A DNA stretch of 42,717 bases from contig CAIMEH010000023.1 of assembly GCA_903839975.1 (NCBI GenBank), positions 1-42,717 on the forward strand, written 5' to 3'. The position numbers and the translations under genes were made by a program. Numbering within the stretch: position 1 is the stretch's first letter; every line of letters starts with the position of its first letter. This document shows positions 1-42,717 of the stretch, in pieces. The notes below the pieces were generated by a model. It searched no databases, was not told where the DNA came from, and saw nothing but the letters and a program-made list of their open reading frames with translations. The stretch comes from an uncultured Candidatus Berkelbacteria bacterium. Its GTDB lineage: Bacteria; Patescibacteriota; UBA1384; 2-12-FULL-50-11.

Positions 1-1208
1 CAATAAAAGATAATATTTTAGTAAAAGGTTGGCAGGCGACCGCCGCTTCGAAGATTCTCGAGGGATTTGTGGCACCGTACGATGCAACTGTAATCAAAAA
101 ACTCCGCGCGGCTGGAGCTAATTTCCTGGGAAAGACCAACCTTGATGAATTTGCCATGGGTTCTTCAACCGAGAACTCGGCCTTTGGGGCGACCAAGAAC
201 CCTTGGGGCAAAGGCTTGGTTCCAGGTGGCTCTAGTGGTGGTTCAGCGGCAGCGGTAGCCGCAGATTTGTGCGACGTTGCCCTTGGTTCGGACACTGGGG
301 GTTCGATTCGTCAGCCAGCCGCCTTCTGTGGCGTAACAGGTTTGAAGCCAACATATGGCAGCGTCTCCAGGTACGGTTTGATCGCCATGGCTTCATCACT
401 CGATGTTATTGGGCCGCTTGCCAGAAAAGCCGAAGACATAGAGCGAGTATTCGCCGTAATTTCAGGTAAAGACGATTTTGACCAAACTACCATAGATTAC
501 AAATACGAACCTGCTAAATTAGATTTCAAAAAAATAAAAATTGGATTGCCAAAAGAACTTTGGGACTTGAAGATTGATCCAGAGATTAAAGCTGCAACAG
601 AATCGTTTCTGGAGTGGCTCAAGGCTAAGGGCGCATCTGTTAAAGAGATATCCTTGCCGTCTTTGCCGTTTGCTTTGCCTGCCTACTATGTTATTCAGCC
701 TGCCGAAGTATCTGCCAACTTATCTCGCTTTGACGGTGTTCGCTACCAAAAAAGTGTTTCGGCTGGGAAATTACTCGATCAGTACAAAAATACCCGAGCA
801 TTATTTGGCCAAGAGACGAAGCGCCGTATTCTATTAGGGACGTTTGCCTTATCGGTTGGCCATTACGATGATTACTACCAGCAGGCAACAAATGTTCGCG
901 AACAGATTGAGCATGAATACGCTGAGGCGTTTAAAGATGTCGATTTAATGATTTCGGCCACCACGCCAACCCTACCGTTTGCCATTGGCGCTAAATCGCA
1001 AGATCCGTTGGCGATGTATCAATCTGACCTATTGACTGTGGCCGTAAACCTAGCTGGCGTACCTGCGATATCTTTACCGATTGGTTTTTCCAAAAATAAC
1101 TTACCAATAGGCGGTCAAATAACCGCCGCCAAGAAGAACGACAACCTGTTGATTGCTATTGCCAAGGAGTATCAAAAAGACACGGATTACCATGAAAGGA
1201 AACCATGA
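1..1208 (+). CDS. gatA: Glutamyl-tRNA(Gln) amidotransferase subunit A (5' truncated by window edge)
   Basis: Frame is open from position 3 (IKDNILVKGWQATAASKILEGFVAPYDA...) into the listed ORF; amidase signature GGSSGGSAAAVAA...GSDTGGSIRQPAAFCG. Confidence 0.95.
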   Translation, partial: IKDNILVKGWQATAASKILEGFVAPYDATVIKKLRAAGANFLGKTNLDEFAMGSSTENSAFGATKNPWGKGLVPGGSSGGSAAAVAADLCDVALGSDTGGSIRQPAAFCGVTGLKPTYGSVSRYGLIAMASSLDVIGPLARKAEDIERVFAVISGKDDFDQTTIDYKYEPAKLDFKKIKIGLPKELWDLKIDPEIKAATESFLEWLKAKGASVKEISLPSLPFALPAYYVIQPAEVSANLSRFDGVRYQKSVSAGKLLDQYKNTRALFGQETKRRILLGTFALSVGHYDDYYQQATNVREQIEHEYAEAFKDVDLMISATTPTLPFAIGAKSQDPLAMYQSDLLTVAVNLAGVPAISLPIGFSKNNLPIGGQITAAKKNDNLLIAIAKEYQKDTDYHERKP

Positions 1209-1423
1209 GTAGAAAAGAACGAGAACGCAAAGAGATGCGACTAGAAGAGATTGCAGCTGAAAAATTGGCTGCCAAGCAGCGACGTGAAGAACGAATGGCG
1301 CCGATTTATAAGGCAACAAAAAAGGCTTTGTTTACGTTCTTTGGCACAGTAGTGCTTCTTGTAATTGGCTACTATGTCAGCGGACATTTACACGAAATTG
1401 GGCAAAAACTTTTACACCGATGA
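1205..1423 (+). CDS. Small single-TM hypothetical protein in the gat operon
   Basis: ATGA overlap with gatA; charged N-terminus then hydrophobic segment FTFFGTVVLLVIGYYV. Confidence 0.65.
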   Translation: MSRKERERKEMRLEEIAAEKLAAKQRREERMAPIYKATKKALFTFFGTVVLLVIGYYVSGHLHEIGQKLLHR

Positions 1424-1809
1424 GCGAATTCTTCAAAAAATTCTTTGGCATAAATCCTCGAATCTCCTTCAAGAAGGTTGATTGGTTAGCCGTTGAAGGC
1501 AAGGTTCGTCAATTAGACATGTTTGCCAATTCAACGGATCAGGCCAGTGCCAAACAGCTAATAATTCAGAGCGATGTTCTGGTGGACTCGATCCTTAAAG
1601 AGGCAGAAGTTCCAGGCAAAACCATGGGTGAGCGCTTGAAAAATCTGCGCGACAAGATGCCACGAACAGCTTATAACGGCCTATGGCAAGCACACATTAA
1701 ACGAAACGAGCTGGTTCATGATGCCGGTAGCTTTGTGGCTGACTGGGAGAAAACTAAGTATTTTGAATCATTTAAGGCTGGGATATCGGCCATTAGGAGC
1801 ATCAGATGA
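1420..1809 (+). CDS. Hypothetical protein with RNELVH (Rx4H, HEPN-like) motif
   Basis: ATGA overlaps with both neighbours; motif HIKRNELVHDAG. Confidence 0.65.
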   Translation: MSEFFKKFFGINPRISFKKVDWLAVEGKVRQLDMFANSTDQASAKQLIIQSDVLVDSILKEAEVPGKTMGERLKNLRDKMPRTAYNGLWQAHIKRNELVHDAGSFVADWEKTKYFESFKAGISAIRSIR

Positions 1810-3170
1810 GTGAGTGGCGATTAACCGTGGGCATGGAAATCCATGTCGAACTTGAAACTAAGACCAAGATGTTCTGTGGTTGCGCCAACGACCCGTTTCA
1901 CTCAGATGCCAACACTAATGTTTGTCCGGTTTGCTACGGTTTGCCAGGTGCGTTGCCGCTGATAAATAAAGAGGCAGTGGCGATGGTAATAAGGTTTGGC
2001 CGAGCAATAAAGGCCGATATCGCGCCAAAAACTTTCTGGGCCCGAAAGAACTATTTTTACCCCGATCTGCCAAAAGGCTACCAGATATCTCAGTCTACTT
2101 TGCCATTAGTTGATGGTGGCCAGATTACAATCGACGGCGAAACTTATCATTTAAATCATGCACACCTTGAAGAAGACGCCGGCAAGCTTTCGCACTCTGC
2201 CGATAAAACTCACTCGTTAGTAGACTACAACAGAGCAGGCGTGCCGCTATTAGAAATCGTAACCGAGCCTGATTTTCACACCGCTGAAGCGGCTAAAAAG
2301 TTCTGCCAGGAGCTACAAAGAATCTTCCGAACTCTAAAAATCTCCAGTGCCGATATGGAAAAAGGCCAAATGCGCTGCGAGGCCAACATCTCGGTTTCAA
2401 AAACTGACGTGCTCGGTACTAAGGTTGAGGTTAAGAATATCGGTTCGTTCCGTATGGTGGAGAAGGCAATTTTATACGAGTACGACCGCCAAATCGAGGC
2501 GTTGGAAGGCGGCGAAAAACTGCGCCAGGAAACCAGAGGTTGGGACGACGTTAAGGGAAAAACCGTTGTTATGCGAACCAAGGAAACTAGTGCTGATTAC
2601 CGTTACTTCCCAGAGCCAGATCTGCCGATGGTGGCCACAAGTTTAGATGCTGTTGAAACGACCCATATTTTGCCTGACGAGCAGCGTGCCAAGTTAGCAG
2701 AGCTTGGTCTGCACAAAGAAGTTATCGGTGCCGTTGTTGATAAAAACGGCTTTGCACTTGTTATGGAGCTGGCCGGTAAGGATAAAGATATGGCAATCGA
2801 AGCCGGAAAACTATTCTTGGCTATCCCTAAGTTTGCCGAATTAGACCAAGAGAATCAGGAAGCTTTACTAAATTTGCGTAAGCAAAACGGCTGGCCAAAA
2901 GATACGGTTGCTGAAATTGTTGAAAAAGCTGTTACCGAAGGCAAATCAATCGAGAAAATCGCCCCTGAATTTGCCCAAAACGAAGATTTGAGTGGTGTGG
3001 TCAAAGACGTAATAAATAAAAACCAGAAACAGGTTGAAGAGTATAAAGCCGGCAAAGAAGTTGTATTCCAGTATTTAGTTGGTCAAGTTATGGCCGCAAC
3101 CAAGGGTCGCGCCAACATCCAACAGGTTCGCGACGAGTTGAAAAAGGCTCTTGGCAATACAAACAGCTAA
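1806..3170 (+). CDS. gatB: Aspartyl/glutamyl-tRNA amidotransferase subunit B
   Basis: GMEIHVELETKTKMFCGC...NTNVCPVCYGLPGALP and full-length GatB features. Confidence 0.96.
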   Translation: MSEWRLTVGMEIHVELETKTKMFCGCANDPFHSDANTNVCPVCYGLPGALPLINKEAVAMVIRFGRAIKADIAPKTFWARKNYFYPDLPKGYQISQSTLPLVDGGQITIDGETYHLNHAHLEEDAGKLSHSADKTHSLVDYNRAGVPLLEIVTEPDFHTAEAAKKFCQELQRIFRTLKISSADMEKGQMRCEANISVSKTDVLGTKVEVKNIGSFRMVEKAILYEYDRQIEALEGGEKLRQETRGWDDVKGKTVVMRTKETSADYRYFPEPDLPMVATSLDAVETTHILPDEQRAKLAELGLHKEVIGAVVDKNGFALVMELAGKDKDMAIEAGKLFLAIPKFAELDQENQEALLNLRKQNGWPKDTVAEIVEKAVTEGKSIEKIAPEFAQNEDLSGVVKDVINKNQKQVEEYKAGKEVVFQYLVGQVMAATKGRANIQQVRDELKKALGNTNS

Positions 3171-3191
3171 AAATGAGGCTAATATAATAAT

Positions 3192-5171
3192 ATGGAAAGA
3201 GAAGGCTCGGATTTTTTGAAGGAGAAATATAATCTGCATAACACTCCAGAAGTCCAGGCAGCGGCTGAGCGAACCAACTACCGGAATGAACAAGCTACTG
3301 AAGAAGGCGAAGATCCGGAAACTATTGGCCAAGATCCAAATTCCAGAATTGAAAACTACCTACATCGTTTCACGGAAATTAACGACCGCGAAGATCGGGA
3401 GAAACGCCAGCGTGGAATCGAAGCACTAAAAAAGGTATTACACAGTAATTTTGTGATTAAGCCCGAAGAAGTCCCTGAATCGGCCTTTATTTTAGAGCAA
3501 AGAATTGCTCGTGAGCTAGGCTATGGTGATGTTGAAATCACAGATGAGTTTCGCGAAAGGAAAACCAACCAGATTATTAGTGATCAAGTAACCAGCTTAG
3601 ATAAGTGGGTTAAATACGTCTCATCTCCCGATGCCCAATATCCGGACTGGGCTAAGTATTGGGCTATGCGTTCAGTGCTGGAGATGGGCAAGCTGCAAAA
3701 GCAAGAAGATGAGAACGGTAAAGTTACCGCCCGTTTTGCCAAGCGTGAAAAAGGCAAGGGCACAACAGCTGCCTTTCCTCTGCTTAACCCCCGAGCCCTA
3801 GCTCTAACTGTCAGTGTCTTAGGTCAGAGGCTAGATGAAAAATCTAAACCAAAAATTGAACGACAAGATGTGCCGAATCAAAGCCTTAAGCTAGTTGACC
3901 CTGACTTCCAAAGTCTACTATCTACTGAAAACTTTTCAAAAATTTATGCCCAATTCTTAATCGAGATGCCTCAGTATTCTGAAGCTGGTCTACAAGAAAC
4001 ACGGGGACGTTGGGTTAAATACGATCAAGGCTCTGATCCGCACCCGCTCGTTGACTCACTCGACGGCTATCCTTTGGAGTGGTGCACGGCTAACCTAGAT
4101 ACCGCCCAAACTCAGTTGGATGAGGGCGATTTCTTTGTTTACTACTCGATTGACGATAATAATGAGGCTAAGATTCCTCGGGCGGCTATCCGTATGCAAG
4201 GCGACTCGATTGCAGAAGTTAGAGGTATCGCCGGCGACCAGAACCTTGATCCTTATATTGCCGAGGTGGTGCGAGGAAAAATGGAGGAATTTCCCGATGG
4301 CAAGGTCTACGAGAGGAAAGCGTATGACATGCAAATGTTGTCGTACATAGAGAAGAAAATCCAGGGCGATCAAGAACTTACTAAGGGCGACTTAACCTTC
4401 CTGTACGAGATAGATAATCCTATACAAGGTTTTGGCTACGAGCGAGATCCTAGAATCACTGAGCTTCGCGCAACTCGTAACACAGATAAGGACATTCTAG
4501 TAGTGTTTGAATGTGAACCGAACCAAATTGCTCGTTCGGTCACCGAAATTAACGAAACAACCAAGGCTTTTGTCGGTAAACTCGAACCAGGAATATTTAC
4601 CAAGATTGCCGAGTTTAATATCGAACATATTTTTACTAAGTTTCCCGAAGGCAAAGTTTCTCTAAGCGAGTTAGAGATTGGCGGCAAAACCAAAGACGAG
4701 CTGGTGGCGGAGATTGAAGAAAAAGGCATGAAAATTTACGACTATGCCAGGGACATGCTCAATAGTCCAGATTTTACCACTCTGGAGAATCCCGAGGAAA
4801 TCAGCCTGGTCAGGTTAAAAGTTGGTGATTTGGGCTTTACCAAGAACCCGACTACTGACGAAATCTATGCTCGAGCCGCCGAACTGGGGCTAGAACTATG
4901 TCCGGCCGAAACCGGCCCGCATCAAAGATTAAAAGATTCAGAGCAGCCATTAGGCGATTATTATCGCATTGCGATGAAACAGCTGACTGTCCGGCACGGC
5001 CGTCCGAACGTCTTCTACGTTTACTCGAACGACGATGGCTTGTGGCTCAACTACCGTTGGGCGAAGCCAGACAGCAAGTGGTTTCTGGGCGGTCAGTTTG
5101 TCTTCCGTCTACGCCAAGTTTCTCCGGATACTGAGGCTCCTAAACCCTTTGTGCCTCAGTCTGAAACTTAA
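3192..5171 (+). CDS. DGR target protein with C-terminal variable (CLec-like) domain
   Basis: 659-aa ORF; C-terminal LCPAETGPHQRL...NVFYVYSNDDGLWLNYRWAKPDSKWFLGGQFVFRLR matches a downstream template repeat except at template adenines. Confidence 0.9.
   Translation: MEREGSDFLKEKYNLHNTPEVQAAAERTNYRNEQATEEGEDPETIGQDPNSRIENYLHRFTEINDREDREKRQRGIEALKKVLHSNFVIKPEEVPESAFILEQRIARELGYGDVEITDEFRERKTNQIISDQVTSLDKWVKYVSSPDAQYPDWAKYWAMRSVLEMGKLQKQEDENGKVTARFAKREKGKGTTAAFPLLNPRALALTVSVLGQRLDEKSKPKIERQDVPNQSLKLVDPDFQSLLSTENFSKIYAQFLIEMPQYSEAGLQETRGRWVKYDQGSDPHPLVDSLDGYPLEWCTANLDTAQTQLDEGDFFVYYSIDDNNEAKIPRAAIRMQGDSIAEVRGIAGDQNLDPYIAEVVRGKMEEFPDGKVYERKAYDMQMLSYIEKKIQGDQELTKGDLTFLYEIDNPIQGFGYERDPRITELRATRNTDKDILVVFECEPNQIARSVTEINETTKAFVGKLEPGIFTKIAEFNIEHIFTKFPEGKVSLSELEIGGKTKDELVAEIEEKGMKIYDYARDMLNSPDFTTLENPEEISLVRLKVGDLGFTKNPTTDEIYARAAELGLELCPAETGPHQRLKDSEQPLGDYYRIAMKQLTVRHGRPNVFYVYSNDDGLWLNYRWAKPDSKWFLGGQFVFRLRQVSPDTEAPKPFVPQSET
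4983..5116 (+). repeat. DGR variable repeat (VR)
   Basis: Aligns at constant offset 480 to 5463-5596; all 17 mismatches are at TR adenines; ends in a 24-nt identical block (5090-5113). Confidence 0.93.
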
Positions 5172-5462
5172 TTTCTTCGATACTTTGACCCTTCGCGGCG
5201 TAGCCGCCGAACGTAATTTTTTGTAAGCTGGTTCTGGATTGGTTGTGTCGAACGGTTACGACTTTTCGAGACCTTTCTGGCGGTTGCCAGTTGAGGGTGC
5301 CAGTGGCCACGGCTCCCGGCAGTGGATTGGTAATTAGTGTACATAAAAAGAGAAACTTGGTGTGGTGTGCTGGTGGATTTTAGATCCCAAATAAGATACA
5401 GCTTAATGCCTTTCGTGAACTGACGAACTGCATGGGCGGTGGTTAAGACGGCACGTTACACA

Positions 5463-5596
5463 CTAACTGACCGGAACGGCAATCCGAACGTCTTCAACGT
5501 TAACTCGAACGACAATGGCTTGTGGCTCAACAACAATTGGGCGAAGCCAGACAACAAGTGGAATCTGGACGGTCAGTTTGTCTTCCGTCTACGAAA
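5463..5596 (+). repeat. DGR template repeat (TR), Asn-codon-rich (AAC/AAT)
   Basis: Near copy of the VR with A at every variable position; no continuing protein family on either side. Confidence 0.93.
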
Positions 5597-5615
5597 GTCT
5601 TTCTTTTCCGTGTCA

Positions 5616-5966
5616 CTAGCTGGCGCGGTTTTTCTTGTCCGGGTTATTGAGGGAGTTTCGCCAACCGCCGAGCATCTTCCCGATTTCGTCTAATTTTAGC
5701 GCAATTTCCTGATATTGGTTTTGAGAAATTAACTTCCCCTCCCAGGCTACTGATATCAGAAATTTCAAAGCATCAAGCTGGATTATGCAAGCCGAAACCC
5801 TGGGCGGTTTTTCACTTTTTTCGCTAAAATAAGCAATATAGATGGCTTCAAGTATGTCTAGAAATTTATTCTCAATTCTCTGGCCGAGTGTATATCTGTT
5901 GTTCTTTGGGATATGAACCGCAATCTTAATCCAAAGCAGATACCCATCTTTTATTCGGCTAACAAT
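5616..5966 (-). CDS. avd: Avd-like DGR accessory protein (four-helix-bundle/S23-like); start codon unresolved, frame open up to ~6023 without ATG/GTG/TTG
   Basis: Manual reverse-strand translation: IVSRIKDGYLLWIKIAVHIPKNNRYTLGQRIENKFLDILEAIYIAYFSEKSEKPPRVSACIIQLDALKFLISVAWEGKLISQNQYQEIALKLDEIGKMLGGWRNSLNNPDKKNRAS*; has the IPKxxRYTLGxRIEN...LD.LKF...EIGKMLGGW pattern of Avd. Not in the ORF track. Confidence 0.85.
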   Translation of the reverse strand: MVSRIKDGYLLWIKIAVHIPKNNRYTLGQRIENKFLDILEAIYIAYFSEKSEKPPRVSACIIQLDALKFLISVAWEGKLISQNQYQEIALKLDEIGKMLGGWRNSLNNPDKKNRAS

Positions 5967-7008
5967 GGAAGCGGATCCGAGAGAGAGAGAGAGAGAGAGA
6001 GAGAGTAGGTGGCTTCGCCATTCTTACAACAATATCACGTCTTTCGAGAATTTACTTATCTCGTGGCAAGAGTTTCTGTGCGGCAAACGCGGGCGAAAAG
6101 ATGTGGCCGAGTTCTCTCTTCGCTTAACAGATAATATTCTAAAACTTCACCATGACCTCGTCGACAAAACTTATCGTCATAGTTCTTATCAGCCATTCAA
6201 GATTAATGACCCAAAACCAAGGGATATTCACAAGGCAACTGTTCGTGATCGGTTAGCTCATCATGCGATTTACCGGATTTTATATCCGTATTTTGATCGG
6301 CAATTTATCTTCGATTCGTATTCGTGTCGAATCGACAAGGGTACTCATAAAGCCATTAATCGTTTTAGAGACTTTGGTTGTAAAGTTTCTCGTAACCACA
6401 CCAGAACAGCTTGGATACTAAAGTGTGATATTCGGAAATTTTTTGCCAATATTGACCATCAAATTCTAAAAAATATCTTAGCTAAACATATTGGTGATGA
6501 CGAAACACGCTGGCTTCTAGGGCAAGTTATTGACAGCTTTTGTACCGAAGGAAAGGTTGGTGTTGGTCTACCGTTGGGTAATTTAACGAGTCAGCTTCTG
6601 GTAAACATTTATATGAACGAGTTCGATCAATTTGTGAAACGAGTTTTAAAAGTTAAGTATTATATTCGGTATGCCGATGATTTTATTGTTTTATCGGCTG
6701 ATAGGGCGGAGCTGGTAACTCTCCAACTAAAAATAGAGAGCTTCTTGACTCAAAGCTTGAAACTGAAACTTCATCCTGACAAAGTTTACATTAAGGCCTT
6801 GGCGTCGGGCGTAGATTTTCTTGGCTGGGTGAATTTTCCCAATTACCGGGTACTAAGAACGGCAACAAAAAGAAGGATGTATAGAAAGATGTTGGCTAAC
6901 CAGAAAGACGGCACTTACCAGTCTTATTTAGGAATAATAAAACACGGCAACTGCGGAAAAATTAGAAAGACACTAGAGGGCCTGGTTGACTCGGCTAGTA
7001 GCCAATAA
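5965..7008 (+). CDS. DGR reverse transcriptase
   Basis: RT motifs LKCDIRKFFANIDH, GLPLGNLTSQLLVNIYMNEFD (DGR-type xGNLTSQ), YIRYADDFIVL; adjacent to TR/VR and avd. Confidence 0.94.
   Translation: MEADPRERERERESRWLRHSYNNITSFENLLISWQEFLCGKRGRKDVAEFSLRLTDNILKLHHDLVDKTYRHSSYQPFKINDPKPRDIHKATVRDRLAHHAIYRILYPYFDRQFIFDSYSCRIDKGTHKAINRFRDFGCKVSRNHTRTAWILKCDIRKFFANIDHQILKNILAKHIGDDETRWLLGQVIDSFCTEGKVGVGLPLGNLTSQLLVNIYMNEFDQFVKRVLKVKYYIRYADDFIVLSADRAELVTLQLKIESFLTQSLKLKLHPDKVYIKALASGVDFLGWVNFPNYRVLRTATKRRMYRKMLANQKDGTYQSYLGIIKHGNCGKIRKTLEGLVDSASSQ
5979..6005. repeat. Dinucleotide simple-sequence repeat (GA)13G
   Basis: gagagagagagagagagagagagagag read directly; encodes RERERERE in the RT frame. Confidence 0.97.
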
Positions 7009-7046
7009 TGGGTAATAGAATTAATTAATTTTGCTATGATAGACTT

Positions 7047-7577
7047 ATGTCGTTTACTTCTTTTGGGGATCAAATCTTCAGCATCTTGAAGCTTGCTTGG
7101 GATAAAGCACCGCAGATAATTTTAACCCTAGTTTTGGGTACCATTCTAATAAAAGTAATCAGTTTGGTAATTGGCGGCGCCATAAGAGTTTCTAGGGCAA
7201 ACGAGGCGATGAAAGGGATCCTCATGACAGTTATTAATATTGCCCTATGGCTATTCTTGTTGGCGGCAATTATGCAACAAGTAGGCCTTACTCAGATAGC
7301 ACTAGCCTTGTCTGGCGGAACAGTTATTCTTGGCTTGGCTATCTCGAGCGGCTCTTCAGCCTTCGTTCAGGATCTGGTGTCAGGCTTATTCTTAGCAGAA
7401 GATCCGGACTTTAAAGTTGGCGATCGCCTAAAAATAGAGGATGTTGAAGGGGTAATCGAACGAATGGACGCCCGCAAAATTCGTTTGCGAGATGATAAGG
7501 GCCTGCTTCATATTTTCCCAAACTCAACTTTCGATAAAGCGGCATGGATAGTAATACAAAAAAGAGTGAGGGGGTAG
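7047..7577 (+). CDS. Small MscS-like mechanosensitive channel domain protein
   Basis: TM segments followed by SSGSSAFVQDLVSGLFLAEDPDFKVGDRLKIEDVEGVIERMDARKIRLRDDKG..HIFPNS. Confidence 0.85.
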   Translation: MSFTSFGDQIFSILKLAWDKAPQIILTLVLGTILIKVISLVIGGAIRVSRANEAMKGILMTVINIALWLFLLAAIMQQVGLTQIALALSGGTVILGLAISSGSSAFVQDLVSGLFLAEDPDFKVGDRLKIEDVEGVIERMDARKIRLRDDKGLLHIFPNSTFDKAAWIVIQKRVRG

Positions 7578-7829
7578 ATGAGCACAGTTGATGTAATTAA
7601 TTATCTTTCAATTACAGTTCTGATAGGGTTTATTATTGCCCTTGGATTCTTGATCTCATTACTATATCGAGCCAATAAACTTGTTTATAAACTCGATCAC
7701 CTGCAAGAAACTTTTAAAAAATTTGTTGAAGAAATTGTGCCAGCAATCGTTAATATCGGTACGGTAACGACCGCCGTACACGGCGTGTTGCGGGCGATGA
7801 CAGATCATAAGAAGGAGAAAAAAGACTAA
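7578..7829 (+). CDS. Small membrane hypothetical protein
   Basis: Starts at the base after the upstream stop; N-terminal TM segment; overlaps next start. Confidence 0.6.
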   Translation: MSTVDVINYLSITVLIGFIIALGFLISLLYRANKLVYKLDHLQETFKKFVEEIVPAIVNIGTVTTAVHGVLRAMTDHKKEKKD

Positions 7830-9016
7830 TGCCAAAACCAGAAATTAAAATTAAATTAGACGGTAAAAAGTTGGGAATATGGGCTGCCAAAGGGTTGTCC
7901 GTTATTTTAATTAGCGCAATTGGGGTGCTTTTTGTTTTATATTTTTTGTCGGCTACTCAAACAGGTGAAAGAATCCGAACCAGCTTAGGTCTAAACAATT
8001 TAAAAACCTTCACAATAAATACGACCAATAATGAGACGATAAATGTTCAAGAGTCGTCGGCTGTTATTGATGCCAGTAAAGCGGTGTCGCCGGCAGTAGT
8101 TAGTGTTACCAGTAAAGCTACCTCGGTTCAAAACGTTTTTGGATTCGGCGTTATTCAAGCACCAACAGTCTCTGGTACCGGTATGATTTTAACCAGCGAT
8201 GGCCTGATTGCTACTAATAAACACGTAGTCACTGGTAACACGAATTTTGTAGTTACTACTTCTGACGGTACTAACTACGACGCTACGGTTGTGGCAACTG
8301 ACCCAGTAACGGACATTGCTTTCTTGAAGGTAACCGCCCATGGCTTGCCAGTTGCTAACCTTGGAGACTCTGGCTCATTGCAGGTTGGTCAGTGGGTAAT
8401 TGCTATCGGTAACGCGCTTGGCCAGTTCCAGAATACCGTTACTTCCGGTGTAGTTTCTGGTTTGAATAGAACCGCCACCCCAAGTGACGGCAACGGCAAT
8501 ACCGAGACTTTGGAAGGCTTAATTCAGACGGACGCAGCCATCAACCCAGGTAACTCTGGTGGTCCGTTGTTGAATTTGCAGGGTCAAGTCGTTGGAATTA
8601 ATACCGCCATTGCTGGCGATGCTCAGAACCTAGGCTTCGTTATTCCGTCAAACGTTCTAAAACAGTCGCTCGATTCCTACACCAAGAACGGAAAAATTTT
8701 GCGTCCTTACATTGGCGTTCAATACGAAACTATCACTAGCACGGTTGCTAAGTCGTTAAGCTTGCCAGCAAATAACGGCGCCTTAGTTACAGCTTCTGGT
8801 GGTGGCTCGGCTATCTCTGCTAATTCGCCAGCTGCTACGGCCGGACTACAAAACAACGACATTATAACCAAGGTTAATAGCACGAATATTGACCAGAATA
8901 ATCCGTTGTCGATTGTAATCCAGAGTTTTAATCCTGGTGACAAGATTTCCATCACGATTCTTCGTGGTGGTAAAAGCCAGACTCTTAGCCTGACGCTGGG
9001 AACGCTAGGGAACTAA
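7829..9016 (+). CDS. HtrA/DegP-like trypsin-like serine protease with PDZ domain
   Basis: TNKHVV, DIAFLKV, GNSGGPLLN catalytic motifs; C-terminal PDZ region. Confidence 0.94.
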   Translation: MPKPEIKIKLDGKKLGIWAAKGLSVILISAIGVLFVLYFLSATQTGERIRTSLGLNNLKTFTINTTNNETINVQESSAVIDASKAVSPAVVSVTSKATSVQNVFGFGVIQAPTVSGTGMILTSDGLIATNKHVVTGNTNFVVTTSDGTNYDATVVATDPVTDIAFLKVTAHGLPVANLGDSGSLQVGQWVIAIGNALGQFQNTVTSGVVSGLNRTATPSDGNGNTETLEGLIQTDAAINPGNSGGPLLNLQGQVVGINTAIAGDAQNLGFVIPSNVLKQSLDSYTKNGKILRPYIGVQYETITSTVAKSLSLPANNGALVTASGGGSAISANSPAATAGLQNNDIITKVNSTNIDQNNPLSIVIQSFNPGDKISITILRGGKSQTLSLTLGTLGN

Positions 9017-9204
9017 ATTTAATTTGCAGGGAGGCCCGCACCCTTTTTGTGAGGGTCAGGGGCCTTTTTGCGAGCCGGCCCCTAGGCCCTCACACTCCCT
9101 ACCCCGAAACGCTGCCACGGGCGTGAGGAGAAAATCCAGGCGAAATCGCAAAGCCTAATCGGCACGTTACATCACAATTTCTGGGATTTTCTAATTAAAA
9201 ATAA

Positions 9205-9243
9205 GGCCCATCAAAACTGATTGAAAATCGGTTTTGATGGGCC
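9205..9243 (-). terminator. Rho-independent terminator of ORF 9249-9545
   Basis: 13-bp perfect stem ggcccatcaaaac/gttttgatgggcc followed on minus strand by ttatttttaatt. Confidence 0.85.
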
Positions 9244-9248
9244 AGGTG

Positions 9249-9545
9249 CTAGTTTTTGATATTCCCCGCCGTGAAATAGCGTCTCAAAAGGGGGCGTCTC
9301 GCTATGTTAATCATCCAAACCACTAGGGAGACGATAAGTATGCCTATGACATCAGCATAAAACGGGTAATTAAATGTACGATAATACGTTTGTGCTGCGC
9401 AAGCACCAGTCATAGCTATTACTAAAAGCTTTGTCGCACCTAGTAATAGCGACTCGCATAGCTCAAAGCAATGACCTCTAGCTTTATCGATCGCACCCGT
9501 AGTATCTACAATGACACAAAGCATGAGTAGCATAACAACGTTCAT
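9249..9545 (-). CDS. Hypothetical membrane protein
   Basis: 98 aa, hydrophobic segments, Shine-Dalgarno gaggaggc upstream, terminator downstream. Confidence 0.7.
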   Translation of the reverse strand: MNVVMLLMLCVIVDTTGAIDKARGHCFELCESLLLGATKLLVIAMTGACAAQTYYRTFNYPFYADVIGILIVSLVVWMINIARRPLLRRYFTAGNIKN

Positions 9546-9779
9546 TCTTTGCCTCCTCGGCCGAAGATTTGAAGAAATTATGGCAGGAATCTACTAATAA
9601 TCAATGGAAATCCGAGAAATTTTTAGTTGGCCGTCAGTTCAATGTTTAAAAATTTCGTTAAGGATTTTCTCCATACCTCTGTGAGGGCGAGTGGGGGTAG
9701 GGTCGCAAGGGCCTAGGGGGCGACTTCGCAAATCAGCCCCCTGGCCTTTGCACATGGTGCTTGTACGAAAAATAAATTT

Positions 9780-10646
9780 CTAGTTTGGTAAAAAGAAAGC
9801 GTAACGGTCGAAGCCAGCTAGGTCTTTGCGGACGTCTATTTCGTAGCCTGGCAGAGTTTTTTCGGCGATATCTTTTACTGGGTCGCCGTGAGTGTGCCAG
9901 AATTCGATAGCAGCGATACCGTCTTTCTTGAGATATTTACCGATCTGCTCGAGGAATGGCTTGATGTAAAGCATACCGTCTTCGCCTGCCTCGATAGCAA
10001 TCATTGGCTCCCAATCTAAAATCTGTTCTGAAACAAAAGCTAGTTTCTGGGTTGGAACATAAGGTAAGTTGGCGACGATAAGGTCGTATTTTTTTTCTGG
10101 GACGTTCTCGAATAAATCGCTCTGAATAAATTCAACATCGACTTTCAATTTTTTAGCGTTCTCGGCGGCTAGATCTAAAGCATCCTCAGAGATATCGGTG
10201 GCAGTGATAGTTGCGCCAGGGAAATATTTTTTTAGGGCTAAGGCAATTGGGCCGGCGCCAGTACCGATTTCAAGAAAGTCGCCGTGCTCTAATTTGTAAT
10301 CCTTAATCTCATGGATAAGTTGTTCAACTAGCTGCTCGGTTTCTGGACGGGGGATAAGCGCACGTTCGTCGCTTTTCAGTTTCCAGCCCATAAAGGCCTG
10401 ATCGCCGACGATATAGGCAACTGGGGCGCCGTTGAGGCGTTTGGCCACAGCTTCCATTAGGGTGTCGAAGGTGGCGTCGTCGAGCTGGTCGTCGTATTTG
10501 CCAACCAGCGAACCGGTATCGGCTTTTAAAATTTCAGATAAAAATATCTCGGCTTCGCGAGCGCCATGAATATATCCGGCATCCTCAAGTCGAGAAGCTG
10601 CCTGTTTAACGGCCTCTTCAACTGTTCTCATCTGTAGATATACCAA
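9780..10646 (-). CDS. prmC: Peptide chain release factor N5-glutamine methyltransferase
   Basis: [35 protein letters not shown] motifs; overlaps prfA. Confidence 0.95.
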
Positions 10647-11550
10647 GATTAGCTTCTTGTAGGGCTTCCGTTACTTTTTCTAAATCTCCGTCCAAAATCG
10701 CGTCCATATTATGCCAAGATTTGTTAATACGGTGGTCAGTGATACGGCTTTGCGGGAAATTATAGGTTCGGATTTTGTCGGAGCGGTCGCCAGATTTAAT
10801 CATATCGCGACGCATTGAGCCGACAGAATCGTTCTGTTCGCCCTGTTGACGCTCCCACAGACGAGCACGCAAAACGTTCATAGCTTTGTCTTTGTTTTTG
10901 AGCTGAGAGCGCTCATCCTGACAGGTAACAACAATTCCGGTTGGAATATGGGTAATGCGAACGGCTGAGTCGGTGGTGTTAACACCCTGACCACCGTGAC
11001 CACCGGAGCGGTAGACATCTACGCGAAGATCGCTTGGATTTATTTGGGCGTCGACTTCTTTAACTTCTGGTAGCACGGCAACAGAAGCGGCGGAGGTGTG
11101 AATACGACCAGATTTCTCGGTTTTTGGTACGCGCTGAACTCGGTGAACACCGCCCTCAAAACGAAGTTTCGAGTAGGCGCCATCACCTTTGATGATAGCC
11201 ACGGCCGATTTAATGCCGCCAAGTTCGGAGAGACTGCTTTCAACCAATTCCATTCTCCAGCCCATGCGCTCGGCGTAACGCTGATACATACGTAACAGCT
11301 CGCGAGCAAATAGCTCAGCCTCATCGCCACCTGTACCGGCACGAATTTCAAGAATGGCGTTACGCTGGTTGAGTGGATTGGCGGCGTCAAGTTGACGCTT
11401 GAGTTTGTTGATCTCGTCTTGGGCCAAATCGCGGATATCGCGGTCGTCCGTACTTGCGTACAGCTCTTCGGCTTCTTTAAGTTGTTCGAGCAATGTCGAG
11501 TCCGCAGGGCGAGAGCTCCGAGGCGTAGCCGACGATTCCTTCTCGTTCAT
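10618..11550 (-). CDS. prfA: Peptide chain release factor 1
   Basis: [28 protein letters not shown] with GGQ motif. Confidence 0.95.
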
Positions 11551-11610
11551 AGGTACATTTTACCAGAGAACAGGTTGAATTACACGTATAAAAATGTTTA
11601 AATTGCCCCA

Positions 11611-11895
11611 TTGGAGGTGAGATCTTTGTTCTTTGGTACTGTAGAATATAAAAAATCTCGACGTAAGGCGAGGTTTCTCAAGATGAAATATAAAATATTT
11701 GAGAAACTATATTTCTGGCAACTTAAAAGACTTCCTGAAAAGGAGTGGTCTGAGCCTACGTTACGAGGCAGAATCTTCCGTTGGACTATGCTCAGATACA
11801 TTATGCTCGGCGGCCGATTTCTCGGGGAAGAACTAGGACAAGTGGAGGCTGGATTCCGTGAGTTGGAAAGAAGACGTTCGGTTCGAGCAACTTGA
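11611..11895 (+). CDS. Hypothetical basic protein
   Basis: 94-aa ORF (TTG or nearby GTG start) followed by a strong terminator. Confidence 0.45.
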   Translation: MEVRSLFFGTVEYKKSRRKARFLKMKYKIFEKLYFWQLKRLPEKEWSEPTLRGRIFRWTMLRYIMLGGRFLGEELGQVEAGFRELERRRSVRAT

Positions 11896-11920
11896 GCTTA
11901 TAGCTTTTTAAGCTACTTTC

Positions 11921-11941
11921 GCCACCCGGTTCCCGGGTGGC
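11921..11941 (+). terminator. Rho-independent terminator
   Basis: gccacccgg-ttc-ccgggtggc then cttttct. Confidence 0.8.
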
Positions 11942-11949
11942 CTTTTCTC

Positions 11950-11978
11950 TTGATGACCTGTTAGCAATCTGATACAAT
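11950..11978 (+). promoter_or_regulatory. Promoter of rpmE-rpsB-tsf operon
   Basis: TTGATG-17 nt-TACAAT, 10 nt before rpmE ATG. Confidence 0.65.
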
Positions 11979-11988
11979 TTCCTAGTAA

Positions 11989-12231
11989 ATGAAGAAAGAC
12001 ATCCATCCACAATATTTTCAGGCAAAGGCCGTTTGTTCGTGCGGCAACACTTTTGAGATTGGCGCAACTGTGCCAGAGTATCGTCTTGAAGTTTGTTCCG
12101 CTTGCCACCCGCTTTATACCGGTAAGATGAAGATTATGGACACCGCTGGACGTCTTGACCGCTTCAAAGCTCGTCTCGATAAAACAGAAGCCACTAAAGC
12201 TGCTAAACCAGCCAAGAAAGGTGCTAAGTAA
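11989..12231 (+). CDS. rpmE: 50S ribosomal protein L31
   Basis: MKKDIHPQYFQAKAVCSCGNTFEIG...EVCSACHPLYTGK. Confidence 0.95.
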   Translation: MKKDIHPQYFQAKAVCSCGNTFEIGATVPEYRLEVCSACHPLYTGKMKIMDTAGRLDRFKARLDKTEATKAAKPAKKGAK

Positions 12232-12233
12232 TT

Positions 12234-13097
12234 ATGGCATTGCCAACACTTATTGAACTCGCCGAATCCGGCGCCCACTTCGGACATCACCGTTCATTGA
12301 CCTATCCTAAAGCCAAAGGTTTTGTATTTATGGTTAAGAGCAACGTTGCTTTAATCGATTTAGAGCAGACTCAGAACGCAATTGAAAACGCTCAGAAAAT
12401 TATTGATGCTCACCGAAAGAGCGGTAAAAGCATTCTTTTTGTTGGCACCAAGCGTTCCATTCGTGGCGTTGTTCGTGAAGTTGCCGAAAGTATCGGTGCC
12501 TCGTTTATCAACGAGCGCTGGTTCGGTGGCACTTTAACCAACTTTGCTACCATCGAAGAGAGCATAAAGCGCATGACAGATATCGAAGAGTTTTTGGCCG
12601 GTCCAAAAGCCGCTAAATTAACCAAGAAAGACCGTCTTATGACCGAGCGTAAATTAGCTCGTTATCATCGTTTCTTGCAAGGTTTGGCCGGTTTGAAAGC
12701 TATGCCAGATCTAATTATTCTTGCTAGCGCCAGCGAAGATGGCATTGCCATCGCCGAGGCTAACCAGCTCGATATTCCGGTTATGGCTATCACCGACACC
12801 GACATGAACCCAGACAAGGTTACTTACCCAATTCCAGCTAACGACGACGCTCCAAAAGCTGTCGAGTTAATCTTGCGCGCCATGGTTGAAGTTCCTGGTT
12901 CAAAGAAAGCCAAAGTTGAGGCCGAGGTTGAAGAAGTTTCCGAGGAAACTCCAGAAGAACCAAAAGCCGAGAAAAAAGCTTCAACCAAGAAAACTGCTGC
13001 CAAAGAAGTTAAAGAACCAAAAAAGGCTGCTAAAAAAGCCGAACCAAAAGCTGCTAAAAAGCCAGCTGCCAAAAAAGCTACCAAGAAAACTAAGTAA
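12234..13097 (+). CDS. rpsB: 30S ribosomal protein S2 with K/A-rich C-terminal tail
   Basis: LIELAESGAHFGHHRSLTYPKAKGFVF..., GGTLTNF; tail KKAAKKAEPKAAKKPAAKKATKKTK. Confidence 0.95.
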   Translation: MALPTLIELAESGAHFGHHRSLTYPKAKGFVFMVKSNVALIDLEQTQNAIENAQKIIDAHRKSGKSILFVGTKRSIRGVVREVAESIGASFINERWFGGTLTNFATIEESIKRMTDIEEFLAGPKAAKLTKKDRLMTERKLARYHRFLQGLAGLKAMPDLIILASASEDGIAIAEANQLDIPVMAITDTDMNPDKVTYPIPANDDAPKAVELILRAMVEVPGSKKAKVEAEVEEVSEETPEEPKAEKKASTKKTAAKEVKEPKKAAKKAEPKAAKKPAAKKATKKTK

Positions 13098-13109
13098 GAA
13101 GGAGGACGA

Positions 13110-13568
13110 ATGGCCATCTCAGTTGACCAGATTAAAGAACTACGCGCCGAAACCGGACTCGGTATTCACGATGTTAAAAAAGCCCTTGAAGACGCAAACG
13201 GTGACAAGAAAAAGGCTTTAGAACTTCTTAAAGAGAAGGGTTTGTCTGTTGTTGCCAAAAGAGCCGATCGTGCTACCTCACAAGGTTTGGTCGAGGTTTA
13301 CGCTCACGGCGGCCGTATCGGGGCCATGGCTGAGGTTAACTGCGAGACCGACTTTGTTTCTCGTAACGACGATTTCAAAACTTTTGCTCACGACGTCGTT
13401 CTACAGATTGCTTCGATGAATCCAGAGAGCGTTGAAGAGCTGCTGAAACAGGAATTCTTCAAAGACCCAAGCAAAACCATAAGCGAGTATCTTACCGAGA
13501 TCGTTGCTAAAACAGGAGAAAATATCAAGATTTCCAGATTCTCTAGGTTTGAACTTGGTGTCGACTAA
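13110..13568 (+). CDS. tsf: Elongation factor Ts (short form)
   Basis: IKELRAETGLGIHDVKKALEDANGDKKKALELLKEKG; EVNCETDFVSRND. Confidence 0.93.
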   Translation: MAISVDQIKELRAETGLGIHDVKKALEDANGDKKKALELLKEKGLSVVAKRADRATSQGLVEVYAHGGRIGAMAEVNCETDFVSRNDDFKTFAHDVVLQIASMNPESVEELLKQEFFKDPSKTISEYLTEIVAKTGENIKISRFSRFELGVD

Positions 13569-13620
13569 TATTCTTCGGACTGATTTCCTCCTATCGCTGT
13601 GCTCAGTCGTAAATGGTCGC

Positions 13621-13680
13621 AAAACAGGTGAGAACATTAAGATCTCCCGCATCTCTCGCTTCGAACTCGGCCAGGACTAA
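13621..13680 (+). pseudogene. Second, diverged copy of the tsf 3' end
   Basis: Encodes KTGENIKISRISRFELGQD* in one frame; ~60-bp match to 13509-13568, many synonymous differences. Confidence 0.85.
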
Positions 13681-13701
13681 TCGCCAATCGTTTCTAGATT
13701 T

Positions 13702-14808
13702 TTGGCTAATTTTCAGGCTATACTTGCTTTAATGAAGCCAATTCGGGTGGTTCAGGTAGTAACTGATAGTAATCAAACTGGCGCACCTAGTCAGGTTTTA
13801 TTCCTATTACAAGGCCTAAAAGGCAAACTCGATAATCATATTATCTGTACCGAGGGCTGGCTAACTGAAGAAGTTCGTAAAAGCACCGACGCTACTATTC
13901 ATCTGATCGATGATAATCTTTCACGCGACAAACAAATAAAGAAGATTAAATCTCTGTATAAAGTGATTCAACCAGACATTATTCACTGTCATGGTGTTAG
14001 ATCTACCTACGTTGGCAGATTTGCCGCAGCCGACAGTGTCGCCAAGGTTGTTTTTACCGAACATCTTTGGACAAACGATTTTCACTTACCACAAAGATTC
14101 CGTGAGATTGTTCAGGTTGCAATGATGCGACGTTTATCAAGTCGGGCCGACGTTGTTATTGCGGTTTCCGAAGCTGTTAAAGCATTTCTAATTAAGAGAA
14201 GGATTGTTGATAAGAATAAAATCCGTATAGTTAGTGGAGCTATTTTGCCGCAAGAACAGACCGCTCTTCCACTGAAGAATACCATCGGTACTCTTGGCAC
14301 CCTAACTTTCATTAAGGGCACCGACGTTCTGCTTGGGGCTGTGGCGATTACTAAAACTACGATCCCAGACATCCGATGTCTAATTGGAGGCGACGGTCCA
14401 GATCGAAAGATGTTGGAAAAACTGGCTGAAACGTTGGAGATCGCACAAAATGTTGAATTTCTTGGTGCTCAGGACGGTTCTAAGGAATTTATTAAGCAAC
14501 TAGATTGCTACATACAGGCTTCGCTAAGCGAGTCTTTCGGGATGGTAATTCTTGAAGCGATGTCGGCCGGCCGGCCAGTAATCGTCAACGACGCTGGTGG
14601 AATGCCAGAACTGGTTAAAGATGGCGGTGGCCTGGTATTCAAAAAGAACTCGGCTGAATCGTTGGCCAAGAATATTATTGAGCTACTTGGCGATAAAAAA
14701 CTGACAGCTAAGCTCTCGAATGAGGCTGCCAAGATTGCTCGTAAATATGATATAAAAACAATGGCGGATAAAAATTTAGAAATTTACCAGGAGCTAATGA
14801 ACAAATGA
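13702..14808 (+). CDS. Family 4-type glycosyltransferase
   Basis: GT-B fold features: GTLTFIKGTDVLL, SLSESFGMVILEAMSAGRPVIVNDAGGMPELV. Confidence 0.88.
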   Translation: MANFQAILALMKPIRVVQVVTDSNQTGAPSQVLFLLQGLKGKLDNHIICTEGWLTEEVRKSTDATIHLIDDNLSRDKQIKKIKSLYKVIQPDIIHCHGVRSTYVGRFAAADSVAKVVFTEHLWTNDFHLPQRFREIVQVAMMRRLSSRADVVIAVSEAVKAFLIKRRIVDKNKIRIVSGAILPQEQTALPLKNTIGTLGTLTFIKGTDVLLGAVAITKTTIPDIRCLIGGDGPDRKMLEKLAETLEIAQNVEFLGAQDGSKEFIKQLDCYIQASLSESFGMVILEAMSAGRPVIVNDAGGMPELVKDGGGLVFKKNSAESLAKNIIELLGDKKLTAKLSNEAAKIARKYDIKTMADKNLEIYQELMNK

Positions 14809-15575
14809 GCAAAATGAAAAATCTCGGCCAGATGGCGCGCTCGGTTCGAACGGTGCTTCAGCTACAAAACTTTAAAGGGGCGGCTAATATGGTTGGAAGT
14901 ATTGAAGGTCGCGAGGTCATAGCAATAAATAACTCGGTTAAAAAAGTGGCAGTTATTGCGCCGCATCCTGATGACGACATTTTTGGCTGTGGCGGAGCAA
15001 TTGCCGAGCATGTCCGCGCCGGCGCCGAGGTAAAAGTATTGTTTCTAACCAGCGGCGACAAAGGCAATAAAGAAGGCTCAGAAGATAAAAATCTGGTTAG
15101 TATAAGAGAAAAAGAAGCCATCGAGGCTCTGGAGTGTTTGGGCAAAGTTGAGTCAACTTTCTGGAGAATTCCAGATGCTGATATTGCGCCAAGCAAGAAA
15201 ATGGCCGAGAAACTAAATATCTTTATGCGGTTAGGCAAGTTCGACCGAATATACATTCCGTGGTTTGGCGAGGAAAATGCCGATCATGAACAAGCTTTTC
15301 AGCTGTGTACTAAAGCGATCACGGATTCACCAATTACGGCCGAAATCTGGCAGTACGAGGTTTGGACGCCGTTGGTACCAAATAAAATATTACCAATTAG
15401 CTCGGTACTAGACATGAAGAAACGGGCGATCGCTTGCCATAAAAGCCAGTTAACTTCTCGCGGCTACGCCGATGGAATTATCGGATTAAATACTTACCGC
15501 GGAGCAATGATCGGTCTTGATGGTCCGGCAGAGGCTTTTCTGGTGTTGAAACCAGAGGTTTTGGCAAAAATCTAA
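14805..15575 (+). CDS. PIG-L/LmbE family deacetylase
   Basis: VIAPHPDDDIFGCGGAIAEHVRAGAEVKVLFLTSGDKG; ATGA overlap with GT. Confidence 0.92.
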   Translation: MSKMKNLGQMARSVRTVLQLQNFKGAANMVGSIEGREVIAINNSVKKVAVIAPHPDDDIFGCGGAIAEHVRAGAEVKVLFLTSGDKGNKEGSEDKNLVSIREKEAIEALECLGKVESTFWRIPDADIAPSKKMAEKLNIFMRLGKFDRIYIPWFGEENADHEQAFQLCTKAITDSPITAEIWQYEVWTPLVPNKILPISSVLDMKKRAIACHKSQLTSRGYADGIIGLNTYRGAMIGLDGPAEAFLVLKPEVLAKI

Positions 15576-15611
15576 CTACACATTCCGGTCTATTCTTGAT
15601 ACATTGCAGTT

Positions 15612-16163
15612 ATGCAAACAATCTCACAGATTAAACAAAGTATGCAGCAGGCACTCGCACTGCTGGAAGATGATTTACGAACGCTCCGACCCGGTCGAGC
15701 TTCTTCTGATTTAGTTGCATCTCTTCCAGTATCGGCTTACGGCAGTAACGCGCCGCTTAGTAGCGTAGCTTCAATCTCAGCCAACGATCAAGGCCAGCTA
15801 ATTATCGCTCCATGGGACAAGGCTGTAACAGGTGCAGTTGAAACAGCTATCCGCAACAGTCAGCTCGGTTTCTCAGTCATAAATGAAGGCGCTCAACTAA
15901 GACTAGCTCTGCCGCCACTTTCCCAGGAACGACGTCAAGAATTTGTGAAAATTGCCGGTCAAAAAGGTGAAGCGGCTCGAATCAAACTTCGACAGATTCG
16001 CGAGGACGCAATTCAGGTTGCCAAGCGCGAAAAAGCGGCCGGCACTGTTCGCGAAGACGAACTTACTCGGTTAACCAAAGATCTAAACGAACAGATCGAC
16101 GAATTCAACGGCAAGGTGAAAAGCGTTGTCGAACAGAAGGAAAAAGAACTTCTGAGTATCTAA
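15612..16163 (+). CDS. frr: Ribosome recycling factor
   Basis: LRTLRPGRASSDLV; RRQEFVKIAGQKGEAARIKLRQIREDA. Confidence 0.95.
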   Translation: MQTISQIKQSMQQALALLEDDLRTLRPGRASSDLVASLPVSAYGSNAPLSSVASISANDQGQLIIAPWDKAVTGAVETAIRNSQLGFSVINEGAQLRLALPPLSQERRQEFVKIAGQKGEAARIKLRQIREDAIQVAKREKAAGTVREDELTRLTKDLNEQIDEFNGKVKSVVEQKEKELLSI

Positions 16164-17254
16164 TGGTAGTAACTTTCCTCGTATTCCTGGCAATACTGCT
16201 GGTATTGGTGTTAGTTCACGAGTTGGGCCATTTTTTGGCCGCCAAACGGGTAGGAGTGCGGGTAGACGAGTTTGCCTTCGGTTTTAAACCTCGTATCTGG
16301 GGAAAACAGGTTGGCGAGACTATGTATGCCATCAACGCGGTACCTCTGGGCGGCTACGTTAAGCTGTACGGCGAGGAAGCGGGCGAGGAGGGAGATAGAG
16401 CGCTAGGCAACAAAACTATCGGCCAGAGGGCTCTAGTGATGGTTGCAGGGGCTTTCATGAACGTGCTTCTCGGTTGGATTATATTAACAGTGTTGTTTAT
16501 TGTCGGTTTTCAGCCAATTTACCCTGGTGTAGAGAAGGATCCGTTCGTTAACACTCAACCTGTTACGGCCTTGGATAGTGTTGCAACAGGTTCACCTGCA
16601 GCAGCTGCTGGTCTGGTTGCTGGCGACACGGTGCTAAGTATCGACGGTCAGAATATCGATTCAACAGATACGGCTTTATACATCTCTAACCATAAAGGCC
16701 AGAACGTTTCAATTTCAATTAAACACACAGATGGCACTCAAGCAGTTGTCTCGGTTGTTCCAAGGGTAAATCCACCAGCAGGCGAGGGCTCACTTGGTGT
16801 CTCTTTGGCGAGCGTTGGCGATGTTAAAACCTCGGTTTGGAAAGCGCCGCTAGCCGCTATTTATGAATCTGGCCGAATCGTAGGCTTGTCAGTTGCTGGC
16901 TTCGGTACGTTTGTCGGCAATCTAGTGGTTCATCAACAGGTTTCCAATGATGTCACGGGTCTAATTGGCATCGGTGCTCTAACGGGTACAGCTAGACGGC
17001 TAGGTTTTGCCTACCTAATGCAGCTAGTAATGGTAATTACTATTGGCTTAGGAGTTATTAATCTAATGCCGATTCTGCCACTTGATGGCGGTCATATTGC
17101 CGCTCTAGCTTACGAGAAGATTAAGGGCCAAAAATTATCTGATAAACAGCTCGGTTGGCTCTCAACCGCAGGTCTAGCTTTTGTGCTACTGCTCTTTGTG
17201 CTTGTTACTTACAAAGATATAATAAGGTTTGACGTGATCGGACGTCTATTTTAA
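16163..17254 (+). CDS. rseP: Site-2 intramembrane metalloprotease (M50, RseP-like) with PDZ
   Basis: HELGHFLAAKRVGVRVDEFAFGFKPRIWG; NLMPILPLDGGH. Confidence 0.92.
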   Translation: MVVTFLVFLAILLVLVLVHELGHFLAAKRVGVRVDEFAFGFKPRIWGKQVGETMYAINAVPLGGYVKLYGEEAGEEGDRALGNKTIGQRALVMVAGAFMNVLLGWIILTVLFIVGFQPIYPGVEKDPFVNTQPVTALDSVATGSPAAAAGLVAGDTVLSIDGQNIDSTDTALYISNHKGQNVSISIKHTDGTQAVVSVVPRVNPPAGEGSLGVSLASVGDVKTSVWKAPLAAIYESGRIVGLSVAGFGTFVGNLVVHQQVSNDVTGLIGIGALTGTARRLGFAYLMQLVMVITIGLGVINLMPILPLDGGHIAALAYEKIKGQKLSDKQLGWLSTAGLAFVLLLFVLVTYKDIIRFDVIGRLF

Positions 17255-17256
17255 CC

Positions 17257-18480
17257 ATGAAGTACAGCCAATTTTACGCCCCAACCAAGAAAGATGTCGC
17301 CAAAACCGACAGCATTAATGCCTACCTTTTAACCAAGGCAGGCTATGTCTCGCAGGTTGCGGCTGGTGTTTACGCTTTACTGCCGCTCGGTTTGCGCTCG
17401 ATAAAAAAGATTGAACAGATTGTTCGCGAAGAGATGGACGCTATCGGCGGTAACGAGGTTTCTTTTACTGCCTTGCAGAGCGAAAAACTTTGGCAAGATT
17501 CCGGCCGCTGGGACGATGAGAATTTCAGAAGCATCCTTTATAAAGACCAAGAATCAGGTATGACATTGGCACCAACCCATGAAGAGCCGATGGTAGTGGC
17601 TGTGAAAGAGGCAATTCAGTCTTACCGCGACTTGCCAGTGCTTTTATACCAGTTCCAGACTAAATTCCGCAAAGAACTAAGGCCAAAATCTGGGTTGCTG
17701 CGTGGTCGCGAATTTCGCATGAAAGATTTGTACAGTTTTCACTTGAACGACGAAGACCATCAGAAATTTTACGAGATAATTGCCGGTGCTTACACCAAGT
17801 CCTACGACAGAATTGGTCTTGAATCATACCGAGTGAAAGCTAGCGGCGGTTTCTTCACTAAGCAATTCTCCGACGAGTTTCAGGTAATTTGCGAGACCGG
17901 TGAAGACGAAATTTTAGTTAACCACGACAAAAAAACAGGTTACAACAAAGAAGTTGAAGATCAGATTCCAGCGAGCGAGAAAGATAAACTCGAACGGGTT
18001 AAGGGTATCGAAGTTGGTAATATTTTCCACCTGGAAACTAAGTATTCCAAGCCGCTTGGCCTAGAAGTTTTGGACGAAAAAGGTGAGCGCCAAACAGTAA
18101 TTATGGGTAGCTACGGCATCGGAATCAGTCGACTTTTGGGAACTTTAGCTGAAGTGTTTAACGATGAGAACGGACTTAAGATGCCAAAACAGGTGGCACC
18201 GTTCCATATTTATATAATTGATATGACCGATACCGGCAAGGGCGAAGAGCTGGCTGAACTGTTGGAAAAAGAAGGATACGAAGTTTTGCTAGACGACCGC
18301 GAGACATCAAACGGTGGCAAAATGGTTGATGCCGATCTGTTGGGTATGCCAATTCGCCTGGTTTACAGCAAGAAAACAGCCGAAGCCGATTCGATTGAAG
18401 TTAAGGTCCGAGAGACAGGTGAAGTGAGCTTGGTTAAGGAAAAAGATTTGTTAAATCACCTCAAGAAATTGCTCTCTTGA
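17257..18480 (+). CDS. proS: Prolyl-tRNA synthetase (short form)
   Basis: QVAAGVYALLPLGLRSIKKIEQIVREEMDAIGG; LRPKSGLLRGREFRMKDLYSFH. Confidence 0.94.
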   Translation: MKYSQFYAPTKKDVAKTDSINAYLLTKAGYVSQVAAGVYALLPLGLRSIKKIEQIVREEMDAIGGNEVSFTALQSEKLWQDSGRWDDENFRSILYKDQESGMTLAPTHEEPMVVAVKEAIQSYRDLPVLLYQFQTKFRKELRPKSGLLRGREFRMKDLYSFHLNDEDHQKFYEIIAGAYTKSYDRIGLESYRVKASGGFFTKQFSDEFQVICETGEDEILVNHDKKTGYNKEVEDQIPASEKDKLERVKGIEVGNIFHLETKYSKPLGLEVLDEKGERQTVIMGSYGIGISRLLGTLAEVFNDENGLKMPKQVAPFHIYIIDMTDTGKGEELAELLEKEGYEVLLDDRETSNGGKMVDADLLGMPIRLVYSKKTAEADSIEVKVRETGEVSLVKEKDLLNHLKKLLS

Positions 18481-18579
18481 CGAAACTGTTATTCACCTGT
18501 TACGCTCGGGGTATATAAGTGGCCCAAAAGGGCGCCCTTTTCCGCATCCGGAATTGGGGTAAGTAAATAGGAGGTCCAT

Positions 18580-18702
18580 ATGGAACCAGAAGAGAAAAAA
18601 GACGATATGCCAGTAGTTGAAGGCGAAGAGACACCAGCAGAAGTTAAGCCAGAGGGTGAAGAAACACCAGAGGCACCTGTAGAGGAAACTCCAGCAGTCT
18701 AA
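18580..18702 (+). CDS. Small acidic E/P-rich protein (40 aa)
   Basis: MEPEEKKDDMPVVEGEETPAEVKPEGEETPEAPVEETPAV*; SD aggagg upstream, terminator downstream; below ORF-track cutoff. Confidence 0.7.
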   Translation: MEPEEKKDDMPVVEGEETPAEVKPEGEETPEAPVEETPAV

Positions 18703-18722
18703 TATCCTTTAGGATTTAAAAG

Positions 18723-18740
18723 AGACCCGTTCGCGGGTCT
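18723..18740 (+). terminator. Rho-independent terminator
   Basis: agacccg-ttcg-cgggtct followed by ttttttgtt. Confidence 0.85.
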
Positions 18741-18774
18741 TTTTTGTTAAGGCAAAAAAAGTTACGGTAATAAT

Positions 18775-19554
18775 ATGACCAAACTAATTGTTGGCAACTG
18801 GAAGATGTACCCGACACTATCAGATTCTATGGTTATGGCAGCTACCTTCAAGGGAAGCCTGGAGGATATTAAGGGTGTTGAAGTCGTTATCGCTCCACCA
18901 ACCAGTTGGATTGTTAGTATTGCCGAAGAGTGGCATCACAAGCTACCACATCTCAAATTAGCGGCTCAGAACGTCTGGGCAGAGGATCAAGGTGCCTACA
19001 CCGGTGAAGTCTCGGCCTACATGCTAAAAAATATTATTCAGTACGCCATCATCGGCCATTCCGAGCGCCGTTCGTATAACAAAGAAGATAACGAGTTGAT
19101 TTCCAAGAAGGCCCATGCTTGCTTGAAGTGGGGAATTAAACCAATAATCTGTGTTGGTGAACGTAAAAAAGTCTTGCACGAGGACGGCACGCTAGATGAA
19201 AACGAGTGGCAGAAATTATCAGATCAGTTAACCGACGCACTCGAAGGAATTAGTAAGGAAAAAGTTGCTGACGTAACTATTGCCTACGAACCTGTTTGGG
19301 CGATTGGCTCCGGCAATCCTGCAAAGCCAGATTATGCCGTGGCTATAATTGAAAGACTAAAGGAAAAGGTCGTGGAAAAATTTGGTCGCGAGATCGGATT
19401 CAACTTGAGGTTTCTGTACGGTGGCAGCGTTAGCGCCAGTAACGTGGTTGATTATCTGCGTTATCCTGAAATCGCTGGCTTGCTGGTTGGAAGCGCCTCG
19501 GTGAAAGCAAAAGACTTTATTCTAATCTGTAAACACGCAGCCGAGGTGGCTTAG
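18775..19554 (+). CDS. tpiA: Triosephosphate isomerase
   Basis: LIVGNWKMYPT, IIGHSERR, AYEPVWAIGSG, LYGGSV. Confidence 0.96.
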   Translation: MTKLIVGNWKMYPTLSDSMVMAATFKGSLEDIKGVEVVIAPPTSWIVSIAEEWHHKLPHLKLAAQNVWAEDQGAYTGEVSAYMLKNIIQYAIIGHSERRSYNKEDNELISKKAHACLKWGIKPIICVGERKKVLHEDGTLDENEWQKLSDQLTDALEGISKEKVADVTIAYEPVWAIGSGNPAKPDYAVAIIERLKEKVVEKFGREIGFNLRFLYGGSVSASNVVDYLRYPEIAGLLVGSASVKAKDFILICKHAAEVA

Positions 19555-19555
19555 T

Positions 19556-20533
19556 ATGAGTAAGGTGACTGTTGTAGGCAATACGGTTGTCGACATTCTT
19601 TTTGACTTGCCGCGGAAATATCTGCACCGTGAACTGCACGGCGAAGCCCTAGCTTTGCCTTTTGGCAGTAAGCTGCCAGCAGATTCTTACGTCATTGAAG
19701 CTGGTGGATCTGGCGCAAACGTGGCTGTCGGGCTGAAAAGATTAGGCTTAACGACTAAATTTATCTCCGGTGTTAGTAACGACACGCTTGGCGATTACCT
19801 AAAAAGCAGACTAGGCAAGGAAGAATTAGATCTATCGCTGACAACCGACAAAGATCCGACGCCGCTCTCGATTGTTCTGCGAGTTGGCTCAGATCGAACA
19901 ATTATTACTGCTCACGCTCGTAATTACGATTATCTGAAACAAGAACTACCTACTTTCGGCTGGATTCACGTTGGTCCACTTTCTGAAACCGAGGATAACT
20001 TTTACCAAAAATTATTAAGTCATGCCGTCAAAAATGATTTATCTTACAGCTTAAATCCGAGTATCGACGCCATCAACGAACGCGGCCGCAATTTTATTAC
20101 ATTACTTCGAACAGCTAAAGTGCTGTTTGTAAACCTGGAAGAAGGTATTCGCCTATCACGGCTTACCGCTAAGAGCGAGCCGAAAGATATTTTAGTGGCG
20201 CTGCATAGGCTTGGGCCAACAATCGTTTGTTTAACAGCGGGCGATAAGGGTGCGTACGTTTACGACGGCGAAACAATCCTGAATGCTCGGGCTCTAATGC
20301 ATCATTTCGATGAAGTTGACGCTACCGGCGCTGGCGACTCGTTTACGGCTGCATTCTTGGCTTCATATATCGAATCAAAGCAAGACGGGCGAGAACGTCT
20401 GGATGAGGCCTTGCGGTACGGCATCGTCAACTCGGCTTCGGTGGTGGCCCACGTCGGGGCGCAGCCAGGCTTGCTGACAGCTGATAAGATAGTAAAGGAC
20501 CTGAAAGCTGTAACCGTGAAAGGACTTGCCTAA
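19556..20533 (+). CDS. PfkB-family sugar/nucleoside kinase
   Basis: EAGGSGANVAVGLKRLG...DATGAGDSFTAAFLASY. Confidence 0.9.
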   Translation: MSKVTVVGNTVVDILFDLPRKYLHRELHGEALALPFGSKLPADSYVIEAGGSGANVAVGLKRLGLTTKFISGVSNDTLGDYLKSRLGKEELDLSLTTDKDPTPLSIVLRVGSDRTIITAHARNYDYLKQELPTFGWIHVGPLSETEDNFYQKLLSHAVKNDLSYSLNPSIDAINERGRNFITLLRTAKVLFVNLEEGIRLSRLTAKSEPKDILVALHRLGPTIVCLTAGDKGAYVYDGETILNARALMHHFDEVDATGAGDSFTAAFLASYIESKQDGRERLDEALRYGIVNSASVVAHVGAQPGLLTADKIVKDLKAVTVKGLA

Positions 20534-21483
20534 TGCGACACCGAATTGTACTGGTTGGAAACTCGCCGCTGATGTATTTTTTGGCCAAGATCTTAGATAA
20601 AGACGTGGCCAATCAGGTGCACTACTCGGTTATCTGGCTAACTGACGATAACTTACGGCCAGAACTTTTTGACAAGCGTTTCAAAGGTGAATCGCGGGAA
20701 AAAGTAGAGCTTGACCATGTGAAATTGGTTAAGGCGACGATAAAAAGCTTAAGTTTGCGCGACAAAAGAATCCTGACGGCCAAAGGCGAGATCGGTTATG
20801 ACTTTCTCTGTACTGACCAGGCGGCAAGTTATACCAACGCCGAGCTGAAAACTATCAAGAAAGCTGTCGACCAGTTGGCGATGGCCGTTCAAGGTCAGCT
20901 GAATTTAGGTAAGAAAGCTTCGGCTCAGATTTATTGCAAAGGCGAAGGCGCTGAAGTGGTGCAGCTAGCCTGTTCAATTAAACATTTTTTACAGACCGAA
21001 CATAGAACGGCGCAGCAACATATTGAATTAAAGCTTGAGGAAGCAGTTGATCCGTCGGTGGGCGAGTTCTTGCGCAAGTACAGTGTTAGTCCAGAGAAGT
21101 GCAGTAGCGTTGTTGGCAAGATGACCATTGAGGCGCCACAACAGGTATTACCAACCTCTAAACTTCGCGGCTTGAAGGTTGGCGCAAAAGGCTATGTAAT
21201 TAACAATTCCGATCTCACAGTTCACGGCTATCCTGGCGTTTTCGTTATTGATGGTCGGGTAAGGCGCTGGCAGACGCTGCTTCGGTTCCAGAAAACAATT
21301 GCCAAAGTAGTTGCCGATAATTTAGTGGCTGCCGCCGAAAGAAAATCTACTCGATATGTGGAGCTTAGCTCCAAAGCTTACTTGCTGGAATTCGGCCAGG
21401 AGAAATATCTTCAGTTAGGCGAGTTGGAAACTGGTGGCGTTAGGGCAACGATTGTTCGAGGTCTTGAAACAAGAACTACTTAG
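20533..21483 (+). CDS. Divergent FAD/NAD(P)-binding oxidoreductase-like (NDH-2-like) protein
   Basis: N-terminal RIVLVGNSPL; C-terminal GLKVGAKGYVINNSDLTVHGYPGVFVIDGR. Confidence 0.5.
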   Translation: MRHRIVLVGNSPLMYFLAKILDKDVANQVHYSVIWLTDDNLRPELFDKRFKGESREKVELDHVKLVKATIKSLSLRDKRILTAKGEIGYDFLCTDQAASYTNAELKTIKKAVDQLAMAVQGQLNLGKKASAQIYCKGEGAEVVQLACSIKHFLQTEHRTAQQHIELKLEEAVDPSVGEFLRKYSVSPEKCSSVVGKMTIEAPQQVLPTSKLRGLKVGAKGYVINNSDLTVHGYPGVFVIDGRVRRWQTLLRFQKTIAKVVADNLVAAAERKSTRYVELSSKAYLLEFGQEKYLQLGELETGGVRATIVRGLETRTT

Positions 21484-22435
21484 CAGCGATATCGCTTACT
21501 TTCTTAAATTTGTAGAAGATTCCCAGTATCAGCGATAATCCACCGGCCGACAGAGTAATAATGCTCAAATTGCCAAGAATAGTTTTCATAATATCTAATA
21601 CGGCGGCGACCAAATCTGTTATGGCGCCGGCGGTGGCTTGGTTCATGGTTGTGAGCGAGTCGGAGATAGTTCGGCCCAGCCAATCCCAGCCGATGTAGCT
21701 AAAACCAACCTCAAGCAATCCGGCAAGTAAGAAGATAAAGGCCAGCGACAGGAAAGCTCTTGAGCGGAATATTAAGAGATATAACAGGATAAAGCCGAAG
21801 GTGGCTGCCCAGATAAGTTCGATAATTTTAACGCCTTCGGTAACGTAACCTCGCTGTTTGACCAGGCCGTCATTTGGTTGCGATAAGGTCCAACTGTCTG
21901 GCAGCTGGTTGGCGACGCTGGCGGCCTGCTGAGCGAATAAGGTATTAACCTGAGTGGAGAGAATGTTGTTGGTCGGCAGTTGGCAAGCTGGAATGCCATT
22001 TGTTGCTTGCCAGCCCTTGAGTTGAGTGGTTTTACAGGTTGGTTCAGAAGCATATTGAGCTACCATGGCGTTGGTAATGGCGGTCTGGAGGTTTGTTTTT
22101 ATGGTTGCCAACGGGTAGGTGAAATTCAATGAATCGGAACGGCTGGTTAGATAGCCGGTATATGTGTCGGTCACTTTGGTTTCTATATCGTAGAAAGTGT
22201 TGGCATCGATTGTCGTTGTTACGATATCTTTAATCTCGGCATCGGTGAAAGGAATATTTTTCTTGGCGTCTGTTGGCAGTAAGCTGCCAAGCTCGCCGGA
22301 AAGCCTTTCGTAAAGGCGAACATCACGAGATTGAGTGCCGATAAAGCCCGGTCGCTGAACCTGATATACTGCAAAGCCAATTGAAGAAAACAAAACCAGC
22401 CAAGCTAGAAAGAAGTTAAAGATGGCCTTGATCAT
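21476..22435 (-). CDS. Hypothetical membrane protein
   Basis: N-terminal TM segment, large extracytoplasmic region, several C-terminal TM segments. Confidence 0.75.
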   Translation of the reverse strand: MIKAIFNFFLAWLVLFSSIGFAVYQVQRPGFIGTQSRDVRLYERLSGELGSLLPTDAKKNIPFTDAEIKDIVTTTIDANTFYDIETKVTDTYTGYLTSRSDSLNFTYPLATIKTNLQTAITNAMVAQYASEPTCKTTQLKGWQATNGIPACQLPTNNILSTQVNTLFAQQAASVANQLPDSWTLSQPNDGLVKQRGYVTEGVKIIELIWAATFGFILLYLLIFRSRAFLSLAFIFLLAGLLEVGFSYIGWDWLGRTISDSLTTMNQATAGAITDLVAAVLDIMKTILGNLSIITLSAGGLSLILGIFYKFKKVSDIAAK

Positions 22436-22487
22436 GTATCCATAATAGCAGAAGCATTAAGTGGCAAGCATATGGTAAAGTAAATAC

Positions 22488-23591
22488 ATGAAGTCAATTG
22501 AAGAGGCGGCGCTATCTGGTAAAAAAGTCTTGGTTCGGGTTGATCTGAATGTGCCATTAGAAGATGGCAAGATTCGTGACACATATAGATTGCAGGCAGT
22601 TATCCCAACATTAGAATTCCTGACCAACAGAGGGGCGAAAGTTATTTTGATGTCCCACTTGGGTCGCCCGATGGGAATTATTGAGCCAGCCGAGAGTCTA
22701 AAACCAGTTTACGAAGAACTCTCAAAACTTATCGATAAGCCTGTTATTTTTGCACCAGAGCTCTTTGGCGATGCCACCAAGAAATTGGTGGATGATTTGC
22801 AGGAGGGTCAGATTCTGGGCTTGGAAAACCTGAGATTCGATAAGGCTGAGGATGACAACTCCCGAACCTTTGCCCAGAAGTTAGCGGCCTACGGTGACGT
22901 TTACGTTAACGACGCTTTCAGTGTCTCGCACCGAGAAGCCGCATCGTTAGTAGCAATAACCGAATTTTTGCCGTCATACGCTGGGTTATTGCTTGAGCGC
23001 GAATACCACATTCTAACTAATTTGCTTCGCCATCCGGCCGATCCGTTTGTGGTGGTTATTGGTGGAGCCAAGATCGAAGACAAGCTACCAGTTATTAAAC
23101 GTTTACTCGATAAAGCCGACCGTATTCTGCTTGGCGGTGGCGTGGCCAGTACCTTTCTCGCTTCCCAAGGAGTTGATGTTAAAAAATCACTAATCAATAA
23201 GGATTTATTAGACGAAGCCAAAGACATCTTTAAGCGCGGACGTGGGCGAATTCTGTTGCCGACAGATTATGTCTGGGACGGCGACGCTATTGTCGATATC
23301 GGCATTAAAACGCAGCTACAATACAAACGTTATCTGTCGTCAGCTAACACTATTTTCTGGAACGGTAATATGGGTAAAAGTGAGATCGCTAAGTTCGCCG
23401 ATGGTTCGGCGGCGATAGCCCAAGAGATGGTTAACTCTGGTGCCACAACTATTATTGCTGGCGGCAACACTATAGATCTCTGTAATAGCCTAAAACTGCT
23501 CAAGAAGATGTCGTTTGTCTCTTCTGGTGGCGGAGCCACGCTTTCCTTACTCTCCGGCGAAAAAATGCCGGGTATTGAAGCATTGAAATAG
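22488..23591 (+). CDS. pgk: Phosphoglycerate kinase
   Basis: VLVRVDLNVPLEDGKIRDTYRL; LMSHLGRP; GGAKIEDKLPVI. Confidence 0.96.
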   Translation: MKSIEEAALSGKKVLVRVDLNVPLEDGKIRDTYRLQAVIPTLEFLTNRGAKVILMSHLGRPMGIIEPAESLKPVYEELSKLIDKPVIFAPELFGDATKKLVDDLQEGQILGLENLRFDKAEDDNSRTFAQKLAAYGDVYVNDAFSVSHREAASLVAITEFLPSYAGLLLEREYHILTNLLRHPADPFVVVIGGAKIEDKLPVIKRLLDKADRILLGGGVASTFLASQGVDVKKSLINKDLLDEAKDIFKRGRGRILLPTDYVWDGDAIVDIGIKTQLQYKRYLSSANTIFWNGNMGKSEIAKFADGSAAIAQEMVNSGATTIIAGGNTIDLCNSLKLLKKMSFVSSGGGATLSLLSGEKMPGIEALK

Positions 23592-23629
23592 GGTTCACTC
23601 TGGTTTGATTTTCAGGTAGAATTGAGTTC

Positions 23630-24817
23630 ATGGAAATTACTCACAAACACCTCCCAAATAGTCGTATGCAATACACCGCCGAGCTCTCGGCGCTAGAAGT
23701 TGACGAATATTACGCTCGCGCACTTTCAGCATTAGCCAAAGAAATTAAAATTTCTGGTTTTCGTCCCGGTAAAGCTCCAGCCAATTTGGTTCGCGATAAT
23801 ATCAAAACAGAAGCACTGCGCGAAGAAGCTTATACATTGGCTGTTCAAGGAACTTGGTCGGGAATTATAAAAGATTTAGAACATGGACCAATCCAGGATC
23901 CCGAGGTTGGCGTAGCTGATTTTATCGAAAACAAACCGGCTAAGATTGAGTTTGAATTCGATATTCGCCCAGAAGTTACTTTAAAAAATGTCGACAAGAT
24001 TAAAATAAATGACATTAAAAAAGATCCAATCGACGATGCGCAGATTGACGATGTTCTTAATACTTTGCGCAAAGCTCATGCTAAAACCGTTATTACCTTG
24101 GATAAATCTAAAAAAGGCGATAAAGTCGAGGTCGATTTTGTCGGTAGCCTTAAGGGCGTAACTAAAGACAAACTTACCAGCAAACACTTCCCGGTCGTGA
24201 TCGGTGAAGATTCCGTTATTCCTGGTTTTGCCGAAGAGCTTATAGGTTTGAAGAAAAACGACATCAAAAAGTTCAGCTTAGATTTTCCAAAAGATCATTT
24301 CGATAAAGAATTAGCCGGGCAGAAAATAGATTTTGATGTGACGGTTGAAGAAGTTTATAACGTAGAGCTTCCTGAAATCGATGACAAACTAGCCCATAGT
24401 TTCGGTCACGACAAAGTTGAGCAGCTAAAAGCCGCTGTCAAAGAGGACTTGGAACATCGCGCCGAGGAGGAAAAATTCTATCAGTACAAAGCCTCGTGGT
24501 TGGCTGAGTTCGAGAAGTGCGTCAAAACCGAACTGCCAATAAGTCTAGTCGAAGCCGAAGTTGAGCGTGCCAAAGGATCGTGGGAAGAATTTTTGGAGCG
24601 TCGTAACCTGAAAGCCGACGAATGGCTGGCTCGCCAGAAGACAACTTTGGAAGAAATGGAAAAGGACTGGAAAAAGGCCGCCACCGCTTCCGTCACCATC
24701 GGCCTTGGTTTGGCTAAATTAGCCACAGAGAAGAATAAGAAGCTGGAAACTAACGAAGAGTATCAACAGTTCTTGGACGACCTGGTAAAAACCACAATTA
24801 CAAAGTCCAAAAATTAA
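23630..24817 (+). CDS. tig: Trigger factor
   Basis: KISGFRPGKAPANLV; PPIase-like middle domain; C-terminal helical region. Confidence 0.92.
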   Translation: MEITHKHLPNSRMQYTAELSALEVDEYYARALSALAKEIKISGFRPGKAPANLVRDNIKTEALREEAYTLAVQGTWSGIIKDLEHGPIQDPEVGVADFIENKPAKIEFEFDIRPEVTLKNVDKIKINDIKKDPIDDAQIDDVLNTLRKAHAKTVITLDKSKKGDKVEVDFVGSLKGVTKDKLTSKHFPVVIGEDSVIPGFAEELIGLKKNDIKKFSLDFPKDHFDKELAGQKIDFDVTVEEVYNVELPEIDDKLAHSFGHDKVEQLKAAVKEDLEHRAEEEKFYQYKASWLAEFEKCVKTELPISLVEAEVERAKGSWEEFLERRNLKADEWLARQKTTLEEMEKDWKKAATASVTIGLGLAKLATEKNKKLETNEEYQQFLDDLVKTTITKSKN

Positions 24818-24840
24818 GTTAGGTTAGTTATTAACTAACT

Positions 24841-25203
24841 ATGGCAGCGATTAAATCTTTTGAAGGGCGTTTTTTCGTCAACCAAGCACAGAGAGCACAG
24901 CTTGAGGAGAAGTCCGATGCGTTTGTGGCGAAGCAGATTGTCGATTATATTCTGGCGGTGGTTGAAGTCTTGCTGGCCTTTAGATTCATTTTGGAGATAT
25001 TCAAGGTGGGGCAGTACTCGTTCATGGGCTTTATCTATTCATTGACCAATCCGCTGATGATGCCTTTTACTAGCGCCTTTAATCAGACTGCGACATCTGG
25101 GATTTGGGTTAGCTTGATTGCTGCTGCGGTTTACTCATTGGTAGCTTGGGGGATAATCAGGATGATAAAGGGCTACGCCAGTAAAACCTTCGATAGATTT
25201 TAG
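24841..25203 (+). CDS. YggT-like small membrane protein
   Basis: VEVLLAFRFILEIFKV...IYSLTNPLMMPF. Confidence 0.65.
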   Translation: MAAIKSFEGRFFVNQAQRAQLEEKSDAFVAKQIVDYILAVVEVLLAFRFILEIFKVGQYSFMGFIYSLTNPLMMPFTSAFNQTATSGIWVSLIAAAVYSLVAWGIIRMIKGYASKTFDRF

Positions 25204-25218
25204 TTAGCTTCTTTTACG

Positions 25219-25247
25219 TTGACATAATGTAAAGGGCGCTTTACACT
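25219..25247 (+). promoter_or_regulatory. clpP promoter (leaderless geometry)
   Basis: TTGACA-17 nt-TACACT, -10 ends 6 nt before ATG 25254. Confidence 0.75.
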
Positions 25248-25253
25248 CTTGAT

Positions 25254-25850
25254 ATGAATACTGAAGTTAAAAATCAGATACTGATTCCTATGGTTATTGA
25301 AAAAACCTCATATGGCGAGAGATCATATGATATTTACTCACGTCTACTGAAAGACCGAATTATTTTCTTGGGCGGTGGAATCGACGACAACGTAGCCAAT
25401 CTAGTTATGGCGCAGTTATTATTCCTGGAATCAGAGAATGACACCAAAGACATTCAGATGTATATCAACAGCCCCGGCGGCTCCGTCTCGGCTGGTTTGG
25501 CGATCTACGACACCATGAATCACGTTAAGCCAAACGTCTCCACGATTTGTATGGGTATGGCCGCATCAATGGGCGCATTTCTGCTAGCTGGAGGCGAGAA
25601 GGGCAAGCGTTTCGCGCTACCAAATTCCCGCATTATGCTTCACCAGGTTGCTGGTGGTACCGAAGGTCAGGCAACTGACATCGAGATTGAGGCCAAAGAA
25701 ATCCTTCGAATCAAGAAATTGATGAACGAGATTTTGGCCAAGAATACTGGTCAGAAGTTTGATAAAGTTGATCGCGATACTGAACGTAACTTTTGGTTCA
25801 GCCCAACTGAAGCTAAGGACTATGGCATTATAGATAAAGTCCTGGGATAA
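25254..25850 (+). CDS. clpP: ATP-dependent Clp protease proteolytic subunit
   Basis: [44 protein letters not shown]. Confidence 0.96.
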
Positions 25851-25865
25851 GTAGTATTTCAGTGC

Positions 25866-25895
25866 TTGACTTGTATAGGAAAAAACTGGTAGTAT
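25866..25895 (+). promoter_or_regulatory. 16S rRNA promoter
   Basis: TTGACT-18 nt-TAGTAT upstream of the rRNA leader. Confidence 0.65.
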
Positions 25896-26341
25896 TACAG
25901 AGTACTTTTGTCGCCTTAATAACAAGGCTCTCTTTCTTCGACCCCAAATTAAAGAAAGAGATGTAAGTCCATCGTTTACCAATCACGATGGCAGCAATGT
26001 TATCGTTCATAACGATAACGAAAAGCCGCGAATATTTCGCGGTTGTAAGAATGTCAGTTAATTATGAGTCTGTAAAACTTACTCGGGAGACGCAAGTCGA
26101 ACGTTTAAGTCAAAACACATACCCATTTCGGTTAAACGAGATGGTGAACATAAATTTCGCTGGAAGCGGAAGTTATTGCTTCTCTCCTCGTTAGGCTTAC
26201 GAGTTCTAACGACGAACAGTGCTGCGCACTGCGAAGCAATGATGACCGGTAATCTCTGCGCAAGTAGAGTGAGAGTTTGACGACGAGAATATTTCAACTG
26301 AAATATTCGAGGCGCAAACCTCAGAAAAATTTCAACGAAAT

Positions 26342-27797
<1,456 letters not shown>

Positions 27798-27951
27798 TAG
27801 AGGAACTAGTCTGTATTAGGTTCGCCTAATGCTTTCTAGAATCGACAATGTCTGGTTTATCCAGAGATTGAGTTGGCTAGCTACTAAGCTAGCAAAAACA
27901 AACAGCAATGTTTGAAAATTGTTCTTACAACCGCGAAGTATTTGGGAAACA

Positions 27952-27980
27952 AAAAAGACACCTGTTTGAGGTGTCTTTTT
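27952..27980 (+). terminator. Terminator after 16S rRNA (possibly bidirectional)
   Basis: agacacctgtttgaggtgtct flanked by A-tract and T-tract. Confidence 0.8.
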
Positions 27981-27989
27981 TGTATTCTG

Positions 27990-28063
27990 TGCGAGTACCT
28001 GGACTCGAACCAGGGACCTCGTCATTATCAGTGACGCGCTCTAACCAGCTGAGCTATACTCGC
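27990..28063 (-). tRNA. tRNA-Ile(GAT)
   Basis: Reverse strand GCGAGTATAGCTCAGCTGGTTAGAGCGCGTCACTGATAATGACGAGGTCCCTGGTTCGAGTCCAGGTACTCGCA; cloverleaf with loop CTGATAA. Confidence 0.95.
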
Positions 28064-28168
28064 ATAATTTTAAGGACTATTACTCATATATTTTACAGGA
28101 AAATATCGTTATCTTCCAGACTGACGTTAGCTTTTTACTCTCATATCTCGTACAATAGTTGGTAGCAA

Positions 28169-28756
28169 ATGGTTGAAGATGTAACTTCTGAAGCGCCGCA
28201 ATTATCGCGAGAAAATCTTATTAAGATAGGGGCTTTTATCTTGCTCTTCACTATTTTTGTCGTGGGAGTTTCAGCGTTAATGACTCACTACTTCAGCCCT
28301 GGGAATCAAGAGTTTGTAAAAAGATTTGTTCATAGTCGCAATGAGGCGATGTGGATCTATTTTATTTATGTCACCATCGCATGCGTAATTGTGCCGCTCC
28401 CAACCTTGCCAGCTGATGTAATCTTCCTGAAACTGGCTAATCCTGTTGCGGTTATCGGTTTAAGATTATTGGCAGATATTGCAGGTTCGAGTATCGACTT
28501 TTTCTTGGCCAGGAAATACGGCCGCCCACTTCTAAGGCGTTGGTTCTCGGATAAAAATTATAAGTTTATCGAAAGAGCTTCTGAACATGTTACTTGGCAG
28601 CAATATTTTATAGTTGCCATGATTCCATTGTTTAACACAGAGCTTCTGGCTTACGCCGGTGGTATCAGCAAGCTAAAATTTCGCCAGGTTATCGGCTCAT
28701 TAATACTAGCTGTCGGTTACCGCTTGGTTTTTGTCTATTTAGTGCTTAAGATTTAA
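28169..28756 (+). CDS. DedA/VTT-domain membrane protein
   Basis: VPLPTLPADVIFLKLANPVAVIGLRLLADIAGSSIDFFLARKYGRPLLRRW; FNTELLAYAGGISK. Confidence 0.75.
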   Translation: MVEDVTSEAPQLSRENLIKIGAFILLFTIFVVGVSALMTHYFSPGNQEFVKRFVHSRNEAMWIYFIYVTIACVIVPLPTLPADVIFLKLANPVAVIGLRLLADIAGSSIDFFLARKYGRPLLRRWFSDKNYKFIERASEHVTWQQYFIVAMIPLFNTELLAYAGGISKLKFRQVIGSLILAVGYRLVFVYLVLKI

Positions 28757-28759
28757 TTA

Positions 28760-29692
28760 ATGCTACAAATACGGGACAACGTCCCGCTTGCCCCGCTTAC
28801 CACCTTTAAGGTCGGTGGCCCTGCTAAGAAATATGTTTGTGTTAGCACGGTTGAAGAACTTCAGGAAGCCTTAGCTTTGGCCAAAAAAGGCGGCTGGAAA
28901 TTCTTTATTCTTGGTGGTGGCAGTAATCTAATTGTTTCGAGTAAGGGTTTTGATGGCTTGGTCATTCACTTAAATATTTCAACAATTATTACAGCTAATC
29001 GAAAAATTATTGCTGGAGCTGGAGCAGTATTAGCAGATGTTGTGAAGGTTGCCATAGAAGAAGGGTTCTCTGGTCTTGAGTGGGCCGGTGGGTTACCAGG
29101 TACTTTCGGCGGCGCCATTCGCGGCAACGCTGGGGCTTTTGGTGGCGAGATGAAAGATAATATCGAGTCGGTAAGTTCTATCGATCCTGACACTGGCGAA
29201 CTTTCTACATATTCGAATGCGGCGTGCAATTTTGAGTACCGCGGCAGTCGCTTCAAGAAAAATGAAGGCGAAATAATTGTTACTGGCACGATTAAATTGA
29301 GTAAAGGGAATCCGGAAACTATTAAAGCAGGAGTTGATAGTCATATTGAGTACAGGCACAAAAATCACCCGATGGAGTTCCCATGCGCAGGCTCGGTTTT
29401 TAAAAATGTTCCAATCGAGGATTTTCCCAGGGAGTACCTAAAACCATTCGAGACTTTTATTAAAAACGATCCATTTCCAATTATTCCCGTTGCAAGAATT
29501 ATTTTAGCGGCCGGTCTATCTGGAACCAAACAGGGCGGTGCCGAACTTAGCACTAAGCACTGCAATTTTATTATTAATAAAGATAAAGCTAAACCAGAAG
29601 ATATTACTGCATTAATCCGCCAAATCCGTCAGGCTGTTATGAAAAAATACGGCATTGAGCTGGAGATTGAACAAGAATTAGTTGGGTTTTAG
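28760..29692 (+). CDS. murB: UDP-N-acetylenolpyruvoylglucosamine reductase
   Basis: APLTTFKVGGPAKKYV; FILGGGSNLIVSSKGFDGLVI; EWAGGLPGTFGGAIRGNAGAFGGEM. Confidence 0.95.
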   Translation: MLQIRDNVPLAPLTTFKVGGPAKKYVCVSTVEELQEALALAKKGGWKFFILGGGSNLIVSSKGFDGLVIHLNISTIITANRKIIAGAGAVLADVVKVAIEEGFSGLEWAGGLPGTFGGAIRGNAGAFGGEMKDNIESVSSIDPDTGELSTYSNAACNFEYRGSRFKKNEGEIIVTGTIKLSKGNPETIKAGVDSHIEYRHKNHPMEFPCAGSVFKNVPIEDFPREYLKPFETFIKNDPFPIIPVARIILAAGLSGTKQGGAELSTKHCNFIINKDKAKPEDITALIRQIRQAVMKKYGIELEIEQELVGF

Positions 29693-29832
29693 ACAAATCT
29701 ATTTCCTTGCGACACGCAGTTAATTTTTCCGGCGAAAATTACTGCTCTTACTCGGCTATTCTACGGCCTATCGGTAGACCGAGCTAGAATAGCCTCCGTA
29801 CGGTCGCAAAGAAACATATTTATCTAAAACCC
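29684..29832. repeat. ~149-bp element with 30-nt imperfect terminal inverted repeats
   Basis: Left gggttttagacaaatctatttccttgcgac; reverse complement of right end gggttttagataaatatgtttctttgcgac (26/30 identical); inner inverted repeat ggctattcta/tagaatagcc. Confidence 0.8.
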
Positions 29833-29867
29833 TTGTAGGGAGAGGGAAGTTATGGATTAATGGAATT

Positions 29868-30386
29868 ATGTTAGTTGTTCCGCATTTAATTTTTGGGGCG
29901 GCCTTGGGGCAAGCGGTTAACGATTTGCCTGGTGCAACGGTATTAGCTTTTGGTTTGGGCGTTGCCTCTCATTATTTTCTAGATTCATTGCCGCACTGGG
30001 AGAGATTAGTTGGTTACAAAGGTTCGGATTTCGATCCTGCCCGGCCTGCTAGTGAGTGGCCAAGAGGGTATTTAATTCATGCGACTATCGACGTGATTCT
30101 TGCAGCGTTATTATTGGTTTATTTAATGTGGCGAGTGCCTCACGGGCAATTTTACCAAAATCCTGTTTTTTGGGGCGCTTTAGGCGCAGTTCTGCCAGAT
30201 TTGCTTGATAATGTGCCATTCTGGAGCGGCAAAATTGCCAATTGGCCAATTTTCAAGCAAGAGCGATATATCCACAGATATTTCCATATTACCGATGAAT
30301 CACAGCAACACATGCCAAAATATTTGGGCCTAGTCACTCAGATAGCAGTCTTTCTTTTCGGCGCCTGGATAATTTTAATGTCTTAA
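29868..30386 (+). CDS. Hypothetical membrane protein (membrane-bound hydrolase-like)
   Basis: MLVVPHLIFGAALG...ASHYFLDSLPHWE; DLLDNVPFW. Confidence 0.65.
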   Translation: MLVVPHLIFGAALGQAVNDLPGATVLAFGLGVASHYFLDSLPHWERLVGYKGSDFDPARPASEWPRGYLIHATIDVILAALLLVYLMWRVPHGQFYQNPVFWGALGAVLPDLLDNVPFWSGKIANWPIFKQERYIHRYFHITDESQQHMPKYLGLVTQIAVFLFGAWIILMS

Positions 30387-30590
30387 ATGGGATTTTTTGC
30401 TCGATTATTTATAAGTATTCTAATGTTTGGCGGCGGAGTGGTTTCTGTAAAATATAGCTACCAGATTGTGCAGATGTTCGGCCATGCCGACCTAGCCGAG
30501 AAATACCTCGGTACCGCCGGCACTTACACTATGTGGAAGCTGCTCGGAATCGCCCTGATGATTGGCGCCATTTGGTACTTGTTTAGCTAA
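30387..30590 (+). CDS. Small membrane hypothetical protein
   Basis: 67 aa, two TM segments, immediately after upstream stop. Confidence 0.6.
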   Translation: MGFFARLFISILMFGGGVVSVKYSYQIVQMFGHADLAEKYLGTAGTYTMWKLLGIALMIGAIWYLFS

Positions 30591-30681
30591 TTTTTCGGTT
30601 TTTGTTCGTGATTGACGAACACTCCTTCACTGTTAGTATGACGACAGTGCTCGTTGCACATAATTTACAGGAGGAAGGTCT

Positions 30682-31323
30682 TTGAAAAGAACTGATGGTA
30701 GAAAATTGGTGATGTCGAGAGATGGTATTGAAATGTCGATGGAGATATTCAAAACCAACGATCAATCACTTAATCCTTATATGAAGAAGATAATCAACGA
30801 CTACGAGACAATCTTCAAAATCGTTGAAGGGCATAGAGCTCAAGGACACAGAATTGTTGCCACTATCGGCAGCTGGGACGGAGTCCACGAAGGACAGTTC
30901 CGCTATTTGTTGAAGGCATCACAACTTGGAGATTTCTTAGTTGTTGGTGTCGACTCCGATCGTTCAATCAAGCTCTACAAGACAGCAGACTGGCGGCCAG
31001 TTAGGAATCAGGAGCGACGCTCAGAACTGGTGGCTTATCCGGAATACGTCGACGTTGTTACTTTGGTGGATGACGTTGATGATGCCGGTATCTGGCAGTT
31101 GGGTCTGCTTAAGCTTATTAGGCCAGATACGTACGTAGCCGTCACCGACAGCTATCCGAAAGGACAGCTTGAAGAGATTGCGAAGATCTGCGGTGAGCTT
31201 GTCGTGTTAGAGCCACAGAGCATCGGCATCTCCTCAACAAAGGAGGTTGAAGAAGTGCTCTTGAAGCGTTTGGATAAGGGCTACAGGCTAATGGTTGAAG
31301 ACATTAAGGCGGGGAAGATATGA
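30682..31323 (+). CDS. Cytidylyltransferase-like nucleotidyltransferase
   Basis: RIVATIGSWDGVHEGQFRYLLKASQLGDFLVVGVDSDRSIKLYK; ISSTKEVEE; SD aggagga upstream. Confidence 0.7.
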   Translation: MKRTDGRKLVMSRDGIEMSMEIFKTNDQSLNPYMKKIINDYETIFKIVEGHRAQGHRIVATIGSWDGVHEGQFRYLLKASQLGDFLVVGVDSDRSIKLYKTADWRPVRNQERRSELVAYPEYVDVVTLVDDVDDAGIWQLGLLKLIRPDTYVAVTDSYPKGQLEEIAKICGELVVLEPQSIGISSTKEVEEVLLKRLDKGYRLMVEDIKAGKI

Positions 31324-32186
31324 GCAACCAAATTGTCATCGCTTACTTTCCAGTGTTCCATGGCGGCGTTCGAGACTTCATTCGGCGAACTTGTCAGAAT
31401 CCAGGCACCAGGCTGATGCTGGTTGACGAAGGTCTGGCTAAACAGTTGAGTGGGATCGACGAGCCCTATATGGTCTCAGCTTGGGATATGGCCAGAGGTC
31501 TTGGAAAGCTACTTTCTATGGACGATCTTGACGTGAGAGTTCTCGACATGACCAACCTAAGGCTACTGCCGAATTGGGATCTTGTCGTGGCCCAAAGTCG
31601 CGTTTGCCGATTGTTAGTTGAAAAATACTTAAGCAACTGGCAAGTGACTTTTGACTCTGCGTTTGTCCATTGGGATCACGACAACGTAATGGCCGAGAGC
31701 ACGTTCCCGACCGATAGGGTGGTGACCCTTGACGAGTTTGTTACCGGGATCGTTGAACGAGCCTACGCCGAAGCGGCTAAATCCCCGTGCTATTGGCGAC
31801 AAGTTGGTGCCGTAGCTTACCGAGACGGGAAAATATTGGGGGCTGCAGATGCTTACAATACCTACTGTCCGACAGACGATACTGGTTACGCCGAAGGTGA
31901 CGTTAGAACCTATGTTGAGGCTGGAACGAAGAGCGAAATTTGCAATTCAATCCATGCTGAAGCGAAACTGACGGCGATCGTTGCGAAAAACGGTGACAAT
32001 CTTGTCGGTGCCTCCGTCTATGTAACTTGCGCTCCTTGTATTGGTTGCGCTCAACTCTTAATTGAGCACGGCGTCAAACAAATCGCCTTCAGTACTGGTG
32101 GCGCCTACGTTGGCGTCGATCGGCTACTTAAGGATGCTGGCGTTGAAACTGTCAAGGTACAACTACCAGACGACTACTTTGTCTAA
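31320..32186 (+). CDS. Cytidine/deoxycytidylate deaminase-family protein with ~145-aa N-terminal extension
   Basis: HAEAKLTAIV...VYVTCAPCIGCAQLLIEHGVKQI zinc-deaminase motifs; ATGA overlap with 30682 ORF. Confidence 0.82.
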   Translation: MSNQIVIAYFPVFHGGVRDFIRRTCQNPGTRLMLVDEGLAKQLSGIDEPYMVSAWDMARGLGKLLSMDDLDVRVLDMTNLRLLPNWDLVVAQSRVCRLLVEKYLSNWQVTFDSAFVHWDHDNVMAESTFPTDRVVTLDEFVTGIVERAYAEAAKSPCYWRQVGAVAYRDGKILGAADAYNTYCPTDDTGYAEGDVRTYVEAGTKSEICNSIHAEAKLTAIVAKNGDNLVGASVYVTCAPCIGCAQLLIEHGVKQIAFSTGGAYVGVDRLLKDAGVETVKVQLPDDYFV

Positions 32187-32198
32187 ACTTTACAAAAA

Positions 32199-32221
32199 CC
32201 CCCAGGCTTGCGCCTAGGGGG
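32199..32221. terminator. Bidirectional terminator between convergent genes
   Basis: cccccaggc-ttg-cgcctaggggg with flanking A and T runs. Confidence 0.8.
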
Positions 32222-32238
32222 ATTTTTTTTGGCTATTA

Positions 32239-32718
32239 CTAGCCGATGGGGAAGTAGTAAGGTATTGCCCTACCTGTTTCTTTGTCGATCTTAGGGACGA
32301 TCATTGGCCAGTGGATGTGTTTGCAGGTAGCACCGGTACGCTTAGTGTTGCCACTTCGTAGGGTTAGCCCAAAACCATCCAAATTAAATTCTTCGGTTGC
32401 CCAAGTGACAAGCCGATGAATTGCCTCATAATCACCTAAGGTGAGCTGAAACTGATTTTCAATGTGCCGGGTCGGGAGGATTAACCAGTAATGTTCGACA
32501 TTTTCCGGAATCTCGAATCTCTCAGTGATGATCCATTCGTGATCAGTGCCTTCGCAAGCTCTTGCCAGAATTGGTTTGGGATGAACACTGAGTGTGCACA
32601 GCCCACACTCTTCATCCGCAAGCTTGCTAAGCATAGTCTCGTACTGTTTATCGCCCCGGGTATAGTGTGGGTCGTGATGAATAGGCTCGGTCATGTTTGC
32701 CTCTCGTAAACCTTCCAA
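32239..32718 (-). CDS. HIT-like family protein
   Basis: ERFEIPENVEHYWLILPTRHIENQFQLTLGDYEAIHRL...KHIHWPMIVP. Confidence 0.65.
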   Translation of the reverse strand: MEGLREANMTEPIHHDPHYTRGDKQYETMLSKLADEECGLCTLSVHPKPILARACEGTDHEWIITERFEIPENVEHYWLILPTRHIENQFQLTLGDYEAIHRLVTWATEEFNLDGFGLTLRSGNTKRTGATCKHIHWPMIVPKIDKETGRAIPYYFPIG

Positions 32719-33254
32719 TTGAATGGATAGGAATTTCGGTCGTCAGTATCCCAATGCCAATCGCTGACAAGCTGCCATTGATTTGGATCGAGATCTGGAA
32801 AAAAAGTATCGCCTTCGAATTCGGCGTCGATCTGGGTTATGTAAACCCGGTCAACTAAACCTAGTCTTAGGGCAAGTTCGTAGATCTGACCGCCACCGAG
32901 AATAAATATCTCGGGGTTGTCTGTCTTGTCTTTTATTGAGGCCAGCCGTACTGCTTCTTTAAGATTTCTCCTTAGGGCGGTGATACGGCGATGTTTCTGC
33001 TTGTCCCAGCCCGGATGGCTATCGAGGCGATAGCCAGGAGTCTGTGACAATACCACGTTTTGCCGACCCTTTAATGGGCCAGCTAACGACTGATAAGTTC
33101 GTCGTCCCATTATGACCGGATGGCTGTAGGTGGTTCGCAAGAAATAAATCATGTCCTCCTTCAGTTTTCCCATCCAGGGAATGGTATTATTGGCACCGAT
33201 TACCCCGTTACGGGAGCGGGCCACGATGATCGATACGTTGGGTTTGTTTTTCAT
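32691..33254 (-). CDS. folA: Dihydrofolate reductase
   Basis: SIIVARSRNGVIGANNTIPW; PVIMGRRTYQSL; FILGGGQIYELAL; VYITQIDAEFEGDTFFP. Confidence 0.94.
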   Translation of the reverse strand: MKNKPNVSIIVARSRNGVIGANNTIPWMGKLKEDMIYFLRTTYSHPVIMGRRTYQSLAGPLKGRQNVVLSQTPGYRLDSHPGWDKQKHRRITALRRNLKEAVRLASIKDKTDNPEIFILGGGQIYELALRLGLVDRVYITQIDAEFEGDTFFPDLDPNQWQLVSDWHWDTDDRNSYPFNWKVYERQT

Positions 33255-34276
33255 TGTAGTACCGGAATCCCTTTTATCGCGGGGTGAGGGTAGTAACCAC
33301 TCAACATTATGTCTTGTGGCTTAAAGCCAAAGATGTCCGTCTTCTGAGGATGGAGTTTTATCGTAGGTAGAGGACGTCGATCCCGACCTAGGAAATCTCT
33401 TAGCTCTTGGCCTCGACGATTCTGCTCGGGCAGTTTACTGTCGAAAGTGTAAAGCTCCTCAATCTGTCGTTCATTTTTTAGCGCCCAATCTGTCACACGC
33501 TCATCGATCTCCATAATCTGCTCGCCTTTCTCGTCGAATCTACCGGTAGGGTAGAGTAGGTCGAGAAGCATAGCGACTTGATTGAGGTAGATGTGGCAAT
33601 CATGAATAGTATGTTCCATGCCAGTTACTTTGTAGCCGGCGCACTGGCCAACCATCTCAGTAAACATAGCGTACTGAAACATATTAAACGGACCGCCGAC
33701 GAGCAGGTCGCAAGCTCGTTGTACGTGGTGCGTCCGGAGCCGTCCGCCTTCAATAAAGAAGTGAACGTCGCCGTGGCAGCAAGTTATGAACTGGTGAGGA
33801 AGATCCTTGGGGTTGAAGGTAGTGATCTGAAGTCGCCGATCGTATGGATTGTTTTTCATGTCCTCCATTAATCGGGCGATTTGATCAACACCATCACTCT
33901 TATATCTTCCGGTTTTCATACGAGTGGCGCCGTAGTTGCGGAATTGGTGACCGTAGATCGGACCAAGGTTTCCCTTGGGGCGTCGCCATTGAGGAAGCGC
34001 TCTGGTATTGGGCAAATCCCATTGATCCCAGATATGGACGTCTTGATCGAGCAACGGTTTCAAGTCCGTACTGCCAGACAACATCCAGAGAAATTCTACC
34101 TGTGCCGCTCTGACAGAGCCGCGCAGATCGCGGGAAGTAAGTAGCGGGTGACCGACAGAAAAGTCGAATGTCATTTTTGGTACACGACGAAGTCGTAGGC
34201 AACTAACGCCTTGAACGCTTGGGACAGCTGTTCCTTGCGTCAGCACCTCTTTCACTAAATCGAGATACTGTTTCAT
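33251..34276 (-). CDS. thyA: Thymidylate synthase
   Basis: LGPIYGHQFRNYGA; DRRLQITTFNPKDL; CDLLVGGPFNMFQYA; HTIHDCHIYLNQV. Confidence 0.93.
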   Translation of the reverse strand: MKQYLDLVKEVLTQGTAVPSVQGVSCLRLRRVPKMTFDFSVGHPLLTSRDLRGSVRAAQVEFLWMLSGSTDLKPLLDQDVHIWDQWDLPNTRALPQWRRPKGNLGPIYGHQFRNYGATRMKTGRYKSDGVDQIARLMEDMKNNPYDRRLQITTFNPKDLPHQFITCCHGDVHFFIEGGRLRTHHVQRACDLLVGGPFNMFQYAMFTEMVGQCAGYKVTGMEHTIHDCHIYLNQVAMLLDLLYPTGRFDEKGEQIMEIDERVTDWALKNERQIEELYTFDSKLPEQNRRGQELRDFLGRDRRPLPTIKLHPQKTDIFGFKPQDIMLSGYYPHPAIKGIPVLQ

Positions 34277-34368
34277 CTATTTTCTCCTAATTGGAAATGT
34301 GCTGAACGCACTGGAGACAGTATATTAAAATATCAGCTAAGTTCAACCAGTAAATAATCAATAAGAAA

Positions 34369-34389
34369 CAGCCCCGCAATGCGGGGCTG
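34369..34389 (-). terminator. Terminator of ORF 34408-34785
   Basis: cagccccgcaatgcggggctg followed on minus strand by tttcttattg. Confidence 0.75.
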
Positions 34390-34407
34390 TGGATGACACT
34401 TGCTTGT

Positions 34408-34785
34408 TTAGTGCCTTGAAAGCATGTATCTCGAGGTTAGGACGTAGTTCTTGTCCTCGCAGATGACTCTGAACGAGAGTCCGTCACGGGTTCTCTTCCA
34501 GCAAATGTACTTTGGCGGGCTGCCGATGCTCATATCGCCAGGGTAGAGCTCGCCGTTGTACATAACTTGCCAGATGTTCAGTTCGTAGGTGTATTTGCCG
34601 ACCTTGCCAGTAATAATGGCGACGACTTCAACATCCATCTCTGAATTCGGGAAGTATGAGAAGGTGATATCATCACCAATTCTTACCTCCGGAACTGGCT
34701 GGTAGGCTTTTTTCTCTCCAGGCACCTTACATGCCTTCTCGATCATAAGCCTTGCTTGATCCATTTTTAACATTGCGACTACCAT
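34408..34785 (-). CDS. Hypothetical protein
   Basis: 125 aa, SD caaggaga upstream, terminator downstream. Confidence 0.65.
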   Translation of the reverse strand: MVVAMLKMDQARLMIEKACKVPGEKKAYQPVPEVRIGDDITFSYFPNSEMDVEVVAIITGKVGKYTYELNIWQVMYNGELYPGDMSIGSPPKYICWKRTRDGLSFRVICEDKNYVLTSRYMLSRH

Positions 34786-34930
34786 TCACATTCTCCTTGA
34801 GACAAGTTATGAGTATTATAATTGGTTGTTGGATAACTTTCAATCATGTATCCACTGACTTTTGGGTAAATAACTGGTAAAATTAGTTAGTAATTTGGGT
34901 ATTAGGCTTTTTGCAGCCCTCGTTACACTT

Positions 34931-35003
34931 GGGCTGCTAGCTCATTTGGTAGAGCACCGCCTTTGCATGGCGGGGGTGCGGGGTTCGAATCCCCGGCAGT
35001 CCA
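34931..35003 (+). tRNA. tRNA-Ala(TGC)
   Basis: GGGCTGCTAGCTCATTTGGTAGAGCACCGCCTTTGCATGGCGGGGGTGCGGGGTTCGAATCCCCGGCAGTCCA; loop TTTGCAT. Confidence 0.95.
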
Positions 35004-35035
35004 CAATGATTTAGTCACTAGGGAGCGCAAATTAA

Positions 35036-35485
35036 TTGAGTAGTGATAGTCGGGAATGGACGGTTGGCTTAATAAAAGGCAGAGCCGTTGAGGATGGCTT
35101 TTGGGTGGACATTCTCAAGCAAATTGAGGATAAAACCTATCTGGAAGTTGCGCAGTTGTGCATGTTCTACGCCGATGAGGCTTTTGCTAGGAGGTTCTAC
35201 TCGGAGCATAGCCAGGAACCAAACTTTGAGCTGATTATTCCTCAGATTGCTAACAAGACCATTATCGCAATGAAGCTTGTTGGAGACGACGCCATCGAGG
35301 TTTGGCGCAAGCTAATGGGCAGCTACAAGTTCGGCGAACGCGAGCCTGGAACGATTCGGCATAAGTATATGGGGTATAGTAATATTCCCTACGAAGATTC
35401 GATTGTTCACGGATCAGTTTCGCCGGTTGCGGCAAACAACGAGTATGGGGTTTGTCCTTTAAGAGACCTGCCCCAAAAACCATGA
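35036..35485 (+). CDS. Divergent nucleoside diphosphate kinase-like protein (TTG start)
   Basis: TVGLIKGRAVEDG...KLVGDDAIEVWRKLMG...EPGTIRHKYMG...EDSIVHGSVSPVAANNE resembles NDK elements around the catalytic His. Confidence 0.65.
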   Translation: MSSDSREWTVGLIKGRAVEDGFWVDILKQIEDKTYLEVAQLCMFYADEAFARRFYSEHSQEPNFELIIPQIANKTIIAMKLVGDDAIEVWRKLMGSYKFGEREPGTIRHKYMGYSNIPYEDSIVHGSVSPVAANNEYGVCPLRDLPQKP

Positions 35486-35523
35486 AACTACTTTGGCCGT
35501 TTGTCCTTCGGGACGAGCGGCTA

Positions 35524-35925
35524 TTATTTACCGAGATATTTAACGATTACGTCCAGATATAGGCCAGCAATCAGAGCTAGAGCTGAGCAAACAAAAATAA
35601 AAATATAATTCCACTTCTCTTTAGTGGATTGCAGTGTCGTGAAAATATAGCCAATAGCTTCTTTATCCTCCGAACTTAGTTCGGAGATATTATTAACTTT
35701 TTCCGACAGTTTATTTTCTTTAATTAAGTTTGAGCGCAATTCAGATATCTGATAGCGATGGGCGAAATAGAGAATAAAGCCAACTGTGCCGATATACCAC
35801 GATATTTTTAGCCAGATTGGGTCAACGTGGGTGAGCACAACCACGATTCTGTAGGCTAACGTAGAGATAATACCGACCCAGAAATAAAACGAACGTACAA
35901 ACGGTGAGTGAACTACTGGTTTCAT
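35524..35925 (-). CDS. Hypothetical membrane protein
   Basis: 133 aa with TM segments. Confidence 0.6.
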   Translation of the reverse strand: MKPVVHSPFVRSFYFWVGIISTLAYRIVVVLTHVDPIWLKISWYIGTVGFILYFAHRYQISELRSNLIKENKLSEKVNNISELSSEDKEAIGYIFTTLQSTKEKWNYIFIFVCSALALIAGLYLDVIVKYLGK

Positions 35926-35937
35926 AAACTAACTATA

Positions 35938-36741
35938 TCAAATTGAGATGTCGCGTTTCTGAAAAATAAATAGGGCTAGACCAGTAGTAATTACAATAAC
36001 TAGGCCAAAAACCAAGTACGACCAATGGTCATAGATACCTTTCTGCAAAATATCGGTTGAATTAAAGTAGTAGAAGAAAGAGCCGTACTTAAGGTTGATT
36101 AAACTATCTTTTAGGCCGGAGACTATCTTTAACACGTACATGACAACAAGAACCCCGGCCATAATTCCGTTGACCCGACCCTTGTCGGAGAACATCACCG
36201 AGAGAAGTGTAGACAAACTAAGGATAGATAAACCAAGTAAAAGTCCGTAAACGCTTAACATCGCAAACCTGCCAAAGTGGAAACTAAGATTAAACATTTT
36301 GGCGAAGACCGGCGTAGACATAACAGTCAATATGGTAAAAACGCCAATAACATAAACGCCAGCCAAGTATTTTTCCCAGAATATTTTGGTTCGAGAGATT
36401 GGCTGGGCCAAAATTAGACCCATACTGCCTTTATCTATTTCGCCGGCGATAGCACCGGCACCCAGTGAGACGCCCAGAAACATTAGCATTATCGGCCAGA
36501 TTAGGCCGAAGTTTTCCGTACTTAGGTAGCCTTCAAGGGTGTTGAAGGCGTCCATCGAAAAGTTAAATGCTTTTAATACGCCTTGAGGGTAAGCAGCGAG
36601 CAAGCTGTTCATCACCGATATCTGGCTTTGAATCGTTGGGTAAAGCCCAACGTACAGCAGAATTAGGCCCATTCCACCTAAGGTGAAGGCTAAAATCGAG
36701 GTTCGGCGTTCTCTGACGGTTGTGCGGAAAATTGTAAACAT
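35938..36741 (-). CDS. ABC-2 type transporter permease
   Basis: Multi-TM; GEIDKGSMGLILAQPISRTKIFWEKYLAG. Confidence 0.88.
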   Translation of the reverse strand: MFTIFRTTVRERRTSILAFTLGGMGLILLYVGLYPTIQSQISVMNSLLAAYPQGVLKAFNFSMDAFNTLEGYLSTENFGLIWPIMLMFLGVSLGAGAIAGEIDKGSMGLILAQPISRTKIFWEKYLAGVYVIGVFTILTVMSTPVFAKMFNLSFHFGRFAMLSVYGLLLGLSILSLSTLLSVMFSDKGRVNGIMAGVLVVMYVLKIVSGLKDSLINLKYGSFFYYFNSTDILQKGIYDHWSYLVFGLVIVITTGLALFIFQKRDISI

Positions 36742-37637
36742 TACCTGTAAACCTCCATAAATATCTCTTCCAAACTGGCGTGACTAACTTCAATGTCTTT
36801 AATCGGCAACTTGGCGATTACTGCTAGCAGCTCAGTCGGCTCGCCTTTGGCTTCTAGGACAACACTTGATGGCGAGAAAGTCACAATTTTTACATCCTTA
36901 ATATTAAACAAACTTCTTTCCACTGGTTCGGAGAATAAAAGTGAGAACTTATGGAGGCTTTTCTCTCGCAAGCTTTCAAGTGTTTCTTCGGCGGCTAATT
37001 TGCCTTGGCGAATAATAGCAACACTGTCACAGATTCGTTCTACTTCTGGCAGATTGTGCGATGACATAAAAACGGTACCGCCACTCTGTTTGTACTCGTG
37101 AATTAGCTCGTAGAAACTATTCTGCAACAGTGGATCCAGGCCTTGTGTTGGTTCATCGAGCACTAGGATTTTTGGTTTGCCTAGCATGGCTAAAATAATG
37201 CCTAATTTCTGCTTGTTGCCGCTAGATAGGGTTCGGACTTTTACCTTTGGGTTAAAATCTAATTTTTTAATTAGTTCGTCGGGATATTCGTTGATACCGC
37301 GCAGTTTGCTGACGAATTTAATATGATCACGGCCATTCCAGTTTTCATAATAGTGATGGTCGGCTGGCAGGTAACCAATAATACTTTTTATCTCAACCGT
37401 GTCTATTTGTGAATCTTTACCAAATACGGTCACTTTCCCTGAGTTGGCGCGAATGAAATCCATCATGCAACGGATAGCGGTGGTCTTGCCAGCGCCGTTT
37501 GGCCCCAAAAAACCAAAAATCTGACCTTCCTTAACTGAAAAGGTCACGTCATTAACAGCCACTAATTTACCAAATGATTTTGTTAGGTTGGTGAAAGTTA
37601 TTGCCGACATCTTGTCACTATAGTAGCACTGTGGCAT
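36741..37637 (-). CDS. ABC transporter ATP-binding protein
   Basis: GFLGPNGAGKTTAIRCMM (Walker A), LSSGNKQKLGI, KILVLDEPTQGLDP. Confidence 0.95.
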   Translation of the reverse strand: MPQCYYSDKMSAITFTNLTKSFGKLVAVNDVTFSVKEGQIFGFLGPNGAGKTTAIRCMMDFIRANSGKVTVFGKDSQIDTVEIKSIIGYLPADHHYYENWNGRDHIKFVSKLRGINEYPDELIKKLDFNPKVKVRTLSSGNKQKLGIILAMLGKPKILVLDEPTQGLDPLLQNSFYELIHEYKQSGGTVFMSSHNLPEVERICDSVAIIRQGKLAAEETLESLREKSLHKFSLLFSEPVERSLFNIKDVKIVTFSPSSVVLEAKGEPTELLAVIAKLPIKDIEVSHASLEEIFMEVYR

Positions 37638-37648
37638 AACTTATTTAA

Positions 37649-38137
37649 ATGGCAGAGTCGCAATATCTTCACGAGGTAGCAATCACGGCCATTATTTTAG
37701 ATGGCGACAAATACTTAATTACCCGTCGTTCGCCGAACAAAAAAAGATTTCCGGGCATGTGGACAGTTCCGGGCGGCAAGCTAGAATCAAAAGATTATCT
37801 AGAGCTACCGAAAGATAGCGAATTTTACTGGTACAACGTGCTGGAGCGAACTTTGGCTCGTGAAGTGAAGGAAGAAGTGGGGATTAAGGTTAAAAATGTG
37901 AAATATCTAACTTCTTTGGCAACCGTACATAAAGACGGCAGTCCATCGATTGTCATCTCCTGCACTGCCGAATATGTCTCGGGCGACGTGAAACTTCAGG
38001 AAGAAGAAACCGACAAATTCGCTTGGGTCACAATTAGTGAAGCTAAAAACTACGAACTTATCGACGGAATCTATGAAGAACTGGTGATGGTAAAGAAGAT
38101 TAAGGCTGGCGAGCAGAACGTGCTCTGGCAGAAATAG
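37649..38137 (+). CDS. NUDIX hydrolase
   Basis: GGKLESKDYL...AREVKEEVGI Nudix box (with insertion). Confidence 0.88.
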   Translation: MAESQYLHEVAITAIILDGDKYLITRRSPNKKRFPGMWTVPGGKLESKDYLELPKDSEFYWYNVLERTLAREVKEEVGIKVKNVKYLTSLATVHKDGSPSIVISCTAEYVSGDVKLQEEETDKFAWVTISEAKNYELIDGIYEELVMVKKIKAGEQNVLWQK

Positions 38138-38221
38138 TTGACTAATTAGCGCGATTCTAAATTAATGCTATCTTTGATGAACAACGGCTGTTTTGGACGT
38201 TAATATTCAAGGAGGATTGTT

Positions 38222-38827
38222 GTGCTTTTTACATCACTGGTATTTGGAATACTCTGCAATAGTGGCACTTTTGCCACCCCGACCGCTTCCAGACACCCGG
38301 TTAAGGTTGTGAGGAAGCATAAGAAAATCGTCATCGATTCGCATCGGACAGCGCTCCATTCTGGTCCGAAACCACCAACTATTTATCCCAAGAAGACCTT
38401 TTGGCTCTTTGTTTGGAAAGGCAAGAATAAAGTTTTTCTATTCAGGGGTTCGAAGCCGCTTAAGGCTTACTGGGTATCCGTTGGAATATCAATTTTCCAC
38501 CCAACTCCAATTGGTTGGTTTTCGGTGAAAGAGATCGACTGGTGGTGCGACTGGAATCCGTCGTATCAAACACGGATGAAGCTGGCGAAGGTACAAAAAG
38601 GCTTTCCGATGTCTGGGGCGATTCCTGGTGGGAGTCGGTTCAATGCCCTAGGTGCTGGTAAACTAGTTCTTAACGATAAGGGCTGGTTCCTCTGTCACGG
38701 AAACAATAACCCAAACATTATTGGATCAGAGCAGACGCTGGGTTGTGTGGAGTTCGGCAATGCCGATATTGCCGAGATTGTGGCCAAAGGAATTCATGTC
38801 GGTTCGAAAGTCTTTGTTAGAGATTAA
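38222..38827 (+). CDS. L,D-transpeptidase (YkuD-like) exported protein
   Basis: FLCHGNNNPNIIGSEQTLGCVEFGNADI; N-terminal hydrophobic segment. Confidence 0.75.
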   Translation: MLFTSLVFGILCNSGTFATPTASRHPVKVVRKHKKIVIDSHRTALHSGPKPPTIYPKKTFWLFVWKGKNKVFLFRGSKPLKAYWVSVGISIFHPTPIGWFSVKEIDWWCDWNPSYQTRMKLAKVQKGFPMSGAIPGGSRFNALGAGKLVLNDKGWFLCHGNNNPNIIGSEQTLGCVEFGNADIAEIVAKGIHVGSKVFVRD

Positions 38828-38831
38828 ACAT

Positions 38832-38856
38832 TGCCCGGTGGTTTTACCACCGGGCA
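38832..38856 (+). terminator. Terminator
   Basis: tgcccggtgg...ccaccgggca then tatcttta. Confidence 0.7.
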
Positions 38857-38934
38857 TATCTTTATTGCAAGAAAGGTGAATACCACGTGCTCCGCCCGTG
38901 GGTATCGATATAAAGGGGCCGTAAGCATCATTGC

Positions 38935-39405
38935 TTACGGCCGATCTTTGCGAATGGTGCGAAAATTCATCGCATCAAGGATAGTTTCTATGCGGCAAGG
39001 ACTGTTCCGGTAGAACCAATTAAGAAACTTCTCGGCGTGCCGGATAACTCTTTGGTTTCTTTTTCGGAGCTTGTTTCGGATTTTTTTATCTCCGATTCGC
39101 TCGTAACATTCTTCCAATGTCATCGCCCGTTTAAGTATTCTTTCGACATGTTCTTCAAGATAAACCTGCCCGTACCTTGAAAGGTTGCTCATGCATGCAA
39201 GTAACTCCTTCTTGTTGTAGAACAATAGCTCGGTAATTATCTCCGACACATCATCTTGTTTAGAGATGATAGATAGCTGCTCTATGGTCGTAAGCCGAGC
39301 TTGTAGTAGTTGGTCGCCAAGTATGGCTTCGTCGAAAAGTCTGGTTGTGGGTATTCTTATCGAGCGAATCCGCTCAATAAACTTACCTTTTTCTTTAAAG
39401 AGCAT
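38935..39405 (-). CDS. Hypothetical protein
   Basis: 156 aa, charged helical; hairpin ggccgtaagca/tgcttacggcc overlaps its stop. Confidence 0.6.
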   Translation of the reverse strand: MLFKEKGKFIERIRSIRIPTTRLFDEAILGDQLLQARLTTIEQLSIISKQDDVSEIITELLFYNKKELLACMSNLSRYGQVYLEEHVERILKRAMTLEECYERIGDKKIRNKLRKRNQRVIRHAEKFLNWFYRNSPCRIETILDAMNFRTIRKDRP

Positions 39406-39466
39406 AATTCGCCTCCGTTATTGAGAATTATATAACAAAAGAGTTCGAATGTCAGTGACTAAACAA

Positions 39467-40318
39467 CTAATTCTGGCACTTAGGGCAATAAGCAGATGTT
39501 CGGGCGGCAATCTTTTTCGATTCGATTGGCGTGCCACAGACTTTGCAGGGTTGTTTGGCGCGGCCGTATACATTGGCGACGACCAAATATGTTCCCATAC
39601 TGCCGTCACTTTTTCGATAATCTTTAGCGCTGGTGCCGCCGTGCTTCAAAGATAAATTCAAAACTTTTGGGATATTTTTATAAATTTCAGTAATCTCTTT
39701 ATCTGAAAGACTGGCAATTTTGCGATCGGGGAGTACTTTGGCTAGGAAAAGTACTTCATCGGAGTATATATTACCGAGTCCGGCGATTATTGTTTGGTCG
39801 AGCAGAGCCTGTTTAATGGTTGTTTTTGGTCGGCGATTGAGGGCTTTTTTAAAGTATTCCAAAGTAAACTCTGGCCAATCGTACTCCGGGCCAAACTTCT
39901 CAACGTGTGGCTTAATCTCTTCTTCGGAATCGATTACCTTAATCCAACCGAATTTTCGTAGATCATTATAATATAGTGTGCCGTGATCGAACTCGATAAT
40001 CACGTGACTGTGTTTGTGCGGGAGATCGAGCGAGTAGTTCTTGTCTGGATGACCGCCGACAATGTAGTGCTTGCCTTCTTTAGGGATGAAAATTAACTGG
40101 CCGGTCATTTTTAGGTGAATGAGCAAGAACTGCTTGGATAATTTCCAGACCATAATTTTGGCTCGGCGTTCAATCTCCAGAACGGTTTGGCCAACTAGTC
40201 TCTCGCTATCTCCGATGAAAAGTTTCGGGGCGCGAACTTCGACAGATAAAATTTTGTGGCCGACCAAAGATTCTTTCAGGCCCCGGCGAATTGTTTCAAC
40301 TTCTGGTAACTCAGGCAT
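39467..40318 (-). CDS. mutM: Formamidopyrimidine-DNA glycosylase
   Basis: MPELPEVETIRRGL; IHLKMTGQL; C-terminal zinc finger CKVCGTPIESKKIAARTSAYCPKCQ. Confidence 0.96.
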   Translation of the reverse strand: MPELPEVETIRRGLKESLVGHKILSVEVRAPKLFIGDSERLVGQTVLEIERRAKIMVWKLSKQFLLIHLKMTGQLIFIPKEGKHYIVGGHPDKNYSLDLPHKHSHVIIEFDHGTLYYNDLRKFGWIKVIDSEEEIKPHVEKFGPEYDWPEFTLEYFKKALNRRPKTTIKQALLDQTIIAGLGNIYSDEVLFLAKVLPDRKIASLSDKEITEIYKNIPKVLNLSLKHGGTSAKDYRKSDGSMGTYLVVANVYGRAKQPCKVCGTPIESKKIAARTSAYCPKCQN

Positions 40319-40356
40319 TTGTTAGATACTGCCAGAAAAAATAGGGTAAAAAAAGA

Positions 40357-40386
40357 GCGGCGGGTCCCCGATTGGGGATTCGCCGC
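40357..40386 (-). terminator. Terminator of lipoprotein gene 40415-40963
   Basis: gcggcgggtccccgattggggattcgccgc followed on minus strand by a T run. Confidence 0.85.
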
Positions 40387-40414
40387 ATGAACAAACTAGT
40401 TTCCAATCTACGGA

Positions 40415-40963
40415 CTACTTCTTTGTAGCGGCTAGATGCTCTGTGTAGGCATCGATAGCTTGCTTAACGAGATTTGGGTTGGCATTTGCCGTGGTCGCTC
40501 GACCATCATGTCCGCAAATCATCCATTGCCCGTTGACCTTATGAAAGTACTCGTATCCGGAGATGTCCCTATAGGTTCCATCAGTATAGTTGCATCTTAG
40601 ACTTGTGGTAATCGTTGACCATTGATAGTCGGATGTGAAGGCATAGGCACTAGTGTCGTAGTTGGTAACTGTAAATCTAGCAACTTTAACCCAAGCGGCT
40701 ATCCAATCGTAGGTCAAGGTTCCATCCAGATAGTCCATGGAGACATACTGCATTGCACCATCGACATTTCCCTTCCCGGCGTTTACCCAGTAATTGTAGT
40801 AACGAGTGTTGATCTGTTCCTCGTTTGTTAGACCTCCGTTAACACTTCCTCCACCGCCGCAACCAGACAGAACGATAGCGGACATTGCCGCCATGACTAC
40901 GAAATTTTTAAAGTTAAGTTTCAACGTAACCCTCCGTCCATCTTCGCAATGGAACATATGCAT
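40415..40963 (-). CDS. Predicted lipoprotein
   Basis: N-terminal hydrophobic segment with lipobox IVLSGCGGGG. Confidence 0.75.
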   Translation of the reverse strand: MHMFHCEDGRRVTLKLNFKNFVVMAAMSAIVLSGCGGGGSVNGGLTNEEQINTRYYNYWVNAGKGNVDGAMQYVSMDYLDGTLTYDWIAAWVKVARFTVTNYDTSAYAFTSDYQWSTITTSLRCNYTDGTYRDISGYEYFHKVNGQWMICGHDGRATTANANPNLVKQAIDAYTEHLAATKK

Positions 40964-41021
40964 TTTACAGCAATATCACAGTTTTGTGAATACTCTGAGG
41001 GCTTTTTTTAGAAAAGAAAAA

Positions 41022-41051
41022 GCGGCGGCTCCCCGATTGGGGATCCGCCGC
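41022..41051 (-). terminator. Terminator of lipoprotein gene 41059-41565
   Basis: gcggcggctccccgattggggatccgccgc followed on minus strand by tttttcttttc. Confidence 0.85.
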
Positions 41052-41058
41052 GTGTGCG

Positions 41059-41565
41059 TTATTTCGGTTGTGAAGCCATATCGTCCCACCACTGCAGGAC
41101 GTAGTCACTTGATGAATCTACTGCCGAGTAGATCTTTCCGTTGACGACATTAACACCGGCACCTCGGCTGGCTTCGTAGGCAACCTTTCCTTGATAGAAA
41201 ACGCTGCCGATTGTTATGCCGATTTGCCCATCGTCCGAGACATGTCCAGTGACTTTGATGCCTGCGGGCAAGTCGGTGGGTGGCGGAGGCGTAACAGACT
41301 CAGTGGTCGTACCGGTAATTTCACCGAACTTATCGATATTCATCGACATCGTACCGTAGGCCACCTGATTCCTCATGATCTCGGCATGGTGGTTCCCTTC
41401 GAAAAGGGAGCGAGTTTCGACTCCGCCGCCGGAACAGCCGGCGAGCAAGACGAGGGCAGCTAGGGCTGCTGCGATGACGAAATAGTTGATTCGATTTTTC
41501 ATGTTCGTTTCCACCCTCCAATTTGGTGTTGCGGCAACTATACCTGTTATAAGGGTAAAAGTCAA
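41059..41565 (-). CDS. Predicted lipoprotein
   Basis: Lipobox VLLAGCSGGG; start may be internal Met (MKNRINYFVIAAALAALVLLAGC). Confidence 0.75.
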   Translation of the reverse strand: MTFTLITGIVAATPNWRVETNMKNRINYFVIAAALAALVLLAGCSGGGVETRSLFEGNHHAEIMRNQVAYGTMSMNIDKFGEITGTTTESVTPPPPTDLPAGIKVTGHVSDDGQIGITIGSVFYQGKVAYEASRGAGVNVVNGKIYSAVDSSSDYVLQWWDDMASQPK

Positions 41566-41605
41566 GGGATTTGACCCATATTTCTAATTAACGTAGTAAT
41601 AAGTT

Positions 41606-42043
41606 ATGGAAGTTGAAATAAGCAAAAATCACCCTGATGCGAGGTTGCCAGAGTATAAGACTGAAGGGGCTGCCTGTTTCGATATCGAGGCTCTCGAGGA
41701 GACTGTTGTAGCTTCTGGCGAGATTGCTGACCTGAGAACTGGTTTGATTTTTCAGATTCCCCGAGAACATGTTTTAATACTCCAACCGAGGTCAAGTTCG
41801 CCAAAATTGGGCTATACCATGCCTCATTCGGTGGGAATTATCGATTCCGACTACTGCGGTCCAGAAGATGAGCTATTTATCAGAATTAAGAACGTAATCG
41901 ATAAGCCGATAACAATCGAAAAATATCAAAGAATCGTTCAGGGCTATATTGCGCCGCTGCCAAGAATCGTTTGGAAAGAGAAGTCACATAAAAGTTTAAA
42001 AACAAAAACTCGCGGTGGTTTCGGCTCCACGGGCAAACATTAA
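41606..42043 (+). CDS. dut: dUTP diphosphatase
   Basis: RSSSPKLGYTMPHSVGIIDSDYCGPEDEL; C-terminal RGGFGSTGKH. Confidence 0.92.
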   Translation: MEVEISKNHPDARLPEYKTEGAACFDIEALEETVVASGEIADLRTGLIFQIPREHVLILQPRSSSPKLGYTMPHSVGIIDSDYCGPEDELFIRIKNVIDKPITIEKYQRIVQGYIAPLPRIVWKEKSHKSLKTKTRGGFGSTGKH

Positions 42044-42047
42044 TCTG

Positions 42048-42076
42048 TTGACACCACTTTTTAATCAGGGTAAAAT
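42048..42076 (+). promoter_or_regulatory. Strong promoter upstream of 23S rRNA
   Basis: TTGACA-17 nt-TAAAAT. Confidence 0.75.
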
Positions 42077-42148
42077 CGGAGAGTACATGTTAAGGAAAAC
42101 ACAAGGAGGAGCCGGTTAAACGCAGCGGATTTTTCATCCGACGTTGTA

Positions 42149-42170
42149 GCCGCCTCTAGGCGGTTTTTTA
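42149..42170 (+). terminator. Terminator-like hairpin in the 23S leader
   Basis: gccgcctctaggcggttttttaatt. Confidence 0.7.
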
Positions 42171-42416
42171 ATTAGCAGGGCGCGCTTGTAAACGAGCCCC
42201 TAGTGCGAAATCTTAACAACTCGTTCCAAGCTGAAGTTGAAGATATTTCAACTAAAGCAAAAGTCCTAACACTTAAGATAAGAAGGGTGAAAAACCCCCG
42301 TCTATCAGTCGCACTCCCAAGTGCGGCAAGTGTTAGGCACAAGTAAACTGCCGTATAAATTTTGTGATTTTTGGTCTCTGACCAAAAAAATTCATCATTG
42401 AGATGAATTATTATAC

Positions 42417-42717
42417 GGTTGTAAGTAATTCACAAAAGTGCACACAGAGGATGTCTTGGCAGATATGGCTGATGAAGGACGTAGTAGTCTGCGATAAGCT
42501 TCGGGGAGCTGACAAACGAGCTTTGATCCGGAGATTTCCGAATGGGGAAACCCACGACGATGAAGTCGTCGTACTCCATTGCTGTAATGCAATCGAGAGG
42601 GAACCCGCTGAACTGAAACATCTTAGTAAGCGGAGGAAAAGAAAACAGTAGTGATTCCCTTAGTAGTGGCGAGCGAAAAGGGAACAGCCTAAACTTTCTC
42701 AGTAACCAGATTCTGGG
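42417..42717 (+). rRNA. rrl: 23S ribosomal RNA, 5' end (truncated by window edge)
   Basis: GTGCACACAGAGGATGTCTTGGCA...GATGAAGGACGTAGTAGTCTGCGATAAGC...GATTTCCGAATGGGGAAACCC...AACTGAAACATCT...GTAGTGGCGAGCGAAA. Confidence 0.95.

Follow-up and report, generated by a model that had tools for sequence, protein, structure and literature searches.

DGRs of the Bordetella BPP-1 type comprise a reverse transcriptase (RT), an Avd, and a template repeat (TR) and variable repeat (VR) that differ by adenine-specific changes. SSR contingency loci carry a homopolymer or dinucleotide repeat in coding sequence, between the start codon and the body of a gene, where a change in length shifts the reading frame, and related loci are found across all frames. 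A switch of a mutation-rate phenotype by repeat copy number has been described for mutL (PMC2955026), and the group II intron RT of RmInt1 has been reported to interact with DnaN (PMC8914252). Roux et al. 2021 (PMC8144416) describe DGR clade 2 as cellular and restricted to Patescibacteria, and report lower turnover in clades 2 and 5, with the choice between RT control and target selection left open; a term search of the main text of that paper gave no mention of Avd or of frameshifts.

Here we describe a locus that has the components of the BPP-1-type DGR and the repeat arrangement of a contingency locus. It lies in a window of 42,717 nucleotides from an uncultured Candidatus Berkelbacteria bacterium, and we infer that its DGR belongs to clade 2 as that clade is outlined in PMC8144416. 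In the open PubMed Central text searched, no description was found of a DGR with phase variation, a homopolymer, an antisense avd or Patescibacteria repeats. As supposed in an earlier note on this DNA, a shared repeat at the junction of antisense DGR genes appears to be without previous account in those papers.

DGR components of the window

The features discussed below are the following (positions are those of the window).

3192..5171, plus strand: DGR target gene, 659 aa, with the VR near the C-terminus
4983..5113, plus strand: VR, with 15 differences from the TR
5463..5593, plus strand: TR, from the TR/VR comparison
5616..6023, minus strand: open frame of avd, given from stop to stop (bAvd PF22296 / DivGenRetAVD) and antisense, over its 5' portion, to the RT 5' region
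5913..5915, plus strand: conserved ATG, very probably the true RT start, antisense to the His codon within VHIPK of avd
5913..5978, plus strand: putative RT N-terminal extension MNRNLNPKQIPIFYSANNGSGS, encoded antisense to avd
5937-5951, plus strand: QIPIF, by motif comparison the window's version of the family's QISLF-like motif
5965..5967, plus strand: ATG taken as the RT start by the earlier note, in frame at the present length
5965..7008, plus strand: DGR reverse transcriptase (RVT_1, E=6.7e-21), open at the present length from ATG 5965
5979..6005, no strand: (GA)13G tract, proposed to be the switch; translates to (RE)n in the RT frame and to (LS)n in that of avd
6019..6021, minus strand: avd ATG, antisense to an RT His codon (CAT)
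6029..6037, minus strand: extended -10-like TGATATTGT, ending 7 nt before avd ATG 6021

The window holds an RT beside a TR, an adenine-specific TR/VR pair and an Avd, by which a DGR is recognized. All 15 differences between VR and TR fall at TR adenines, thus the DGR of the window has been active. The avd product scored 59.8 bits against PF22296 (bAvd), above the cut-off, and 76.5 bits against NF033474 (DivGenRetAVD), just below the cut-off of 80; its sequence search of the PDB gave no match, and the target gene had none in Pfam or NCBIfam searches. In nearly all relatives avd adjoins the RT. A second DGR in the same genome (L129, G000:C13:48000-53000) likewise has an antisense avd; the corresponding avd-RT site (2163-2185 of that locus) carries a GA tract with interruptions, GAGAGAGAGAGAGGGAGAGAGAG, and the VR/TR differences fall mostly at TR adenines.

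Repeat tract and reading frames

On inspection, the tract at 5979-6005 is a perfect repeat of 27 nt, located at the junction of the minus-strand avd (left) and the RT (right), and it is the single occurrence of (GA)10 in the 679.7-kb genome. We recomputed the reading frames for tract lengths of 9-18 units. Over this range avd from ATG 6021 is in frame at 11, 14 and 17 units and the RT from ATG 5965 at 10, 13 and 16 units, which confirms the tract and the frame arithmetic of the earlier note and reproduces its observation that, with these two starts, the RT and avd are never in frame together. From ATG 5913, the RT is in frame jointly with avd from ATG 6021 at 11, 14 and 17 units (23, 29 or 35 nt for either gene).

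At the present 13 units (27 nt), ATG 6021 and ATG 5913 are both out of frame with their own bodies, and one unit more or two units fewer would bring both into frame. Translation from ATG 6021 at this length gives MAKPPTLSLSLSLSRIRFHC followed by a stop, avd has no in-frame ATG, GTG or TTG 5' of its body, and the RT frame beginning at ATG 5965 is open but lacks the N-terminal extension. Judged by these frames, the window at its assembled length is in an OFF phase.

Survey of antisense avd and RT loci

An RT search of genome contigs yielded 80 loci, and genome searches, fetched regions and viral contigs were added to obtain a final set of 160 non-redundant loci with avd antisense to the RT, mostly from Patescibacteria, plus eight loci with a same-strand avd. 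This comparison with related genomes, which the earlier note had proposed, found the junction site to be conserved: a G-run, (GA)n, (GT)n or (CT)n is present at the junction in 119 of the 160 antisense loci. The repeats are G-runs of 7-12 (85 loci), (GA)n or (AG)n (28), (GT)n or (TG)n (4) and (CT)n (2), each tract length being that of a single assembly consensus, mostly metagenomic. Against a background of 11 similar repeats in 725,782 bases of DNA flanking the same loci, 0.21 repeats are expected over all junctions, so the placement of the junction tracts is not due to chance.

The four kinds of repeat (G, GA, GT, CT) are interspersed on the RT tree, which means that the property shared by these loci is that of being a short repeat. 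The G-containing strand is the RT strand in 117 of the 119 junction tracts; a strand-specific requirement for G was considered, and is weakened by the two (CT)n loci. GA tracts occur almost only where the RT is read through the tract (27 of 35 loci in the family of the window, defined below, and all 14 loci with a tract inside the RT, vs 1 of 84 elsewhere). A (GA)7 or longer repeat is confined to one place in 13 of the 15 GA-type genomes.

Fourteen loci have (GA)n inside the RT and a junction without a tract. These repeats lie at RT codons 177-195, in most cases shortly before the GxPxGN motif, and the RT is in phase 0 in five loci, phase 1 in five and phase 2 in two, the other two having no phase call. 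Neither tract is present in 27 of the 160 loci, and both are present in none. Internal (GA)n was recorded in L098, L107, L109, L111, L112, L130, L131, L133-L135, L137-L139 and L141-L143; some of the loci with an internal tract have QLxLF-like peptides before it, and their RT frames differ after it. In L017 a palindromic MITE-like repeat (5553-5589), with several copies in the genome, is inserted in the RT just before GxPxGN.

Gating of avd

An in-frame avd ATG, counted within 100 nt of the avd body, is present in 33 of the 119 loci with a junction tract vs 40 of the 41 loci without one (Fisher P=2e-16, where, as for all P values of the survey, relatedness of the loci by descent means that independence is overstated). 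This difference indicates that the tract gates avd. Among the loci without a junction tract, such an ATG is found in 26 of the 27 tractless loci and in all 14 with a tract inside the RT. Whatever its phase, the nearest ATG on the avd strand is stop-free up to the tract in 116 of 119 loci (79.8 expected, sd 4.5). The first stop-free avd ATG is in phase 0, 1 or 2 relative to the body in 24, 52 and 43 of the tract loci, respectively, a non-uniform distribution (P=0.006). When GTG and TTG are also counted, an in-frame avd start of some kind lies no more than 100 nt from the body in 77 of the 119 tract loci, so that the OFF state may be leaky.

An extended -10 is located within 30 nt 5' of the avd ATG in 60 of 119 loci (5.8 expected) and exactly 7 nt from it in 44 loci, the commonest spacing, which suggests leaderless avd transcripts. 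The site that the earlier note had pointed out in the window, TGATATTGT, stands at this modal spacing, and a leaderless avd transcript from it is possible. In the family of the window, the RT Ile codon under the avd promoter is ATC in 28 of 31 loci vs 27% elsewhere in the RT (P=1.6e-13).

The avd bodies are intact in 93 of 94 OFF loci. Three pairs of OFF loci could be aligned, with dN of 0.07-0.12 vs dS of 1.3-1.6; avd in these close OFF-OFF pairs is under strong purifying selection, several further pairs being too diverged (27-42% identical) to inform on selection.

Start of the RT and joint phase

The family of the window was defined as the 35 loci that share an avd motif away from the His codon, which avoids a circular criterion based on CAT or the open frame. 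In 33 of them His occupies one avd position, and its codon is CAT in all 33, vs a CAT background of 62% (P=1.4e-7). The ATG antisense to this codon reads open to the tract in all 33 loci, and in each of the 33 the RT phase measured from this ATG is the same as that of avd. The equality follows from geometry, since each ATG is in register with the other gene, and as a consequence any tract length that puts one gene in frame does so for the other as well. Six family loci have both genes in frame (phase 0), 18 are in phase 1 and nine in phase 2 (non-uniform, P=0.03); in the phase-0 loci the RT is open from the His-antisense ATG.

Codon usage in avd bears the mark of the opposite strand. Between the His codon and the tract, Leu and Ser codons that would put stops in the antisense RT frame (TTA, CTA, TCA) account for 4 of 156 vs 150 of 547 in the rest of avd (P=5e-14), and several avd codon columns (TTG, GAG, GGA, ATC) show synonymous bias, with P down to 1e-16. 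The biased codons preserve the RT-strand peptide P-x-Q-I-S-L-F-D. A QISLF-like motif is present in 28 of 33 family loci vs a rate of 5 per 2704 residues for this register elsewhere; QIPIF of the window is a weaker match. The motif resembles the beta-clamp-binding consensus (QL[SD]LF-like).

Because of the conserved antisense ATG, the open frame and the selected N-terminal peptide, the RT very probably starts at the His-antisense ATG, which is ATG 5913 in the window. No SD-like site before the RT ATG was clearly conserved. Two other candidates were set aside. The first, the G-run as SD site for the RT, is contradicted by a spacing to the RT ATG that varies widely (~14 to 40 nt) and by an SD-like site of their own in some loci. 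The second was initiation of the RT at a non-AUG codon (ATT or ATC) located 3' of the tract, for which no conserved codon was found. Outside the family, 62 of 84 tract loci provide the RT with a separate ATG located 3' of the tract, and the tract would therefore gate avd only in these. Three layouts can thus be told apart by their frames, with the tract predicted to gate avd only, both genes, or the RT only.

Alternative explanations

The earlier note had read the tract as a reciprocal switch. On such a reading avd is expressed only at phase 0 and the RT at phase 1, with ATG 5965 or a TTG as its start, so that the two alternate. The arithmetic is valid for ATG 5965 and ATG 6021, and phase 1 is the commonest in the family, its RT frame having an upstream ATG in six loci and an upstream GTG or TTG in 12. 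The reading is nevertheless unsupported, because the RT start that it needs is not conserved: ATG 5965 is common to one relative only (L007, and L088, probably the same genome). The 5913 start and its peptide are under codon-level selection, and this alternative start, with which both proteins come into frame together, counts against reciprocity. So does L115, a viral contig of the same RT clade without a tract, where the RT and avd are both in frame, the His-antisense ATG is the sole in-frame RT start and avd reads from its ATG as MTSPISGLSNTSILNRIKDG. At the present length the RT may still be produced by itself, from ATG 5965 or from TTG codons. We consider reciprocal switching very unlikely; what stands of the original proposal is a shared, slippage-prone SSR that gates avd and, in the family of the window, very probably the RT. 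It is also unlikely that the tract of this family gates avd only, with the RT always made from an unrecognized non-AUG start 3' of the tract. Such gating is real in the other large group, where the RT has its own ATG, but in the family an ATG 3' of the tract is absent from 30 of 35 loci, and selection is seen on the upstream ATG, on the open frame and on the QISLF-like peptide.

The scattered phases would likewise be accounted for by a cis-acting RNA or DNA element, or by a site of transcriptional or ribosomal slippage, with every length productive and no heritable switch. G-runs can slip, and it is nearly always the RT strand that carries the G. Against this, differing repeat units occupy the site, dinucleotide repeats are poor ribosomal slippage sites, relatives that lack a tract retain an in-frame avd ATG, and a second repeat site exists elsewhere, inside the RT, so that we regard such an element as quite improbable. 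An assembly error in repeat length, or decay of avd to a pseudogene, is extremely unlikely. Mostly metagenomic assemblies leave repeat lengths open to miscounting, but the site is common to 119 loci, and miscounting could not give many genomes a long GA tract at a single homologous site; decay is at odds with the intact avd bodies and with purifying selection where it is testable.

Proposed coordinated switch

Close relatives differ in tract length and frame. L018, next to L020 with G9, has G6 only, with avd in frame; L053 (G12, phase 1) and L056 (G10, phase 0) are 83% identical in DNA. Several features of a contingency locus are present: a repeat between start and body, related loci in differing frames with intact bodies, and close homologues that differ in length and phase. 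MutS_V or MutL-type domains were not found in any of 17 genomes, including that of the window (controls positive in 11 of 14), an absence that would favor frequent repeat slippage.

We consider it quite likely that the tract acts on the DGR as a phase-variation (contingency) switch, by which both genes are gated together. The avd gene is antisense to the RT 5' end, each predicted start lies beyond the tract from its own body, and the reverse complement of a His codon (CAT) in either gene supplies the ATG of the other. Replication slippage would alter the tract length and shift the RT and avd frames together. One length in three (11, 14 or 17 units here) would allow Avd and a full-length RT with its N-terminal extension to be made, while at other lengths Avd would be cut off and the RT left without its conserved start. 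Some cells would then have mutagenic retrohoming switched on and others have it switched off, in a heritable and reversible manner. Comparison of the loci establishes the conserved site and starts, the selected frames, the scatter of phases and the phase shared by the two genes; from it we infer slippage in living populations, the protein output and an effect on mutagenesis. The broader proposal also seems likely: that tracts in at least two places (the avd-RT junction and inside the RT) provide heritable ON/OFF control of hypermutation across Patescibacteria, one tract toggling both antisense genes in the family of the window through starts that are mutual complements of His codons.

DGRs create enormous diversity in chosen genes, and the restraint of cellular DGRs is an open question in the account of PMC8144416. 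A repeat-tract switch offers a testable mechanism for it. If the proposal is true, the target would be frozen and inherited as such in OFF cells and would vary in ON cells, and the frame phase, legible in ordinary sequence, would predict which lineages diversify. An arrangement of this kind, doubly antisense and with the start codon of either gene written in codons of the other, would be unusual as well.

Comparison with known systems

Known SSR contingency loci gate surface or modification genes, whereas the gene set here is that of a retroelement mutator, and a single tract lies within two antisense genes, shifting both together. The mutL switch, as described in PMC2955026, is a genome-wide loss of mismatch repair; the tract described here would instead act on a targeted diversifier through frameshifts in a dinucleotide or homopolymer repeat. 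For RmInt1, the account in PMC8914252 ties the RT to the replication clamp, and the counterpart here is a motif resemblance known from sequence. Compared with the Bordetella BPP-1-type DGR, the locus differs in an Avd encoded antisense to the RT, a repeat at the junction of the two genes and, in the family of the window, a QISLF-like N-terminal extension of the RT.
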